Of a stretch of 64,000 nt of DNA, positions 1 to 64,000 are shown in pieces. The stretch spans positions 1-64,000 of the forward strand of contig JABJKS010000046.1 in assembly GCA_018660265.1 (NCBI GenBank). Reading direction: 5' to 3'. The notes under the pieces were generated by a model. The model saw nothing but the letters and a program-made list of their open reading frames with translations, was not told where the DNA came from and ran no database searches. The number at the start of each line of letters is the position of its first letter. The stretch's first letter is position 1. Source of the stretch: Rhodospirillaceae bacterium (GTDB taxonomy: Bacteria > Pseudomonadota > Alphaproteobacteria > GCA-2731375). Made by a program: the position numbers and the translations under genes.

Positions 1-1
1 C

Positions 2-379
2 AGTGACGGGATCAGTGACGGGGCCAGGGACGAGACGGGTGAGATCATTTGGGGCGATTTGATGGTCGGCTTCAAGGTCTTTCGGGAAACCTTTTCATCG
101 AAGGTCACCTTATACGGACCTGATCGCATTGACGTTGAATATATCAACGGCCCGTTCCGGTATCTGAACAATCATTGGAAGTTTAATCCCGTCGGCGACG
201 GTCAAAGCACCGAGATCGATTTCTTTATAGATTTCGAATTCCGCTCCCGCATGTTGCAGGCTGTGGCGACGACGGTTTTCAACGAAGCGGTGCGCCGCAT
301 GGTCGGTGCCTTTGAAACCCGTGCGGGTGAAATTCATGGCAGCGTCCGCACCACACCGAGCTTGTCCGAGCCAGCTTAA
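2..379 (+). CDS. COQ10/RatA-family START-domain protein, 5' end missing
   Basis: The reading frame is open from base 2, so the true start lies left of the window and about 125 C-terminal residues remain. The visible part ends in the family hallmarks YLNNHW and DFEFRSRMLQ followed by FNEAVRRM. Proteins of this family (COQ10 in mitochondria, RatA in bacteria) have a lipid-binding START/polyketide-cyclase fold and are thought to bind or chaperone ubiquinone; the toxin label comes from E. coli RatA. In alphaproteobacteria the gene usually sits between lipA and a cinA/pgpA/ispDF group, and pncC, pgpA and ispDF lie just to the right here. Its last four bases overlap the end of the convergent histidine kinase gene. 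Confidence 0.88.
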   Translation, partial: SDGISDGARDETGEIIWGDLMVGFKVFRETFSSKVTLYGPDRIDVEYINGPFRYLNNHWKFNPVGDGQSTEIDFFIDFEFRSRMLQAVATTVFNEAVRRMVGAFETRAGEIHGSVRTTPSLSEPA

Positions 380-1887
380 GCTGCTGTACCGGTCAATTGC
401 TTTTCGTTGATGACGCGCTCGGCGGGAAGGCTGACCGTCGCGGTTGTGCCCACATCGATCTCGCTGGTGAGTTGCAGGCTGCCGCCATGGTTTTCCACCA
501 ATCGTTTGGTGATGGCTAGACCCAGGCCCGTGCCTTCTTTGGAAGAGGTGAGGACGCCATGGAGGCGGATGAATGGTTCCTGCACACGTTCTATGTCGAT
601 TGTGGTCATCCCCGCGCCGTGATCGCAAACCTTGAAAACCAAATTGCCGTTGTTGTCGATTTCCGCCTTTACGATGATGGTTGTATCGGGTCGGGTGAAT
701 TTGACTGCGTTGGACAGTAGATTTAGCAGGATCTGTCGCAATTGCCTCTCATCCGCCCTGAGATAGATGGCCGTTACGGGCAATTGCAGGTCGATGCTGA
801 TATTTTCCTTGGCGGCACGATCACGAAGCAGGCGGACACATTCATCGAAAATATGGTTGGCTTCGAAGGTACCTTCCTCAATCTCCATCTGGCCGGCTTC
901 GATGCGGGACAAATCCAGGATGTCGGTGATCAAGGCTAACAAATGCTCCCCACTATTGCGGATGTCGCCGGCATAGTCGCGATAGCGCCTATCCCCCAGG
1001 GGGCCGAAAAGTTCCTGCTGCATGACTTCGGAAAAGCCAATTACCGCATTCAAGGGGGTGCGCAATTCATGGCTGAAATGGGCCAGAAATTCAGATTTTG
1101 TCCGGTTGGCCTGCTCCGCCTCCTCCTTTGCGGCCATCACCTCGGCTTCCGCCTGTTTGCGTTCGGAAATGTCGATGATCGAGATTTGGTAGGCCGCTTT
1201 GCCGTTCCAGGTCACTGCCTGTGCGGATTCTTCGACCCACACGCCCCGCCCGTCCTTGCGCTTCAAATGCATATCGACAAATCTGGATGGTACAATTCCC
1301 TTGCTGCGGCTTTCCATTCTCTGGGCCACCATTTCAAGGTCGTCCGGCATAATGAAATCCGAGACATTGCGTCCGCGCATCTCCTCTCTTTGGTAGCCAA
1401 GCAACTTGGCCAAGGCGTCGTTGACGTAGGTGACACAGGCGTCTTGAATTATGCCGACACCTTGGAGAGAGCTTTCCGTCAGAGTGCGATAGCGTGTTTT
1501 GCTTTCCTCCAACTCCGCCGTCCGCTGGGCGACCCGGCTTTCCAGTTCATCGTGGGCTGTTTTCAGGTCATCACGAAATCTCTGTTGGAGATAGAGCAGG
1601 ATTGCCGTCGTCCAAATGGCAAAAACTGCCATTCCACGATTCGTCAGGACGACCCATGAAATGCCCCCTGCCGGAGAATAAGCATAACCGACACATGTCA
1701 GGACGGTGCCCAAGACTGCCAGTAAAAGTATGGCGCGCCTGCTTGGTGACCACAGGCCCAGCAAAACAAGGCCAACATAGGGAACCCCGCCCGCAACGCC
1801 CAGGGGCATCGACAGATCAAGCACCAACACCGCCATCGCGATGATGCTGCTGAATATGGCGAACCAAGTATTGGACCCCTTAAACAT
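376..1887 (-). CDS. PAS-domain sensor histidine kinase, membrane-bound
   Basis: 503 residues. The N-terminus has about four hydrophobic segments between residues 8 and 100, then a short coiled coil (about 103-130), a PAS sensor domain (about 131-245) and a second helical linker. The HisKA box HFSHELRTPLN puts the phosphorylated histidine at about 273. The ATPase domain shows the N box (LLNLLSNAVKF, about 388-397), DHGAGM (422-427) and GTGLGLAI (452-459), so it should be catalytically complete. There is no receiver domain and no response regulator beside it, so it is an orphan kinase whose partner must be encoded elsewhere. A GGAG Shine-Dalgarno 7 bases before the ATG supports this start. The sensed signal is unknown. 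Confidence 0.93.
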   Translation of the reverse strand: MFKGSNTWFAIFSSIIAMAVLVLDLSMPLGVAGGVPYVGLVLLGLWSPSRRAILLLAVLGTVLTCVGYAYSPAGGISWVVLTNRGMAVFAIWTTAILLYLQQRFRDDLKTAHDELESRVAQRTAELEESKTRYRTLTESSLQGVGIIQDACVTYVNDALAKLLGYQREEMRGRNVSDFIMPDDLEMVAQRMESRSKGIVPSRFVDMHLKRKDGRGVWVEESAQAVTWNGKAAYQISIIDISERKQAEAEVMAAKEEAEQANRTKSEFLAHFSHELRTPLNAVIGFSEVMQQELFGPLGDRRYRDYAGDIRNSGEHLLALITDILDLSRIEAGQMEIEEGTFEANHIFDECVRLLRDRAAKENISIDLQLPVTAIYLRADERQLRQILLNLLSNAVKFTRPDTTIIVKAEIDNNGNLVFKVCDHGAGMTTIDIERVQEPFIRLHGVLTSSKEGTGLGLAITKRLVENHGGSLQLTSEIDVGTTATVSLPAERVINEKQLTGTAA

Positions 1888-2134
1888 CGACGTGCTCCGT
1901 CATCGTCGTCGGTCTTTAATCACTAGCATTCGAACATACTAATATTACAGAATACAGTTCAAAAAATGTTAACGGCGAATCAAAATTCCCCATGACATGT
2001 TAAGTAGGAGAAGGCTGAAAAACCTATCGCCAATACAAAACACGTTGAAATTTTTCACGCCGATGTCAAATTGTCACTCGCGCCGGTTCGTCTGGATTTA
2101 TCTGCTACGGATTATAAAAGAGAAGGCTCAAGCG

Positions 2135-2512
2135 ATGACAAAACAGAAAAATAAAAACCTCGGGTCCCATTTGGCGCAGGTCGTTGTTGGTGCCGGCCTG
2201 GCAATAGGCGGTGGTGCCGTCGGTGCGTCGGCCCATACAACACATTCACCAATGAACCCGGCAGCAGTGAACCCGGCCGCAATTGCGAAACCTGGGGTCC
2301 AGACGCCGGGCACAATGCAGTTGGCGTCCTGCAATGCATGCGGGGCAAAAAAGACCGCCTGCAATCCCTGTGGGAAGGCGACAAAGGCCTGTGGGGCCTG
2401 TGGGGCCTGTAATCCCTGCGCTGCGAAGAAAGGCTGTTCGCCGTGCAATCCGGCTGCCGTTAAAAACCCCTGCGGTTCCTCAAAACCGGCGTGTAATCCC
2501 TGCCAACGTTAG
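2135..2512 (+). CDS. small exported Cys-rich protein with CNPC/CGAC motifs
   Basis: 125 residues from the ATG preceded by AGAAGG at a good distance; a longer open frame begins at 1997 but has no such site. Residues 1-33 look like a signal peptide (hydrophobic AQVVVGAGLAIGGG core, then ASA). After a Pro/Asn-rich spacer the protein has 13 cysteines between residues 66 and 123, mostly as CxxC pairs (CNAC, CNPC, CGAC, CSPC, CNPC). Such spacing suggests soft-metal binding. It resembles in style the low-complexity exported precursors such as bufferins, which chelate copper after thiooxazole modification, but the usual partner genes (MNIO/DUF692 enzyme and BufC) are not adjacent. Function is therefore unassigned; metal buffering is inference. 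Confidence 0.72.
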   Translation: MTKQKNKNLGSHLAQVVVGAGLAIGGGAVGASAHTTHSPMNPAAVNPAAIAKPGVQTPGTMQLASCNACGAKKTACNPCGKATKACGACGACNPCAAKKGCSPCNPAAVKNPCGSSKPACNPCQR

Positions 2513-2537
2513 AGCGATCTGAATTGTTTGCGGAAAC

Positions 2538-3209
2538 TCAGGGCAATTGCAGCACGGCAAAATTATGCACTGCGTGAATAATCACGGGCACCCATAGGCT
2601 GCCCGAATATTCGTAGATCCAGGCCAGGAAGAAAAACAACGCGAAAAGGCCCGGCATGGCACCAAGGTCGAAATGCAGCAGGGCATGGCCAACGGCAGCA
2701 AGGGCGGCGGCTTGCCAAATGCCGACGCGGTGGCGCAGCCAGCCGAACAGCAGGCCGCGAAAGACCATTTCCTCCATCAAGGGGGCCAAAACCACGACAC
2801 CCATGATCATGGCCAACAGATAGTTAGGCTGGCTCCACGCTTCTGTATTCGACAAGGGCAGGGCGGGGCCCTCGGCGGCACCAAAAAGGGGTTTGAACAT
2901 GGCTGTGATCAACATGGTGGCGGGCACGGAAAACAGCCCCAACGCCACGGCGCGCAACAACCAACGCCTTTCGATCCGGGTAAATCCCAGCCGCGCCCAA
3001 CCGTCGCTTTCCTGCCAGACCGTGGCGAACCAGACCCAAATGATGGATGCCAGGCTGGGTAAAACCAAATAGGCCATCAATATTGCGGTTGGGTCCTGGT
3101 CATGGCCCGTGCCCAAATAGCGCTTGCCCAGCAGGGCTATCGTCAATTGTACGACGATGGCTCCCATGACGGCGCGCCACATATCCCCCGTTTCAATGCG
3201 TGTCGGCAT
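2538..3209 (-). CDS. CPBP-family intramembrane glutamic endopeptidase
   Basis: 223 residues from the ATG at 3209; a longer frame running to 3350 would overlap pncC and lacks support. The protein has several hydrophobic segments and the CPBP (CAAX protease/bacteriocin-processing, Abi) signature: EEMVFRG (E146, E147, R151), the histidine of GHALLHFD, and the C-terminal IHAVHN. Rce1-like members cleave within or near the membrane; many bacterial members have unknown substrates. It starts 7 bases after the pncC stop, so it is the last gene of the leftward ispDF-pgpA-LLM-pncC operon. No prenylation or bacteriocin gene lies nearby to suggest a substrate. Confidence 0.88.
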   Translation of the reverse strand: MPTRIETGDMWRAVMGAIVVQLTIALLGKRYLGTGHDQDPTAILMAYLVLPSLASIIWVWFATVWQESDGWARLGFTRIERRWLLRAVALGLFSVPATMLITAMFKPLFGAAEGPALPLSNTEAWSQPNYLLAMIMGVVVLAPLMEEMVFRGLLFGWLRHRVGIWQAAALAAVGHALLHFDLGAMPGLFALFFFLAWIYEYSGSLWVPVIIHAVHNFAVLQLP

Positions 3210-3216
3210 GCCGCAT

Positions 3217-3726
3217 TTAGCTCTTGGCCAGCGTTTCGGCCAGCATCTCGGCCAGCATTTCCAGGGCGGTATGGACCGTGGCCTCCCGAATGCCGCCTCG
3301 GCCCAGATCACCATAGCGCTGTTCCCGGTGCAGGGTCGCTTTACCGTCACGGGCGCAGGCTAGATGCACCAGTCCCACCGGTTTATCCGCCGTGCCGCCG
3401 CCCGGCCCCGCCACCCCGGTGCAGGCGACCGCCATATGAGCCAAGGAATGCGCCACCGCGCCTTCGGCCATGGCACGCGCCACAGGTTCGGAAACGGCCC
3501 CATGGCCCTCAATCAGTGCCATGGGTACATCCAGCATGACATTCTTGGCCTCGTTGGAATAGGTGACGAAGCCCCGGTCTACCACGGTGGATGAGCCGGC
3601 AATTTCGGTCAGACAGCCAGCGATTAAGCCACCGGTGCACGATTCAGCCGTTGCCACCATGACGCCCGCCGCCTCGCAGGCGCGTAATAACTCCGTGGCT
3701 TGTGCCGTCAATTGATCACTAAACAT
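3217..3726 (-). CDS. pncC: CinA-C family nicotinamide-nucleotide amidase
   Basis: 169 residues, the size of stand-alone CinA C-terminal domains. It shows the family motifs ATAESCTGG (about 25-33), TYSNEAK and VAGPGGG. PncC deamidates nicotinamide mononucleotide to nicotinate mononucleotide, recycling the by-product of NAD-dependent DNA ligase. The C-terminus carries a short repeated EMLAEMLAETLAKS tail. The ATG lies 3 bases after the stop of the LLM oxidoreductase gene, so translation is probably coupled. Confidence 0.93.
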   Translation of the reverse strand: MFSDQLTAQATELLRACEAAGVMVATAESCTGGLIAGCLTEIAGSSTVVDRGFVTYSNEAKNVMLDVPMALIEGHGAVSEPVARAMAEGAVAHSLAHMAVACTGVAGPGGGTADKPVGLVHLACARDGKATLHREQRYGDLGRGGIREATVHTALEMLAEMLAETLAKS

Positions 3727-3729
3727 CTG

Positions 3730-4812
3730 CTAGTACTTCGCCATGATCTGTTCCGAGAATTCCTGGAAGTTGGAGCGGGCCACATGAATGGGCGGCATCA
3801 GCACAACCTCACGCAGCCCGGCGGCCTCCAACGCCTTCATGCGGGAGAGGATCTCGTCCGGTTCCCCCACCAGGCCGCCCGATGCCTTGATCATTTCTGG
3901 CGTGACGAAGCGCCGCTCTGCCTCCGGCAGATAGGCGCAATGGCCGGTGTGGAGGATTTGATGGCGGCGGTCTTCGGGCATTTCCGTCTCCACATAGCGT
4001 TTGTAGTCCTCCCACAGGCCACGGACTTCGCCCAGGATGAATTTGTCGTTGCCCCTCTGGCGGTAGAGCTCGTACCAAAAATGCAGGGATGATACGACCT
4101 GTGCCCCGGTCTCTTCGATGACCCGGTCCGAGGTCAAGGTCTCACCCGGTCGCATTATGCAGGCAAAGGTCAGGACGGAGGCATGGAAGCTGTCATCGAT
4201 CACCCGGCCAACCTCTTCACCGCCGCGGCGGATACGCTCCAGGTTCTGGGTTAGCAGGCCGTAGGGTTCGTTGCCGGCACTGATCCGGCCATCGCCATAG
4301 GCACCGGTTGCAGCCAGGGCTTTCGGCCCGTTGGCGGCGACATAGATCGGCACCTGATGTTCCGTGTCGATGCATTCCAGTTGCCGGTCCAGGAACTTGA
4401 TGGGCTGGCTTTCCTTGCCGGGCGGGGCATATTCGACTTCTTCGCCTGCCAACAAGCCGCGCACGACACGGAGGTAATCGCGAAAAGCCGATGGCGGCAC
4501 CGGGTCCTGGCCCATGATCCGCATTGCTGTGTGCCCGGTGCCGATGCCCAGGAAAACCCGGCCCGGTGCGATGCGATTAATGCTGGCAATAGAGTGCGCG
4601 GTGACCGGGGCCAGGCGGGTGCCCGCGATGGCGACGCCCGTGCCCAGCCGCAGGGTCGAGGTGTTTTGCGCCGCCAGGGCCATCGTGGCGTAGCAGTCGG
4701 ACCAGATCATCTGACTATCGGGCACCCAGCCGCTGTCATAGCCGAGATCTTCCAAATACGGGAAAATCTGCCAATCATCAATTTTCGTCGCTACGATGCC
4801 GCCAAATTTCAT
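3730..4812 (-). CDS. LLM-class flavin-dependent oxidoreductase
   Basis: 360 residues with a bacterial-luciferase-like TIM barrel: N-terminal MKFGGIVATK strand, the LRLGTGVAIAG segment and RVFLGIGTGH, typical of FMN- or F420-dependent LLM enzymes. The exact substrate cannot be read from the sequence. It is placed inside the pgpA-pncC pair that is normally contiguous, apparently as an insertion into the operon; spacing is 30 bases after pgpA and 3 bases before pncC. A second unrelated-length LLM gene lies at 18724-19788. Confidence 0.88.
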   Translation of the reverse strand: MKFGGIVATKIDDWQIFPYLEDLGYDSGWVPDSQMIWSDCYATMALAAQNTSTLRLGTGVAIAGTRLAPVTAHSIASINRIAPGRVFLGIGTGHTAMRIMGQDPVPPSAFRDYLRVVRGLLAGEEVEYAPPGKESQPIKFLDRQLECIDTEHQVPIYVAANGPKALAATGAYGDGRISAGNEPYGLLTQNLERIRRGGEEVGRVIDDSFHASVLTFACIMRPGETLTSDRVIEETGAQVVSSLHFWYELYRQRGNDKFILGEVRGLWEDYKRYVETEMPEDRRHQILHTGHCAYLPEAERRFVTPEMIKASGGLVGEPDEILSRMKALEAAGLREVVLMPPIHVARSNFQEFSEQIMAKY

Positions 4813-4842
4813 TGTCTCGCTCTCCCAAACTTCAAACCGACT

Positions 4843-5328
4843 TCAAAACCAGTATCGAAATCCCGCAATGGCCAACAGACCATAAAGGGCCGCCATAATA
4901 TCATCCATCATAATACCCAAACCGCCTGTAAAACGCCGCTCCGCCCAATTTGCGGGCCAGGGTTTGGCAATATCGCACAAGCGGAACAATAAAAATCCAG
5001 CCAGATAGTACCAGGGATCAAGCGGTGCCACGATCAGTACCAGCCATTGCCCGGCGACTTCATCAATCACCACCATGCCGGGGTCTTTGCCACCGCCCGC
5101 CTGCTCGTAAACGCCACCTGCCCAAATTCCCAGGGCGAAAACCACGACAGTTGCCACCGCCAGGGCGATAGGCCCTGCATAATAGACAATGCCCCAGGCA
5201 AAGGGCAGGGCGGCTAAAGACCCCCACGTACCCGGTGCCGGACGCAGCAGGCCGGCACCAAACCAGGTCGCCAACAAACAGGCCGGGTGAGACAGCGGCA
5301 GAGGTGCTTTCGAAAGGAATTTCGCCAT
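4843..5328 (-). CDS. pgpA: phosphatidylglycerophosphatase A
   Basis: 161 residues with the PgpA motifs PAPGTWGS, IDEVAGQW, FRLCDIAKPWP and GGLGIMMDD, plus three to four hydrophobic segments. The enzyme removes phosphate from phosphatidylglycerophosphate in the inner membrane to give phosphatidylglycerol. Its ATG is immediately adjacent to the stop codon of ispDF, so the two are co-transcribed and probably translationally coupled. The ispDF-pgpA-pncC order is a common alphaproteobacterial arrangement. Confidence 0.96.
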   Translation of the reverse strand: MAKFLSKAPLPLSHPACLLATWFGAGLLRPAPGTWGSLAALPFAWGIVYYAGPIALAVATVVVFALGIWAGGVYEQAGGGKDPGMVVIDEVAGQWLVLIVAPLDPWYYLAGFLLFRLCDIAKPWPANWAERRFTGGLGIMMDDIMAALYGLLAIAGFRYWF

Positions 5329-6507
5329 TCAGATCGGCAGTCGTACAGTGGCGGTGGCTTGGGCTGCGATACCCTCGTTGCGCCCGGTGAAGCCAAGGCG
5401 TTCCGTGGTGGTTGCCTTGATGCTGACCCGGTCGCCATCCAGCCCAACGATGTCACCCAAACGCGCCGCCATGGCAGAATGATGCGGCGTTATTCGGGGT
5501 GCCTCGCAAATTATTGTCAGGTCCAAATGCGCCAATTTCCCACCCCTGGCGTGCACGCGATCCACGGCGAAAGCTGCGAAGCGGGCCGAATCCATATCTT
5601 TCCACTGCGCCTGGCTGGGTGGGAAATGCCGCCCGATATCGCCATCCCCAATGGCCCCCAATATGGCATCGGTGACTGCATGCAGGGCGACATCGGCATC
5701 TGAATGACCGGCCAGTTGGCTATCGTGTGGGATGTCCACGCCGCACAGGCGCACCGAGGAACCGGGCTCAAACCGATGCACGTCAAAGCCCTGGCCGACC
5801 CGTACATCGAACAAACGCGCGGCATGGGCGGCATTGGCCCGGCCTAGGTCATCCGCCGTGGTAATCTTGAAGTTTTCCGCCGCGCCATGGACGATGGTGA
5901 CTTCCAGGCCCACCGCCCGCGCCAGGGAAGCGTCATCCGTATGGCCCTCGCCCACGCTTTCATGCGCCGCCAGAATATTCGCAAAGTGGAAACCTTGGGG
6001 GGTCTGGGCCTGCCACAAATCATCGCGCGGCACTTCATCGATGATCGCGCCTTCATGGCTGCGCTTCAGGCTATCAACTACGGGGATCGCGGCAATGGCA
6101 CCGGGGTGGTTGTCCAGACCAGCCAGGACATTATCAATGACAGCGGCGGAGATAAACGGCCGGGCACCATCGTGGATCAGGACCCGTGCGGGGGCCAGGG
6201 GTGCCAAACCCTGCAGGCCGCGCAAGACGGATTGCTGCCGGCTTGCTCCACCGATGATCGGGGGCAGCAGGTCCAGGCCATGCGCGGCCTCCTCGTAATG
6301 GCTTTGATCGTCGGCGCGGATGACGGCGGCAACACCTGCTATGGCAGGGTGATGGCAAAATGCCAGCAGGGCATGACGCAGGACGGGGATCCCGGCCAGG
6401 GTCTGGTATTGTTTCGCCACCGGCCCGCCCAGGCGTTCACCACGCCCGCCCGCGACGATTAAGGCCATCACAGGGGCGGCTGCCGTACCATTTTTTAACT
6501 CATCCAT
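5329..6507 (-). CDS. ispDF: bifunctional IspD/IspF of the MEP isoprenoid pathway
   Basis: 392 residues, a fusion typical of alphaproteobacteria. Residues 1-230 are the IspD cytidylyltransferase, with the nucleotide-binding loop AGGRGERLGG followed by the KQY lysine. Residues from about 233 are the IspF cyclase, with GQGFDVHRF and HSDADVALH providing metal ligands and the terminal RNEGIAAQATATV. Together they convert MEP to CDP-ME and CDP-ME phosphate to the cyclic diphosphate. The same window holds dxr and uppS, so isoprenoid precursor supply and undecaprenyl carrier synthesis are both represented. First gene of the leftward operon; the promoter must lie in the roughly 80-base gap shared with the divergent crotonase gene. 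Confidence 0.97.
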   Translation of the reverse strand: MDELKNGTAAAPVMALIVAGGRGERLGGPVAKQYQTLAGIPVLRHALLAFCHHPAIAGVAAVIRADDQSHYEEAAHGLDLLPPIIGGASRQQSVLRGLQGLAPLAPARVLIHDGARPFISAAVIDNVLAGLDNHPGAIAAIPVVDSLKRSHEGAIIDEVPRDDLWQAQTPQGFHFANILAAHESVGEGHTDDASLARAVGLEVTIVHGAAENFKITTADDLGRANAAHAARLFDVRVGQGFDVHRFEPGSSVRLCGVDIPHDSQLAGHSDADVALHAVTDAILGAIGDGDIGRHFPPSQAQWKDMDSARFAAFAVDRVHARGGKLAHLDLTIICEAPRITPHHSAMAARLGDIVGLDGDRVSIKATTTERLGFTGRNEGIAAQATATVRLPI

Positions 6508-6587
6508 CCCGGCAATCTAACATGCCTTCCCCGCCTGTGATAAGAAGGCGGTAGCGTTCAAAGAGATTTTTGTATCGAGGGATTTTA

Positions 6588-7379
6588 ATGACCGACGGAC
6601 AGCCGACAGTGCATGTGGAGATCGAGGAACGGAGTGCCAGGGGCGTTAGAGGACGCGTGGCTTGGGTGCGCATGGATAATCCACGCAAGTTGAATGCCGG
6701 TTCCGCCCCCTTGGTGGCAAAGCTGATCTCTTCCTTTGAGAATCTGGCCAAGGATGATGGTCTGCGCGCTGCCGTTCTGACCGGCGCAGGTGATCGGGCC
6801 TTTATGGCAGGTGCGGATCTGAACGAATTAACGATGTTGAAGCCTGAGAGCGCGCGGCATTTCATTACGCAACTGCATCTGGCCGCACAAGCGATCCGCG
6901 CCTTGCCGGTGCCGGTCATTGGCCGTTTGCGGGGTTTCTGCCTGGGCGCTGGGTTAGAGTTGGCGGCGGCCTGTGATTTCCGTGTTGCCGACGAAAGTTT
7001 CGTCATGGGCATGCCAGAGGTGAAAGTGGGTTTGCCATCGGTGATCGAGGCTGCGTTGCTGCCCCGGTTGATCGGCTGGGGGAAAACCCGGGAATTGTTG
7101 TTGATGGGCGGCAATTACGATGCGGATGAGGCCCTGGCCATGCATTTTGTTGAAAAAATGGTGCCGGCAGGGGAGCTTGATGCATGGGTTGAAAACTGGT
7201 TGGAACGAATTCTGGCAGCAGGCCCCGTTGCCATCCGCTCACAAAAATCACTGATCGGCAAATGGGAAGAGTTAGGTCTAGGCGCTGCCATAGAGGTGGG
7301 AATAGATCACTTCTCTGATGCTTATGGCACTGATGAGCCGCTGGCGATGCTTGCCTCCTACGTGAAACCCAAAACCTAA
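6588..7379 (+). CDS. enoyl-CoA hydratase/isomerase (crotonase) family protein
   Basis: 263 residues from the ATG at 6588, preceded by a GAGG at fair distance; an upstream TTG at 6570 is less likely. Crotonase fold is shown by the oxyanion-hole segments FMAGADLNEL and GFCLGAGLELAAACD, and by PEVKVGLPSVIEAALLPRLIG, where a glutamate sits at the usual catalytic region. Such enzymes hydrate or isomerise acyl-CoA esters; the acyl chain cannot be told. It is followed after one base by the ChaC-like gene, so the two probably form an operon. Confidence 0.88.
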   Translation: MTDGQPTVHVEIEERSARGVRGRVAWVRMDNPRKLNAGSAPLVAKLISSFENLAKDDGLRAAVLTGAGDRAFMAGADLNELTMLKPESARHFITQLHLAAQAIRALPVPVIGRLRGFCLGAGLELAAACDFRVADESFVMGMPEVKVGLPSVIEAALLPRLIGWGKTRELLLMGGNYDADEALAMHFVEKMVPAGELDAWVENWLERILAAGPVAIRSQKSLIGKWEELGLGAAIEVGIDHFSDAYGTDEPLAMLASYVKPKT

Positions 7380-7380
7380 A

Positions 7381-7917
7381 ATGGCGGATCAACATTGGGT
7401 GTTCGGCTATGGCTCCCTCATGTGGCAGCCGGATTTCCCCTATATCGAACGACGCTCGGGGCTGTTACGGGGCTGGCATCGGGCCCATGCCTTGCGCAGC
7501 ACGGTCGCCTGGGGCTCCGCAGATCGACCCGGCCTTATCCTGACCATGCTATCCGGCGGCGAATGCTTGGGGACGGTGTTTCGGGTGCCGGCGGGACAGT
7601 GGGGCCAAACGCAAAGCTATTTGCGGCAACGGGAGGCGGCCTATCGCCATATCCAGGTGCGTGTGGACACGCCCGAAGGTCCCGTTCGGGCTCTGACTTT
7701 TGCCGCCGATCCGCGCAATCCCCGTTTTATCGGCAAACAGCCTCTGTGGACCAGCGCGCATTTAGTGGCCCAGGGAGAGGGGCGCAAGGGAACGTCGCGG
7801 GGTTATCTGGCAGGTACCATCGCGGCGGTGCGCGCCATGGGAGGGCAGCCGGAGCCCGGCCTGCAAAGATTGCAGATGGCGGTCAACGTGGTGCTGGGCC
7901 GTGCTGTCCCGGTCTAA
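7381..7917 (+). CDS. chaC: ChaC-like gamma-glutamylcyclotransferase
   Basis: 178 residues. The N-terminal VFGYGSLMW (about 7-15) is the substrate-binding loop of gamma-glutamylcyclotransferases, and QREAAY carries the expected catalytic glutamate (E85). ChaC-type enzymes release 5-oxoproline from glutathione, giving Cys-Gly. Starts one base after the crotonase stop, so co-transcription is likely. The fit to ChaC rather than to the shorter GGCT-type enzymes rests on length and the REAAY motif. Confidence 0.88.
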   Translation: MADQHWVFGYGSLMWQPDFPYIERRSGLLRGWHRAHALRSTVAWGSADRPGLILTMLSGGECLGTVFRVPAGQWGQTQSYLRQREAAYRHIQVRVDTPEGPVRALTFAADPRNPRFIGKQPLWTSAHLVAQGEGRKGTSRGYLAGTIAAVRAMGGQPEPGLQRLQMAVNVVLGRAVPV

Positions 7918-7946
7918 AGTGGCGCAGTAGCGCTCGATAAGTTCGA

Positions 7947-8147
7947 TCAGGGGCCCGCACCGTTGGTGCGTGCCCGGTCCTTGTTGTCATCGATCCATTT
8001 CTTGTCCCGCTGAATGCAGTCGGCAAACCCGGGACTGCCTTTTTTGAAGCCCAGGCGCAGGCAGCGGTCTTCGTACCAATTCGGCTGTTGCTGCAGGCAG
8101 CCGGCCAGCAATGCAAGGCCCGCGAAACAAAGCAATACTCTCACCAT
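7947..8147 (-). CDS. small lipoprotein
   Basis: 66 residues. The N-terminus is a lipoprotein signal with the lipobox LLAGC (cysteine at 17), so the mature protein of about 50 residues is lipidated. The mature part has two more cysteines in CLRLGF and FADCIQ, which may form a disulfide in the periplasm. AAGGG precedes the ATG at a suitable distance. No function is known to me for this type. Confidence 0.75.
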   Translation of the reverse strand: MVRVLLCFAGLALLAGCLQQQPNWYEDRCLRLGFKKGSPGFADCIQRDKKWIDDNKDRARTNGAGP

Positions 8148-8313
8148 GGCAAATACCCTTAATTGCTGAGGAGGTTGTTTAACGAATGCTTAACTATAAT
8201 GTAGGGTTTTATTTACGAAAACATAGCCAATATAGACTTGGTGGGTGGGATTGTCGCACTGCTCCCGGTCTTAGAGGACAGGGAAGCTATGATGTAAATT
8301 GAGGGTAAAGTCC

Positions 8314-8517
8314 ATGTGGATCAAAACAGTAGACTTCGCGAATTTCGCCCTACGACGCAGCGGTATGGCTGATCTATCCGGTGCAACGGCAATGGAATAT
8401 GCCCTAATTGGGACTGGCATCGGGGTTGCCCTGATTGCGACAATGTTCGCAATCGGTGATGAAATGACTGAAATGTTCCAGATGATCCAGACCACATTTG
8501 CGGCATCCACCAATTAA
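8314..8517 (+). CDS. Flp-family type IVb pilin, orphan
   Basis: 67 residues from the ATG at 8314, with GAGG 9 bases upstream. SGATAMEYALIGTGIGVALI is the Flp/Fap pilin pattern: a short leader, the conserved glutamate-tyrosine pair of the mature N-terminus and one hydrophobic helix. Flp pilins are processed by TadV-type prepilin peptidases and assembled by the Tad machinery. No tad, cpa or rcp gene is in the window, so this copy is separated from its assembly system or is a solitary paralogue. Confidence 0.82.
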   Translation: MWIKTVDFANFALRRSGMADLSGATAMEYALIGTGIGVALIATMFAIGDEMTEMFQMIQTTFAASTN

Positions 8518-8532
8518 CAGCGTGCAACAAAA

Positions 8533-9732
8533 TCAAATCCGGCCGTCGACGCTGATCCCATCGGCCATGAATTCTGTGATCTGGTCGTCGCTATAACCGG
8601 CTTCTTTTAGGACTTCCACGCTGTGTTCGCCCAGCAACGCTGGAAGCCGCCGGATATCGGGCGGGGTTTCTGAGAACTTAACCGGCGGTGCTGTTAGTTT
8701 TATGCCGCCCTCGGTGGGGTGATCAAAGGTTTGGAAAAACCCCACGTCCCGCATATGCGGATCCGCAGACAGATCGTCCAACCCCGTGGCAACGCCGTGG
8801 GGAATATCGCCTTCTTCCAATGCAGCCAGCAGATCCGCTGTCTTCCAGTCCTTGACCAGGTTTGCGACCAATTCGTACAGCTCGCCAATTTTTTCGCTAC
8901 GGACTTTTGGATCGATGACCCGTGGATCATCCATCATATCGTTGCGATCCATGATCTTGAAAAAGGCCCGCCATTGTTTTGTGTTGTATGGCAGGGCACA
9001 GATATATCCGTCGGCGGTGGCGTAGGGGCGGCGGTATTCGACCATGGACCGCTCGTAACCGGCGGGGCCCAAGGCAGGTTCAAATGCCTGGCCCGAATGA
9101 TGCTCAACGAGGTTGAAGCCGACCATGGACTCGAACATGGGTACTTCTACCATCTGACCCTGTGCCGTACGCTCACGGCTGAACAATGCTGCCAGGGTGG
9201 CGTGTGCTGCAACTTGCGAACAGATCTTGTCGCAGACAGAGGCATTTACGAATTTCGGCGGGCCGTCGCGGCCACCCTGCATAGCCGCCATGCCGGACAG
9301 ACCTTGAATAATATCGTCATAGGCCGGACGCTTGGCATAGGGGCCTGACTGACCGAAGCCTACAAGGGCGACGTAGATAATCTTTTCATTAACCGCCCGG
9401 CAGTCGTCATAGCCAAGGCCGAGGCGATCCATGGCAGCAGGACGGATGGAACTGATGATCACATCAACATCTTCGACCAGTTTCAAGCAAGCTTCCCGAC
9501 CCCGCTCCGTCTTCAGGTCCAGCACGATACAGCGCTTGTTTCGGTTGGCCATGATGAAAAAGTGCCCCATGCCCTCGTTGCGGAAGGGGGATATGCCACG
9601 GGTGATGTCACCTTCGTGGGATTCCACCTTCACCACTTCCGCTCCATAGTCGCCAAGGATCTGACAGGCGTAAGGCCCATATCCCACCGAGGTCAAGTCC
9701 AGTACCCGTATACCGTCGAGAGGTCCCGCCAT
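8533..9732 (-). CDS. CaiB/BaiF family III CoA-transferase
   Basis: 399 residues from the ATG at 9732 (a TTG lies directly before it; GGAG is 8 bases upstream). The N-terminus GIRVLDLTSVGYGPYACQ and the segment ending NASVCDKICS are typical; D168 aligns with the aspartate that forms the acyl-aspartyl-CoA intermediate in formyl-CoA transferase. Family III enzymes move CoA between carboxylic acids, for example carnitine, bile acids, oxalate or itaconate. No adjacent dehydrogenase or ligase fixes the substrate. Confidence 0.9.
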   Translation of the reverse strand: MAGPLDGIRVLDLTSVGYGPYACQILGDYGAEVVKVESHEGDITRGISPFRNEGMGHFFIMANRNKRCIVLDLKTERGREACLKLVEDVDVIISSIRPAAMDRLGLGYDDCRAVNEKIIYVALVGFGQSGPYAKRPAYDDIIQGLSGMAAMQGGRDGPPKFVNASVCDKICSQVAAHATLAALFSRERTAQGQMVEVPMFESMVGFNLVEHHSGQAFEPALGPAGYERSMVEYRRPYATADGYICALPYNTKQWRAFFKIMDRNDMMDDPRVIDPKVRSEKIGELYELVANLVKDWKTADLLAALEEGDIPHGVATGLDDLSADPHMRDVGFFQTFDHPTEGGIKLTAPPVKFSETPPDIRRLPALLGEHSVEVLKEAGYSDDQITEFMADGISVDGRI

Positions 9733-9879
9733 CAAATCTACTCCATGCCGTATCGTTACGATCCATCTACTAGCTCATCGCAACCACCCCCGCCAAGGGG
9801 CAATTAACCTGGTATCAAGCGGCTGCGACTAATATTTTTGGGTATATTCGTTTCGCTGACAAGCCGATTAAAAGGGTGA

Positions 9880-10599
9880 TCAGCGGGAGAAGTCTTCCTC
9901 CAACGCGTCATCCAAGGCACCGGCCAGTTTCTCCAACCGTTCGCGATCCCGCACATGCAGGATACGGCCCTTGCGCTCCACAATGCCGCCATTGGCTAAT
10001 AGTGAGATGGAACGGGCGACGGTTTCCCGTGTGGTTGATGCCATGGCTGCAATCGCCTTATGGGTCGGAAGCGCCCGGATCAACCAATTTCCCGGGTCCA
10101 CGGGGCTTTCTTCCGCCAACAGCAGAATTTGCCGGTAGACCCGTTCCACCGCGCCCAGGGTCGACAGATACATAATCCGTTCGTCGCAACTACGCACAAT
10201 GCCCGCCAGACGCCCCAGGACACGCACTGCTAATTCCGGATGTCCGACGATCTGATCCTTGAACAGCTGCGGCGATAAGGATCCCAGCAGGCAATCCACC
10301 AAGGCCACCACGCTGGCGGATCGGGGGCGACCATCGATGGCTGATAACTCGCCAAAAAAACTGCCTGATTGCAGGCGGGCCAAAGCTATTTCACGCCCGG
10401 TCATCGAAAAATTGACGACTTGCACCGCGCCTTCTGAAACGAAATAGACATCCCGGTCACTGCTGTCTTTGTCCAGGATCTGTTCTCCGGACTTATAACG
10501 CCGCCACCTGCAGCGCTTTTCCAGGCTGCGCATGCTTTCTTCGCTAATACCTTGCAGCAATCCAATGCTGGCAAGCCGGTTTGTCTGCTCGCTCGACAC
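9880..10599 (-). CDS. Crp/Fnr-family transcriptional regulator
   Basis: 239 residues from a GTG with GAGGGG upstream. Residues about 15-125 form a cyclic-nucleotide-binding-like beta barrel, including GSFFGELSAIDGRPRSASV, which retains the GE-x-RxA pattern of the cNMP pocket. The C-terminus has a Crp-type helix-turn-helix with the recognition region TTRETVARSISLL. There is no Fnr cysteine cluster at the N-terminus, so direct oxygen sensing through an iron-sulfur cluster is unlikely. Targets are unknown; it is transcribed alone. Confidence 0.92.
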   Translation of the reverse strand: MSSEQTNRLASIGLLQGISEESMRSLEKRCRWRRYKSGEQILDKDSSDRDVYFVSEGAVQVVNFSMTGREIALARLQSGSFFGELSAIDGRPRSASVVALVDCLLGSLSPQLFKDQIVGHPELAVRVLGRLAGIVRSCDERIMYLSTLGAVERVYRQILLLAEESPVDPGNWLIRALPTHKAIAAMASTTRETVARSISLLANGGIVERKGRILHVRDRERLEKLAGALDDALEEDFSR

Positions 10600-10703
10600 G
10601 ATTGGTCCGTCCCCTCAAGAGCTGCCCGTTTCGGCGCAAACAGCTTACTCCTGTTACGCCCGGCGGGCTAGTGTTGCATCCAGGCCCTCCTGGTCGCGTT
10701 TTA

Positions 10704-11876
10704 TTACCCGCCAAAGAGCATTTGATCGCGGTTATAGAGGCGGGCGGCTATGTAAAGCAACAGCGCCGTAATCAGGCCTGTCGACCCGATGGAAACGGCA
10801 ACATCCGACCACACGGTTGGTTCCTGTCGCATCAGGCGACCGATCAGCAGAATTTGCCCAAATGTCGGTATCAACATCATCCAGATTTGCGCCTTGATGG
10901 GTACGAAAACCAGGATCATGCCGGGTAGGGAGGGAAGCAGGGGCAGGAGGCCCAAATAGGTCTGGGTTTCCTTATAGCTGCGGGAGACCGTGGCGACGAT
11001 GATTTGCAGGGCAACGGCAAACGCAATGAGGGGTAGGCAGATCAACGCAACGGCAATGAAGGCGGTCAGATCGGGATTGACCTTGATACCGAATTCCCCG
11101 GCGGCGACATATTCAAACATCAACTTAAAGGCCAGTAATTGCACCACCACGGCCGTCAGGGTAAAGGCAAAGGTGGCCAGGGCCTTGCCCAGCATGAAGG
11201 CCCATCGGGGCACGGGATTGGCCAAAAGCGGCTCTAACGAGCCGCGCTCCCGCTCACCGGATGTGGTGTCGATGGCCAGATAGACACCGCCGACAAAGAT
11301 CGTAAAAATAATAAAGGGCGGCAGCATGTTCAGGAAAAAGCCCGCCAGGTTGCGGGATCGCCCGACATTGATGGAGCGGATTTTCAGGGGCGATGCGACC
11401 TCTGGCGCGATGCCGTGTTCGCGCAGACGGGCCTGCCCCACCTGGCGGTCATAGGCGCGCACATGCTCCATCACCCGGGCCACTTTGATGACCGTGGACA
11501 GACGGGTGGCGTTGATCACCATTTGCACGTCTGCCGGTCGCAGGGCGGTGAAATTGTCTGTATGACCTTTCGGTATGACCAACACGGCATCGGCGCTGCC
11601 TTTGCGTACCGCGCTGCGCGGATCCTCGGGGGCGGGGCGAATGATAATACCTTTGGCGCTCAGGAACGCGATCAGCTCAGGCGCACGTTCGCCACCTTGG
11701 ACAGGCAGGGTTAGGCTGCTCTGGCCCTGACCGCGAAACATGCCGCCGACAAAACTGACCAGCAGACCCAACAGCAAAGCACCGATGACCGGATAGAACA
11801 GTGCCAGCATCAAGCTGCGTCGATCGCGCAGATTGTCGATGCTTTCCTTGGCAAAGACGACCCAGATACTACGCAC
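10704..11876 (-). CDS. ABC-2 type transporter permease, NatB-like
   Basis: 390 residues from a GTG at 11876 that overlaps the end of the ATPase gene by 8 bases; an upstream TTG at 11888 is also possible. The pattern is one N-terminal membrane helix, a long extracytoplasmic loop (about 45-170), then five helices at the C-terminus, as in NatB and other ABC-2 permeases. The cytoplasmic segment DTTSGERERGSLEPLL is the conserved NatB-type motif before the second membrane block. With the neighbouring ATPase it forms an exporter; sodium, drug or peptide export cannot be separated from sequence alone. Confidence 0.88.
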   Translation of the reverse strand: MRSIWVVFAKESIDNLRDRRSLMLALFYPVIGALLLGLLVSFVGGMFRGQGQSSLTLPVQGGERAPELIAFLSAKGIIIRPAPEDPRSAVRKGSADAVLVIPKGHTDNFTALRPADVQMVINATRLSTVIKVARVMEHVRAYDRQVGQARLREHGIAPEVASPLKIRSINVGRSRNLAGFFLNMLPPFIIFTIFVGGVYLAIDTTSGERERGSLEPLLANPVPRWAFMLGKALATFAFTLTAVVVQLLAFKLMFEYVAAGEFGIKVNPDLTAFIAVALICLPLIAFAVALQIIVATVSRSYKETQTYLGLLPLLPSLPGMILVFVPIKAQIWMMLIPTFGQILLIGRLMRQEPTVWSDVAVSIGSTGLITALLLYIAARLYNRDQMLFGG

Positions 11877-12627
11877 GATTACTACCAATCAGGCCGCTTT
11901 CGGGGTCTGCACCGGCGGCGACGGCCGCCATAAAGACGTCCTCCAAATCCTCCCTGCCGGTAGCACGGCGCAATTCCTCGGGTGCGCCGTTGGCTACGAT
12001 CAGGCCGTCGGAAATAACAATGATGCGGTCGCACAGGGCTTCCACCTCACCCATGATATGGCTGGAAAACAGCACACAGCGGCCTTGATCCCGGATCTCC
12101 CGGATCAATTCCCGAACCGCCCGGCTGGATTCTATATCAAGGCCATTGGTCGGCTCATCCAGAATAACGTTGGCGGGTTCATGCACCAGGGCGCGGGCCA
12201 GGGCAACCTTCAAGGTCTGGCCCTTGGAAAACCCTTTGGAACGCCGGTCGGCGAAATCAGCCATCCTCAGACGATCAATCAGGCTGTCGATACGCCCCTC
12301 CAAGGCGGCCCCGCCCAGGCCATGCAGACGCCCGAAATAGCGCACATGCTCACGCGCTGTGAGGCGCGGATACAGGCCACGATTATCAGGCAGTACGCCG
12401 ATCCGCCGTTGAACCTCCAGCCGCTCCAAGTTGGCATCATGGCCATCGACCAGGGCCCGCCCGCCGTCAGGGCGAAGAACGGTATACAAGGTTCGCAACG
12501 TGGTGGTCTTACCCGCGCCGTTCGGGCCGATCAAGCCGGTAATCTCGCCATTCCCGGCGCTGAAATCCACGCCGCGCAATACCTCGATGCCGCCAAAACT
12601 TTTACGCAGACCTTGAACTTCAATCAT
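11869..12627 (-). CDS. ABC transporter ATP-binding protein, NatA-like
   Basis: 252 residues from the ATG at 12627, which aligns with normal ATPase N-termini (MIEVQGLRKSF); a GTG at 12663 would add 12 residues without a good ribosome site. Walker A GPNGAGKTT, a Q-loop region, signature region KGFSKGQTLKVALA and Walker B LDEPTNGLD are all present, followed by the HIMGEVEALCD H-loop. The signature is FSKGQ rather than LSGGQ, which is common in NatA-type ATPases. It precedes and overlaps the permease gene, forming a two-gene exporter operon. Confidence 0.9.
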   Translation of the reverse strand: MIEVQGLRKSFGGIEVLRGVDFSAGNGEITGLIGPNGAGKTTTLRTLYTVLRPDGGRALVDGHDANLERLEVQRRIGVLPDNRGLYPRLTAREHVRYFGRLHGLGGAALEGRIDSLIDRLRMADFADRRSKGFSKGQTLKVALARALVHEPANVILDEPTNGLDIESSRAVRELIREIRDQGRCVLFSSHIMGEVEALCDRIIVISDGLIVANGAPEELRRATGREDLEDVFMAAVAAGADPESGLIGSNRA

Positions 12628-12724
12628 ACCGTCGCCCCAGATAAACCGTCTATTTGTTGACACTTTATAGTCTCAATCAACGTTGGTTTGAATAAACTAT
12701 CGATGAATCCGTCGTGGGGGCTGA

Positions 12725-12767
12725 TCAAAAAATATGCCGGGCCCGACGATCAAGTCGGGCCCGGCAT
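12725..12767 (-). terminator. Rho-independent terminator of the chemoreceptor gene
   Basis: A perfect 14-bp inverted repeat (12734-12747 and 12754-12767, core CCGGGCCCGAC) with a 6-base loop lies 32 bases after the chemoreceptor stop. On the minus strand it is followed at once by a run of six T, the standard intrinsic terminator. It also separates the chemoreceptor from the downstream exporter operon. Confidence 0.93.
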
Positions 12768-12798
12768 GGTCATTTGTGTCTCTCGTTGAATTTGCGGC

Positions 12799-14481
12799 TT
12801 AGCCGACGCGGATGTTGGCGACGAATTTTTCGACCTCGTCTTTCAGCCGCACCGATTGCTGCGAAAGCTCACCCGCTGAGGAAAGAACTTCCTGCGCGGA
12901 GGAGCCGGTTTCCGAGGAGGCATCTTTCAACTGGGCCACGTTGGTATTGGTCCGCTCCGTTCCATTGGCCGCTTCCTGGACGTTGCGGGTGATTTCGGAG
13001 GTGGCGGCACTTTGCTTTTCCACGGCAGAGGCGATAGCGGTGCCGATTTCGTCAATCCTGCCAATCGTCTGGCTGATGCCTTCGATTACCGTTACGGCTG
13101 ATCCAGTGGCTTCCTGAATTGCAGCAATTTGTCCGCCGATCTCTTCGGTCGCCTTACCTGTCTGACTAGCCAGGTTCTTAACTTCAGATGCGACCACCGC
13201 GAACCCCTTCCCCGCTTCGCCGGCGCGAGCCGCCTCGATCGTCGCGTTCAGCGCCAGCAGATTGGTCTGGTTGGCGATGTCGTTGATCAATTCGACCACG
13301 TCGCCGACCTTCTGCGAAGCATCCACCAAACCTTGGATTTGTTCTGTTGCCCGTTGGGCTTCTGTTACGGCCCCGCGCGAGATGTTGGCGGAATCGTCCA
13401 CTTGACGCGAAATTTCAGCAATCGAAGATGCCAATTGCTCCGAAGCGGTCGCAACGGCATGAACATTCTCTGTCGCACCTTTGGATGTGTTTAGCGCCGA
13501 GTCCGATTGCTCCGCCGCCTGTTCCGCTAGGCCAGACATGGTACCCGCCGTCGCCTGCATTTCGTCAGATGCTGAACTGACCGCACTAACCACATGCAGC
13601 ACGCTCTGCTCGAACTCATCTGCCAACGTCAACATGCCTTGGCGACGTTCCTCGGCGGCTCGATTTTCTTGCTCCACCTGATCTTTTTGCATTTGGCGCA
13701 TATCCATACCGTTTTGCCGGAAAATTTCCACGGCTCGGGCCATTTCGCCAATTTCGTCAGCAGCTTCCGTATTCGGCACTTCATGTTCATATTCGCCCTT
13801 GGACAATACCGCCATGGTTTCGGTAAGACTGGTCATAGGCTTGGTAATGCCCCGAACGATGAAATACAGAAGTGGCAATAGAACCATCATCAGGGCCGCG
13901 AAAACCGCCATGACCATATTGGTGGAGAATTCAAGCTTAGCCATCTGATTAGCTGAGGCTTCCGTCATTTCGCCAAGTACCGATTTTTCCATACGACCCA
14001 GATCATCACTCATGGAAGCACCAGAGGCATCAAGGGTATCGTCCAGTTTTTCGAATGTGTCGTCATCAGCATCGCTCTCAATCGCTGCCTTAAGGTCAAC
14101 GAAGATACCTTGTTCAAGGGCGAGGATCTTATCGGGAATAGCAGCGGCAAGAGCTTCTTCCTCAGCCGTATCGGCAAATTGTGCCAGCTGGGGGGCAAAT
14201 TCCTTCAAGGTTTCGATGCCGGTGCGCATGGCTTCGGAGCGTTCGGTATCAATATGCCCTTCTTGCTTGTCGACGATTGAATCCATGGCGTTGAGCATGA
14301 CCAACAATGCTTCATAGCGCATGACAAACACTGTGCTGAGCTGTGATTGGCGCTCGTTGGACAGGATTGCTGCGTTCGTCAACACGCGGTTGGTGTAGAT
14401 TGATATGCCGCCAAGAATTACGGCACCCATGACAGCAACGACGCCTAAGACAAGCAGTTTTGTTTTAATATTCCAGGACAT
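12799..14481 (-). CDS. methyl-accepting chemotaxis protein
   Basis: 560 residues. Membrane helix 1 spans about 8-28 and helix 2 about 189-209, enclosing a periplasmic helical domain of about 160 residues. HAMP follows (about 210-265, with [14 protein letters not shown]), then a coiled-coil signalling domain whose tip contains [20 protein letters not shown] and [13 protein letters not shown], the CheA/CheW contact. There is no C-terminal NWET/F-like pentapeptide for tethering CheR. The ligand is unknown. Transcribed alone and closed by an intrinsic terminator. Confidence 0.95.
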
Positions 14482-14776
14482 TGTGAAGTGCTTTCCGATA
14501 TCTCATGTCCTTGATAAAAATCCGGTTTTCCAAATTTCTCCCAAGGAGCGCGATGAAGTTTTATTCAGAATCTGTTCGTAGTTTATGACATTAGGAAAAT
14601 CGTATTAAAGATAGATTAAATGAGGTTTGCTTAGTTTGTTCTAACCCAGCAATAATTGCCTCTGTTGCGCTACTGGCCGCTCGACATGAGCGATCTGACG
14701 TGAAACCATTTAGTCGATTCTTCCAGATTCTTCGGGTGGCGTCCCGTTGCATCGTTGATAATTCGAGATCCAGATT

Positions 14777-17700
14777 ATGGCCCACGCAGATTTCGTCCAC
14801 CTTCGCGTTCATTCCGCCTTTTCCCTCTCGGAAGGCGCGATCCATATCAAGGATCTGGCCGACCTTTGCCGCTATGGCGAGATGCCGGCGGTGGCGATTA
14901 CGGATACGGGCAACTTATTTGGCGCTTTGGAATTTTCCGAGGCCATGGTCAAGGGCGGCGTGCAGCCGATCATTGGCGCCAGCCTGGCGGTGCGTACCGC
15001 CGAGGTTGCCCCGGGTGGGTTGAGCCCGGAGCCGGACCGTCTGGTCCTATTGTCCCAGTCTGAAACCGGTTATGAAAATCTCTCCCGCCTATCGTCAAAA
15101 GCCTATTTACAAAGCGAAAGCGGGGAGACGCCGCAGATCGAGATGTCGGATCTGGCCAATTGGAACGCCGGGCTGATCTGTCTTACAGGCGGGGCGACGG
15201 GACCGTTGGGGCGTTTGTTGCTGGATGGTCAGATGGCTGCCGCGCGGGCGTTGTTAGAACAGCTTTGTGATATTTATCCTGGCCGTTTGTATATTGAACT
15301 GCAACGACACGGCCTTGCCGATGAAGCCGCCTGCGAAGGGGCGATGATCGATCTGGCCTATGAATATGACCTGCCCCTGGTGGCGACCAATGACGCTCAT
15401 TTCGCCGATCCCAACATGTACGAAGCCCATGATGCCCTGTTGTGCATCGCGCAAAAGAATACCGTTAGCCAAAGCGACCGCCCGCGCCTGACGCCTCAGC
15501 ATTATTTCCGTTCTTCGCGGGAGATGCGGGCCCTGTTCGCTGATCTGCCGGAGGCCCTGGACAATACCTTGGTGATCGCCCGGCGCTGCGCCTACAAGGT
15601 GCCCATGCGGGACCCGATCCTGCCCAATTATGGCGATGGCAATGATGAGGCCGCTGCCATGCGCGCCATGGCGGAGGCCGGTTTGGCCGAGCGTATGGAA
15701 TTTCTGGGCCTGGACATAGGGGGCGAGGAGAGCCGGCCTTATCGGGAACGCCTGGATTTCGAACTGGACGTGATCATCAACATGGGTTTCCCCGGTTATT
15801 TCCTGATCGTGGCCGATTTTATTCAATGGGCGAAGGCCAAGAATATTCCCGTGGGTCCGGGCCGTGGTTCGGGTGCGGGTTCGGTGGTGGCCTGGGCCTT
15901 GAAGATCACGGATCTGGATCCGTTGCAGTTCGGCCTGCTGTTCGAGCGGTTCTTGAACCCCGAACGGGTATCCATGCCTGATTTTGATATTGATTTCTGC
16001 CAGGACAAGCGGGACCAGGTAATCCGTTATGTGCAGGATAAATACGGTCACGATCAAGTCGCCCAGATCATCACCTTTGGTAAACTACAGGCCCGCGCCG
16101 CCCTGCGCGATGTGGGCCGGGTATTGGAAATGCCCTTCGGCCTGGTGGACCGCCTGTGCAAAATGGTGCCCAATAACCCGGCCGATCCCACCACCTTGCC
16201 CGAGGCCCTGAAGGCGGAACCGCGCCTGAAACAGGTGATGCGGGAAGAGCCCGGCGTTGAGCACCTGTTTGATATTGCCATCAAGCTGGAGGGGCTGTAT
16301 CGGCATGCCTCCACCCATGCCGCCGGTGTGGTGATTGGTGATCGGCCTCTCGAACAACTGGTGCCACTGTATCGCGATCCGAATTCCGATATGCCCGTGA
16401 CCCAGTTTAATATGAAATGGGTGGAACCCGCGGGCTTGGTGAAGTTTGATTTTCTGGGCCTGAAAACCCTGACGGTTTTGGACCGGGCGGTGGACATGAT
16501 CCACGCGCGGGAATCCGAATTTGATCTGGACCGCATCCCCCTGGATGACAAAGGCGCCTACGACCTGATTGCGCGTGGTGAGACGGTTGGCGTGTTCCAG
16601 CTTGAAGGGGCGGGTATGCGGGATACCCTGCGACAGATGCAGCCTGATTGTTTTGAAGACATCATCGCCGTGGTTGCCCTGTACCGGCCCGGACCCATGG
16701 ATAATATTCCCCGTTTCTGCAACGTAAAATCCGGCGCGGAAGAACCTGATTATCTGCATCCCAGCCTGAAAGGTATATTGACGGAGACCTATGGCGTCAT
16801 CGTCTATCAGGAACAGGTTATGCAGATCGCCCAGGTCATGGGCGGCTATTCCCTGGGCGAGGCGGATTTGCTGCGCCGTGCCATGGGCAAAAAGATCAAG
16901 TCGGAGATGGATGCCCAGCGCTCCCGCTTTGTCGAAGGCGCTTTGGCCAATGATATCGCGCCGGAGAAGGCGGAATATGTCTTTGACCTGGTGGCGAAGT
17001 TCGCCGGCTATGGCTTCAACAAAAGCCATGCCGCAGCCTACGCCCTGATCGCCTATCAGACCGCCTATCTAAAAGCCAACCACCCGGTCGAATTCATGGC
17101 GGCGACCATGTCCCTGGATCTGGCCAATACGGATAAACTGAACCTGTTCAAGCAGGAGGTAAAGCGTATGGGCATCGGGTTGCTGCCGCCCGATCTGAAC
17201 AATTCTGACGTAGTCTTTACCGTGGCGCGGCAAGCTGGCGAAGATGATAAAGGCGCGATCCATTACGCCCTGTCGGCGGTCAAAAATGTGGGGCGCGAGG
17301 CCATGGCCGCCGTCGTTGCCGAACGCGGCGCCAATGGCCCGTTCAGGGATGTTTGGGATTTTGCCGGTCGTCTCGATCCGCGTCAGGTCAACAAACGCCA
17401 GGTGGAAAACCTCGCCCGCGCCGGTGCCTTTGATGGCATGAACCCGAACCGGGCGCAGATGCTGGCAGCGGCAGAGGTCATTCTGCGTTTTGCCGCCCAT
17501 GCGGCCTCCGAGCGGGAGTCCGCCCAGGACAACTTGTTTGGCGGCGACGATGGCGCAACGTCTATGCCGCCGCCGCCCTTGCCCCTGGTCCCGGAATGGC
17601 TGCAGTTGGAGAAATTGTCGAACGAGGCCCAGGCCGTCGGCTTTTATCTTTCTGCCCATCCATTGGAGTCTTATCCCGCTTTATTGGCGCGGAAATCCAT

Positions 17701-18229
17701 GGTGGATTATGAGGAATTGGAGGCCCGCGCGGATCGTGGCGGCGAACAGTTCCGTATCGCGGCCACAATAGAGGAAGCGAGTGAGCGAAAAAGTGCCAAG
17801 GGCAAGCCCTTTGCCTTCCTTCGCGTTTCCGATCAGACGGGTATATTCGAAGTGACTTTGTTCGGCGATGATCTGGCGAAAAGCCGCGATATGATGATCA
17901 AGGGGCGCTCGATTGTTATGACCGTGGACGTGCGCGATGGCGACAAGGGCCGGCGTCTTATCGCCAGCCAGCTTACCGATATAGACGAGGCCAGCCAGAC
18001 CACGGCGTCGGGCATCAAGGTCTTTTTGAAGAACCCCGACCCCCTGGCGTCCCTGCGCAAGCTTCTCAATGATCACAATACCGGTCGCGGTCAGGTCACC
18101 TTATTGTTGGAGCTGGCAACAAAAGGCCGCGAGGTGGAGATGACCCTGCCGGGCGGTTTCGCCATCACCCCACAAGTGCGTGGTGCCCTAAAGGCCATCC
18201 CCGGCGTCATGGATGTGCATGACGTGTGA
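14777..18229 (+). CDS. dnaE: DNA polymerase III alpha subunit
   Basis: 1150 residues, full-length DnaE. The N-terminal PHP domain starts at HLRVHSAFSLSEGA. The polymerase core has GPGRGSGAGSVVAW and the catalytic PDFDIDF near residue 400 with the third acidic region at KFDFLGLKTL near 555. Helix-hairpin-helix and OB-fold segments follow, the latter around FAFLRVSDQTGIFEVTLF. This is the replicative chain-synthesising subunit. The preceding 295 bases (14482-14776) contain only the shared promoter region of the divergent chemoreceptor and dnaE; no gene is convincing there. Confidence 0.97.
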   Translation: MAHADFVHLRVHSAFSLSEGAIHIKDLADLCRYGEMPAVAITDTGNLFGALEFSEAMVKGGVQPIIGASLAVRTAEVAPGGLSPEPDRLVLLSQSETGYENLSRLSSKAYLQSESGETPQIEMSDLANWNAGLICLTGGATGPLGRLLLDGQMAAARALLEQLCDIYPGRLYIELQRHGLADEAACEGAMIDLAYEYDLPLVATNDAHFADPNMYEAHDALLCIAQKNTVSQSDRPRLTPQHYFRSSREMRALFADLPEALDNTLVIARRCAYKVPMRDPILPNYGDGNDEAAAMRAMAEAGLAERMEFLGLDIGGEESRPYRERLDFELDVIINMGFPGYFLIVADFIQWAKAKNIPVGPGRGSGAGSVVAWALKITDLDPLQFGLLFERFLNPERVSMPDFDIDFCQDKRDQVIRYVQDKYGHDQVAQIITFGKLQARAALRDVGRVLEMPFGLVDRLCKMVPNNPADPTTLPEALKAEPRLKQVMREEPGVEHLFDIAIKLEGLYRHASTHAAGVVIGDRPLEQLVPLYRDPNSDMPVTQFNMKWVEPAGLVKFDFLGLKTLTVLDRAVDMIHARESEFDLDRIPLDDKGAYDLIARGETVGVFQLEGAGMRDTLRQMQPDCFEDIIAVVALYRPGPMDNIPRFCNVKSGAEEPDYLHPSLKGILTETYGVIVYQEQVMQIAQVMGGYSLGEADLLRRAMGKKIKSEMDAQRSRFVEGALANDIAPEKAEYVFDLVAKFAGYGFNKSHAAAYALIAYQTAYLKANHPVEFMAATMSLDLANTDKLNLFKQEVKRMGIGLLPPDLNNSDVVFTVARQAGEDDKGAIHYALSAVKNVGREAMAAVVAERGANGPFRDVWDFAGRLDPRQVNKRQVENLARAGAFDGMNPNRAQMLAAAEVILRFAAHAASERESAQDNLFGGDDGATSMPPPPLPLVPEWLQLEKLSNEAQAVGFYLSAHPLESYPALLARKSMVDYEELEARADRGGEQFRIAATIEEASERKSAKGKPFAFLRVSDQTGIFEVTLFGDDLAKSRDMMIKGRSIVMTVDVRDGDKGRRLIASQLTDIDEASQTTASGIKVFLKNPDPLASLRKLLNDHNTGRGQVTLLLELATKGREVEMTLPGGFAITPQVRGALKAIPGVMDVHDV

Positions 18230-18270
18230 CAATCACCCACTGTGCTGATGCCCGCGAATCCGAAAGTTAT

Positions 18271-18678
18271 CTAATGTCCTTCGGGCAGCTCGGCCAGTTC
18301 GATCAGGATGTCGCCGGTGGCTGTGGGATCGATGAAGGCGATGCGGCTGCCGCCATGGCCGGGTTTCGGTTCTTCGTCCAACAGCTTCACGCCCTTCTCT
18401 TTCAACTCCACCAAGGCGGCATCAATGTCCTCAACCTCAAAGCACAGGTGGAACAAGCTTTGCCCCCGCTCATCAATCCATTCCGTAACCGGGGAGTCGG
18501 GGCTCTTGGCTTGTAACAGCTCCAACGAGGTTTCACCGACCGGATACATGGCCAGCTTGGTCTCTGAAATCGTCTCTTCATAGTCCAGTTTCAGGCCCAG
18601 GGTATTCTCCAGCATGGCCATGGACTCCGCCATGTCATGTACCGCGATAGCGATATGTTCCACCCGTTTGATCTTCAT
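18271..18678 (-). CDS. mce: methylmalonyl-CoA epimerase
   Basis: 135 residues, VOC superfamily, of the usual length for this enzyme. Metal ligands are visible as H8 (VEHIAIAV), E53 (TSLELL), H77 (SLFHLCFEV) and E127 (ILIELAEL). It interconverts (2R)- and (2S)-methylmalonyl-CoA between propionyl-CoA carboxylase and mutase. The only mutase-type gene in this window is icmF at 42.8 kb. A 45-base gap separates it from the upstream LLM oxidoreductase, so the pair may be co-transcribed. Confidence 0.92.
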   Translation of the reverse strand: MKIKRVEHIAIAVHDMAESMAMLENTLGLKLDYEETISETKLAMYPVGETSLELLQAKSPDSPVTEWIDERGQSLFHLCFEVEDIDAALVELKEKGVKLLDEEPKPGHGGSRIAFIDPTATGDILIELAELPEGH

Positions 18679-18723
18679 TCTAAGTATCTCTCTCCAATTA
18701 ACTGATTTTGAAGCCGCGGGCCC

Positions 18724-19788
18724 TCACCAGGATTGGAGCACGGGCAGCACCTCTTTGGCGAACAGCTCCAGGCCCCGTTTCGAAACATCGAACGGTGTGC
18801 CGCCAAAGCGGAAGGAGATGTTTAGTTCGAAATCCCCCAGCAACTTGCGGCGATCCTCCAGGCCGCGCAGGATCTTATCCGGTGTGCCCCAGCTTGCCGC
18901 CTGCATGAAGCCATCGACTGCACCCTCAACGCCGCTTTCTCGCATGATGGCGGCCTTCTGCTGATAGGCGTCATAGCCCTTCACAGAGGCGAAATGTTCG
19001 CCCAGGAATTCGTAGTGATAAAAATTGCTCTCTACGAATTTGCCCTGGTACTGGCGGGCTTCTTCTTCCGTGGCGGCCAGGTCTGTGCCGCAGACGCAGA
19101 ATTCGGTCAGCATGACGCATGGTGGCTCGGTGCCGTGGTATTTGCGGTGCAGCTCGCGGCCATGTTCGATCACCGGCGCGCGCATTTCCCAGGGCCGGTC
19201 GGCGAACATGACGTGGTGGGCCCCCAGCTTGGCCGCCGAATCCACCGAATCCTCGCTTGAGGCCACGGCATAAATCCGGCCCTCGAAGGAATGTTGCGGG
19301 CGCGGGCGGATTTCAATCCGGGGCTGTTTATAGAACGGGCCGTCGCCTTCCATAAAGCCGGTTTTCAAGGCCTCAATGATCATCGGTGCGGCCTCGTCAA
19401 AACGGCCGCGGGTTTCATCCATCGAGATACGAAAGGCATCGAACTCCCGCCGTGCCAGACCCCGCCCCATGCCGAAACGCAGGCGGCCCTTGCTCAACAA
19501 ATCCAAGACAGCGGCATTCTCCGCCACGCGCAAGGGATCATGCCAGGGCAGAATGACCGCCGCCGTGCCGACATCGATATCCGGGCAGATGGCGGAAAGA
19601 TAGGTCATCAGGTTGATGTTGTCGGGCACGAAGGAATAGTCGTTGAAATGATGCTCGGCCGACCACAGGCAGTTAAAGCCGGAGTCCGCCGCGATCCGCG
19701 CCAGCTTAATTTCTTCTTCCCAGACCTGGCCGTCTGGGCAGTCGTCCCAGCCATAGCTGGCGAAAATCATCATCATCCCGACATCCAT
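18724..19788 (-). CDS. LLM-class flavin-dependent oxidoreductase
   Basis: 354 residues from the ATG at 19788 preceded by GGAGAGA; the open frame continues upstream without support. Luciferase-like fold with the N-terminal strand MDVGMMMIFASYGW, SAEHHFNDYSFVP and RLRFGMGRGLARREFD. The EHH segment and the ARREFD region resemble alkanal/alkane monooxygenase-like LLM proteins. Substrate unknown. It differs clearly from the LLM protein at 3730-4812. Confidence 0.88.
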   Translation of the reverse strand: MDVGMMMIFASYGWDDCPDGQVWEEEIKLARIAADSGFNCLWSAEHHFNDYSFVPDNINLMTYLSAICPDIDVGTAAVILPWHDPLRVAENAAVLDLLSKGRLRFGMGRGLARREFDAFRISMDETRGRFDEAAPMIIEALKTGFMEGDGPFYKQPRIEIRPRPQHSFEGRIYAVASSEDSVDSAAKLGAHHVMFADRPWEMRAPVIEHGRELHRKYHGTEPPCVMLTEFCVCGTDLAATEEEARQYQGKFVESNFYHYEFLGEHFASVKGYDAYQQKAAIMRESGVEGAVDGFMQAASWGTPDKILRGLEDRRKLLGDFELNISFRFGGTPFDVSKRGLELFAKEVLPVLQSW

Positions 19789-19897
19789 CGTGTCTCTCCC
19801 ATATGATCCGTTTGTTTCTCCGTAAGCGAGACAGTATGCCCCCAATGCCCCGGTACACGTCAACCAGATGTGTATTTTGAATTGCGACGGCGGCGGG

Positions 19898-20866
19898 TCA
19901 TTTTGCCGCCGGCGGGGCATGCCAGCCATAATCATGGTAGGCCCATTCGACCCTGTCCGGGTGCAAGGTAATCATATTATAGCCTTCCCCGGTGCCATAA
20001 TAAGCACCGCGCCACCAATTGCCGCAGATCGCCCCACCCGTGATGAATGTGGTGCCCCGCCAGCGTAACAGCTCGCTGATGTGTAGGTGACCTTGCAGGA
20101 CCAGAACCAGATTGTGATCTGCGAACAGGGACAGAACTTCCCGGTTGTTGACCACGATGCGGTTTAGCGGGGCGCCTTTTGCCATGCCATCCTTGGCACC
20201 AAAGAAAGCCGTCAGTAGTGGCAGGTGCAGGGTCAGGATAACCGGCTTGCCCCGTGGGATGCGCGACAGCTCCGCCCTGATCCAGTCCAGTTGGGCCGGG
20301 GATATACGGCCATGGTATTCAAACTTGTCGCCCGAGATCCCGACGCTATCAAGCATCATGATATGATAGCCCAGGGCATCGAAGGCATAAAAGGTCTGGC
20401 GTAGATCCAGGCGCTGTTTGAAAATCGACCGCGGGTCGGGCGCGGGCAGGCTGCCGTCATTCGGCGTCACGCCATACAAATCATGATTGCCGATCGCCAC
20501 ATGATGATCCCCCCGGACGGAGGCTTGGATGGCTTTATGCATGTCCATGTAGGCATCCCAATCGGCCCGGACATCGCCGGCAGAAGAAGAAAAATTGCCG
20601 GTAACCAGATCGCCGGCACCCAAGACAAGATCCGGCCTTTGCCTATTGATGGCATCAGCGGCACGTTGCAGGGCCGTGGGGGTATCACCCCGTTGGTTGG
20701 CGTGAACGTCAGTATAAAAGGCTATTCGTAACGGGTGATGGTCGGCACCCTTTATGGGCCATGTCGTCTGCCCCAGGGTCTGCGCCAAAGCGGGTTGTGC
20801 CGCAACCAATACGCCGCCAGCGCCAAGGAGTTGCAGGAGGCGACGGCGGGAAAAATGGTCAGGCAT
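19898..20866 (-). CDS. Tat-exported metallophosphoesterase
   Basis: 322 residues from the ATG at 20866, which overlaps the VanZ stop by 8 bases; an ATG at 20890 is an alternative. The N-terminus DHFSRRRLLQLLGAGG is a twin-arginine signal ending near AQPALA. Calcineurin-like metal motifs are FYTDVHAN, GAGDLV, GNHDLYG, LHLP and GHLH, giving a two-metal site. The protein should fold in the cytoplasm and act in the periplasm on a phosphate ester or nucleotide. It is the last gene of a Rieske oxygenase-VanZ-phosphoesterase operon. Confidence 0.9.
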   Translation of the reverse strand: MPDHFSRRRLLQLLGAGGVLVAAQPALAQTLGQTTWPIKGADHHPLRIAFYTDVHANQRGDTPTALQRAADAINRQRPDLVLGAGDLVTGNFSSSAGDVRADWDAYMDMHKAIQASVRGDHHVAIGNHDLYGVTPNDGSLPAPDPRSIFKQRLDLRQTFYAFDALGYHIMMLDSVGISGDKFEYHGRISPAQLDWIRAELSRIPRGKPVILTLHLPLLTAFFGAKDGMAKGAPLNRIVVNNREVLSLFADHNLVLVLQGHLHISELLRWRGTTFITGGAICGNWWRGAYYGTGEGYNMITLHPDRVEWAYHDYGWHAPPAAK

Positions 20867-22127
20867 TGGTCGGCACTTGATCTGCGGCATTTCCTGGACG
20901 CCCGAAATGGCGGGCCAGCATTAATAGGCCCAGGACAGCGCATAGGAAGCCCCAAAACGCCTGTTGCCGACTAAAGGCAGTGATCAGGTGGCGGCTGACA
21001 TAGCTTATAAAAATCCGTTCATCGTCGATCTTACTTTTGACCTCCACCTTCAATTGGTCCGGCCAACGGCTATTGGATACCGTGAGTATTCGCCCGAAGT
21101 AGTCCTCGAGGATACGGTTTTCCCAATGCGCCGAGGTAAATTGCCGGCGCTGTTGTTCTTCGTCTGTGGCTTTGCGGGCGCGTTCAAGATTAACGTTCCG
21201 GCTGTACATATGCACTCTGGCTTCATGCAAAAACGGATCTTTCAATGGCGTATAGGCGGCAAGGAAATCGTCGTATTTTTCCCGGTCGCGAAATTTCGCC
21301 AGGACCTGGCCCCCCTCCACCGCCCGCGTGGTGTCCTGTTGGTGCAGATCCTCGCGCAACAGGCGGGAGCGGAATGTGCCGTTATCTTCGTCACCATGCA
21401 GGAAGCCATATTCGATCATAATACCGTGGTTATCGGGGAAAACGTCCGGGGTGTTGAGGAAGCAAAGGCCAAGACCGGCCATGGCGGCGGCACCCAGACG
21501 GCACAACCGCTGCAGGCTTATACGGTCCGGCCAGCCCGAGACATTGCGTGGTTTTATACCAAGTGCCAGGGCAGCCTGGACCAAGGCCACGGCGGTAAAG
21601 TTCAGCCAGATATCCTCCAGTCCGAAGTATCGCCCCTGGGTCAGCCATTGAATGGTTTCATCCAGCATACCGATGGTGCTGCCGGTGATCGTAACGGCAA
21701 CATAAATACTGTAATCGCCGATCCGGTGGGAAAAGGCGCGAAACAGCAACAGGGAAAGCAGGCCGTATTGCAGGAAATGGATAGCTTCAGCCGGGCTGCC
21801 TTTTTTTAGTTCAATAACCTGATTGATAACGACGGCGGCAATGGTGATAAGCCACAAATAACTGGGAATGGATTTTCGTTGCCGCCGAAGCAACAGGATT
21901 GCCGCTGCCGCCAACATGACGATCACGCCAGCTATTACGACATAGGCAAATACATCGTCGTCCCAATATTGTTTGACATAGGAAACGCCATCGCCCGTAA
22001 ACGGTATAGTCGCGTAAATTATCCCTGACCACAGGACGGCAAGGGCCCAGGCCAACTTTTCCCCCGGAGCCGCCTTAGGCGGCAGAGTGTTAAGGCCGGT
22101 ATCCAAAGTCGGCACCCAGTTTCGCAC
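20859..22127 (-). CDS. VanZ-like membrane protein with long extracytoplasmic segment
   Basis: 422 residues from a GTG that overlaps the Rieske gene by 38 bases; downstream starts are possible. Four to five helices lie in the first 200 residues, with the VanZ pattern EAIHFLQYGLLS, GMLDETIQW and GRYFGLEDIWLN. Another helix (about 208-226) and a C-terminal helix (about 392-410) bracket roughly 165 polar residues that are probably extracytoplasmic and match nothing I recognise. VanZ proteins are linked to teicoplanin resistance in Gram-positives, but the role in Gram-negatives is unknown. Confidence 0.8.
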   Translation of the reverse strand: MRNWVPTLDTGLNTLPPKAAPGEKLAWALAVLWSGIIYATIPFTGDGVSYVKQYWDDDVFAYVVIAGVIVMLAAAAILLLRRQRKSIPSYLWLITIAAVVINQVIELKKGSPAEAIHFLQYGLLSLLLFRAFSHRIGDYSIYVAVTITGSTIGMLDETIQWLTQGRYFGLEDIWLNFTAVALVQAALALGIKPRNVSGWPDRISLQRLCRLGAAAMAGLGLCFLNTPDVFPDNHGIMIEYGFLHGDEDNGTFRSRLLREDLHQQDTTRAVEGGQVLAKFRDREKYDDFLAAYTPLKDPFLHEARVHMYSRNVNLERARKATDEEQQRRQFTSAHWENRILEDYFGRILTVSNSRWPDQLKVEVKSKIDDERIFISYVSRHLITAFSRQQAFWGFLCAVLGLLMLARHFGRPGNAADQVPTNA

Positions 22128-23409
22128 GCATGAAGGGGCGGCAAGCCGCCTCCCACGGTGTATCGGCGGGAAGATGGACCGAGACGGCGCGAACCATATA
22201 GGTCTCCGGCTGATCTACCCCGGGCGGGCGGGTGCCGTTGTCATGAAAGTCGGCCAGGCTTTTCAACAAGAACCGCCGCGCCATGACGATGCCGGCATCG
22301 GATACGCCCAGGTTTTCCTGGCTGCGGTCGTAGATCGCCGCGACACCAGACTGACAGCCCGCATCCTGCACCCAAAGGCCCGGCAAGCCGGAGAACCAGG
22401 TCTCTTGCTGGCCGGGATAATCAAACTGATAGCCATTATCGTTTCGGTACTTGGTCCAGAAATCCCCATAGGGCGTGGTCGCCGGTTGCGGTGCGTAACT
22501 ATTCCGGCTGGCATGGCCTGTTTCCCGTCCGTTATGGCCTTCCTGCAGCAATTCCCGGCTGCGTGGGTAAAAGGGTGCGGCGGGGGTATAGGAAAACATC
22601 AGGCAAAGAGTGTGTTCATCATCCATCGGGATCCAGGCATGGCCGCTAAGTTCGGGGTATTTGGATTGTGGTGGCACCAGGGTCCAGAACGGCAGCATGA
22701 ATTGGTTCACCCGCCAATAATGTGTCTGCTGGTCGATCTCCCGCCGGGAGGCGATGGCGACACCATAGGGTTGGCGGCGGCATTTGAACTTTGGGCTCAA
22801 ATCGTTCGCGGCAACCCAGTCGTTGATGGCACCCCGGTTATCGATACGTCCGTGCAATATGGGGGCGTGGGCGGAGTCTATCTCACCCTCCAGGGCCTGC
22901 AGCCAGTTGCATTCCTGCACCCGAAAGGTGACGACGGCGTTTTCTTCCGGCACCAGGTTCCATTCCAAATCGGGCAAAGCCGGTGGATTGTCCTGTTCCG
23001 GGCCCATATATGTCCACAGAACGCCATTCCGCTCTTGGCAGGGATAGGCCTTAACCCGCACCGTATCTCGAAGGCGGCTGTTCTCAGGTTCGGCGGGCAT
23101 ATCAACCGCCTTGCCCGTCACATCAAACTTCCAACCGTGATAGACACAGCGCAGGCCGCATTCCTCGTTCCGGCCAAACATTAAAGGTGCGCCGCGATGA
23201 GGGCAGGCATTTGCCACAAGGCCCGCCCGCCCGTCGCTATCACGAAAGGCGACTAAGTCCTCCCCCAACAGTTTGACCCGCTTGGGCTGGCCATCGGGGG
23301 CTAGTTGCGCACCGGGATAGAATGGAATCCAGAACAGCCGGAACATCTCACCCATCTGACTGCCGGGGCCGACCCTGGTCAACGCCTCGTTCTGTTGTTG
23401 TGACAACAT
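22090..23409 (-). CDS. Rieske non-heme iron oxygenase, phthalate-dioxygenase type
   Basis: 439 residues. The Rieske [2Fe-2S] site is CPHRGAP followed by CVYHGWKFD (two Cys, two His). The catalytic domain has LEGEIDSAHAPILHGRID, containing the bridging aspartate and iron-binding histidines. Length and layout match the phthalate 4,5-dioxygenase/ring-demethylase group, which hydroxylates or demethylates aromatic rings. No reductase or ferredoxin gene is adjacent, so electrons come from a partner elsewhere. The gene leads the operon with VanZ and the phosphoesterase. Confidence 0.92.
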   Translation of the reverse strand: MLSQQQNEALTRVGPGSQMGEMFRLFWIPFYPGAQLAPDGQPKRVKLLGEDLVAFRDSDGRAGLVANACPHRGAPLMFGRNEECGLRCVYHGWKFDVTGKAVDMPAEPENSRLRDTVRVKAYPCQERNGVLWTYMGPEQDNPPALPDLEWNLVPEENAVVTFRVQECNWLQALEGEIDSAHAPILHGRIDNRGAINDWVAANDLSPKFKCRRQPYGVAIASRREIDQQTHYWRVNQFMLPFWTLVPPQSKYPELSGHAWIPMDDEHTLCLMFSYTPAAPFYPRSRELLQEGHNGRETGHASRNSYAPQPATTPYGDFWTKYRNDNGYQFDYPGQQETWFSGLPGLWVQDAGCQSGVAAIYDRSQENLGVSDAGIVMARRFLLKSLADFHDNGTRPPGVDQPETYMVRAVSVHLPADTPWEAACRPFMRAKLGADFGYRP

Positions 23410-23659
23410 GGCTGCTCGCTCCTAATACCGGCCATTTTTCGATGTTTTTTTCGTTATTAATGGGCCTTTGGCCGTTATTGGCATAGGCTAGCCTAAATCA
23501 CCTTGCAAAGGGTACCAATTCCGTCTAAGAAACCCGCGAATTAGTTTAAAACACACAAAAACCGCACGTGGGCTTGCGTCGGTGGGGCAGAAAAATCCCA
23601 TTGGTGCTCCGGTGTCCGGCAACGGATGGACGCCCGCGGAGGCATAACCGGAGAATAAA

Positions 23660-24505
23660 ATGACACTTTCGGACGTACCGACATTTACGATGCGTCAGCT
23701 GCTAGAAGCTGGCGTCCATTTCGGCCATCAGACACATCGTTGGAATCCCAAGATGGCCCCCTTCATTTATGGCGCACGCAACAACATCCATATCATGGAT
23801 TTGCGCGAAACCGCGCCGATGCTGCAACGGGCCCTGGTTCGGGTTCGCGATGAAGTATCGCGCGGCGGTCGGGTGCTGTTCGTCGGCACCAAGCGTCAGG
23901 CTTCCGGGCCCTTGACGGAGGCGGCCAAGGCCTGCGGGCAATATTACGTCAATCATCGTTGGTTGGGCGGCATGTTGACCAACTGGCGTACCATCTCCAA
24001 TTCCATCAAGCGTCTTCGGGCGCTGGAGGAGCAGCTGTCTGAAGAGACCTCCGGCTTGACCAAGAAAGAGCTGTTGCAGTTGACTCGGGAGCGGGACAAG
24101 CTGGAGCGCGCCCTTGGCGGCATTAAGGAAATGGGTGGTCTGCCCGCGGTGATGTTCGTGATCGACACCAACAAGGAAGAGATCGCGATCCAGGAAGCCA
24201 AGAAGTTGGGCATCCCGGTTATTGCTGTGGTCGATTCCAATTGCAATCCTGACAACGTCGATTTCCCAATTCCGGGCAATGACGATGCCGCCCGTGCCAT
24301 CTCGCTCTATATGGATTTGATTTCCCGCTCGGTCATTGCCGGCCTGCAGCAGGAACGTCAAGCCGATGGTGAGGATCTGGGCGCGGCTGAAGAGCTGCCC
24401 ATGGAAGAAATTGCAGCAGTGGAAGATGCCGTGGCAGCCGCCGCGATACCTGAAGCTGCACCTGAAGTCACACCTGAAGCAGCGCCAGAGGCACCCGCTT
24501 CCTAA
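23660..24505 (+). CDS. rpsB: 30S ribosomal protein S2
   Basis: 281 residues. Core S2 sequence includes [29 protein letters not shown] and [27 protein letters not shown]-terminal extension of about 35 residues is rich in Glu, Ala and Pro (repeated PEAAPE), as in many alphaproteobacteria. CGGAGAA precedes the ATG. The 250 bases upstream (23410-23659), shared with the divergent Rieske gene, must hold the promoter. Followed by tsf, the usual partner. Confidence 0.98.
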
Positions 24506-24666
24506 GAGCAGTCTTCAATCGTTTGGCTTGGCTTTTGTTATCCGGTTGATAGCTTCAATTGCTCTTTATTTTATGCGTCATGATTTGTTTAACGCAAACG
24601 AATTATGGCAGAATTTGCTTTTAACCACAGTTGTTTACTACGTAAACTTCAGATGGGAGATTAATA

Positions 24667-25599
24667 GTGACGCAAGTATCAGCGGCAATGATCAAAGACT
24701 TGCGCGGCAAGACCGGCGCGGGAATGATGGATTGTAAAAAAGCCCTTGAAGAGACCGAGGGTGATATCGAAGGCGCGGTCGATTGGTTGCGCACAAAGGG
24801 GCTTGCCTCCGCCGCCAAGAAGGCCGGTCGTGTGGCTGCTGAAGGCCTGGTTGCCGTCGTTGCCGAGGGCAACAAGGGTGCGGTTGTTGAGGTCAACAGC
24901 GAGACCGATTTTGTCGCCCGTAACGACCAGTTCCAGGCTTTTGCCCGTACGGTTGGCGGTATGGTACTGGCCAATGGCAATGGCGATCTGGATGCCTTAC
25001 AGGCGCAAAACTTCCCCGGTGGGGAGCGTAACGTTGGCGAGGAATTGACCCATATGATCGCCACCATCGGCGAGAATATGTCTCTGCGTCGGGCTGAAGT
25101 CCTTGCCGTCGACCAGGGTGTGGTCACAAGCTATGTTCATTCTGCGGCAGCACCGGGCCTGGGCCGTATTGGCGTGCTGGTGGCGTTGGACTCCGCTGGC
25201 GATCAGGAACAACTGGGCGCGCTGGCCAAACAAGTAGCCATGCACGTCGCGGCTGCCTCACCACAATCCGTCAGCACCGATGATCTGGACCCCGAGGCGG
25301 TTGAGCGCGAGCGCGCGGTTCTAACCGAACAGGCCCGCGATAGCGGCAAGCCCGAAGATATCATCGGGAAAATGGTCGAAGGCCGTCTGCGTAAGTTCTA
25401 TCAGGATGTGGTTTTGTCCGAGCAGACCTGGGTTATCGATGGCGAAAGCAAGGTTGCTGCCGTCATGGAACAGGCAGGCAAAGATTTGGGCGCACCCGTC
25501 AAAATCGCTGGCTTCGTCAAATATGTAATTGGCGAAGGCATCGAAAAGGAAGAAAGCGATTTCGCGGCGGAAGTCGCAGCGCAGGCTTCCGGCGGATAA
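24667..25599 (+). CDS. tsf: elongation factor Ts
   Basis: 310 residues from a GTG with GGGAG eight bases upstream. The N-terminal UBA-like region has [16 protein letters not shown], followed by [12 protein letters not shown], the EF-Tu nucleotide-exchange contact. It recycles EF-Tu-GDP. A 161-base AT-rich gap separates it from rpsB, longer than other gaps in this cluster, and could hold an internal promoter or attenuator, though no clear stem with a T-run is visible. Confidence 0.98.
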
Positions 25600-25677
25600 C
25601 CTCGTTTCTTTGATTCTTCCTTTTTTGCGACGCTAGACTGAAAGATCAACTACCGATCGACGATAAAGGGGTCACTT

Positions 25678-26445
25678 GTGACAACAGCCGGGAATGCGAA
25701 TTCAAACAGTTCGGGTGATGATCATGATGGTGGCCTTCGCTATCGCCGTGCGTTATTGAAAATTTCGGGCGAGGCACTGCTGGGCGATGGCGAGTACGGT
25801 GTCGATTTCGCCACTGTGCGCCGGATTGCCGAAGATGTGAAGCAAGTCCACGATCTTGGCGCGGAAGTCTGCCTTGTAATCGGCGGCGGCAATATCTTTC
25901 GGGGTATTTCAGGTGCCACGGTCGGCATGGAGCGGACCACAGCCGACTATATGGGTATGCTGGCCACGGTGATGAATGCCCTGGCTATGCAAAGTGCCTT
26001 GGAAGGCATTGGTTTGCCGACGCGTGTCCTCTCCGCCATACCTATGTCGACTGTGTGTGAGCCCTATATCCGCCGTCGGGCCATGCGCCATATGGAAAAA
26101 GGCCGCATCGTGATCTTTGCGGCCGGAACCGGCAATCCATTCTTTACCACTGATACCACCGCAGCCCTGCGTGCGGCGGAGATGGATTGCGATTGCCTTT
26201 TGAAAGGCACCCAGGTCGATGGCGTATATTCCGAAGACCCCAATAATAATCCTGATGCGGAACGATTTGATACATTAAGCTATCATCAAGTCCTTTCCCA
26301 GGACCTGAGAGTCATGGATGCGGCTGCCATTTCACTTGCACGAGAGAATGCGATCCCTATCCTGGTATTCTCAATTCACAATGACGGTGCATTTGCCGAT
26401 GTTTTGCGTGGAACGGGCACTTGTACCATAATTGGTGATCAGTAG
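25678..26445 (+). CDS. pyrH: UMP kinase
   Basis: 255 residues from a GTG with AAGGGG upstream. Amino-acid-kinase fold: [21 protein letters not shown], and [19 protein letters not shown]. It phosphorylates UMP to UDP and is bacterial-specific. The first 20 residues (Asn/Ser/Gly/Asp-rich) extend beyond the core. Standard neighbour of tsf and frr. Confidence 0.97.
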
Positions 26446-26479
26446 CCGGTAGTGGCTGATTGACGAGGGAGATGAGGTT

Positions 26480-27037
26480 GTGGCTGACCCTGATCTGGAT
26501 GATCTAAGTAGACGCATGAATGGCGCCCTTGAGGCGTTACGTCATGAATTTGCGGGCTTGCGCACGGGACGCGCTTCCGCCGGGTTGTTGGAACCGATCG
26601 TGGTCGATGTCTATGGCGCGCAGATGCCTTTGAACCAGGTGGGCACTATTGCGGTGCCCGAGGCGCGTATGTTGACTGTTCAGGTCTGGGACAAAACCGC
26701 TGTTTCATCTGTTGAGAAGGCGATTCGCGCATCAGGTCTTGGTTTGAATCCAGCCGTCGATGGCCAGCTATTGCGCATCCCAATCCCGGAGTTGACCGCG
26801 GAACGACGCATCGAGATGGCCAAGATCGCGCATAAATATGCCGAACAGGGCCGTATCGCGGTGCGCAATGTGCGCCGGGATGGTATGGAAAACCTAAAGA
26901 AAATGGAAAAAGAGGGGGAGTTGAGCGAGGACGACCTCCACCTCTGGGGTGATGAAGTTCAGGAATTGACGGATCAGATCATCGCCAAGATTGACGAAAT
27001 CTTGGCCACCAAGGATGAAGAGATCAAACAGGTCTAG
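26480..27037 (+). CDS. frr: ribosome recycling factor
   Basis: 185 residues from a GTG with GGGAG upstream, matching the family length. It contains [32 protein letters not shown] and the C-terminal KAKIDE-like helix. It splits post-termination ribosomes together with EF-G. Lies 8 bases before uppS. Confidence 0.97.
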
Positions 27038-27045
27038 TACGCAGA

Positions 27046-27783
27046 ATGACTCCTAACCCTTCACCACAAGCGGACGCACCGCCCCCGCCGCGGCATGTTG
27101 CGATCATAATGGATGGCAATGGACGCTGGGCCAAAGCTCGCGGCCTACCCCGTGTGGCTGGTCATCAGCGTGGCGTGGATGCCTTGCGCGGCGTGGTTGA
27201 GGCTGGCCAGGAAATGAAAATCGATTTTCTGACCCTGTATGCTTTTTCATCAGAAAACTGGAAGCGCCCGCCGACCGAAGTTGATGATCTTATGGGCCTG
27301 TTGCGTCTGTATTTGCGGCGGGAATTGCGTGATTTGCATCGCAATGGGGTCCGCATTCGCTTTATTGGCGAATGGCGGCGTCTGGCGGTTGATATCGTTA
27401 AATTGATTGAAGATGCGGAAAGCACAACGGCGCAAAACTATGGTCTGACCCTGGTTATTGCCGTCAATTACGGCAGCCATCGGGAGATTGTTGAAGCGAC
27501 CAAGAGAATAGCCGCCGCCGTTGCAGATGGTGCCATGGCGGTGGGTGACATCGATGAAGAGGTTTTCGCCACGCATCTGCACACGGACGGCATACCGGAT
27601 CCGGATCTGGTTATTCGCACCAGTGGTGAGCAGCGATTGAGCAATTTTCTGCTGTGGCAGGCGGGCTATGCGGAGCTGGTTTTTATGGATGTGTTGTGGC
27701 CGGATTTCAATAAGACGAGTCTGGAGCAGGCTATAGATGAGTTTCATCACCGTGAACGCCGCTATGGCGCAACCAGCGGCTAG
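27046..27783 (+). CDS. uppS: undecaprenyl diphosphate synthase (isoprenyl transferase)
   Basis: 245 residues. Family motifs are [14 protein letters not shown] (catalytic D23), [14 protein letters not shown] and [21 protein letters not shown]. It condenses isopentenyl diphosphate onto farnesyl diphosphate to give the C55 carrier for peptidoglycan and O-antigen. Its 3' end overlaps the start of cdsA. Confidence 0.97.
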
Positions 27784-28600
27784 CTCCAAATCTTCGCCTC
27801 GGGGATCCGGGTTGGGGACCAGGGTCTTATCGGCATTGGTTTTGATACCGGTGGTATTGGGGCTGCTTTATCTTGGCGGCCTCAGCTTCGCGCTGTTGAT
27901 TGCAGTGGTGGCAATTTTGATGGCCGGGGAATGGGACCGTCTAACCGGCGGGGCCGGGTTTGGCATTATGGGTTTGGGCACCGGTGCCGCTTTGATATTG
28001 GTTCTGGCCCTGGGCTATATGGGCCGGGGGGATTGGGCCTTGCTGGCGCTCCTGCCGGGCGCGGTGGTCTTGGCATTGTTGAGCAGGTTTACCGGGCAAA
28101 AAATGACCTGGCCCGTACTCGGTTTGCTCTGGTTGGGATTACCTGTGTTGGCGTTGCTTGTCTTGCGCATGGGGGAAGGCGGCATGGCGGCTGTGTCATG
28201 GTTGTTTCTGAGCGTGTGGTCCTGTGACACGGGGGCATACTTTGCCGGCCGCGGTATTGGTGGGCCGAAATTGGCACCCCGGATCAGTCCGAACAAGACC
28301 TGGGCTGGATTGCTGGGCGGGATGGCGGCGGCAGGGTTGGTCTCCGTTCTTTTGGCGCTATATCTAAGCTGGGACAATATGGTGTTGTTTGCGGTTTTGG
28401 GGGCTGTATTGGCCGCCATTTCACAATGTGGGGACTTGGCCGAATCCTGGGTAAAACGCACTTTCGATGTTAAAGACAGCGGGACGATTATCCCGGGCCA
28501 TGGCGGTATTTTGGACCGGGTCGATGGCGTATTGTTTGCCGCCCCCGTTGTTGCATTGATGAGTATGCTGCCCGGTCTTGGTCTTTTGCCATGGCAATAG
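27737..28600 (+). CDS. cdsA: phosphatidate cytidylyltransferase
   Basis: 287 residues with about seven to eight membrane helices. The CDP-diglyceride synthase signature is seen as [31 protein letters not shown] followed near the end by [17 protein letters not shown] (quoted in parts; positions about 155-185 and 245-262). The enzyme makes CDP-diacylglycerol for phospholipid synthesis. The ATG at 27737 has GGAG 10 bases upstream but overlaps uppS by 47 bases; an ATG at 27764 is the alternative start. Confidence 0.94.
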
Positions 28601-29841
28601 GGGATAAGAATTTGGTCGATACCAACAGCGATACCGGATCATCTCGGGGAGTGCCGCGCAGGGTAACAATCCTGGGGGCCACCGGTTCCGTTGGCCGCAG
28701 CACTTTAGATCTGATCAATCGCCGACCCGGTGACTACAAAGTGGTGGCATTGACCGCCCACCGCAATGTGGCATTGTTGGCCAGCCAGGCCCGTCAATAT
28801 AACGCGGAACTGGCGGTAATTGGTGATGAAAGCCAATACGAGGCCTTGAAAGAGGCCCTGGCCGGCAGCGGCATTGAAGTAGCCGCCGGGCCCGAGGCGC
28901 TGTGCGATGCGGCGCAAAGGCCCAGCGACTGGGTTATGGCGGGCATCGTCGGGGCGGCGGGTTTGGACCCTACCCTGGCAGCCATTCGACAAGGTGCCGT
29001 CATTGCCCTGGCCAACAAGGAATGCCTGGTTTGCGCCGGTGAGTTGATGCTGGAAGAAGTCCGCCAAAGCGGGGCCACTTTGTTGCCGGTGGATAGCGAA
29101 CATAACGCCATCTATCAGGTCTTTGATTTTGAACGTCCGCAATCAGTTGATCGTATCATCCTGACCGCATCGGGCGGGCCGTTCCTGAACCTGGATGTCA
29201 CGGCCATGGCGCAGGTCACACCCGCTCAGGCGGTCGCCCATCCCAATTGGGACATGGGGGCCAAGATTTCCGTTGATTCGGCGACCATGATGAACAAGGG
29301 CCTCGAATCCATCGAAGCCTTCCATCTGTTTCCCGTAGAGGCAGAGCAGATTGAGGTTTTGATCCATCCCCAATCCGTGGTGCACAGCCTCGTCGGGTAC
29401 GTGGACGGTTCGGTGCTGGCCCAACTGGGCGCACCGGACATGCGCACGCCAATTGCCTATACCCTGGCCTGGCCCGAGCGTATGGCAGCACCCGTGGAAC
29501 GCCTGGATCTGGCCCATATTGCCAATCTATCTTTTGAAGCACCCGACCCCATGCGTTTTCCGTCCCTGCGCCTGGCGCGTGAGGCTTTGCTTGCCGGTGG
29601 CACTGCGCCAATTGTGCTGAATGCGGCCAATGAAATTGCCGTAGCCGCCTTTTTAGCGGAACGTTTGGGCTTTCTCGAAATCGCCCGTGTGGTTGAGGAA
29701 ACTTTAAGCAAAATTGCCGTAACCTCCGTAGCGAATTTGGCGGCAGTTGCCACTACGGATGAGGAAGCCCGAACAATGGCGCGAAAATTGGCCGGTTTAC
29801 CGGCGTTGAGCAGCAATCGATTAAGTGTGGTACGCGGATAA
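28591..29841 (+). CDS. dxr: 1-deoxy-D-xylulose 5-phosphate reductoisomerase
   Basis: 416 residues. The NADPH-binding loop is ILGATGSVGRSTLDLI, and the active-site segments VDSEHNAIYQ and SVDSATMMNKGLE provide metal and substrate ligands. It makes MEP, the substrate of the IspD half of IspDF encoded at 5.3-6.5 kb. The ATG overlaps the cdsA stop by 10 bases; the N-terminal 22 residues are a polar extension before the Rossmann fold. Confidence 0.97.
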   Translation: MAIGDKNLVDTNSDTGSSRGVPRRVTILGATGSVGRSTLDLINRRPGDYKVVALTAHRNVALLASQARQYNAELAVIGDESQYEALKEALAGSGIEVAAGPEALCDAAQRPSDWVMAGIVGAAGLDPTLAAIRQGAVIALANKECLVCAGELMLEEVRQSGATLLPVDSEHNAIYQVFDFERPQSVDRIILTASGGPFLNLDVTAMAQVTPAQAVAHPNWDMGAKISVDSATMMNKGLESIEAFHLFPVEAEQIEVLIHPQSVVHSLVGYVDGSVLAQLGAPDMRTPIAYTLAWPERMAAPVERLDLAHIANLSFEAPDPMRFPSLRLAREALLAGGTAPIVLNAANEIAVAAFLAERLGFLEIARVVEETLSKIAVTSVANLAAVATTDEEARTMARKLAGLPALSSNRLSVVRG

Positions 29842-31259
29842 TGGAAATACTGTCTAGTTTTTTCAATGGAATATTTATCTATATACCACCCTTTCTGGTG
29901 GTCTTGACGGTTCTGGTCTTTGTTCACGAAATGGGCCACTACCTCGTCGCCCGCTGGAATGGCGTTAGGGTGGAAGTCTTCTCCATCGGATTTGGGCCCG
30001 AGATTAAGGGTTGGAACGACAAGACCGGCACGCGTTGGAAAATTTGCTGGATCCCTTTTGGCGGCTACGTGAAATTCTTTGGCGACAGTGATGGTGCCTC
30101 TCGCCCCGATGGCGAAGCCTTGCAGGAATTGACCGCGGCCGAGCGGGAGGTCTCTTTCCACCACAAACGCCTGGGCCAACGCACCGCTATTTTTGCAGCC
30201 GGGCCAATGGCCAATTTTATTTACGCCATCATCGTGCTTGCAGGCATGTACATGGTGTTTGGTCAGCGCCTTACCCCGCCCGAGATCGGCCGAGTGGTTG
30301 ATGAAAGCGTGGGACAAGATGCCGGTTTTCAGATCGGCGATGTGGTGCTGGCGGTTGATGGTGACAATATCCATCGTTTTGAACAACTCGAACAGGCGGT
30401 TTTCCTTAACCCCGATCGCGCCTTGTCATTCCGTATCAGCAGAGACGGCCAAGAACACTCCATAACCGCCACACCACGGCTGACGGAAAAGGCTGACCAA
30501 CAAGGCAATAGGCACAAATTTGGCGACCTGGGATTGCTCGCCGCCAGTCCTGCTATCGTCGGGAAAGTCTATGAAGGCAGCCCCGCAGCCGTTGCCGGAT
30601 TTAAGGCAGGTGATCGGATTGTCGCTATCGATGGCCAGGTCCTGGATAACTTTGAACGTTTACAGGATATTGTTGCGAACTCCAAAGGCCGCCGTCTGGC
30701 CTTGAACGTGGTTCGCGACGGGGTGGAAATGCGCTTGCATGTCGCAGCCCGCCTGGATACTGCGGCGCAGGAGGCCGGTGGCCCGGAACGCTGGTTGATC
30801 GGCATTATGCGGGCACCATTGGCACCCGTTCGCCTTGGCCCGGGGGCCGCGTTGGTGGAGGCCTCGATCACCAGCTACGATATGCTGGTACAGACCCTGG
30901 CTTATGTGGGACAAATGATATCGGGCAGCCGGGGAACAGAGGATCTGGGCGGGCCGTTACGAATCGCGCAAGCCTCGGGTCAGGCAGCCCAGGTTGGCGT
31001 CGAGCAATTGATTATGCTATCGATCCTGCTATCCCTGAACTTGGGGATGATCAATCTGTTTCCAATCCCGATTTTGGATGGCGGGCACCTGCTTTTCTAC
31101 AGCTTTGAAGCGGTTCTGCGCCGGCCGCTTACGGAAAAGATGCAGGAAATCGGGTTTCGTATTGGTCTGGCGATGGTGTTGTCACTTACGGTCTTTGTAA
31201 CCTGGAATGATCTGGTACAATTTCGTTTTGTGGAGTTTATTGCTGGCCTGTTCTCATAG
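29841..31259 (+). CDS. rseP: RIP metalloprotease RseP with two PDZ domains
   Basis: 472 residues, start overlapping the dxr stop as TAATG. Zinc site FVHEMGHYLVA (H29, E30, H33) in the first helix and PIPILDGGHLL in the third. Between them are two PDZ-like domains, each with its GDVVLAVDGDNI or GDRIVAIDGQVL carboxylate-binding loop (about 150-235 and 240-335). RseP cleaves anti-sigma factors and remnant signal peptides in the inner membrane. Many alphaproteobacterial MmpA-type homologues have about 380 residues and one PDZ, so this longer gamma-type layout is worth noting. Confidence 0.95.
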   Translation: MEILSSFFNGIFIYIPPFLVVLTVLVFVHEMGHYLVARWNGVRVEVFSIGFGPEIKGWNDKTGTRWKICWIPFGGYVKFFGDSDGASRPDGEALQELTAAEREVSFHHKRLGQRTAIFAAGPMANFIYAIIVLAGMYMVFGQRLTPPEIGRVVDESVGQDAGFQIGDVVLAVDGDNIHRFEQLEQAVFLNPDRALSFRISRDGQEHSITATPRLTEKADQQGNRHKFGDLGLLAASPAIVGKVYEGSPAAVAGFKAGDRIVAIDGQVLDNFERLQDIVANSKGRRLALNVVRDGVEMRLHVAARLDTAAQEAGGPERWLIGIMRAPLAPVRLGPGAALVEASITSYDMLVQTLAYVGQMISGSRGTEDLGGPLRIAQASGQAAQVGVEQLIMLSILLSLNLGMINLFPIPILDGGHLLFYSFEAVLRRPLTEKMQEIGFRIGLAMVLSLTVFVTWNDLVQFRFVEFIAGLFS

Positions 31260-31292
31260 AGGTTTGAGACAGGTCTTTTGGAGGCCGTCCTT

Positions 31293-33590
31293 TTGCGTTT
31301 TCGTTTAATCGCTCCGTTGTTTGCTGTTGCCCTGTTTGTCGTCACTTTGTTTGGCGCCTTCGGGATCCTGCCGCACACGGTTTCCACCGCCATGGCGCAG
31401 GTCACGATTGCGCGCGTTGATGTCCAGGGTAACCAGCGGATAGAGGCGCTGACGGTACAATCCTACATGACCATTAACGCCGGCGATCCTTTTGATCCGG
31501 CCCGGGTCGATAAATCTTTGAAGGCGCTATTTGCGACCGGACTGTTCGCGGACGTCTCCATCCGTCGCCAGGGTAATGTTCTGGTGGTCAATGTGGTGGA
31601 AAATCCAATCATCAACCGGCTCGCCTTTGAAGGGAACAAGCGTATCAAAGACGATGCGTTGGAACCTGAAGTCCAACTGCGTCCACGAATTGTCTATACC
31701 CGCAGCCGCATTCAGGCGGATGTCCAGCGCATCCTGCAAGTCTATCGACGCAATGGCCGTTTCGCCGCCTCCGTCGAACCCAAAGTGGTGCAGTTGGAAC
31801 AGAACCGCGTAGACCTGATATTCGAGATAAATGAAGGTCCGGTCACCGGTGTTCGTCGGATCGATATCATCGGCAATCGGGAATTTGACGATGGCAAGTT
31901 GCGACGGGCCATCGCCACGAAGGAATCCCGTTGGTACAGATTTTTCTCTTCTGATGATAGTTATGATCCTGATCGGGTGACGTTGGATCGGGAATTGTTG
32001 CGTAAGTATTATCTTGAACGTGGCTTTGCGGATTTCAGGGTTCTCTCCGCCGTTGCCGAGCTAACGCATGATCGGAGTGATTTTTTCATAACGTTCACGG
32101 TGGACGAAGGCGCGCTTTATAAATTTGGCGAAATTGAAATATCCAGCTCCTTGCGCAATCTTGATACGGAAGTGTTGCGCAAAAATCTGACCATGTCGGG
32201 GGGGCAGATCTATAACGCGGAAGCCATTGAAGAGACGATCGAAAAGCTGAATTTTGCTGTCGGACGCCTCGGCTATGCATTTGTCGACATCCGCCCCCGG
32301 GTCAATCGCAGCCGGGATGAAAAGCTGATCAACTTGGTCTTTCAGATCAATGAAGGGCCCCGGGTCTATATTGAACGCATTAATATCACCGGCAATATTC
32401 GGACTTTGGACAAAGTAATCCGGCGGGAAATGAAACTGGCGGAAGGTGATGCCTTTAATACCGCCAAGCTGCGTCGTTCAAGGCAGCAGATCAGACGTCT
32501 CGGCTTCTTCGACAAAGTTGATGTGGCGCAACAAGAGGGGGAGACCCCGGACAAAGTTGTGATTGACGTCGATGTACAGGAACAATCCACCGGTGAATTG
32601 AGTTTCGGCGTTGGTATTTCAACAACAGAAAACGTTGTCGGCGATGTCTCTATTCGGGAACGGAACTTGCTGGGTAAGGGCCAGGATCTGAAATTATCCC
32701 TTGGCTTATCCACCTCGAAGCAGGAGATCGACCTTTCATTTACAGAGCCGTATTTTCTGGATCGCAATGTGTCCGCCGGCTTTGATATTTTTAGCCGCAA
32801 GGAAGATCAGCAGGACCGAAGCTCTTTTGATGAACAGTCCCAGGGTTTCAGTGTTCGTTTCCGTTTTCCCATCACCGAGAATTTGCGCCAAGGACTACGT
32901 TATACCCTGCGCGACGACACCATCGAGGATATTGCTGCCGATACCTCGCCCTTCATTCTGGTGGATGAGGGCAGCTCTGTCACCTCCTCGGTCGGGTACG
33001 ATTTAGTCTACGACACCCGGGATGATATATTTTTGCCGACCAAAGGTGTTGTCATTTCCGGTAGCCAGGAGCTGGCCGGATTGGGCGGTGATATCCAATT
33101 TATTAGAAGTACGGCGAAATGGTCTTACTTCTATGCCTTTAATCGGGATGTGGTGGGCAAATTGGCCCTCTCCGGTGGGCATATAATCGGCCTGGATCAG
33201 GATGTCCGTGTCACCAACCGATATTTCCTGGGCGGGGATAGCCTGCGTGGTTTTGAAGGCGGCGGGGTTGGCCCCCGGGATGCCGATACCGATGACGCCA
33301 TTGGCGGCAACGTGTTTTTTGTTTTGACGGCTGAAACGCGCTTTCCCATTGGTCTGCCGAATGATTTTGGCGTTTTGGGCCGCGCCTTTATTGAGACGGG
33401 TACTTTGACGGATCCTGATGTCAGCGGCTCGGATTTGCTGGATACAAAATCGCTGCGCGCAAGTATCGGTGTTGGTGTATCATGGCGCTCACCTTTCGGA
33501 CCGATTCGTGTGGATTTGGCCCAAGCCATCCTCAAGGAAAACTTCGACAAGGAAGAATTGTTTCGCTTTAGTTTTGGCACCAGGTTCTAA
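31293..33590 (+). CDS. bamA: outer-membrane assembly factor BamA
   Basis: 765 residues from a TTG at 31293, chosen because GGAGG sits 8 bases upstream; an in-frame TTG at 31278 overlaps that site. A signal peptide ends near AMAQ. Five POTRA domains occupy about 35-430, then a 16-strand beta barrel with the VRGF-like loop as LRGFEGGGVGP and a C-terminal FSFGTRF ending in phenylalanine. BamA inserts outer-membrane proteins. Placement after rseP and before skp/lpxD is the standard order. Confidence 0.96.
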   Translation: MRFRLIAPLFAVALFVVTLFGAFGILPHTVSTAMAQVTIARVDVQGNQRIEALTVQSYMTINAGDPFDPARVDKSLKALFATGLFADVSIRRQGNVLVVNVVENPIINRLAFEGNKRIKDDALEPEVQLRPRIVYTRSRIQADVQRILQVYRRNGRFAASVEPKVVQLEQNRVDLIFEINEGPVTGVRRIDIIGNREFDDGKLRRAIATKESRWYRFFSSDDSYDPDRVTLDRELLRKYYLERGFADFRVLSAVAELTHDRSDFFITFTVDEGALYKFGEIEISSSLRNLDTEVLRKNLTMSGGQIYNAEAIEETIEKLNFAVGRLGYAFVDIRPRVNRSRDEKLINLVFQINEGPRVYIERINITGNIRTLDKVIRREMKLAEGDAFNTAKLRRSRQQIRRLGFFDKVDVAQQEGETPDKVVIDVDVQEQSTGELSFGVGISTTENVVGDVSIRERNLLGKGQDLKLSLGLSTSKQEIDLSFTEPYFLDRNVSAGFDIFSRKEDQQDRSSFDEQSQGFSVRFRFPITENLRQGLRYTLRDDTIEDIAADTSPFILVDEGSSVTSSVGYDLVYDTRDDIFLPTKGVVISGSQELAGLGGDIQFIRSTAKWSYFYAFNRDVVGKLALSGGHIIGLDQDVRVTNRYFLGGDSLRGFEGGGVGPRDADTDDAIGGNVFFVLTAETRFPIGLPNDFGVLGRAFIETGTLTDPDVSGSDLLDTKSLRASIGVGVSWRSPFGPIRVDLAQAILKENFDKEELFRFSFGTRF

Positions 33591-33615
33591 ATTCGCTTTG
33601 GAACTCTGTATTGGA

Positions 33616-34182
33616 ATGACGGCCATGGGGCGACGATCACTATTTTCACTATTTGCGTTGGCACTGCTGGCGAGCGGTTTGAATGCCTCCATAGCCTATG
33701 GCGAAGGCCTCCCCAGGGCAGTGGTTGGGGTTCTGGATTTCGCCCATATTATGCGGTCATCTGATGCCGCCAAAGACGTGCGGCGGCAAATTGATGAATA
33801 CCGCAAAGGTTTTCGCGTTGAAATTCAGGCGGACGAAGTCCGTCTGCGTAAGGTCGAGGCGGATTTGAAACGCCATCGCGGAGATTTCAGCGAGGAGACC
33901 TATCAGGCCAAACGTCAGGAATTTCGTACCCAGGTACAGGCGGCGCAAAGACGGGGTCAGGGCCATAAACGTCAATTAGACAGGGCGGCAAAGGCAGCCA
34001 TAGCCAAAATTCAGGGTGCGGTGATCCCCATTGTGCAAAAACTGACAGCGGCAAAAGGTTTCAATATCATCGTCGATAACAATCAGGTTCTGTTCGCTGA
34101 CCGGGCCCTTGATGTTACGGGGGAGGTGATGGAAGAATTGAACCGCGTGATGGGAACGGTCGATGTTCCCCAACCGAAATAG
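33616..34182 (+). CDS. skp: OmpH/Skp-family periplasmic chaperone
   Basis: 188 residues from the ATG at 33616 (an ATG at 33625 is equally possible). Signal peptide ends around IAYGEG. The mature protein begins with VVGVLDFAHIMRSSDAAKDV, then a long charged helical hairpin rich in Gln, Arg and Lys, and ends with the conserved FNIIVDNNQVLFAD strand. Skp trimers hold unfolded outer-membrane proteins on the way to BamA, encoded just upstream. Confidence 0.93.
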   Translation: MTAMGRRSLFSLFALALLASGLNASIAYGEGLPRAVVGVLDFAHIMRSSDAAKDVRRQIDEYRKGFRVEIQADEVRLRKVEADLKRHRGDFSEETYQAKRQEFRTQVQAAQRRGQGHKRQLDRAAKAAIAKIQGAVIPIVQKLTAAKGFNIIVDNNQVLFADRALDVTGEVMEELNRVMGTVDVPQPK

Positions 34183-34224
34183 AACCGAATTAGCACTGAA
34201 GTATCGAAGTTGAAGACATGAACC

Positions 34225-35265
34225 ATGGCTGACCCTCGTTTCTTTACCCGCCTTGGGCCGTTCCCTTTGGGCGAATTGGCGGCCATTGGTCAGGCTGAAT
34301 TGGCTGATCCGGCCACGGCGGATCTGTTGATCGAAGATATCGCCGCGCTGGAAACTGCGGGTCCTGGACAATTAAGCTTCCTGGACAATAAATCCTATGT
34401 GGATACTTTTGCCGAATGTCAGGCGGCTGCCTGTATCGCGGCTGCGCGTTATAAATCCCGCGCACCGGACGATACCGCTTTGTTGTTATCCGAACAGCCC
34501 TATCGCAGCTTTGCCCTTATTGCCCAGGCCTTCTATCCCAGGCCCAAACCGTTGCCGGGGGTCGGGGAGGGGGCGGTGGTTCATAAGACGGCAAGCATGG
34601 GATTCGATTGTCAAATTTCGCCCGGCGCGATTGTTATGGCTGAGGCCCGCCTTGGGGCGCACTGTGCCATCGGGGCAAACGCCACAATTGGTCCGGGCGT
34701 TGTTCTGGGCGATGGCTGTATCATCGGTGCCAACGTATCCTTATCCCATTGTCAGCTGGGTGATCGGGTGACGATCCACCCCGGTGCGCGGATTGGTCAG
34801 GATGGCTTCGGGTTCGCCATTGATCCCAATGGCCACATTAAGGTGCCCCAGGTCGGGCGCGTGCTGATCGGTGATGATTGCGATATCGGTGCCAATTCAA
34901 CAATTGACCGCGGTTCCATGCGCGACACGGTTATCGGTCCTGGTTGCTGGATTGATAATTTGGTGCAGATAGGGCACAACGTGGAACTTGGACGGGGCTG
35001 TGTGATCGCGGCGATGACAGGTATATCGGGCAGTACCACTGTTGGCAATTTTGTCGCCATGGGCGGACAGGTTGGTCTGGCGGGACATCTGAATATTGGC
35101 GATGGTGTCCAAATAGCGGCGCAAAGCGGTATTATGGCGGATGTTCCCCCTGGTTTGACGATTTGTGGTACACCGGCTGTACCGATCAAGGAATTCTTTC
35201 GTGGGGTCGCGACAATGCGCCGCCTGGTGAAGCAACAGGGAAAAATGGATGGCGATGGACCATGA
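34225..35265 (+). CDS. lpxD: UDP-3-O-acylglucosamine N-acyltransferase
   Basis: 346 residues. The N-terminal uridine-binding domain ends near 110 and is followed by many left-handed beta-helix hexapeptide repeats ([20 protein letters not shown] style). The catalytic histidine lies in [11 protein letters not shown]. It adds the second acyl chain in lipid A synthesis. Its stop overlaps the fabZ start as ATGA. Confidence 0.97.
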
Positions 35266-35744
35266 CTGAAACCAAAGGCGCTGGACAGGGGGCTGTGGAT
35301 CAGGCGAACGCCGTTGATATCCAGCGGATCATGGAGATGATCCCCCATCGTTACCCCATGCTATTGATCGACCGTGTGGTTGATATTGTGAATGGTGAAA
35401 GCGCCGTCGGCATCAAGAACGTCACGATCAATGAACCTCAATTCCAGGGGCATTTCCCGGAACGTGCCGTCATGCCCGGCGTTCTAATTGTAGAGGCCAT
35501 GGCGCAGACAGCAGGTGTCCTGGTGGTCCATTCCATGGGTGCGGCGGCAGAGGGCAAACTGGTTTATTTCATGTCCATCGATAAGTGCCGTTTTCGCCGC
35601 CCCGTGGGCCCCGGCGATGTTATGCGCCTTCACGTCACCAAAGAACGCAGCCGGGGCAATGTCTGGCGTTTTCAGGGCAAGGTCTATGTCGATGATCAAT
35701 TGTGCAGCGAAGCCGGTTTCGCTGCTATGCTGGTCGAAGAATAG
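35262..35744 (+). CDS. fabZ: 3-hydroxyacyl-ACP dehydratase FabZ
   Basis: 160 residues from the ATG that overlaps lpxD by four bases. Hot-dog fold with the catalytic [12 protein letters not shown] histidine and [14 protein letters not shown] glutamate. It dehydrates 3-hydroxyacyl-ACP in fatty-acid elongation and competes with LpxA and LpxD for the same precursor, which explains its place between them. Confidence 0.97.
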
Positions 35745-35753
35745 GATAGGGCT

Positions 35754-36554
35754 ATGGTCACAATACATCCAACCGCAATCGTCGAAGCTGGGGCGGAGCT
35801 GGGAGACGGCGTCAAGATAGGGCCCTTCTGCACGGTTTCGGCACAGGCCAGGCTGGGTGACGGCGTCGTCCTGGACAGCCATGTGGTGGTTGCCGGAAAT
35901 ACCACGATCGGCCCCAACAATCGGGTCTATCCCTTCGCTGCTATTGGCACCGCGCCGCAGGATACCAAGTATGCGGGCGAGCCATCGGAGTTGATCCTCG
36001 GTGCAAACAATGTGATCCGCGAACATGTCACCATGCATCCGGGTACGGTCGGTGGCGGTTCGGTAACACGGGTTGGGAACAATTGCCTGATCATGGTGGG
36101 TGTCCATGTGGCGCATGATTGCCAGGTCGCCGATCACGTCATTCTGGTCAACAACGTCATCCTAGGCGGTCATGTGGAGGTCCAGGATCACGCCATTCTG
36201 GGCGGCATGTCTGCGGTGCATCAATTTGTCCGGATCGGCCGGCACGCGATGGTTGGCGGCAAATCGGCGGTGGACGCAGATGTTATTCCTTACGGTTCGG
36301 TTCTGGGCAATCGGGCATATTTGAGCGGATTGAATATTGTCGGCTTGAAACGCCGTGGCTTTGAACGTGATGAGATTCACGGCCTGCGCGCGGCCTATCG
36401 TTTGCTGTTTGCCCAAGAGGGCACCATGCAGGAACGTATCGTTGATGTGGCTGCAATGTTTGCCGATCATGAGCAGGTGATGGAAATCGTCGCCTTCATC
36501 CAGGCGGACAGCTCCCGCGCCCTTTGCCAGCCGAAATTGGACCGTGCCGCCTAA
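35754..36554 (+). CDS. lpxA: UDP-N-acetylglucosamine acyltransferase
   Basis: 266 residues, AGGATAGGG before the ATG. Left-handed beta-helix repeats cover residues 1-190, with the catalytic histidine in [11 protein letters not shown] and the [14 protein letters not shown] segment. The C-terminal helical part starts at [12 protein letters not shown]. First step of lipid A synthesis. Its last 11 bases overlap lpxI. Confidence 0.97.
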
Positions 36555-37377
36555 GCTGGGCATCCTGGCAGGGCGGGGAGAGTTGCCCCGTCGCATCGTC
36601 CAGGCGGCGCAAGCGGCGGAACGACCATTTTTCGTCATTGCCTTCAATGGTGAGACGGAACCCGATACGGTGGCCGACGGGGTTGAGCATGCCTGGGTTG
36701 ACCTGCCCACTGTCGGGCGAACCATCAAATTGCTGAAAGAGGCCGGGGTCGAAGAACTGGTCATGATAGGCCCCGTGGGACGGCCGGATTTTGCCAAATT
36801 GAAACCCGATTGGCATGGCGCCAAGCTGCTGCCGAAAATCATCCGCGCTGCACGCAAGGGCGATGATGCCCTGATGAAAGTCGTGGTTGAAGACCTGGAA
36901 AGCCAGGGCTTCACGATCTTGGGCGCGGAAGCGGTCCTGACCAGCCTTGGCGCACCTGTGGGGAATTTTGGCAGCTTGGAACCTGATGCAGACGATCGGG
37001 CTGATATCGCCCGTGGCATGGCTGTGGTGGCTGAATTAGGTCGTCTCGATATTGGCCAGGCGGCTGTGGTGCGGGATGGTTATGTACTGGCGGTTGAGGC
37101 GGCGGAAGGCACGGATGCCATGCTGGAACGGTGCGCCCAATTTCGTGGTGCAGTTCGTGGCGGGGTCCTGGTCAAGCGGCCAAAGCCTGATCAGGAGCGT
37201 CGCGTTGATTTGCCCACCATCGGCGTTCCAACGGTTGGCGCGGCTGCGGCGGCCGGGCTGAAGGGCATCGCGGTGGAGGCCGGCGGCGCGCTGGTAACGG
37301 ACCGGGCCGCGGTTGCGGCGGCGGCGGACAAGCTGGGCATATTTGTCTGCGGTATCGCCTTGGGAGAAGACCGCTGA
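36544..37377 (+). CDS. lpxI: UDP-2,3-diacylglucosamine pyrophosphatase LpxI
   Basis: 277 residues from a GTG within the lpxA 3' end. N-terminal [15 protein letters not shown] and C-terminal [19 protein letters not shown] with [10 protein letters not shown] are the LpxI (DUF1009) hallmarks. It hydrolyses UDP-diacylglucosamine to lipid X, the role played by LpxH in enterobacteria. LpxI is the usual alphaproteobacterial version. Confidence 0.96.
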
Positions 37378-38579
37378 ACACGGGCGGACAACATTTCGTT
37401 TTGGTTGCGGGAGAAGCATCCGGAGACGTTTTAGGTGCCCGGTTGATCGCTGCGCTACGCCAACGACACATGGAAGCCGGCGGGGCAGGTGGGGCCGGGG
37501 GCGATATTGTATTCAGCGGCGTCGGCGGCGCTCTTATGGCGGCGGAAGGTTTGAACAGTCTGTTCCCCATAGCTGATTTGTCAGTCATGGGATTGGCGGA
37601 AATTTTACCCCGCTTGCGGTTGTTACTGCGTCGATTGGCGGAAACCGCGGCCCATGTTCGCGCTGTCAGACCGACCGCGCTGATAACAATCGATGCGCCG
37701 GGGTTTTCATTTCGCCTGGCAAAACGATTGGCTGGTGAAGGCATTCCGTTGATCCACTATGTCGCCCCACAGGTCTGGGCCTGGCGACCGGGTCGGGCAC
37801 GGCACCTGGCAGGACAGATCGATCATCTGTTGGCACTGTTGCCATTTGAGCCCGATTTTTTCTCTGACTACGACCTGCCGTGTGAGTTTGTCGGCCATCC
37901 GGTCATTGAGGGTGTGGCCGAGATGCCGGGCGATGGACCTGGGTTCAGGCAGCAACACGATATTCCGACCGATGCGCCTATCATTGCCATGCTGCCAGGC
38001 AGCAGAGTGGGAGAGGTCAGGCGGCTGCTGCCGGTTTTCGTCCAGGTCGCGGCTTTGTTGCAGGCCCGGCACGCGGACCTGCAAATTATCATTCCGACCG
38101 TAGAGCAGGTTACGAGCCTGGTGCGGGAAGCGGTCGTTTCCTGGCCGATGAAAACTCACGTGATCGAAGGGCAAAGCGGGCGGGCCGATGCCTTTGCCAC
38201 CGCCGATGCCGCCCTGGCAGCATCGGGCACGGTATCATTGGAGTTGGCTTTGCGTGGGGTGCCGACCGTTGTCGCTTATCGTACCAACCCCATAACCGCC
38301 AGCCTCGTACGCCGGATGTTGACTATTCCTTATGTGGCCTTGCCCAACATTCTGGCCAAGGCCCCTGTTATGCCGGAATTCCTGCAGGAAAAATGTCAGC
38401 CGCAACCTATCGCAGATGCTTTGGCGAAGTTGCTGGATGACCCCGAACAGCGAGGGGTCCAACAGAAGCAATTTACCCATATCGCGAAAATTTTGGGGCA
38501 AGGTGCATTGGCACCGAGTTTGCGGGCTGCAGATGCCGTGCAAAAAATTGTCGAAGTTGGTTCAGTTGCTGGTGTGTAG
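37374..38579 (+). CDS. lpxB: lipid-A-disaccharide synthase, probable CTG start
   Basis: 401 residues if translation starts at CTG 37374. The gene has no ATG, GTG or TTG before the conserved HFVLVAGEASGDVLGARL strand; the first such codon, TTG at 37401, would delete the start of that beta strand. The CTG overlaps the lpxI stop (CTGA, in the manner of ATGA) and GGGAG lies 6 bases before it. Family motifs YVAPQVWAWRPGR and LPGSRVGEVRRLLP show the GT19 fold. LpxB joins lipid X to UDP-diacylglucosamine to form the lipid A disaccharide. Confidence 0.93.
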   Translation: MNTGGQHFVLVAGEASGDVLGARLIAALRQRHMEAGGAGGAGGDIVFSGVGGALMAAEGLNSLFPIADLSVMGLAEILPRLRLLLRRLAETAAHVRAVRPTALITIDAPGFSFRLAKRLAGEGIPLIHYVAPQVWAWRPGRARHLAGQIDHLLALLPFEPDFFSDYDLPCEFVGHPVIEGVAEMPGDGPGFRQQHDIPTDAPIIAMLPGSRVGEVRRLLPVFVQVAALLQARHADLQIIIPTVEQVTSLVREAVVSWPMKTHVIEGQSGRADAFATADAALAASGTVSLELALRGVPTVVAYRTNPITASLVRRMLTIPYVALPNILAKAPVMPEFLQEKCQPQPIADALAKLLDDPEQRGVQQKQFTHIAKILGQGALAPSLRAADAVQKIVEVGSVAGV

Positions 38580-38596
38580 CCAACTGCTTTGACACT

Positions 38597-41389
38597 CTAA
38601 GGTTGTTTTGCAAGTCCGATGCCGACGGCAGAATAACCGCTGCCGACGACATGGAATTGCATGCCGATCTCACCTGCATTGTTTGTTGCACCGCGCATGA
38701 AGGCACCCTGAATGCTGCCGCTGCGGGCGTTGCCGCTGGAGATGGGCCCCGTGAATTCCGCGCCGCCACTGGACATGACTTGGCTCATGGAGCCGGAATA
38801 GGTGTTGCCGTCCAGGCCAGAGATGGTCGCCGTACCGGTGCGGGAGGAGAAATCCCAGGTTTGGCTATAGTTGCCGAAGGCGACATAGGCGGACGACACG
38901 TTCACAACGTTCGCTGCTACATGGCCTGAATAAGTGGCCGAGCCTGTCATCGCGGAAGTAACGGCGGAACCTGAAAGCCGTCCCGCGACCCATGGCACCA
39001 AGTGAAAGCGTTGGCGCTCGGTAAAATTATCCTTGCGCACTTCGCCGGAAATGAAGCCCCACTTGGTGTGTTTGCAGGTGCAGAAACTGACGCCGCTGGT
39101 CAGTCCGCTGGACAGCTTTGCGAAGGCGGACGTCACCATTGCCATTCTGGCGTTGCTGGCGGCGCCTCCCACTGTCGGGCTGGTTGATGTCGATTCCCGC
39201 ATGCCGAAAATATCGTCATCGATAAATGCCTGGCGGGCCCTTGACGCGCCAGTGCCGTTGCCGAAACTGAGAACCAGTGCGGAATTTGAGCTAGTGGCAT
39301 CCTCGGTTTTCAATCCGGCATGAACCCGGTTGGTTGCAGGGTTTGTCGTGATGAAAAAATTGCTCGGCGAAGCGTTGAGGGTCTTCATGATATAGGCGGA
39401 AATTGAACCGTTGATCTTTGTGCTTATCAATCCGGCGCTATATCCGTTCAAGGTTTGAGCCGTCCGGGAGGTGCCGACCCCACTTGGTAGCGAAGTTGGG
39501 CGGGTATAGTTCTCTTGGAAAAATGTTAATGCCGGGACGGAAGTGTTTTCCAATGTCTGGGCAAATCCAGCGGCATCGAATACCGTTGAACTGCCCGTGG
39601 TCGTAACGTCTGAACTAATAACGAAATAATTCGGTCCCTTTTGGCCGAAGATAGCATTTCCCGAGGAATCACGCGAAGTGGTGCCGCCGCCCCCATCGAC
39701 GCGGATGGGCGTCCCGGTTGAAGTCAGTCGCACTGAGCCGCGGGAATAACCAGTCAAAAAGACCTTGCCAGCGTCGCTGCTGTTATAAGTCCCCGCATCA
39801 ATATAGACGCCGGTATAGGCGACCATGGCGGATCTTTGGTTGGCCCCGACGCCGCTAATTGCGATCGTCGAATAGATCGCCACAGCGCGCCCATCATCGG
39901 GGAATGTCAGGAGATTGGGCGAATAGGCACTATAGAGGACGGGGGACGCAACACTGCTGAAATTTCCACCAAAAGACGAGGGCAACATAGGGATCAATGT
40001 CTTGCCGGGAAAACCAGAGAATAGATTATGGGCGGCGATGCCTGCCGTTGGGAAAGTACCCTTAAAGGGCACGCCAGCAAAGACGCTGGATGGATTGTTG
40101 TTAAAATTCGCTTCCCGCAGATTGACGTAAAAAAATGACTCATCATTGGCACCAAAACCAAAGCCGCTGACAGGTCCAAATCGGTTGAAGGCGGTATCCG
40201 AGCCAAATGAATAGGTGCCCGTGCGTGCGGGAATATTGAAGTTATTGCCGCCGAAACTGCCACTGGTTGAGATGAAGCCGGATGCAACCTTGCCATCGCT
40301 ACCTCTGCTATTTCGCTCGGCGACGCCTGTGGTGCGACCCGTGCTGAAATCAAACGCGGTAAAGGGGGCGTTGCTCAGAAATCGACCGCCATAGGTAAAG
40401 TCATTGGTTGTCGTGATCGTCGCGACTTCCAACGGCGGCGGTGGGGGAGGTTGGAAAACACCGCCATCACTGGTCGCAGTAAGGTCGCCAGGGGGCGGCG
40501 GTGGTGGCAGCATACCTGCGGGTGGCGCAGATACAATTGTCTGGGGTTGAATGTTGGAGCCCATAGAAGCGATCTGGGTTTTGGCGACATCGTCGTTTTG
40601 CGGCGCCTCGGTCGCACCGCCTGCGTTGTCACCGCCGGGACCTTCCAGTCCGGACAAGCTTTCAGCCGAGCCTTGAGCGCGGGTCGGCTGGCTGGGCGCC
40701 TGTTGGACGTTGGTCGCGGTGACCTGAAACCCCGGGATAGCTACTGTTCGTATTACGCCGCCGGATTTCACAGTCATTTCGCCAAACGCCAGCTGGGCGG
40801 TGACCACAACCCTGGCCGCTGTCGGTGCCGGTTGCGCTTGGGCGAGGCGAAGGACGCCGGTCGAGCTGGAATTTCCGTTGCTAGCACCCGCAGTGAAGCC
40901 GGATTTAGCACTGGCCTGTTTGCCCGCTTCCCTGATGCTGATAATGCCAATCCCGCCGCGAATGCCGATGACGGCTGTCGGAGTCTTGAATGTGACCGGC
41001 GTCGTTTTGGAGATTTTACCTCCCACCAGTCGGAACAATCCCTTGGTGGCGCTAAAGGCTAAATTGCCTACTTTGGTTTTCGGATCGTAGACGAATTCAT
41101 CCAACACAACAGATGAATTTGGCCCGATTGTCAGGGCCGAACCATCGATGAACAAAAGCTGGGTTCGCCCCTTTTCAGAGGTGATGATTTTTTCGTTTTG
41201 CAGCATTTCGGAACCAACAACAAGAACCCGGTCGTCGCTGTTCGGTTGGCTGGAGGTCGTCGACGGATTAACTGCCGCTGCAATCCCAACTTTTGGTGTC
41301 GCAGCCAGGGCAGTATTTGTCCATAGATCAGGTACGGCCATGAAACCGGCGAACAATAATGTAAGAAAAACTCTATAACGCCCTGACAT
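38597..41389 (-). CDS. large exported FecR-domain protein with C-terminal barrel-like domain
   Basis: 930 residues. Signal peptide about 1-29 (ending TALA). Residues about 55-150 form a FecR-like domain (DGSALTIGPNSSVVLDEFVY, then FKTPTAVIGIRGG). A Gln/Pro/Ala linker with two runs of six prolines (about 290-325) follows. The middle, about 330-790, is Ser/Thr/Gly-rich and unrecognised. The last 130 residues, with WDFSSRTGTATISG, GAFMRG and EIGMQFHVVGSG, resemble the small beta-barrel of transferrin-binding-protein-like surface proteins. FecR domains of this exported kind differ from the anti-sigma FecR; no TonB receptor or sigma factor is next to it. Surface or secreted location is inference. 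Confidence 0.8.
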   Translation of the reverse strand: MSGRYRVFLTLLFAGFMAVPDLWTNTALAATPKVGIAAAVNPSTTSSQPNSDDRVLVVGSEMLQNEKIITSEKGRTQLLFIDGSALTIGPNSSVVLDEFVYDPKTKVGNLAFSATKGLFRLVGGKISKTTPVTFKTPTAVIGIRGGIGIISIREAGKQASAKSGFTAGASNGNSSSTGVLRLAQAQPAPTAARVVVTAQLAFGEMTVKSGGVIRTVAIPGFQVTATNVQQAPSQPTRAQGSAESLSGLEGPGGDNAGGATEAPQNDDVAKTQIASMGSNIQPQTIVSAPPAGMLPPPPPPGDLTATSDGGVFQPPPPPPLEVATITTTNDFTYGGRFLSNAPFTAFDFSTGRTTGVAERNSRGSDGKVASGFISTSGSFGGNNFNIPARTGTYSFGSDTAFNRFGPVSGFGFGANDESFFYVNLREANFNNNPSSVFAGVPFKGTFPTAGIAAHNLFSGFPGKTLIPMLPSSFGGNFSSVASPVLYSAYSPNLLTFPDDGRAVAIYSTIAISGVGANQRSAMVAYTGVYIDAGTYNSSDAGKVFLTGYSRGSVRLTSTGTPIRVDGGGGTTSRDSSGNAIFGQKGPNYFVISSDVTTTGSSTVFDAAGFAQTLENTSVPALTFFQENYTRPTSLPSGVGTSRTAQTLNGYSAGLISTKINGSISAYIMKTLNASPSNFFITTNPATNRVHAGLKTEDATSSNSALVLSFGNGTGASRARQAFIDDDIFGMRESTSTSPTVGGAASNARMAMVTSAFAKLSSGLTSGVSFCTCKHTKWGFISGEVRKDNFTERQRFHLVPWVAGRLSGSAVTSAMTGSATYSGHVAANVVNVSSAYVAFGNYSQTWDFSSRTGTATISGLDGNTYSGSMSQVMSSGGAEFTGPISSGNARSGSIQGAFMRGATNNAGEIGMQFHVVGSGYSAVGIGLAKQP

Positions 41390-41553
41390 CGCAGATATAT
41401 TTCCTTCGTCTATTGATCGTTAACGGCGCGTTACCTTGGCCGGAATGGGTTTACCATAGGGGCATATTGCACACATTGTGGTTAACAACTTACTATAACA
41501 ACTAGGATATCAGGATATTTCGGTGTTTTTCACACCGAGTTGAGGGTCGAAAA

Positions 41554-42681
<1,128 letters not shown>

Positions 42682-42775
42682 TTACCCCTCAAAATCCTAA
42701 TGATCTAGACGTGCAATCAGGCCAGCGTACATGTTATGTAGAACCAACAGTCGATTATGAAGCGGAGAACATGCG

Positions 42776-45700
42776 GTGGACGGTATCAATGTAGGCGGCG
42801 GTGCGGCGAAGTCATCGGGGACGGCCAATGGGCGCGCCTCAGGTAAAAAAACCAAGCGTGCTGTAACGCCCGCAAAACAAGGGTTTCAACTGAAGAACCA
42901 CGTGCGTTTCGTCACCGCCACATCCCTGTTCGACGGCCATGACGCTGCCATCAACGTTATGCGCCGGATGATCCAGGCCACGGGCGCGGAAGTCATCCAC
43001 CTGGGGCACAACCGGTCTGTGGAGGAAATAATTTCCGCTGCCATCGACGAGGATGTCCAGGGCATTGCCGTCAGCTCCTACCAGGGAGGCCACATCGAAT
43101 TCTTTGAATATATGATCGATCTGTTGAAAGAACGCGGGGCGGGTCATATCAAGGTGTTTGGCGGCGGCGGTGGGGTTATCGTGCCTGAGGAAGTCCGCGC
43201 CCTGCACAATTATGGTGTCTGCCGTATCTACACGCCCGAAGACGGCCAAGCCATGGGCTTGCCGGGCATGATTGAGGATTTGGTCTCCCGGGCCGATTTT
43301 GATCTGTCGCGAAAGTTACCGAAAAGCCTGGCCAAACTGAAAAAAGGCAATCGCGGTGCTCTCTCGCGGGTGATCAGTGGTTTGGAAGCCGGCACATTGC
43401 CCAAGGCGGCCGCGAAAGAACTTGCCACCCTGGCAAAGAAAAAAGGCACAATTCCCGTTGTTGGCATCACGGGCACGGGTGGGGCCGGGAAGTCATCTTT
43501 GACGGATGAGCTGGTTCGTCGTCTGCGCACGGACCAACCGGACATGAAAATCGCCATCGTCGCGGTGGACCCCTCCCGGCGGAAATCAGGGGGCGCTTTG
43601 TTGGGCGATCGCATCCGTATGAACGCCATCGATAAATTCGCCGGCAATGGCTCGGTCTACCTTCGCTCTCTCGCCACCCGTGGCTCTGGCAGCGAATTGG
43701 CGGCCTGTCTGCCTGGTGCGATCATGGCCTGCAAGGCAGCTGGCTATGATGTGGTGTTGGTGGAAACGTCCGGCATTGGCCAGGGCGATGCCGCTATCGT
43801 TCCGTTCGTGGACCTGACCGTCTATGCCATGACGCCGGAATATGGCGCGGCCTCCCAGCTGGAAAAGATCGACATGCTGGATTTCGCCGATCTGGTGGCG
43901 ATCAACAAATTTGATCGCAAAGGTGCGCGCGATGCCTTCCGGGATGTACGTAAACAGTATCAACGCAATCACGAACTGTTCCACACGAACGTCGCGGAGA
44001 TGCCGATCTACGGCACCATCGCATCGAAGTTCAATGATGATGGTGTGACGGCGTTGTATCACGGCATTCTCTCCGCATTGGCGGACCGGGGCCTGGCGAA
44101 ATGGAGTTCCATTCTGCCCGAAAACGATACCCGTCATTCCTCCCGCCAGGATTTCATCGTGCCGTCCGACCGGGTGCAGTATCTGGCGGACATTGCCCGT
44201 GGTATCCGGAACTATCATGGTGCCGTGGCAACTCGTGCCGGTGCGGCGCGGGAGCGGCAACAGTTGTTGGCCTCACGCGAAATGCTGGCCAAGGGTGGTG
44301 CGCCCAAGGCGCAGTTGGAGCGTATGGACAAATTGGCCGATACCCGCATCAAATCGATCGGTGAGGATGGCGCTGCCATGCTGGCGGCCTGGCCAAAATT
44401 GAAAAAATCCTATGAGGGTGATGAGTTCGTCACCAAGGTGCGGGGCCGGGAAATTCGCAGCCAGCTAACCTCCACCACCATTTGCGGCACCGCCATTCCA
44501 AAGGTTGCTTTGCCACGGTACGAGGACGAGGGCGAATTGCTGCGCTGGATGATGCTGGAAAATCTGCCTGGGTATTTCCCTTTCACAGCCGGTGTTTTTC
44601 CCTTCCGCCGGGAGGGTGAGGACCCAACGCGGATGTTCGCGGGCGAGGGCGATCCATTCAGAACCAACAAACGCTTCAAATTCGTCTCAAAAGACTCAGA
44701 GGCCAAACGTCTTTCGACCGCTTTTGACAGTGTCACCCTGTATGGCAACGACCCCGATCTGCGCCCGGACATCTATGGCAAGGTGGGCAATTCAGGCGTT
44801 TCCATCGCCACATTGGATGACATGAAAGTGGTCTACGACGGCTTCGATCTGTGCAAACCGTCTACATCTGTTTCCATGACCATTAACGGACCCGCGCCGA
44901 CCATCTTGGCCATGTTCATGAATACGGCGGTGGATCAACGCTTAGCTGACTTCAAGTCTGAAAAAGGCCGCGAGGCGAATGAGAAGGAGGCGGCGAAAAT
45001 CCGCGCCTGGGTGCATGAAAACGTACGCGGTACGGTGCAGGCCGATATTCTGAAAGAGGACCAGGGCCAGAATACCTGCCTGTTCTCAACCGAATTCAGC
45101 CTTAAGGTGATGGGCGATATTCAGGCCTATTTCGTCGACAACAATGTTGGCAATTTCTATTCCGTCTCGATCTCCGGCTATCACATCGCTGAAGCGGGGG
45201 CGAACCCGATCTCGCAACTGGCGTTTACCCTGGCCAATGGCTTCACCTATGTTGAGAGCTATCTGGCGCGGGGGATGAAGGTGGATGATTTCGCCCCCAA
45301 TCTCTCGTTCTTCCTCTCCACCGGGATGGATCCGGAATACAGCGTATTGGGCCGGGTCGCCCGGCGGATCTGGGCCGTTACCATGCGGGACCGCTATGGT
45401 GCTAACGAACGCAGCCAGAAACTGAAATATCACACCCAGACCTCAGGTCGGTCCCTGCATGCCCAGGAATTCGCTTTTAACGATATTCGCACGACCCTGC
45501 AGGCCCTTGTTGCCAGCTATGACAACACCAACTCCCTGCACACCAACGCCTATGACGAGGCGATTACAACGCCGTCTGAAGAAAGCGTGCGCCGGGCCAT
45601 GGCGATCCAGATGATCATCGGCAAGGAATGGGGTCTGGCAAAGAACGAAAACCCCAATCAAGGCTCCTTCATTATTGAGGAGCTGACGAATTTGGTCGAA

Positions 45701-46126
45701 GAAGCGGTGTTGCAGGAATTTGAGCGTATTTCCGATCGCGGCGGCGTTTTAGGCGCCATGGAGACCGGCTATCAGCGGGGCAAGATCCAGGATGAGAGCC
45801 TGTATTACGAAACCCTGAAGCATGACGGCAGCTATCCTATCATTGGCGTGAATACCTTTATCTCTCCCAACCCGCCGGCGGAAAATTCCACCCTGGAACT
45901 GGCCCGTTCGTCGGAAAAGGAAAAGAAGTCACAGCTGAAACGCCTGGCCAGCTTCCAAAAACGTAACGCCAAGGCGGCCCCCGCCATGCTGGAACGTCTG
46001 AAATCCGCAGCCCGCAACGATGAAAATGTCTTTGCTGTTCTGATGGATGCGGTCCGGGTCTGCTCCCTGGGCCAGATCACCAATGCCTTATTCGAAGTTG
46101 GTGGCCAATATCGTCGAAGTATGTGA
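42776..46126 (+). CDS. icmF: fused B12-dependent acyl-CoA mutase with G-protein chaperone
   Basis: 1116 residues from a GTG with GGAG 9 bases upstream. Order of domains is that of IcmF: B12-binding (DGHDAA, H55 as lower cobalt ligand, then SSYQGGH and GGGGGVI), MeaB-like GTPase (P-loop [12 protein letters not shown] 230-241, [13 protein letters not shown]), then the mutase TIM barrel. Methylmalonyl-CoA mutases instead have the barrel first and MeaB separate. IcmF interconverts isobutyryl-CoA and n-butyryl-CoA, and some also accept pivalyl-CoA; the substrate here is not proven. The first 40 residues are a Gly/Lys-rich extension. Confidence 0.94.
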
Positions 46127-46165
46127 GGGTTCGTCGTTGTAAATCCCATTGATTGGAGAAAAGTT

Positions 46166-46651
46166 ATGGTTCATCAAGCCGGTGGTTGTCTTTGTGGTGC
46201 AAATAGATATGCCGTTCGTTCCGAGCCTGCCAGGGTGACGGTTTGTCATTGCCGGTTTTGTCAGCGTGCAACCGGTAGCGCGTTTTTGGTTGAACCGATT
46301 TTTTCAAAGTCTGACTTCGAACATACGAATGGTGAATTGAAGACCTATGCGCATCGTTCGGAAGGCAGCGGAAAGTTGATCTACATTCATTTTTGCGAGA
46401 CCTGCGGCACCAAGTTGTTTCTGACGCTGGAGCGGTTTACGGAAATTGTCGCCGTCTTTGCCGGTACATTCGATGACCCAAACTGGTTCGAACGAACCCC
46501 CGAAAACTCCAAGCAGATCTACCTTGGCGTCGCGCAAAAAGGCACCGTGATCCCAGCTGGCATCGAGACCTTCATCGAGCATTTCAATGCGGCTGACGGC
46601 CAGCCCTCAGAGGCGACGGTCTATGCGGAGCCGAAAACAATTGGTTTCTAG
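46166..46651 (+). CDS. GFA-family zinc protein
   Basis: 161 residues of the glutathione-dependent formaldehyde-activating (GFA/CENP-V) fold. Zinc ligands appear as GGCLCGANRY, VCHCRFCQRATGSAF and FCETCGTKLF. Most bacterial members have no proven reaction; some bind glutathione. GGAGAAAAG precedes the ATG. Its 3' end overlaps the next small gene. Confidence 0.88.
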   Translation: MVHQAGGCLCGANRYAVRSEPARVTVCHCRFCQRATGSAFLVEPIFSKSDFEHTNGELKTYAHRSEGSGKLIYIHFCETCGTKLFLTLERFTEIVAVFAGTFDDPNWFERTPENSKQIYLGVAQKGTVIPAGIETFIEHFNAADGQPSEATVYAEPKTIGF

Positions 46652-46982
46652 AAACGGCTGGTTACACCCGCTGCTATGTTGGCTATTTGCCGGCGCAACG
46701 ATAATCATCCCTGGTGCGGCGTCCGCCGCGGCCCATAGTTGTGCGCAGACCGTCGTCGATAAATTGCGGCAGCTAAACGTGCCGGCGGGCAGGGTCGGAC
46801 GGGTGGTCTTTGATGAGATCACTGAAGGCGGGCGAAGCGGCCAGCGGGTGGCGGGCTATAATGCCTGGGTAGAGCTTACGCAGTGTCGGGGCAGCGTGGT
46901 GTTGAAGCTGTCGCTCGATTGCGAAATTGAAGACGCCTATACCAAAGATGCCTGTGCTGTTCCTGGCTTGAAAAGCTATTGA
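46623..46982 (+). CDS. small exported protein, unknown function
   Basis: 119 residues from the ATG at 46623, which overlaps the GFA gene by 29 bases; the exact start is uncertain. A hydrophobic segment PLLCWLFAGATIIIPGAASAAA forms a signal peptide or anchor (positions about 16-37). The mature part of about 80 residues has four cysteines that could form two disulfides (CAQ, QCRG, DCE, DACAV). I do not recognise the family. Confidence 0.6.
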   Translation: MRSRKQLVSRNGWLHPLLCWLFAGATIIIPGAASAAAHSCAQTVVDKLRQLNVPAGRVGRVVFDEITEGGRSGQRVAGYNAWVELTQCRGSVVLKLSLDCEIEDAYTKDACAVPGLKSY

Positions 46983-46992
46983 TCGAATTGCC

Positions 46993-47262
46993 TCAGCCTT
47001 CGGTGCCGGTAATCCGTTTGTAGGGTGCGGTCTTTAGTGTGTCGCCGCCGAAGGCCCTAACCTGGGCTGCGAAGGTTTCGATGAAACCCTGTTCAAACAA
47101 TGCGCTTGTGTCGCCGCTTCGTCCCAGCGGCCAATATGGACCCGGCCCGGACCATCACCCTTGAGAAGTTGATTCTGAGCGAGTCTGCAAGGGGGAACTT
47201 CTAAGCCCCGCATGTCGCCGGGCTTGCGTCGATCGCGTACGAGGCAAACTGCATGTAGCTGT
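46993..47262 (-). pseudogene. 3' remnant of a decayed gene, frameshifted
   Basis: Reading the minus strand, a frame in +1 to the racemase gives LAQNQLLKGDGPGRVHIG then RWDEAAT, and after a 2-base offset near 47104-47112 continues as ALFEQGFIETFAAQVRAFGG to a TGA at 46993-46995. Removing one CA from an ACACA run would join the two parts. Both parts look like coding sequence while the racemase frame over the same bases does not. I do not recognise the family. This is most simply the truncated 3' end of a native gene left by insertion of the racemase island. Confidence 0.45.
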
Positions 47263-48387
47263 CTTCATTACCTGGGTGATGAAAGGCGATGTCATGGCAC
47301 GGAGCAGCGCGCTGTAGTTGAGCTGGAAACTGACTTCCATGCCAACGGACAGAGGGGAGCGACCGGAATCGAGAATGAGATGGTCGCTGCTGGCACCGAG
47401 AATTTCCATTCCGGCAGGCGGAAGGAGGCCGTCCGGATCGGTATCCTGGCGGCCGAGGGCAAGGATTGTCTGCGTGGTGCAATCTCCTTCGGTGGTGGGA
47501 TCGAAAATCCGGTCAGTGGCGGGGTGCGGTGTGTCGCCGAACGCGGCCTGGGCAATATCACCCCACGGTTTTGACGGCTTAACTTTCATCTCAATAACTT
47601 CGGCGATCAGCGTAAAGGCGTCGGTGTACAAACCGTCGATCGGCTGACGATGCGACGGCTCGCAACCCAGCAAAATCGCTTCGCCAAGGCGCAGATTGTT
47701 GATCCGCCCCGTGTCGCCACTGCTCAGAGCCCATTGGAGGCTGGCCGAATTGCCACCCGAGACGATCTCGAGCCCGGAACCGGTCATAGAACCGCGCCGG
47801 TGGCGAAGTCTGTGACCGAAGCTCGAATCGATAGAATTGGCCAGCGCCGACAGTTCGGCCATATTCTTGGCGTCTGGTACCACGCCGCTGCGGCAGGCAA
47901 GATTGGTGCCTATCCCTCTGAGTGAGATGTTGGGAAAATCCAGCATCGCGCGCACGAACGGTTCAAGGTCGCCGGGCATGATGCCTTCCCGCAGATCACC
48001 AAGCTCGACCATCAGTACGATGCCATGCGTACGCCGCGCAGCAAGCGCCGCATGTGATAGCCCGCCAACCACGTCGAGTTCGGTGTTGACGCTGATATCG
48101 GCGAGCGCGACGACCTGTTCTACCTCACTCAGCATTGGTGATCGGACCAACATCGTCGGCGCCGTAATATGCGCTGTGCGCATAGTCCGGATGTTGCCGA
48201 TACGCGAGTCGCCCAACGACGACACACCGGCGTTGATCAGCACGGTGGCGATTTCGGGTGCGCCGAGTGCCACCTTGGTGATGCCAGTGACCGAAATGCC
48301 GCGTAAGCTCAAGCGGTCGACCAGGGCGCGGGCATTATGATAGATTTTGTCGAGGTCGATTTCCAGCCGTGGTGCAGTCGTGGTCAT
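47155..48387 (-). CDS. PLP-dependent ornithine/alanine racemase-family enzyme
   Basis: 410 residues. Fold III PLP enzyme: the Schiff-base lysine is K38 in VTGITKVALG, and GNSASLQWAL, NNLRLGEAILLG and LILDSGRSPL match the ornithine racemase-like group rather than Alr. The family domain should end near residue 375 (MTSPFITQVMK). The last 35 residues are rich in Arg/Ser/Thr and look like out-of-frame translation of the neighbouring gene remnant, so the native stop was probably lost. The ATG overlaps the stop of the DUF1611 gene by four bases, so the two form an operon. Substrate amino acid unknown. Confidence 0.85.
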   Translation of the reverse strand: MTTTAPRLEIDLDKIYHNARALVDRLSLRGISVTGITKVALGAPEIATVLINAGVSSLGDSRIGNIRTMRTAHITAPTMLVRSPMLSEVEQVVALADISVNTELDVVGGLSHAALAARRTHGIVLMVELGDLREGIMPGDLEPFVRAMLDFPNISLRGIGTNLACRSGVVPDAKNMAELSALANSIDSSFGHRLRHRRGSMTGSGLEIVSGGNSASLQWALSSGDTGRINNLRLGEAILLGCEPSHRQPIDGLYTDAFTLIAEVIEMKVKPSKPWGDIAQAAFGDTPHPATDRIFDPTTEGDCTTQTILALGRQDTDPDGLLPPAGMEILGASSDHLILDSGRSPLSVGMEVSFQLNYSALLRAMTSPFITQVMKTATCSLPRTRSTQARRHAGLRSSPLQTRSESTSQG

Positions 48388-49574
48388 CCTGACCCGGCAG
48401 TCAATGCAACTCCGAATGCGGGGAATGCGGCAAGCACCATGTCCACAAGGCGGTCGGGCGACCGGGTCAGAGCATCAGTTACGGGGAGGGCGAGTTCATT
48501 TTCGTATCGAAGGATCGCCCTGTTAACTTCAGCGCCGGTCATGTTTTCATGGTTGATCGTTAGGCCGATGACCTTTGTGTCGGCGAAGGTCTCGATGAGG
48601 TTTATTTCGCTGGCCGGGCGCGGCATTGCCATCGTTGCGAAGTCGCAGCGATGGGCACGGCCCGGTGCATGCTGCAGGACGACCCCATCGGGACAGCTCC
48701 CGCGCAAGATAAAAGCGGAGGTCGAGTAGGCGGGGTGGCTCAATGCGCCCTGTCCTTCGACGATAATAATGGCCGGGTTTTCAGCTTCAAAAGCCTCGAT
48801 AATTGTGGCTTCCAGCTCGCCGGCACAGAATTGTGACGGGACCGCATCGAGCGCAATCCCGTAACGCGCGCCTTGTATCAATCCAGTCTGGCCGGTACCG
48901 ACCATTACCGCCTTCACGCCGCGATCATTGAGCGTCTGGGTTAGAATGGTAGCGGTGGTGCGCTTGCCGATTGCGCAATCGGTGCCGAGCACGGCGATAA
49001 CTGGGCAAGTGACTTCAGAAATGCGGCCGCTGAAGGTGCGAAGCCCCTTTAGTCCGCGTGGTTTGCGGACGTCGCGGATCGTTACATTTCCCCGCACGGC
49101 CGCCCTCGTGAATTCTGGATCGTCGTTGAGAAATTCGTGCAAACCGTTGACGATGTTCATCCCGTATCCCATCGCTTCGAGCAGGATGGTTCGTTCGTGT
49201 GGCGACAGAACACCGCTTGCCGGCGCCATCCCGTAGATGAAGTAGTCGGGCACAGCGCCGGCATGGGTCAGAGCAGCGGCAAGGTCGCGACAGATGGGGA
49301 TGTCAATCGGCGTTCCATCAAGCACCGAGCCGGCGTCAAGGCCGGCCTTGCTGCTGTCAATAACCGAAAGAATTTTGTATTTCTGCGAATGTCGGACCAG
49401 GCCATTGGCGGTTTTGCCGTCTATGGCACCAAAATTTGCTTCGCAATAAACGATGGCGCTGTCCGCTACCGGCTCTGTGTGCGGGTCAGGAGATATTGCC
49501 AGTGTGTCGGTTGGGAGTGTTACTTTGAGCGGGTATGACAGCGTCGTTGATTGTCCCGTGGGTGCCAGGGGCAT
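48384..49574 (-). CDS. DUF1611 family protein, DgcN-like
   Basis: 396 residues. The N-terminal Rossmann-like part has AIVYCEANFGAIDGKTANGLVRHS and VIDSSKAGLDAG (quoted by segment), and the C-terminal part a P-loop GTDCAIGKRTT at 197-207, the DUF1611 signature. The characterised relative DgcN is a D-glutamate N-acetyltransferase working with DgcA in D-glutamate breakdown. Here its partner is a PLP racemase instead of the dipeptide-epimerase-like DgcA. The first 35 residues are an extension before the conserved core. AGGTACC precedes the ATG. D-amino acid metabolism is an inference from family and partner. Confidence 0.85.
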   Translation of the reverse strand: MPLAPTGQSTTLSYPLKVTLPTDTLAISPDPHTEPVADSAIVYCEANFGAIDGKTANGLVRHSQKYKILSVIDSSKAGLDAGSVLDGTPIDIPICRDLAAALTHAGAVPDYFIYGMAPASGVLSPHERTILLEAMGYGMNIVNGLHEFLNDDPEFTRAAVRGNVTIRDVRKPRGLKGLRTFSGRISEVTCPVIAVLGTDCAIGKRTTATILTQTLNDRGVKAVMVGTGQTGLIQGARYGIALDAVPSQFCAGELEATIIEAFEAENPAIIIVEGQGALSHPAYSTSAFILRGSCPDGVVLQHAPGRAHRCDFATMAMPRPASEINLIETFADTKVIGLTINHENMTGAEVNRAILRYENELALPVTDALTRSPDRLVDMVLAAFPAFGVALTAGSG

Positions 49575-50083
49575 AAGGTACCTGTAATTATTTCATGAAA
49601 TTATGATATTATAGATATATATAATAATAAATATAGAAATTACAGTTAAAAAATTATCTTATTTCAAATATAATTTTCTATAAATTAATGAATGATAAGA
49701 TTTTTCATTAATTTTACAGTTTCATTTTATATTTTTATCATTAAGTATATTAATTATTACACATTATTTATTCTATTTTTCTCTCAAATTATGGATTAAG
49801 ACTCTGTGAGAAGTCGTGGCAAGCCAAGAAAATATTATCATAGAGATAAGACGCAGCACTTTTGGAGAACCTGCGATCATCGCACCTTGGTATAACGCCT
49901 CACCATGTAGTGGCATTTATTTCACACTGATCTATCCACCTCCATATCCGGACCGGTCCTGTGGACTTCGGGAGACGGGTCTTATAGGCTCAATGGCGAA
50001 TCCAGGGTGCGGTGGCTGCTCAGTTGCCGACGACCATCTGATTTCGCGATCTTCTGAAATTTGAGCCATAGCGGAGCTGTCTG
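49575..50083. promoter_or_regulatory. AT-rich divergent promoter region with palindrome
   Basis: No convincing gene in these 509 bases. From 49586 to about 49802 the sequence is overwhelmingly A and T, unlike anything else in the window. A perfect 10-bp inverted repeat (AAATTAATGA at 49682-49691, its complement at 49705-49714) with a 13-base spacer lies inside. It separates the leftward DUF1611-racemase operon from the rightward M81 gene, so it is likely to hold both promoters and an operator. Such AT-rich blocks are typical targets of xenogeneic silencers (MucR/Ros or H-NS-like). An 82-codon frame at 49816-50064 is not supported. Confidence 0.65.
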
Positions 50084-51580
50084 ATGACATTCCGGGTCCT
50101 CACTGCCGAACTCGCGCATGAGACCAACACCTTCAGTTGCCGAGCGACGAACGCTCAGTCATTCAAGGACCATTATGTTCTGATGGGTAACGACGCCATC
50201 AGGGCGCGAAGCGACGCCAACACGGAACTGGCCGGTTTCACCGATGCCGGCAGGGAATTTGGCTGGCAAATCGACCATGTTCTTAGCGCGGCAGCGGGGC
50301 CAGGCGGCAAGGTGGAGCGCGCGCCCTTCGAATGGCTCTGCGATCCCATCGTCGCCGCGGCAGAGCCTGGCAAATTCGATGGCATTCTCCTCGGCCTGCA
50401 TGGGGCAATGGTTCTTGATTTTTGCGAGGATGGCGACGGCGAAGTCTTGCGCCGCATTCGAGCCTCTGTCGGGGCCGAAACTCCTATCGCCATTACTCTC
50501 GATCCGCATGCGAATGTCAGTCAGCAGATGGCTTCGCTCGCCAACATCGTTGTTTCATTCCGGACCTATCCCCATGTGGATATGCGCGAAACGGGACGCC
50601 GGGCGGGCGCGATCCTGCACCGGACTATGGCCGGCGAGATCAGACCATATACGGTCATGGTGAGGCGTCCGATGCTCGAGGAAACAAATGGCGGGCGCAC
50701 CGATGTGGGACCGATGATCCCACGTCTGACGGCAGCAAGCGACTACGAGACGCATGAAGATGTTTTCGCCGTCAGTATCAACGCAGGCTTTGCAAGCACC
50801 GATGTCGGCGATGTCGGACCGACAGTTCTTGTCACCGGCCAGGGTGATCCCGGCCCGCACATCGCCTTTGCTGATACATTGGCCGATGACATTTGGGCCA
50901 GACGCCATGAGGAACTGAATGAATATCTGACTGTCGAGGCCGCCGCCGCTGTCGCAATTGGGTTCGATCCGCGAAAAGGGCCTCTTGTGATCGCTGATTA
51001 TGCCGATAATCCAGGGGCCGGGGGCTACGGGGATTCGACCGCGCTGCTCAGCGCGCTCCTCCAGGCCGGTGTTCCCAACGCCTGCTTCGGACCGATGGTG
51101 GATGGCGCGGCAGTCCAGGCGCTCCACAAGGCCAAGCCAGGAGCACAGGTTCAAATTGCTCTCGGCGGTAAGACAGATCCCGCGTTTGGTGGTGGCCCTC
51201 TGGTGTTGAAAGGCGAATTGGTCTCGATAAGCGACGGACAATATGTGGGTGACGGACCTATCCTAGGCGGACTGCACCGGTCCTATGGCCCAAGCGCCGT
51301 CCTACGCGTGGCCGATATGGAGATACTGATCGTCACGATTGCCAAACAAATGCTCGACCTGCAGCAGTTCAAGTCGTTTGGCATTCTGCCTGAGTGCAAA
51401 GGCGTCATCGCGTTGAAGTCGATGCAGCATTTTCGCGCCGCATTTGAGCCCATTGCCGGGCAGGTTATCGTCTGCGACAGCGGTGCCCTCTGCACCCTCC
51501 ATTATGATCGCTTGCCGTACCGGAACGTGCCGAGGCCGATCTTTCCACTGGACCGGGACTGGCCTGCAGCGATCGAATAA
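50084..51580 (+). CDS. M81-family metallopeptidase (MlrC/microcystinase type)
   Basis: 498 residues. N-terminal TAELAHETNTFS, LLGLHGAMV, ITLDPHANVS and TYPHVDMRETG are the family hallmarks; D140, H142 and H164 are the likely zinc ligands. The C-terminal half has ADYADNPGAGGYGDST and the FGPMVDG region. MlrC, the known member, cleaves linearised microcystin and the resulting tetrapeptide; most members have unknown substrates. Here it is divergent from racemase and DUF1611 genes, which suggests breakdown of a peptide or amide holding D-amino acids. That is inference. Confidence 0.88.
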   Translation: MTFRVLTAELAHETNTFSCRATNAQSFKDHYVLMGNDAIRARSDANTELAGFTDAGREFGWQIDHVLSAAAGPGGKVERAPFEWLCDPIVAAAEPGKFDGILLGLHGAMVLDFCEDGDGEVLRRIRASVGAETPIAITLDPHANVSQQMASLANIVVSFRTYPHVDMRETGRRAGAILHRTMAGEIRPYTVMVRRPMLEETNGGRTDVGPMIPRLTAASDYETHEDVFAVSINAGFASTDVGDVGPTVLVTGQGDPGPHIAFADTLADDIWARRHEELNEYLTVEAAAAVAIGFDPRKGPLVIADYADNPGAGGYGDSTALLSALLQAGVPNACFGPMVDGAAVQALHKAKPGAQVQIALGGKTDPAFGGGPLVLKGELVSISDGQYVGDGPILGGLHRSYGPSAVLRVADMEILIVTIAKQMLDLQQFKSFGILPECKGVIALKSMQHFRAAFEPIAGQVIVCDSGALCTLHYDRLPYRNVPRPIFPLDRDWPAAIE

Positions 51581-51715
51581 GCGTCTTACGATAAATTTCC
51601 CTACGATGCTTATCGGGCGTTCAAAAAAACCATTCCGACTACCCGCCACAGCATTCGGACAAACGTCTAGCTGTGGAGTTTCGATTGGTTGTTCATATCG
51701 AAGCGTGACAACTGC

Positions 51716-52174
51716 TTATGGTTCATTGGAAATTCCGTGCCGGACGACCTCGATATTGTCAGGATCGACAATCTTGCCGTCTTCCGTTTGAATATATTGC
51801 ACTGTGACGGGGCGACCGGTCGATTTCTCCAGTATTTCGAGGTGATGGATATCCGGATCGGTCCGCCATTTTTCGCCCCATTCCGCCATTGCTAAAATGA
51901 CAATCTGAAGATCCCGGCACTTTTGTGTCGGAGCATAGGCGTGCCGCTTTGTATCCGTGATCGGGACGCGCTCTAAAATTCCGCTGGCGCAGAGTTGCGC
52001 CAATCGCAGGGTCAAAAGATTGCGCGAGATGCCGAGGCTTTCCTGAAACTCATTGAAACGCCGGGGCCCGGCGATGAGCGCATCACGTACAATCAGCAAT
52101 GTCCACTGATCACCCAACTCGGCCAATGCCTGGGCGATTGGGCAATGATGCTTTTGATAGTTTGTCGTACTCAT
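51716..52174 (-). CDS. HxlR-family transcriptional regulator
   Basis: 152 residues from the ATG at 52174; a longer frame to 52228 would run through the operator. Winged-helix HxlR motifs: CPIAQALAELGDQWTLLIVRD, RFNEFQESLGISRNLLTLRL (quoted by segment, about 11-32 and 38-58) and LERVPITDTKRHAYAPT. The cysteine at the start of the domain is the residue that senses electrophiles or thiols in several HxlR proteins. Divergent from the MATE exporter, which it probably represses. Confidence 0.9.
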   Translation of the reverse strand: MSTTNYQKHHCPIAQALAELGDQWTLLIVRDALIAGPRRFNEFQESLGISRNLLTLRLAQLCASGILERVPITDTKRHAYAPTQKCRDLQIVILAMAEWGEKWRTDPDIHHLEILEKSTGRPVTVQYIQTEDGKIVDPDNIEVVRHGISNEP

Positions 52175-52192
52175 GGGGTGAAAATACCAAAC

Positions 52193-52237
52193 TTGGTTGA
52201 CTTTTTGAACCAAATTTATAGAGTTCAAAAATTGAAC
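52193..52237. promoter_or_regulatory. palindromic operator between HxlR and MATE genes
   Basis: TTTTTGAAC at 52202-52210 and its complement GTTCAAAAA at 52223-52231 form a perfect 9-bp inverted repeat with a 12-base spacer. A third half-site (TTGAAC, 52232-52237) and an overlapping TTGGTT/AACCAA pair (52193-52198 and 52208-52213) sit in the same gap. HxlR dimers bind such palindromes, so this is probably the shared operator. Confidence 0.72.
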
Positions 52238-52254
52238 TAAATGGGGGCGAATTT

Positions 52255-53604
52255 ATGGCAGACCGATCAGCATTCCTAACTGCCCCAATTGGACCCACGA
52301 TTGTTCGCTTGGCGACCCCAAATATGATTGCCATGTTCGTCACCTTGCTGACCTTCGTGGCGGAAGCATGGTACGTCGGCCAACTGGGGACTGTTTCACT
52401 GGCGGGGCTGGCGTTGGCATTTCCCATGATGATGTTGACGATGATGCTATCGGCGGGCTCCATCGGCGGCTCTATCACCGGTGCGGTGGCCCAACGCCTT
52501 GGTGCCGGTAACCGTTCGGAGGCGGAAACCCTGGCCGTTCATGCGGTCCTGCTCACGGTCCTGTTAGCTGCTGTATCGGCGCTGGTATTCGTAGGTGGCG
52601 GGGGCTTGATATATAGTGTGTTGGGTGGCTCCGGTGCCGTGTTGGAGCAGGCTTTGGCATACTCCGATGTTTTGTTTTATGGCTGTGTCAGTGTGTGGTT
52701 GGCGAACGGCCTCGCCGCCATCGTTCGGGCCACCGGACAAATGAAGATTGCCGCGAAAAATCTGGTTGCCGGTTCCATAGTCCAGGTCATTGCGGCGGCA
52801 GTCCTGATATTCGGCCTTGGACCGTTTCCAAATATGGGCATTGCCGGTGCCGCCGCCGGTATCGTCATTGGTCAGGCCGTCGCGTCCGCTCTACTGCTCT
52901 ACTACCTGATGGCCAGGTGCAGCGAGTTGCGCCTTCGATTGTTGGCGATCCCCATTAAGCTGGCGCCGATGGCGGCAATCCTCAAGGTTGGTGCCTTGTC
53001 ATCGGTGAATTCATTTTGCTCGTTAGCCGCGATCATCGTGATAACCGGGTTCATGGCCCGGCACGGCGTTGACGTATTGGCGGGTTATGGCATTGGTGCG
53101 CGCTTGGAATTCCTTATCATTCCCCTAATCTTTGGCTTCGGCGCTGCGTCCACCGCTTTGGTCGGCGTCCATTTCGGTGCGGGTGAGATTAAGCGGGCCC
53201 ACCGCGTCGGCTGGACCGCCGCACTTTACAGCGCCGGATTAACCGGGTTGATCGGGGTCTTGGTGGCTATATTTCCTGACCTGTGGGCCAATCTGTTTAG
53301 TGATGTGGAAGCCGTACGGGCCGCATGCCGGGCCTATTTGCAAATTGTCGGACCTTTTTATGCTTTCTTTGGCATGGCCCTGTGTCTCTACTTTGCCTCG
53401 CTCGGGTCGGGGCGCGTCCTATGGCCCGTGCTCGCTGTTATATTGCGCGTCGCCGTCGTCACTGCAGGCTGCATATATCTTTCAAGTGGGGAAAGCGCCG
53501 GCATTGAGCAATTCTATTGGCTGATCGCAGTTGGGATCGTAACACAAGCCTTTGTGACGGGTGCCGCTGTCAAGCTCGGGGCATGGACACGTGGCCTAAA
53601 TTAG
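52255..53604 (+). CDS. MATE-family multidrug efflux transporter
   Basis: 449 residues with about 12 membrane helices in two similar halves. The first half shows FVAEAWYVGQLG and LSAGSIGGSITGAVAQRLGA (typical MATE segments); the second MARHGVDVLAGYGIGARLEF and STALVGVHFGAG. MATE proteins export cationic drugs or metabolites using sodium or protons. It is divergent from HxlR across a palindromic operator and probably induced by a reactive or toxic compound. Confidence 0.92.
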   Translation: MADRSAFLTAPIGPTIVRLATPNMIAMFVTLLTFVAEAWYVGQLGTVSLAGLALAFPMMMLTMMLSAGSIGGSITGAVAQRLGAGNRSEAETLAVHAVLLTVLLAAVSALVFVGGGGLIYSVLGGSGAVLEQALAYSDVLFYGCVSVWLANGLAAIVRATGQMKIAAKNLVAGSIVQVIAAAVLIFGLGPFPNMGIAGAAAGIVIGQAVASALLLYYLMARCSELRLRLLAIPIKLAPMAAILKVGALSSVNSFCSLAAIIVITGFMARHGVDVLAGYGIGARLEFLIIPLIFGFGAASTALVGVHFGAGEIKRAHRVGWTAALYSAGLTGLIGVLVAIFPDLWANLFSDVEAVRAACRAYLQIVGPFYAFFGMALCLYFASLGSGRVLWPVLAVILRVAVVTAGCIYLSSGESAGIEQFYWLIAVGIVTQAFVTGAAVKLGAWTRGLN

Positions 53605-53776
53605 CCGGGAATTGCTCCCATGACGTCTCGCCATTGTCTTTCCTTGTTCACAGATTACCTTAAATCCGTGGAACACAAAAAGTTCATCCGGTTTTACGGG
53701 TGCTTTGTATTCCGCCTTCAGATACATTTGCCAACAACTTGTCCATTCGGACTGTAGAATTTTGGGGAACAAATTC

Positions 53777-54652
53777 GTGAATAAATTGAAGATACTTGCC
53801 TTCGGTGCGGCAATAGCGTTTACCGCCACTGCCCTGCCGGCACAACAGGTCTTGGCGGAGACTTTTGTTTTTACCGCCATTCCAGATGAGAACGAGGCCC
53901 GATTGCGGGAGCGATTTGATAAAGTTGCCGCGTATCTAACAAAGACACTGGGCGTTGAAACCAAATATATCCCGGTGAAATCCTACGCGGCGGCAGTTAC
54001 GGCATTTCGCAATAATCAAGTCCAGTTGGGCTGGTTCGGCGGTCTGTCCGGCGTCCGGGCCCGTCACTTGGTGCCAGGTTCGGAAGCAATCGCCCAGGGC
54101 TTTGAGGATCAGGCGTTCGAGACCTATTTTATAGCCCATGCCAGCACGGGCCTGAAACCATCGGCGGAATTTCCGGCAGAAATCGAAGGTAAAACCTTCA
54201 CCTTCGGTTCCAAAGGATCCACCTCCGGTCGGTTGATGCCGGAATATTATGTGCGTCAATATTTCAAATCCGCGCCGAATAGCATTTTCACCAAGGTTGG
54301 ATTTAGCGGTAACCATTCCAAAACCATCGCATTGGTGCAGTCAGGCGCTTATCAGGTCGGGGCGGTCAACTTCAAGGTCTGGGAGAACGAAATTAAGACA
54401 GGTAAGATCGATCCGGCGAAAATTTCCGTGGTATGGAAAACGCCACCCTATCCCGATTACCAATGGACCATCCGAGGGGATGTGGAGAAGCGTTGGAAGC
54501 CCGGCTTTAAAGCCAAGGTCCGGGAGGCATTGTTGAATATGAAAGATCCCGACCTGCTGGCGTCTTTCCCCCGGAAAAGTTTCATTCCTGCATCGAACAG
54601 CGACTACAAACCAATTCTGGATGTCGCGAAGCTTATTGATTTGATCAACTGA
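53777..54652 (+). CDS. PhnD-like periplasmic binding protein, putative selenium-compound importer
   Basis: 291 residues from a GTG with GGGG 9 bases upstream. Signal peptide 1-27 ends at VLA. The mature protein has the phosphonate/phosphite-binding (PhnD) pattern FTAIPDENEARLRERFDKVA, QLGWFGGLSGV and GSKGSTSGRLMPEYYV. NCBI-type families include a PhnD-like group annotated as putative selenate-binding and found near selD; this copy, three genes before a selD fusion and close to selenoneine genes, fits that group. The ligand is not proven. First gene of a four-gene operon. Confidence 0.85.
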   Translation: MNKLKILAFGAAIAFTATALPAQQVLAETFVFTAIPDENEARLRERFDKVAAYLTKTLGVETKYIPVKSYAAAVTAFRNNQVQLGWFGGLSGVRARHLVPGSEAIAQGFEDQAFETYFIAHASTGLKPSAEFPAEIEGKTFTFGSKGSTSGRLMPEYYVRQYFKSAPNSIFTKVGFSGNHSKTIALVQSGAYQVGAVNFKVWENEIKTGKIDPAKISVVWKTPPYPDYQWTIRGDVEKRWKPGFKAKVREALLNMKDPDLLASFPRKSFIPASNSDYKPILDVAKLIDLIN

Positions 54653-54654
54653 CG

Positions 54655-55308
54655 GTGTTGTTCAAACTTTCCAACGAGGATCTGGGTTACGGTGGAGGTG
54701 TCGTGTTGCGCGGCATCTCCATCGGTATTTCTAAAGGCGAACGCGTGGCGCTGGTTGGTGAAAGCGGTGCCGGCAAATCCCCCTTGCTATCCGTATTGCA
54801 GGATCGTTATGGCGGCAATACGGCGCTGATCCCGCAACAGGCCGGCTTGGTTCGTAGTCTTAGCGTTTTTCACAATATTTATATGGGTAGCCTGCACCGC
54901 CATGGCACGGCCTATAATTTATTGAATTTGGCATGGCCGCAAAAGGCCGAGGTGGCACGAATACGGCCCATTGTCGAACGTCTGGGTCTGGGCGATAAAC
55001 TGTTTGTGCCGACGGGTGAACTATCCGGCGGGCAACAGCAACGGACGGCCATTGCCCGGGCAATCCTGCAGGGCGGTGATGCGGTGCTGGGCGACGAACC
55101 GGTCTCCGCCTCTGACAATCATCAGTCCCGCGTCATTCTGGCGGCGCTATCGGAAACCTTCACCACCGTCGTCTTGGCCATGCATGACGTGGATCTGGCG
55201 TTGGAGTTCTCGACCCGTATCATCGGTATCAAGGACGGCGGCATTGCGCTGGATGCACCAGCTGCTGAATTGACCCGGTCGGGCCTCGATTTTCTGTACC
55301 GGAAATAG
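54655..55308 (+). CDS. ABC transporter ATP-binding protein of the selenium locus
   Basis: 217 residues from a GTG two bases after the binding-protein stop. Walker A GESGAGKS (35-42), signature LSGGQQQR (123-130), Walker B with D147-E148 in AVLGDEPVSASD, and the H-loop MHDVDLA. The residue after the Walker serine is proline, and the D-loop reads SASD instead of SALD; both are slightly unusual but essential residues remain. It is short compared with PhnC (about 250-260). It should power the permease encoded next. Confidence 0.88.
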   Translation: MLFKLSNEDLGYGGGVVLRGISIGISKGERVALVGESGAGKSPLLSVLQDRYGGNTALIPQQAGLVRSLSVFHNIYMGSLHRHGTAYNLLNLAWPQKAEVARIRPIVERLGLGDKLFVPTGELSGGQQQRTAIARAILQGGDAVLGDEPVSASDNHQSRVILAALSETFTTVVLAMHDVDLALEFSTRIIGIKDGGIALDAPAAELTRSGLDFLYRK

Positions 55309-55310
55309 GT

Positions 55311-56843
55311 ATGTCGAGCCCGCAGGCCCCGCCACATGTCTTGTCCACAAAAGTGCGCCGCACTTATTCGCCGGTTGTAAAGACCAGCCTGGCTTTTGTC
55401 GGGGTGGCGGCGGTTTGCCTGTTTTTCGCAGATATATCTATCACGACCCTGGACCCGTGGTCGGAACTGGGGCGAATGGCGCAGGGTGTTGTAACACCGG
55501 ATTTTTCGGTCCTTGGCGGGATCGGCATGATCATTGTCCAAACCATTGCATTCGCCCTTTGTGGCGTAGCACTCGGGGCGGTGGGTGGCTTTCTGCTGGC
55601 CCAGGTCTTTCATATTGGCCCGGTACGTTGGACATGTGCTGCGGTCCGCGCCATCCACGAATTGTTCTGGGCCCTGATATTTTTGCAAATGCTTGGTTTA
55701 ACACCCCTGACCGGCGTGCTGGCCATCGCCATTCCCTATGCTGGCATCTGCGCCAAGGTCTATGCCGAGACCCTGGAAGAGGCGGAATTGCCGGCCCTGG
55801 TGGCGCTACCCTACGGCACCGGCGTTATTTCAGGCTTTTTCTTTGCACGGCTGCCCGATGTTTGGGTGCATATAAAAAACTATACCTCGTATCGTTTTGA
55901 ATGCGGTTTGAGGTCCAGCGCGGTCCTGGGTTTCGTCGGCCTGCCGACTTTGGGATTTTATCTGGAGACGGCGTTTGGCGAAGGCAATTATTCCGAAGCC
56001 GCCGCCCTGTTGATCATATTTTACATCCTGATTGCGACCTTGCGGTTTTGGATGCGGCCGAAATTAGTTGGTTTGTATGTCTTGGTGGCACCGTTCCTGC
56101 TGGGTGGCGGGGCGGCGATTGAAATGAGCAATATAACGCGGTTTCTGACCGTCGACATTGTGCCGGCACCATTGCGGAACGGTAGCCTTACCACAAGCGA
56201 TACATGGAGTAATCTGGCGGACTGGGCCGGTATGTTGTTTTTTGATCAGGCTCTGCCTGGCATGGCGGCAACCTTTTTGCTGACCCAAATTGCATTGGTC
56301 GCAACCGGTATTCTGGCCCTGGCCCTATTCCCCTTGATCTCGAAGAAGTTTTTTGGCCGGGTGCCGCGCCTGATTGGGCATGTTTTTTTAGTTGTCCTAC
56401 GCTCGACCCCGGAATTCATTCTGGCTTACATCTTCCTACAGCTTTGGGGGCCGTCCATGTTGCCGGCCATTGTGGCCCTGTCACTGCACAATGGTGCCAT
56501 TATCGGTCATCTGGTGGGCCGGTTCAGCGACGAGGTGCGCCTGCGGCCCGACAGCCCGCGTGGCCTCAACCTCTATGGCTATGAAATTCTGCCGCGGATC
56601 TATGGGCAGTTTCTGGCGTTCCTGTTTTACCGCTGGGAGGTGATCATGCGCGAAACCGCCATTCTGGGTATCCTGGGGATCGCCACTTTGGGTTTCTTTG
56701 TAGATAGCGCCCTGGCCGATATTCGCCTGGACCGGGTGATGTTTTTGATTGCAATCATGGTCATATTTAACGTAGCGGTGGATGCTCTATCGCGGCATAT
56801 TCGCAGCCGATTGCGGTTGAGCACTCGGACCGGCCAAGCTTAA
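55311..56843 (+). CDS. ABC permease with two fused membrane halves
   Basis: 510 residues starting two bases after the ATPase stop. Two BPD-type permease units lie in one chain: about residues 75-255 (with AIHELFWALIFLQMLGL and SSAVLGFVGLPTLGFYLE) and about 310-500 (with STPEFILAYIFLQLWGP and ETAILGILGIATLGFFVD). The halves show the same ELFWALIFLQ/EFILAYIFLQ and AVLGFVG/AILGILG segments, an internal duplication. PhnE is normally one unit that dimerises. The arrangement suits import of a small oxyanion; here, by context, a selenium compound. Confidence 0.88.
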   Translation: MSSPQAPPHVLSTKVRRTYSPVVKTSLAFVGVAAVCLFFADISITTLDPWSELGRMAQGVVTPDFSVLGGIGMIIVQTIAFALCGVALGAVGGFLLAQVFHIGPVRWTCAAVRAIHELFWALIFLQMLGLTPLTGVLAIAIPYAGICAKVYAETLEEAELPALVALPYGTGVISGFFFARLPDVWVHIKNYTSYRFECGLRSSAVLGFVGLPTLGFYLETAFGEGNYSEAAALLIIFYILIATLRFWMRPKLVGLYVLVAPFLLGGGAAIEMSNITRFLTVDIVPAPLRNGSLTTSDTWSNLADWAGMLFFDQALPGMAATFLLTQIALVATGILALALFPLISKKFFGRVPRLIGHVFLVVLRSTPEFILAYIFLQLWGPSMLPAIVALSLHNGAIIGHLVGRFSDEVRLRPDSPRGLNLYGYEILPRIYGQFLAFLFYRWEVIMRETAILGILGIATLGFFVDSALADIRLDRVMFLIAIMVIFNVAVDALSRHIRSRLRLSTRTGQA

Positions 56844-56866
56844 GTACTGTTAGGACAGAAGACATA

Positions 56867-59134
56867 ATGAAAGCTAGTTCGGACGCGATTGTAAAAGATT
56901 TGGTTTTGGTTGGTGGCGGTCACAGCCACGTCATTGTCCTCAAAAAATTCGCCATGAAGCCGTTGCCCGGCGTGCGCCTGACCGTCATCGCGCGCGATGT
57001 GCATACGCCCTATTCGGGCATGCTGCCGGGATATGTGGCGGGCCATTATAATTTTGACGAGGTGCATATTGATCTACGCCCTCTTTGCCAGTTCGCCGGT
57101 GCCCGGCTGTATCATGACACCGCAGTCAAAATCGATACCTACGCCAAGCAGGTGATTTGTGCGGGGCGACCCGCAGTGCCATACGATGTGCTGTCTATCA
57201 ACATCGGCTCCACGCCCAGTTTTGATGACGTCGCCGGCGCGACGGATTTTGCGACGCCCGTGAAGCCAATTAATAACTTTATCGACCGTTGGCACAGCTT
57301 GGTGGATCGTGTTCTGAAAAGACCCGGACCCCATCGCATTGGTGTGGTCGGCGCCGGCGCCGGCGGTATGGAATTGTTGCTGGCCGTCCAATTTCGTCTG
57401 GGCAACCTACTGGCCGAACAGGGGCAAAGTACCGATGATTTGGAATTTCATCTCATTTTCCGATCAGAAACCATCCTGCCCGATTTCAGCGGCGGTGTGC
57501 GGCGGAAGTTTGAGCGCCTATTGGATTTGCGCGGTGTTCACCTCCACAACAATGCTGTGGCATCCCAGGTAGCACCCGGTGTGCTGTCTTTAACTGACGG
57601 CAAAACCATTGCCCTGGACGAAATCCTCTGGGTGACCGCTGCCGGTGCGCCATCCTGGCCAAGGGAATCTGGCCTTGAGGTTGACGGGGCCGGTTTCATA
57701 AAAGTCCGGGACACGCTGCAATCGATAACGCACGATGATATCTTTGCAGCCGGCGATATTGCCGCCGTGGTGAACCATCCCCGGCCTAAGGCCGGTGTTT
57801 TTGCAGTTCGCCAGGGACCGCCGTTGAATGACAATCTGCGCCGGGTTCTGATCGGCCAGCAAGCCCGGTCCTTTACCCCGCAAAAGAACTTTTTGGTATT
57901 GATTACGAGCGGTGACAAGAACGCCGTGGCCGCGAAATGGGGTTGGACGGCCCAGGGCGGCTGGGTCTGGAAATGGAAAGACTGGATCGACCAACGGTTC
58001 ATGCGCAGGTTCAACGAACTCCCCGAAATGGCGCAAGAAAAGGCGGCAGCGTTGAACCCAGGCCTCGCCGACAAGGCGACGTTGAGCGATATTTCGGCTA
58101 TCGCCATGCGCTGCGGCGGCTGTGGTGCCAAGGTTGGCGCTGACGTTCTAAGCCGCGCCCTGTCAGAGTTGGAACCAATCCCCAACGAGGACGTCTTGGT
58201 CGGCCTGCATGCCCCTGATGATGCAGCCGTGGTGCAAATTCCCGACGGCAAGGTCATGGTCCATACGGTGGATTATTTCCGCGCCTTCATCGACGACGCC
58301 TATGTTTTCGGCCAAGTCGCGGCCAATCACGCTCTTAGCGATATTTTCGCCATGGGGGCGGAAGCGCAATCGGCCCTGGCCATTGCCACCGTGCCTTATG
58401 GTCTGGAGGCTAAGGTTGAGGCTTCCCTGCGGGAAATGATGACCGGTGCCATGGAAGTTTTGAACGAAGCGGGCGCGACTTTGGTCGGCGGTCATACCAG
58501 CGAGGGGCCGGAATTGGCGTTGGGATTTTCGGTCAACGGCCTGGCGGATCGTCAGGCAATTTTGCGCAAGGGCGGCATGGCAACGGGCGAGGTATTGATC
58601 CTGACCAAACCCCTTGGCACCGGCACCCTATTTGCGGCTGATATGCAGCAAAAGGCCAAGGGGCGCTGGATTGAGAACGCACTGAAATCCATGGTGCAAT
58701 CCAACCGTCTTGCAGCCCTTTGTCTATTTCGCCATGGTGCCAGCGCCTGCACGGATGTCACCGGTTTCGGTCTGTTGGGCCACGCGGTGGAGATGACCAA
58801 GGCGTCGAATGTCGACGTCGAGATTGACTTGGCGGCCCTGCCGATTATGGACGGTGCCCTGGACACGGTGCGCCTGGGGATCCTGAGTTCTTTACAGCCT
58901 GCAAACGTACGCCTGCGCCGGGCTATTCGGAATATGGAAGCCGTGCGGGAGAACGAACGCTATCCCCTGGTGTTTGATCCACAAACATCAGGCGGCCTGC
59001 TTGCCAGTATTCAGCCAGGGGCGGTGCAGGCCTGCCTAAAAGAACTGCATGATCTGGGATACGATCAGGCGACGGTCATTGGACGGGTCACGGCCGAAAC
59101 GGACCATCTGGAACCCATCACCCTGGTCGCGTGA
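56867..59134 (+). CDS. senC: FAD oxidoreductase-selenophosphate synthetase fusion (SenC/SelD)
   Basis: 755 residues. Residues 1-385 are a pyridine-nucleotide-disulfide/NDH-like flavoprotein (VGGGHSH 15-21, second Rossmann GVVGAGAGGMEL 159-170, GDIA 296-299). Residues about 405-755 are SelD: RCGGCGAKVG gives the active-site cysteine C419 and lysine K422, then DDAA and the GGHTSEGPE loop. SelD makes selenophosphate from selenide and ATP. The fusion itself is known in many proteobacteria; the flavin half may reduce selenium or a thiol carrier. Beside senB and senA, it fits the SenC role, though it could also serve selenouridine or selenocysteine synthesis. RBS AGGACAG. Confidence 0.93.
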   Translation: MKASSDAIVKDLVLVGGGHSHVIVLKKFAMKPLPGVRLTVIARDVHTPYSGMLPGYVAGHYNFDEVHIDLRPLCQFAGARLYHDTAVKIDTYAKQVICAGRPAVPYDVLSINIGSTPSFDDVAGATDFATPVKPINNFIDRWHSLVDRVLKRPGPHRIGVVGAGAGGMELLLAVQFRLGNLLAEQGQSTDDLEFHLIFRSETILPDFSGGVRRKFERLLDLRGVHLHNNAVASQVAPGVLSLTDGKTIALDEILWVTAAGAPSWPRESGLEVDGAGFIKVRDTLQSITHDDIFAAGDIAAVVNHPRPKAGVFAVRQGPPLNDNLRRVLIGQQARSFTPQKNFLVLITSGDKNAVAAKWGWTAQGGWVWKWKDWIDQRFMRRFNELPEMAQEKAAALNPGLADKATLSDISAIAMRCGGCGAKVGADVLSRALSELEPIPNEDVLVGLHAPDDAAVVQIPDGKVMVHTVDYFRAFIDDAYVFGQVAANHALSDIFAMGAEAQSALAIATVPYGLEAKVEASLREMMTGAMEVLNEAGATLVGGHTSEGPELALGFSVNGLADRQAILRKGGMATGEVLILTKPLGTGTLFAADMQQKAKGRWIENALKSMVQSNRLAALCLFRHGASACTDVTGFGLLGHAVEMTKASNVDVEIDLAALPIMDGALDTVRLGILSSLQPANVRLRRAIRNMEAVRENERYPLVFDPQTSGGLLASIQPGAVQACLKELHDLGYDQATVIGRVTAETDHLEPITLVA

Positions 59135-60080
59135 CCGCGGCGATAATATTCACCAAGGCGGCCTGTTCATGGGCCGGCTGAAACAAGGGTGCCAGCTTGC
59201 CGCCATGGTGGGCCAGGGATTTTAAAAACCCGGGCTCCATCTCGGCCCGCAAAAGCACTTCGGCCAAGGCCACTTCATCACCAACGGGGTAATAGCCGGG
59301 GTAATCCGGCCCCAACAAACCGATATTGCCCGCTATATCACTGGCAATGACCGGTACGCCGGCGACGATGGCTTCCGAGACCACATTGGCACCGCCTTCC
59401 TGGACCGAACTGATTACCATGGCGTGGGTTTTGCCGAATTCCCGGCGCACCTGCCCGCCGGACACCGCACCGCGCCAAGAATAGCGTGGGTTCCGGGCCA
59501 TTTCGGCCTGGGCCTGGTCAGCAAAATCCATCGAATGTGCGCCGCCCAGGTGATGCACCCGCAACCTCGAGGTTGGGGGCAGCAGCCGTGCCGCCAGGGC
59601 GGTCCGGAACGGATCTTTTTCAGCCCGCAAATGGCCGATGACACAGATATCGAAATGGCGTTTTGATGGTTGTCGGGGCTGGGTTAGCGGCTGCGCTGAT
59701 TGCCTGACAACATGCAGTTTTGGGCGCAATGGTGCGGGTAATTCCGGGCCAATGAGATCATGCAGACAGATCAGCGCATCGGCCATGTCCATGCTGCCTA
59801 GGGTCAACGCCCGCTCTGTCTGCAAAAACGTATTAACGTCCGTACCGCCCAGGCCGACCACCAATGGCCCTTGGGTCATCTGTTCCCGATAACGCCGCAC
59901 TGCTGCGCCGCTGTGGCGCGCGTGCAGGGCGATCATGACATCCGTGGCTTCGCCTTCGTAGTCAGTGGAAATTCTCACCAGGTGGCCGGATTGGCGCAGC
60001 AAACGGGCCCACCGCAAGGCTGTCGTCCGATTTCCGTTTTTCGATTGTTTGCCGGCTGGGGTGATTAGGCTAATCTTCAC
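59118..60080 (-). CDS. senB: SenB-type selenosugar synthase (GT4-like)
   Basis: 320 residues from a GTG at 60080; the frame continues upstream into senA but the family N-terminus is KISLITPAGK. Other family segments are NGNRTTALRWARLL, ALHARHSGAAV, GLGGTDV, VIGHLRAEKDPFRTALAARL, QEGGANVVSEAIVAGVPV and NIGLLGPDYPGYYPVGD. This is the glycosyltransferase-like family once known only as TIGR04348, in which SenB makes a selenosugar from UDP-sugar and selenophosphate. Its end overlaps senC by 17 bases convergently, and its start is 27 bases from the divergent senA start. Confidence 0.9.
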   Translation of the reverse strand: MKISLITPAGKQSKNGNRTTALRWARLLRQSGHLVRISTDYEGEATDVMIALHARHSGAAVRRYREQMTQGPLVVGLGGTDVNTFLQTERALTLGSMDMADALICLHDLIGPELPAPLRPKLHVVRQSAQPLTQPRQPSKRHFDICVIGHLRAEKDPFRTALAARLLPPTSRLRVHHLGGAHSMDFADQAQAEMARNPRYSWRGAVSGGQVRREFGKTHAMVISSVQEGGANVVSEAIVAGVPVIASDIAGNIGLLGPDYPGYYPVGDEVALAEVLLRAEMEPGFLKSLAHHGGKLAPLFQPAHEQAALVNIIAAVTRPG

Positions 60081-60107
60081 GTATTCATTCCAATTCAGGG
60101 ACCCAAC
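60081..60107. promoter_or_regulatory. 27-bp senB/senA divergent spacer
   Basis: Only 27 bases separate the senB GTG from the senA ATG. It holds both ribosome-binding sites (CAGGGA at 60096-60101 for senA; GGAAT on the other strand for senB). No room is left for two promoters, so at least one must lie inside the opposite gene, producing overlapping 5' transcripts. Confidence 0.6.
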
Positions 60108-61415
60108 ATGACCCAGCCTGTAAGTACCGCACATTTGATTGCCAATATGCAAGACACCCGTAACCGAACCCTGGAACTGGTCCGTGATCTGGACGATCAA
60201 CAGATTATGGGCCCAAAAGTCCGCACGGTTAATCCCCTAAAGTGGGAGATCGGCCATGCGGCGCATTTCTATGAGGTTTTCATTCTGCGTCAGTTGTACG
60301 GCTATGACAGTGTCATTGGTGAACGGGCAGACCAACTCTACGATTCGATCAATATCCACCACGATGTCAGATGGGATCTGCCCCTGCCGAACCGGGCAGA
60401 CACGCTGGCTTATATGCAGGCCGTGTTTGACCGTCTGGTTGAACGCCTGGACGGCGAAATGGCATCCGAACAGGACAGCTTTATTTATCAGTTCGGCATC
60501 TTTCACGAAGATATGCACACCGAGGCGTTTTTGTGGGCCCGGCAAAACCTGGCCTATCCGACGCCTGATCTGGACATTGCGGCGGACGTCAGCGCCGAAC
60601 GAATGGTCGGGCATCATCCGGGCTGGGCCTCCGTGCCGGGGGGCCGTTTTAGAATGGGGGCTGAAAAGACCGCACCGTTCAAGTTTGATAACGAGAAATG
60701 GGCCCACGATATTATTGTTGCGCCGTTTGAAATATCCAGGGCCGCTGTGACCAATGCCGAATTTCAGGCCTTCGTCGATGATGGCGGTTATGACAGGGCA
60801 GATTTTTGGGACCCGGCCGGCTGGACCTGGCGGCAGCAAGCTGAGGCAGACCATCCTGTCTATTGGCAGTCCGATGGGCCCGGCAAGTGGTTGGTCAGAC
60901 GCTTCGACCGGACGTTTCCCCTGCCGCCCCACGAGGCCGTCATACATGTCAATTGGTACGAAGCCGACGCCTATTGCAAATGGGCCGGCCAACGCCTGCC
61001 CCGCGAGGCGGAATGGGAAGTCGCAGCCCTGGGGGAAGCCGACCAGAGCGGCGATTTGGCAGCCGTCAAACGGCGCTATCCCTGGGGTGATGCTATTCCA
61101 GACCCAACGCGGGCCAACCTCGACGGGCGCGGCCTGGGACCGCTTGACGTCGGCGCATTAGCGGCCGGCGATAGCGCCTTCGGTTGTCGTCAGATGCTGG
61201 GCAATGTCTGGGAATGGACGGCGGATACATTCGAACCCTTCACAGGGTTTTCCGCTGATGCCTATACGGAATATTCAACCATGCTGTTCGGCGACACTAA
61301 AGTCATGCGCGGCGGTGCCTGGACGAGCAGAGGGCGCATGGTCCACGGTACCTACCGCAACTTTTTCGGCCCCGAACGACGCGACGTCTTTGCCGGCTTT
61401 CGTACCTGCCGATAG
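60108..61415 (+). CDS. senA: SenA-type selenoneine synthase (EgtB homologue)
   Basis: 435 residues. The N-terminal DinB-like domain supplies the iron triad: H50 in WEIGHAAHFYE and H133/H137 in FHEDMHTEAF. The C-terminal formylglycine-enzyme-like domain (about 165-435) has SVPGGRFRMGAE, LPREAEWEVAA, MLGNVWEWTAD and MRGGAWTS. EgtB joins a thiol to hercynine for ergothioneine; SenA does the same with a selenosugar to give selenoneine. Assignment as SenA instead of EgtB rests on the adjacent senB and senC genes. EgtD, EgtC and EgtE are absent here, so hercynine must come from elsewhere. Confidence 0.88.
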   Translation: MTQPVSTAHLIANMQDTRNRTLELVRDLDDQQIMGPKVRTVNPLKWEIGHAAHFYEVFILRQLYGYDSVIGERADQLYDSINIHHDVRWDLPLPNRADTLAYMQAVFDRLVERLDGEMASEQDSFIYQFGIFHEDMHTEAFLWARQNLAYPTPDLDIAADVSAERMVGHHPGWASVPGGRFRMGAEKTAPFKFDNEKWAHDIIVAPFEISRAAVTNAEFQAFVDDGGYDRADFWDPAGWTWRQQAEADHPVYWQSDGPGKWLVRRFDRTFPLPPHEAVIHVNWYEADAYCKWAGQRLPREAEWEVAALGEADQSGDLAAVKRRYPWGDAIPDPTRANLDGRGLGPLDVGALAAGDSAFGCRQMLGNVWEWTADTFEPFTGFSADAYTEYSTMLFGDTKVMRGGAWTSRGRMVHGTYRNFFGPERRDVFAGFRTCR

Positions 61416-61491
61416 GTGACATGGCGCATCGTTGGTAATTTGGGAAGGTGCCAACGGCGTGACAAGGCCAAAAGGCCAATACCGGATAGGG

Positions 61492-61725
61492 TTAAGTGAC
61501 GGATGCCACGGGGCTCCCCAGTCGACGAAAAAAGCTTTCATCGAGCAGAGTAGAAACGGCCAGCATGCGTGTTTCGCTACTGTTCCTTTGGTAGGCAATG
61601 ACAGCATGAGGCCGTTGGTGCCGGGATTCTATCAGTCGTGAGACAATCCAGATACTTCCAGGAAAGTCAATTTTCTCCAATAGATCACCGGGCTGAAGCG
61701 CGGCCATTTTGATTTGCCGACGCAT
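61492..61725 (-). CDS. hypothetical small protein
   Basis: 77 residues. The ATG has GAGGAAAA at a good distance, which is the main reason to accept it. The sequence (LQPGDLLEKIDFPGSIWIVSRL) has a small beta-domain look, with no signal peptide or membrane helix. Not recognised. Confidence 0.5.
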   Translation of the reverse strand: MRRQIKMAALQPGDLLEKIDFPGSIWIVSRLIESRHQRPHAVIAYQRNSSETRMLAVSTLLDESFFRRLGSPVASVT

Positions 61726-61940
61726 CAGATTTTCCTCGCTATTTGGGTCAATGCGGTAATTGAGATTATGGGCGTGAAGACCGAGACTGACGAAAGTTTA
61801 GATTTAGAGAAATTTGCAATTAACTGGAATCGCTTGTGCGATCTAAGTGATTGGTTCAATTGCTCAATACTTAAGGGTCCAAGCGCCTTGGGCATGTTTA
61901 AAAGAAACATGCTCCAGGCGAGCTGGAATTTGAATTCGGT

Positions 61941-62114
61941 CTACTCGGCGGCTTTCTTTTCAGCGGCCTCTTTGGCAAGGCGAAGTCCCCGTAACATTGC
62001 CTGGTGTTCGGCTCTATCTTGCTGTCTTTTTTCTTTTTCAATTGCGATCTGGTTGCCCTTGTCCTGGGGTGAGGCAAACATTTTCTCGGCTTTTGTTTTC
62101 GCCGATTTCGACAT
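61941..62114 (-). CDS. small charged hypothetical protein
   Basis: 57 residues from the ATG at 62114 with AAGGAAAG upstream; the longer frame to 62246 is not supported. Highly charged, rich in Lys, Glu and Ala (MSKSAKTKAEKMFASPQDKG, then a long Glu/Arg/Gln helix). Probably a single alpha-helix. Function unknown. Confidence 0.55.
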   Translation of the reverse strand: MSKSAKTKAEKMFASPQDKGNQIAIEKEKRQQDRAEHQAMLRGLRLAKEAAEKKAAE

Positions 62115-62244
62115 AACAGCTTTCCTTTTTTCCGGCTCGATATTGTCGGACGGAGTGTTTTCGTAATTAAATGAAGTTGGTGCCACGCACGGCAGAATAG
62201 TCAACGCGCGATTGGTTGGCCATATCGGGCCAACGACGAGTCGC

Positions 62245-62277
62245 AACCGCCCCCAACGATAAGTTGGAGGCGGCGTT
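62245..62277 (-). terminator. probable hairpin terminator of the cold-shock gene
   Basis: CCGCCTCCAAC and GTTGGGGGCGG pair on the minus strand with one mismatch and a 5-base loop, 9 bases after the cold-shock stop codon. Only a short TT follows, so it may stabilise the 3' end and act as a weak terminator. Confidence 0.55.
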
Positions 62278-62285
62278 TAGTTCGA

Positions 62286-62495
62286 CTAATCTACGATAGA
62301 CAGGTTCTCGGCAGAAGATTTGCCTTGCTGACCCGCCTGAAGTTCGTAGGAGACCTTTTGCCCTTCGGTCAGCGTACCCAATCCGGCGCGCTCAACGGCA
62401 GAGATATGGACAAAAGCATCTTTTGAACCGTCTTCAGGCTCGATAAATCCGAAACCTTTGGTGGGGTTGAACCATTTAACAGTACCAGTAGTCAT
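62286..62495 (-). CDS. CspA-family cold-shock protein
   Basis: 69 residues from the ATG at 62495 with AGAGGAAAA upstream. RNA-binding motifs [20 protein letters not shown] (RNP1 GFGFI) and AFVHISAVE (RNP2 VHIS) are intact. It binds single-stranded RNA and melts structure. The gene is transcribed alone and its promoter is probably in the 360-base gap to the right. Confidence 0.95.
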
Positions 62496-62570
62496 AGCAT
62501 TTTCCTCTAACTGGGAATCAAAATACGCGCCTCGCTTCATGCGAAGGCACGGACGGTCTAACGTCCACAT

Positions 62571-62931
62571 TGTCAGGGGATAGCTAAGAAATCAGCGTAC
62601 CGGTTTTTTATGCAGCACCGGACGAATGCAATACGTATATGCACTAAATAGGCGATGTCACCGATAAGTCAACGTCTGAATGCGCAAACGATCATCCCAC
62701 CGCGACCGTCGGCGATGTGCGCAATGGGGCAAACCCGGAAATGGGACTTATTTATTCCGGAATCCTAGTCGGATCATTGCTCATGCAAAGGCGAATTTCT
62801 AAAGATTTGAAATTTTCGCCAACGGAGGCTTTTGCCAAGAGTATCGTATCCATAATCCATTGCCCTTCGAGGGTTCTTTCGACGGGGTTGAATGCAAAAC
62901 ATTCACAGTGTATGTTTTGCATTCAACATTA
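62571..62931. promoter_or_regulatory. intergenic region between csp and flavin-reductase genes
   Basis: No gene is convincing here. It contains the probable long 5' leader of the cold-shock gene (a small GGACG/CGTCC hairpin lies just inside the transcribed side at 62551-62566) and, at its right end, the large palindrome before the flavin-reductase gene. An imperfect inverted repeat (GGCGAATTTC, later GAAATTTTCGCC) lies at about 62790-62822. Confidence 0.4.
62887..62927. promoter_or_regulatory. perfect 16-bp palindrome upstream of flavin reductase
   Basis: GTTGAATGCAAAACAT at 62887-62902 and its exact complement at 62912-62927 flank a 9-base spacer. The palindrome ends 4 bases before the ATG at 62932. 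No T-run follows, so it is more like an operator for a dimeric regulator than a terminator. A transcribed hairpin here would hide the ribosome-binding site. Confidence 0.65.
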
Positions 62932-63603
62932 ATGGAGGACAATGATTTGACCGAGTCTATCCTTATTGACCCAGCCATCCTGTATTGGGGCACGCCCGTC
63001 GTCCTAGTGAGCACCGTCAACGAGGATGGCACGGCTAATCTTGCGCCGATGTCCTCGGCATGGTGGCTCGGTCGGGGCTGCATGCTCGGCTTCACTGAGA
63101 GCGCCAAAAGCGTCAAGAACCTACGTCGTACCAAAGAGTGTGTGCTTAACCTGCCTTCATCATCTTTGGCTGGCGCGGTCGATCGTATTGCCAGGACCAC
63201 GGGCAATAATCCCGTACCGCCGGATAAGGAGTGGCTTGGGTTTGAATATGTGGCTGATAAATTCGGACGGGCTGGGCTTACGCCAGTTCCTTCAACAATC
63301 GTGGCCGCCCCACGCGCCGCCGAGTGTGATGTTCAAATGGAGGCGGCGGTTGAAATAATCCACGCCTATGGGGCCACAAACCCCGGCATTAGGACAAAAA
63401 TTGCGGCGATCGAGCTTCGTATCGTTGCCGTACATGTCAATCCAGACATCGTTCATAAAGATGATTCACGACGGGTTGATCCCGATCTATGGCGTCCCCT
63501 GATCATGAGCTTCCGCGAATTTTACGGCCTCGGCGACCGCGTTACATCTTCAAGGCTCGCCGAAATTTCGGAAGAGCGCTGGCGCCCGCCCCCTCCAGCA
63601 TAG
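62932..63603 (+). CDS. flavin-reductase-family (split-barrel) protein
   Basis: 223 residues from the ATG at 62932; a TTG at 62947 with GGAGG 8 bases upstream is a serious alternative. The FMN-binding split barrel is seen in the strands TPVVLVSTVNEDGTANLAPM, WWLGRGCMLGFT and ECVLNLPSSSL. Members reduce flavins or bind FMN without proven activity. Located just after the large palindrome, so it is likely regulated by a nearby-binding factor. Confidence 0.82.
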   Translation: MEDNDLTESILIDPAILYWGTPVVLVSTVNEDGTANLAPMSSAWWLGRGCMLGFTESAKSVKNLRRTKECVLNLPSSSLAGAVDRIARTTGNNPVPPDKEWLGFEYVADKFGRAGLTPVPSTIVAAPRAAECDVQMEAAVEIIHAYGATNPGIRTKIAAIELRIVAVHVNPDIVHKDDSRRVDPDLWRPLIMSFREFYGLGDRVTSSRLAEISEERWRPPPPA

Positions 63604-63670
63604 GCGGTGGACGGTTGGGAATTGCTATGCTCAATATTAGACGCCGAATTTTCCGCTTACATTTTTAATT

Positions 63671-64000
63671 GGGGCTGACCCAGATAACGCCAGTGAGGTG
63701 TTATTATGGTCCGCATGCGAAAGAGCCGATTAAGCCAGGCCAAACAGAACCGGTTGATGGAGCATTTTGTTGCCGGCACGACGGCCCGATGCGCGGCCGC
63801 ACTTGTGGGCGTTAATTCGAAAACCGCAATTTACTATTTCCACCGCTTGCGCGAGACCATCTGTCACCGCCTGGAGCTCGAAGCAGACAGCGTCGTCGAT
63901 GGCGAGATCGAAGTGGATGAGTCCTATTTTGGTGGTCGGCGAAAAGGCAAGCGCGGTCGCGGCGCCGGTGGGAAAGTCCCTGTTTTCGGTCTGTTGAAGC
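63671..64000 (+). mobile_element. IS1595-family insertion sequence, left part
   Basis: GGGGCTGACCCAGATAACG at 63671 is a plausible left terminal repeat, and the transposase starts 35 bases in. The element continues beyond the window, so the right end and target duplication cannot be checked. Confidence 0.75.
63706..64000 (+). CDS. IS1595-family transposase, 3' end missing
   Basis: 98 residues are visible, open to the window edge. The N-terminal zinc-ribbon-poor helical region (MRKSRLSQAKQNRLMEHF, TTARCAAALVGVNSKTAIYY) is followed by EIEVDESYFGGRRKGKRGRG, the start of the DDE/DDN catalytic domain with its first aspartate. This matches IS1595/IS1016-type transposases. GAGG precedes the ATG. 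Confidence 0.92.
   Translation, partial: MVRMRKSRLSQAKQNRLMEHFVAGTTARCAAALVGVNSKTAIYYFHRLRETICHRLELEADSVVDGEIEVDESYFGGRRKGKRGRGAGGKVPVFGLLK

Follow-up and report, generated by a model that had tools for sequence, protein, structure and literature searches.

A short cysteine-repeat protein of a Rhodospirillaceae bacterium, its family and its candidate partner DUF6969

The cysteine-repeat gene and its surroundings

The window analyzed here is a stretch of 64,000 nucleotides at the beginning of contig JABJKS010000046.1 (C97 below) of a Rhodospirillaceae bacterium (assembly GCA_018660265.1). It carries an open reading frame of 125 residues (Table 1), the frame of which is also open upstream, with a further ATG at 1997; for several relatives the alignment begins at the first residue counted from 2135. 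By inspection, the N-terminus of the protein is Lys-rich and is followed by a hydrophobic stretch, and a linker with NPAAVNPAAIAKP separates this stretch from the cysteine tail. All 13 cysteines lie within the last 60 residues and form seven overlapping CxxC motifs (CNAC, CNPC, CGAC, CGAC, CNPC, CSPC, CNPC). The original prediction of 13 cysteines in 58 residues after a signal peptide, in CNPC and CGAC patterns, was confirmed for the repeats at residues 66–123, in place and strand. A match to the NPCAAK pattern falls at C97:2411-2428. Judging by its signal-like start, the product is probably exported.

A repeat frame of this kind is beyond chance, because the runner-up among the 315 six-frame ORFs of the window (at least 60 residues) contains two CxxC motifs, tblastn finds relatives, and purifying selection acts on the sequence (see below). 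The protein matched no Pfam family at E values up to 10, and its one match in NCBIfam is at chance level. Metallothioneins are likewise small, very Cys-rich and contain CxxC, but they differ from the window protein, which has a signal-like start, NPC repeats and no Pfam match. By eye, the ORFs adjoining the window gene include no modification gene, and nothing YeeE-like was seen in the initial 8 kb of the window.

Table 1. The window gene, its parts and its neighbours (positions in the window)
Feature	Position	Strand	Basis
Cys-repeat protein with signal-like start, stand-alone short form of the CNPC family	2135..2512	+	ORF (ATG at 2135, stop codon ending at 2512), relatives, purifying selection
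Signal-peptide-like N-terminus, residues 1–34	2135..2236	+	Inspection; aligns with N-terminal parts of long CNPC proteins
Cys-repeat region, residues 66–123 (13 Cys, 7 CxxC)	2330..2503	+	Sequence count
Weak match to the TCACA-N4-TGTGA dyad, 2 mismatches	2055..2068	+	Scan upstream of the window gene
Divergent neighbour, PAS/histidine-kinase-like by eye, outside the conserved neighbourhood	376..1887	-	ORF reading
Convergent neighbour, CPBP-type membrane protease-like by eye	2538..3350	-	ORF reading

Family forms, nearest copies and upstream sequences

Related stretches in other genomes were confirmed by tblastn in 176 cases, so the objection anticipated in the original prediction, that homologues in other species might be missing, is excluded. 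The best 80 of the 176 were kept and gave 77 loci, the titles of which name mostly Alphaproteobacteria or orders of this class. The window gene is a genuine family member, and the searches made turned up no description of this family.

Members of the family are either short, consisting of a signal-like start and repeats, or long, with a C-terminal haem domain, which is cytochrome P460 (PF16694) or a cytochrome domain of the SoxA/TsdA/MauG type. Among the best 80 of 176 relatives, 67 loci are anchored (77 minus 10 that contained no anchor under the script rule); the P460 form occurs in 48 of these 67, the cytochrome c form in five and the short form in 38. The wording and number of the repeats vary (CGAC, NPCAAK, NPCAGA). 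A form of 774 residues with 68 CxxC and a P460-like C-terminal domain is encoded at 3401-5725 of locus L026, and the number of repeats therefore varies widely in the family. One relative shows a weak Pfam resemblance to the sperm protein Mst87F (E 0.032, below the cut-off). The P460 domain of locus L010 matched no P460 entry of the PDB by sequence. No paper was found in the literature searched for CNPC with cytochrome P460 or for the repeat strings. The P460 proteins described before are not known to have a Cys-repeat half. Anti-phage defence was considered and rejected, PADLOC giving no match for the CNPC-P460, FGE-like and DUF6969 proteins of L010 (the latter two are treated in the next section).

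Four family genes are present in the source genome: the window gene, CNPC-P460 genes on contigs C104 and C101, and a short one on C110. Apart from itself, the window protein has its best match in this genome in the N-terminal part of the C104 protein (residues 4–124, 46% identical). The C104 and C101 paralogues end in a P460 domain with CxxCH, that of C104 being above the PF16694 cut-off, in contrast to the window protein, which has no P460 domain.

The nearest copy among the best 80 of 176 relatives (L009) adjoins a relative of the same CPBP-like gene. Over 78 aligned codons of the Cys region, pN is 0.126 and pS 0.765, which points to strong purifying selection on the cysteine tail; all 12 aligned cysteines of the window protein are kept, and the thirteenth sits in a gap. 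In the L009 copy, a gap of 32 bases separates the signal-like part from the Cys part, and the two are in different reading frames. This syntenic copy with a broken frame occupies 7946-8282 of its locus, and the coverage of its contig is, by the contig name alone, only about 5. A close copy of the window gene was found in one of ten other genomes of the genus that were searched (G245, probably the genome of L009). Given the frame break and the single congener, the window copy may be dispensable. The stand-alone copy in the window is real, and it may be dispensable or may have been recently broken in the sister.

A dyad, TCACA-N4-TGTGA, precedes many of the Cys-repeat genes: it is exact in 8 of 60 upstream regions and has one mismatch in 14 more, against 0.6 expected in all from shuffled sequences, an expectation uncorrected for the choice of the dyad as the top of a motif scan. 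The 1.04 Mb of fetched loci contain 18 exact copies (e.g., L046 7880, L018 6987, L062 4323). The match of the window gene is weak; about 12% of 350-base upstream regions, once shuffled, contain one with two or fewer mismatches. Sites of FNR, CRP, CueR, NsrR, Fur, Zur, RirA, OxyR and other known regulators showed no clear excess upstream of 61 Cys-repeat genes. Within the source clade, CNPC-P460 genes have a related footprint, TCACGGAAGTTTGAGG, upstream.

DUF6969 and the FGE-like protein as neighbours of the family

Within 4 kb, 47 of the 67 anchored loci (best 80 of 176 relatives) encode DUF6969 (PF22308), 38 an FGE-like protein and 18 a transporter of the YeeE type (PF04143). For 41 loci from the same best 80, at least 4 kb was available on both sides; DUF6969 was found in 26 of them, the FGE-like protein in 22 and neither in 15, and the latter comprise nine P460-only and six short-only loci. 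In the source genome, DUF6969 is encoded at C104:125334-125933 (E 6e-81), where it stands together with the FGE-like gene and CNPC-P460 (L086). The window gene does not adjoin it; adjacency is common in the family and not universal. Behind 22 loci with no scored DUF6969 nearby (18 of the 20 such anchored loci and four of the ten unanchored ones) stand 21 genomes, of which 20 carry DUF6969 elsewhere. The partner gene therefore need not adjoin the repeat gene, and the same would hold for the window gene.

Co-occurrence was assessed in 240 genomes of the class, the source genome included. The CNPCAAK DNA pattern was found in 19 of them, DUF6969 in 53, MNIO in 94 and a close FGE-like protein in 16. 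The 19 genomes with CNPCAAK contain DUF6969 in 18 cases, the FGE-like protein in 11 and MNIO in seven; in the only one that lacks a DUF6969 match (G124), the FGE-like gene is truncated where its 4,229-base contig ends. Clustered NPCAAK, taken as two or more matches within about 200 bases and picked by hand, coincides with DUF6969 in 21 of 21 genomes, against 32 of the 219 others (Fisher p 4e-16), and these 32 sampled genomes thus have DUF6969 without clustered repeats. Counted by family, which is the only treatment of kinship in these tests, the figures are 17/17 and 22/136 (p 3e-12). Two genomes with DUF6969 were excluded from the 21, G126 (two matches at unlisted places) and G079 (single matches on two contigs). 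Isolated NPCAAK matches were treated as chance; they occur in 16 genomes where DUF6969 was not found and in two where it was (G051, G238).

The converse approach started from DUF6969. In a sample of the phylum, 20 of 398 genomes have it, seven of them outside the class. A preset rule (a hydrophobic stretch followed by no fewer than 5 Cys and 3 xPC, with a Cys content of 4% or more) was derived from a first set of loci before a new set was read, the new set being 20 DUF6969 places (that of the source genome excluded) and 20 control stretches. Under this rule, a Cys-repeat ORF with a hydrophobic start lies within about 5 kb of DUF6969 in 9 of the 20 places and in none of the 20 controls. A relaxed rule, made later and so not blind, gives 12/20 and 0/20 on the same set. 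Short repeats missed by the relaxed script were seen on reading in L143, L144 and L147. Two congeners of L144 with an equal YeeE–DUF6969 spacing, L145 and L146, probably encode the same peptide and were left uncounted. The earlier set comprised 20 DUF6969 loci taken from 19 of the 35 sampled genomes in which DUF6969 occurs without CNPCAAK; it gave 8/20 under the preset and 10/20 under the relaxed rule, one of them (L094) being false in both. Over all 40 DUF6969-picked loci, the relaxed script finds a Cys-repeat ORF in 22 (the false one included) and none in 18; some of the converse-test loci are congeneric and so not independent, and a few are cut by contig ends. A DUF6969 gene can thus predict the location of Cys-repeat proteins.

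The family and its link with DUF6969 are well supported, and an isolated Cys-rich ORF becomes a member of a widespread bacterial family for which a specific and testable partner other than MNIO can be named. This points to a cysteine-peptide system separate from that of the bufferins. Action of DUF6969 on the peptide is not proved by their co-occurrence, and the mechanism considered in the next section is a conditional reading of these data.

DUF6969 is a His-rich, apparently cytosolic protein, a signal peptide not being apparent by eye. Columns invariant in 31 members include H60, H78, H80, E86, H89, H91 and H123. The pattern YYHxH...EHGHxH...H is kept in eight divergent copies, with F for one Y in two of them; three of the eight adjoin YeeE or a bufferin-type operon. 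These residues make a metal site plausible as a guess. For the L010 protein, AlphaFold2 gave a confident model (mean pLDDT 89.6). Comparison with the PDB gave nothing convincing (best sequence match E 1.1, with 150 residues; best VIA Z 3.3; Foldseek E 1.2), and a new fold is unproven. No paper in the literature searched mentions DUF6969.

The other recurrent neighbour is a relative of the formylglycine-generating enzyme (FGE), with only a putative identity as FGE itself. By eye its N-terminus is signal-like, and it matches PF03781 (E 1e-43). Modelled from L010 (mean pLDDT 83.8), the protein shows the SUMF1 fold; in VIA-align its matches are CalU17 (Z 25.0, rmsd 3.1, 239 aligned), ToxD (Z 24.7), PvdO (Z 23.9) and human FGE with Cu(I) (Z 23.6, rmsd 3.0, 226 aligned), with rmsd 2.7–3.1 over 223–239 residues overall. 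In human FGE, the Cys pair 336/341 has a catalytic role. The neighbour shares the fold of the FGE/SUMF1 family (PF03781), but its gene does not stand beside the window gene, and the only cysteines invariant in 22 aligned members, C262 and C265, form a C-x2-C pair, which differs from the 336/341 spacing of the human enzyme (positions from entry titles). The C-terminal segment, compared with the PDB, gave nothing informative on this pair.

Several further genes were noted in these surroundings. A divergent FGE-like relative with GCGTCRP is encoded at L127 5025-6014, in a genome with no DUF6969 match and no repeat pattern; its neighbours matched none of the profiles used. A protein of about 160 residues with a signal-like start, invariant cysteines and SGGGL...YSCPLNTTPDY (cluster c3; L012 6343-6834 and 13 other loci) is encoded near the FGE-like gene in many loci and has only weak matches in Pfam and the PDB. 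In the source clade (L010, L011, L014, L017, L021 and others), genes resembling methionine sulfoxide reductase MsrB and HAD proteins (clusters c10 and c4), both assigned by eye, occur close to DUF6969 and the FGE-like gene. Clusters c8 and c15, which by eye look like the repeats and DUF6969 read in antisense, were dropped.

Possible functions of the exported repeats

Some gene orders around the family suggest sulfur chemistry. In L172, a divergent gene for a TsdA-like cytochrome is followed by two genes of the YeeE type, a 77-residue Cys-repeat peptide, DUF6969 (7 bases after the peptide), a rhodanese with a signal-like start and, by eye, an ArsR-like gene. L171 has the order YeeE, Cys peptide and DUF6969, to which the overlapping locus L147 adds a gene that by eye is rhodanese-like. 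Sulfur import or sensing by YeeE-like SoxT proteins is reported for an alphaproteobacterium in PMC11582611, and the presence of YeeE-family genes beside Cys-repeat and DUF6969 genes resembles these SoxT/YeeE sulfur import modules. The words P460, DUF302, formylglycine and cysteine-rich do not occur in the main text of PMC11582611.

In the preferred reading, which as a whole is given a little under an even chance, the window gene encodes a short stand-alone member of a Sec-exported Cys-repeat family that functions as a polythiol carrier or buffer and is served by DUF6969. The cytosolic His-rich DUF6969 protein, encoded on C104, would meet the Cys-repeat chain before export. It could either modify the cysteines of the chain or hold them reduced, as near-obligate co-occurrence and adjacency suggest. 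The chain would then leave through Sec. In the periplasm, the polythiol could carry or buffer a thiol-reactive cargo, most likely sulfane sulfur or alternatively a Cu(I)-like metal, and this cargo might be exchanged with the haem domains and with the exported partners that are found repeatedly near the relatives (the FGE-like protein, rhodanese, the YeeE transporter). On this view, the window gene would supply an additional scaffold, with DUF6969 acting in trans. Direct observation covers the gene and its family, the haem fusions, co-occurrence and neighbourhood, and the missing MNIO match; export, ligand, chemistry and any phenotype are interpretations of sequence. If the repeats are a sulfur or metal carrier, a component would be added to periplasmic sulfur or copper handling in many bacteria.

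A narrower and still less certain proposal concerns DUF6969 itself. It may possibly constitute an unrecognized class of metal-dependent peptide-maturation enzymes, which would modify the cysteines of NPC repeats before export, independently of MNIO, in Alphaproteobacteria and in further classes of their phylum, and would serve precursors in trans. Such a maturation system would add a non-MNIO class of exported Cys-rich products.

As to the cargo, we lean towards sulfane sulfur, with a metal close behind. A periplasmic metal buffer, in which the CxxC motifs would themselves be the ligands of Cu(I), Ag(I) or Zn(II) in the manner of metallothioneins or bufferins, DUF6969 would be a chaperone or modifier and the FGE-like protein a copper-related partner, is a less likely alternative that accounts for several observations. 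These are the dense CxxC of the window protein, the His-rich motif kept in DUF6969, and the FGE-like partner in 38 of 67 loci (best 80 of 176 relatives). Fusions of Buf1, cytochrome c and FGE-sulfatase are described, and FGEs called cuproenzymes, in the part of PMC12452194 consulted. Copper is also kept in play by one locus (L170), in which a bufferin-type operon is directly followed by a Cys-repeat peptide and DUF6969. However, no copper exporter, chaperone or regulator was recognized among the conserved neighbour clusters read, most of them named by eye. The C-x2-C pair of the FGE-like protein, which lacks the spacing of the human enzyme, likewise speaks against a metal, and YeeE and rhodanese suggest sulfur.

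The window copy could instead be a decaying duplicate of the N-terminal part of CNPC-P460 with no present role, which is rather improbable. Its best match within its own genome is indeed that part of the C104 protein, and the rarity of close copies in the genus (one of ten congeners) and the broken frame of L009 are in keeping with decay. On the other hand, the frame in the window is intact, with start and stop present, the Cys region is under strong purifying selection, and short forms are common (38 of 67 anchored loci among the best 80 of 176 relatives).

Still less probable is a structural protein of the cell envelope, cross-linked by disulfides outside the cell and with no carrier role, the repeats of which DUF6969 would keep reduced before export. 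Low-complexity repeats of variable number and wording are expected of a filler or cross-linking polymer, and the weak resemblance of one relative to Mst87F (E 0.032, below the cut-off) points the same way, but the haem fusions, the recurrent YeeE and the occasional TsdA-like and rhodanese genes fit redox or sulfur chemistry better.

Membership in the bufferins was suggested by the overall look of the protein. Bufferins and other precursors of MNIO enzymes (Buf1/DUF2282, Buf2, Buf_EGKCG/oxazolin) are also Cys-rich; they have a signal peptide (predicted by eye for the window protein), a dedicated partner and occasionally a cytochrome fusion. The likeness is logically apt, as here too a signal-like start precedes the cysteines and the protein tracks a partner of its own, DUF6969 putatively replacing MNIO/DUF2063. 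Unlike them, the window gene lies in a genome with no MNIO or DUF2063 match, encodes a protein that does not match DUF2282, has the motifs CNPC and NPCAAK, and is linked with DUF6969. In the whole source genome (97% complete, 121 contigs), MNIO (PF05114) and DUF2063 (PF09836) gave no matches, with two and one of 14 control genomes positive, respectively; MNIO was unmatched in the congener G187 as well. The lack of bufferin modification genes nearby, noted in the original prediction, thus holds and extends to the whole genome. The window protein has neither DUF2282 (Pfam) nor the EGKCG precursor signature (sequence). MNIO occurs in 7 of the 21 genomes with clustered NPCAAK and in 87 of the 219 others (p 0.65, no association), which leaves 14 of the 21 with none. 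MNIO-dependent precursors are sometimes not associated with a partner gene, according to the consulted part of PMC12452194, in the main text of which P460 is not present. The original prediction had left two possibilities, enzymes encoded elsewhere or a different class; the former was not borne out by the MNIO and DUF2063 searches, and the latter is supported, MNIO being no commoner where the family occurs among the 240 genomes of the class. On these searches and the missing co-occurrence, membership in the bufferins was rejected: that the protein is a true bufferin whose MNIO enzymes were missed in gaps of the assembly, from which a gene could be absent at 97% completeness in 121 contigs, is highly improbable, with no match here, in G187 or in 14 of the 21 clustered-repeat genomes. 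The two systems can stand side by side: at L170 5160-9161, a peptide with CGAAKCGAK repeats and then DUF6969 come directly after the bufferin-type operon, in which DUF2063 and DoxX were identified by Pfam and the precursor and MNIO by eye.

Follow-up and report, generated by a model that had tools for sequence, protein, structure and literature searches.

The window, a 64,000-nucleotide stretch of the genome of a marine Rhodospirillaceae bacterium, contains at positions 53777-61415 a six-gene locus that probably combines genes for the synthesis of the selenium antioxidant selenoneine (a sen cluster) with a dedicated selenium importer, which would feed this synthesis by the route described below. 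The enzymology of the sen cluster (senA, senB, senC) is known from Variovorax paradoxus (Kayrouz et al. 2022, summarised in PMC9814287). What makes the locus interesting is its importer, since a 2026 review states that a specific high-affinity selenium transport system has not been identified in prokaryotes (PMC13188914). The idea of such an importer is partly anticipated, as NCBI already names the family of its binding protein (NCBIfam TIGR04553) a "putative selenate ABC transporter substrate-binding protein".

Layout and products of the locus

The open reading frames of the window place the six genes, within 7.6 kb, exactly where the original prediction had put them, and profile scores bear out the families assigned to them, with four of the six products (binding protein, SelD fusion, SenB and SenA) exceeding curated cut-offs of selenium families. 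Four genes on the forward strand, separated by gaps of only 2, 2 and 23 bp, form one run: a PhnD-like substrate-binding protein (SBP; 53777-54652), a PhnC-like ABC ATPase with a GTG start (54655-55308; Pfam ABC_tran), a permease composed of two fused PhnE-like halves (55311-56843; TIGR01097, 192 bits in two stretches) and a SenC-type selenophosphate synthetase, in which an FAD oxidoreductase is fused to SelD (56867-59134). The senB frame (59118-60200) lies on the reverse strand; its 3' end overlaps that of selD by 17 bp (tail-to-tail), and it stands head-to-head with the forward-strand senA (60108-61415). The importer thus does share a run with senC, as had been predicted, but a single operon of all six genes was rejected because senB sits on the opposite strand. 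The true start of senB is probably near 60080, as the match to its family model (TIGR04348) spans only 59139-60074. The interleaving of selD, senB and senA is kept across species (sister loci L037, L039, L040 and L042), and the senB and senA starts overlap or lie only ~27 bp apart, which leaves little space for separate promoters between them. No conserved RNA element was found near the locus at Rfam gathering thresholds, and the upstream regions of the sister loci align poorly with one another.

Like the Variovorax cluster, the locus has SenA, SenB and a SelD-type SenC encoded side by side, from the same families and with the SenA active-site residues in common. In contrast to that cluster, senC is here an oxidoreductase/SelD fusion that continues the run of the three ABC importer genes, and senB is read from the other strand. 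The fusion protein scores 497 bits with TIGR03169 (cut-off 310) and 310 bits with the SelD model TIGR00476 (cut-off 125), while falling under the cut-off of the "fusion_not_SelD" model (469 vs 700). It is a complete two-domain match to the known oxidoreductase/SelD fusion, including the catalytic cysteine and lysine (RCGGCGAK), both of which align with those of the solved SelD 3u0o. SenB scores 389.9 bits with TIGR04348 (cut-off 300); the next-best family reaches 99.6 bits against its own cut-off of 400, and the best solved matches are SenB structures. An ordinary GT4 glycosyltransferase, which would have spoken against the original assignment, is therefore not what we see, the SenB model scoring far above the GT4 families.

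The same genome encodes, besides the Cys-containing fusion, a second, stand-alone SelD with selenocysteine at the active site (contig C31, about 57158-58084; L179, about 9200-10187), where an in-frame TGA occupies the position of the catalytic Cys. The two forms occur together in 4/4 sampled genomes of the genus. A selA-selB pair is present on contig C1 (L180, 7768-11172), and ARAGORN found no tRNA-Sec within the two stretches of this genome that were scanned.

Within the importer, the two permease halves align with each other at 25% identity over 218 aa (E 3e-14). The Walker A motif of the ATPase reads GKSP instead of GKST, with a proline codon (CCC) at 54781-54783. The sister genome G359 has GKST and an ACC codon at the same position, and proline occurs there in none of roughly 90 homologues compared. 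The GKSP motif may reflect an assembly or sequencing error or, alternatively, a damaging change that impairs the ATPase.

Identity of SenA and supply of hercynine

The senA product, composed of a DinB-like and an FGE-like domain, scores 473.8 bits with the SenA model NF041186 (cut-off 420) and 335.8 bits with the EgtB model TIGR03440, which is under that model's cut-off of 360. It retains an iron-binding histidine triad (H50/H133/H137) and, in its C-terminal part, Y389, N418 and F419, the same residues as in Variovorax SenA (8k5i). A tree of 48 rows places it together with Variovorax SenA and OvsA in one clade and separates it from the alphaproteobacterial and mycobacterial EgtB proteins (100/99). 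We predict that this enzyme makes selenoneine from hercynine and a selenosugar. A SenA-like paralogue in genome G104 (L098; G104:C15:103962-105233) has lost two histidines of the iron-binding triad (H, R, L).

The original prediction had seen a full path in the locus. The genes for import, selenophosphate formation, SenB and SenA are indeed there, but the hercynine enzyme, EgtD, is encoded outside the window, on the genome's contig C64. It shares 80% identity with the copies that adjoin senA in sister species; in two of these egtD lies directly 3' of senA. A profile search of this genome returned no EgtB above the cut-off, and among the 14 SenA genomes of the class EgtD is present in 13 and EgtB, above its cut-off, in only two. 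With EgtD and without EgtB, hercynine in this organism appears to serve selenoneine, no other use being apparent. EgtD was not found in G359, a genome of the same genus (98% complete) that has senABC and the importer, possibly owing to an assembly gap.

Two other identities of the SenA-like enzyme were weighed. OvsA, the selenium-using enzyme of the ovoselenol pathway, shares the wider clade with the window protein and was put to the test because it is the best solved match, ahead of Variovorax SenA: by E-value the OvsA entries 8ux5 and 8u41 (the latter apparently the wild type and the former a variant) reach 1e-103 and 1e-100, against 1e-62 for 8k5i. Were the enzyme an OvsA, its product would be ovoselenol. 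The window protein, however, exceeds the SenA equivalog cut-off and has Y, N and F at the three C-terminal positions at which 8u41 has M, Q and A. The genes for hercynine supply accompany it as well, with egtD adjoining senA in sister species and also encoded in its own genome, and no competing EgtB. Having weighed the OvsA identity seriously, we judge it very unlikely on the motif and the hercynine supply. Even less credible, to the point that we consider it ruled out provided that the family models are sound, is an ordinary ergothioneine locus in which an EgtB happens to lie beside an unrelated glycosyltransferase and SelD. SenA is distantly homologous to EgtB, but score, tree, motif and context all separate the two, so that the grouping with EgtB that would have contradicted the original assignment does not occur; moreover, SenB exceeds its cut-off and always accompanies SenA (14/14). 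We therefore retain the assignment as SenA, which, together with those of the SelD fusion and SenB, agrees with the original prediction in that all three exceed their family cut-offs.

Genomic partners and ligand of the importer

To follow the importer across genomes we counted SenA, SenB and TIGR04553 proteins above their cut-offs in a sample of 385 genomes of the class. The 14 genomes with SenA were also those with SenB; TIGR04553 was present in 18, of which 11 belonged to these 14 (Fisher p=2e-14), so that three SenA genomes were without the importer. The original prediction had proposed a survey of this co-occurrence, and the association proved strong. In 10 of the 11 overlap genomes one stretch holds the importer together with the SelD fusion and senB, and in six it also includes senA. 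In the eleventh (G306) a contig end cuts the stretch within senB, and the remainder of senB, together with senA, lies at the end of a different contig; senA of G124 is likewise near a contig end. As the genes sit at contig ends, the clusters of these two genomes may have been broken in assembly.

The association is not confined to sen genes. SelD is encoded in 17 of the 18 importer genomes of the class (vs 83/385 overall, p=2e-11) and in 15/16 importer genomes of a phylum sample that has some genomes in common with it (vs 48/190 overall, p=2e-9); G506 has the importer and lacks SelD. All seven class genomes with the importer and without sen genes encode SelA. G007 has selA and selB immediately after the importer, and in G123 the selA-selB pair lies within 10 kb. 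We also surveyed GTDB species genomes, where the 80 loci with the best TIGR04553 matches came from Alpha- and Gammaproteobacteria, Nitrospinota and SAR324, a few of them from genomes that the class sample also contained. Neighbours of the importer were sen genes (senABC) in 21 loci, a selD-mnmH pair in 17, selD only in 8 and selA or selB in 3. In the other 31 loci, many of them on short contigs, no recognised selenium gene was nearby. Where more than 8 kb was available on both sides, a selenium gene was present in 32/45 loci and absent from 13/45, and the sampled neighbours of loci without selenium genes showed no common alternative partner. Core genes of C-P lyase (phnG/H/I/J homologues) were near the importer in just 1/97 loci, and there in a separate cluster; a linkage to phosphonate genes, which would have counted against the original proposal, was thus not seen.

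In a tree of 97 SBP rows, whose bootstrap is not fully settled, the selenium-associated proteins form one clade (100/99) that is sister to the PhnD1 proteins of picocyanobacteria. Within this clade the sen-, mnmH- and selA-linked SBPs are intermingled, which points to one transporter type coupled repeatedly to different selenium pathways. An importer that has recombined with three pathways sharing only selenium as their input probably has selenium as its substrate. Overall, it is probably a selenium importer common to the three pathways rather than specific to selenoneine. Of the new-looking, dedicated importer proposed originally, the strong linkage to selenium genes thus stands, while the novelty is reduced by the earlier TIGR04553 family and the dedication to selenoneine by the sharing among pathways.

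The SBP scores 368.6 bits with TIGR04553 (cut-off 250), of which it is a clear member, and 144.9 bits with the PhnD equivalog TIGR03431, under the cut-off of 261.1; Pfam names its domain Phosphonate-bd. TIGR04553 is a hypothetical equivalog whose cut-off also admits picocyanobacterial PhnD1 (297 and 329 bits), and our survey ties the family to genes of selenoneine, tRNA selenouridine and selenocysteine; selenium binding and transport by the selenium clade are putative. PhnD1 of Prochlorococcus and Synechococcus (5LQ5, 5LQ8 and 7S6G) are the closest solved structures (about 40% identity), and an AF2 model of the SBP (pLDDT 92) matches 7s6g with a Z of 34. When the pocket was mapped on 7S6G/5LQ5, all direct ligand contacts of the MITS9220 PhnD1 proved conserved (Y70, S148, T149, S150, H180, D227 and Y228, with D37 and N198 as stabilising residues). 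These residues are invariant across 30 relatives, except for D227 (29/30). Beside the pocket, K68, S69, K146 and G147 are invariant in the selenium clade only and are missing from the sister branch of PhnD1, which binds phosphite and phosphate in vitro. Contig C64 of this genome encodes a second, weaker TIGR04553-like SBP (218 bits, under the cut-off; 1143-4926, L045). Its gene is directly followed by that of a hybrid sensor histidine kinase and runs convergently to egtD, a layout reminiscent of oxyanion-sensing AioX-type proteins.

Selenite has three oxygens, like phosphite, and a lone pair in place of the P-H bond. This likeness in shape to phosphite leads us to prefer selenite to selenate, the ligand in the name of TIGR04553, and the PhnD1-like contact residues suggest the same cargo. 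PhnD1 prefers the three-oxygen phosphite over the four-oxygen phosphate by about 10-fold or more (PMC5700983, PMC10284923), and the capping tyrosine that restricts the PhnD1 pocket is conserved in the SBP; both observations argue against selenate. Given the family name, and as selenate is common in oxic sea water, a selenium importer with selenate, or else an organic selenium compound, as its cargo is possible but rather unlikely. Selenite accordingly remains the preferred ligand within a selenium importer. A different question is whether the sen genes are real and the importer beside them, by incidental adjacency, carries a phosphorus oxyanion (phosphite, phosphate or phosphonate). The pocket alone would admit phosphorus just as well, since the closest measured relatives bind phosphite and phosphate through identical contact residues, and both the PhnD-family fold and the Pfam label point the same way. 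On the other hand, the SBP stays under the PhnD equivalog cut-off, belongs to a separate clade with its own invariant residues by the pocket, is practically never near C-P-lyase core genes and is very strongly tied, by co-occurrence as well as adjacency, to three unrelated selenium pathways. This makes a phosphorus cargo improbable, and transport of phosphonate in particular was rejected on score, tree, motif and context.

Proposed pathway and its implications

With selenium as the putative cargo, the genes of the locus can be arranged in a route to selenoneine. In the periplasm the SBP would bind a selenium oxyanion, selenite being the most likely one, and the ATPase and the double permease would import it. 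Once in the cell, selenium would be reduced to selenide, possibly with the aid of the FAD half of the fusion protein, and converted by the SelD half to selenophosphate. SenB would then use selenophosphate to form a selenosugar, which SenA would couple to hercynine, supplied by the EgtD encoded elsewhere in the genome, the predicted product being selenoneine.

A broader generalisation may be offered as a speculation, one that we think more apt to fail than to hold. The TIGR04553 ABC system would be the missing dedicated high-affinity selenite importer of bacteria, a shared front end that has repeatedly been plugged into pathways for selenoneine, tRNA selenouridine and selenocysteine. The picocyanobacterial PhnDCE would be its sister with selenite as the true ligand, and PhnD1 would bind phosphite as a side effect of the similar shape of the two ions. 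PhnDCE occurs in all sequenced marine picocyanobacteria. In our literature search, which covered sources other than the primary 2022 and 2024 papers, nothing relevant was found that links PhnD-like proteins to selenium or sen genes to a transporter, and selenium is not mentioned in the main text of the study on PhnD1 ligands (PMC10284923).

The locus and the survey together provide a concrete three-gene candidate for a selenium importer, with a ligand predicted from a solved relative. The selenite reading would also offer an explanation for the puzzle of the picocyanobacterial PhnDCE, the transporter role of whose PhnD1 has been described as paradoxical (PMC10284923).
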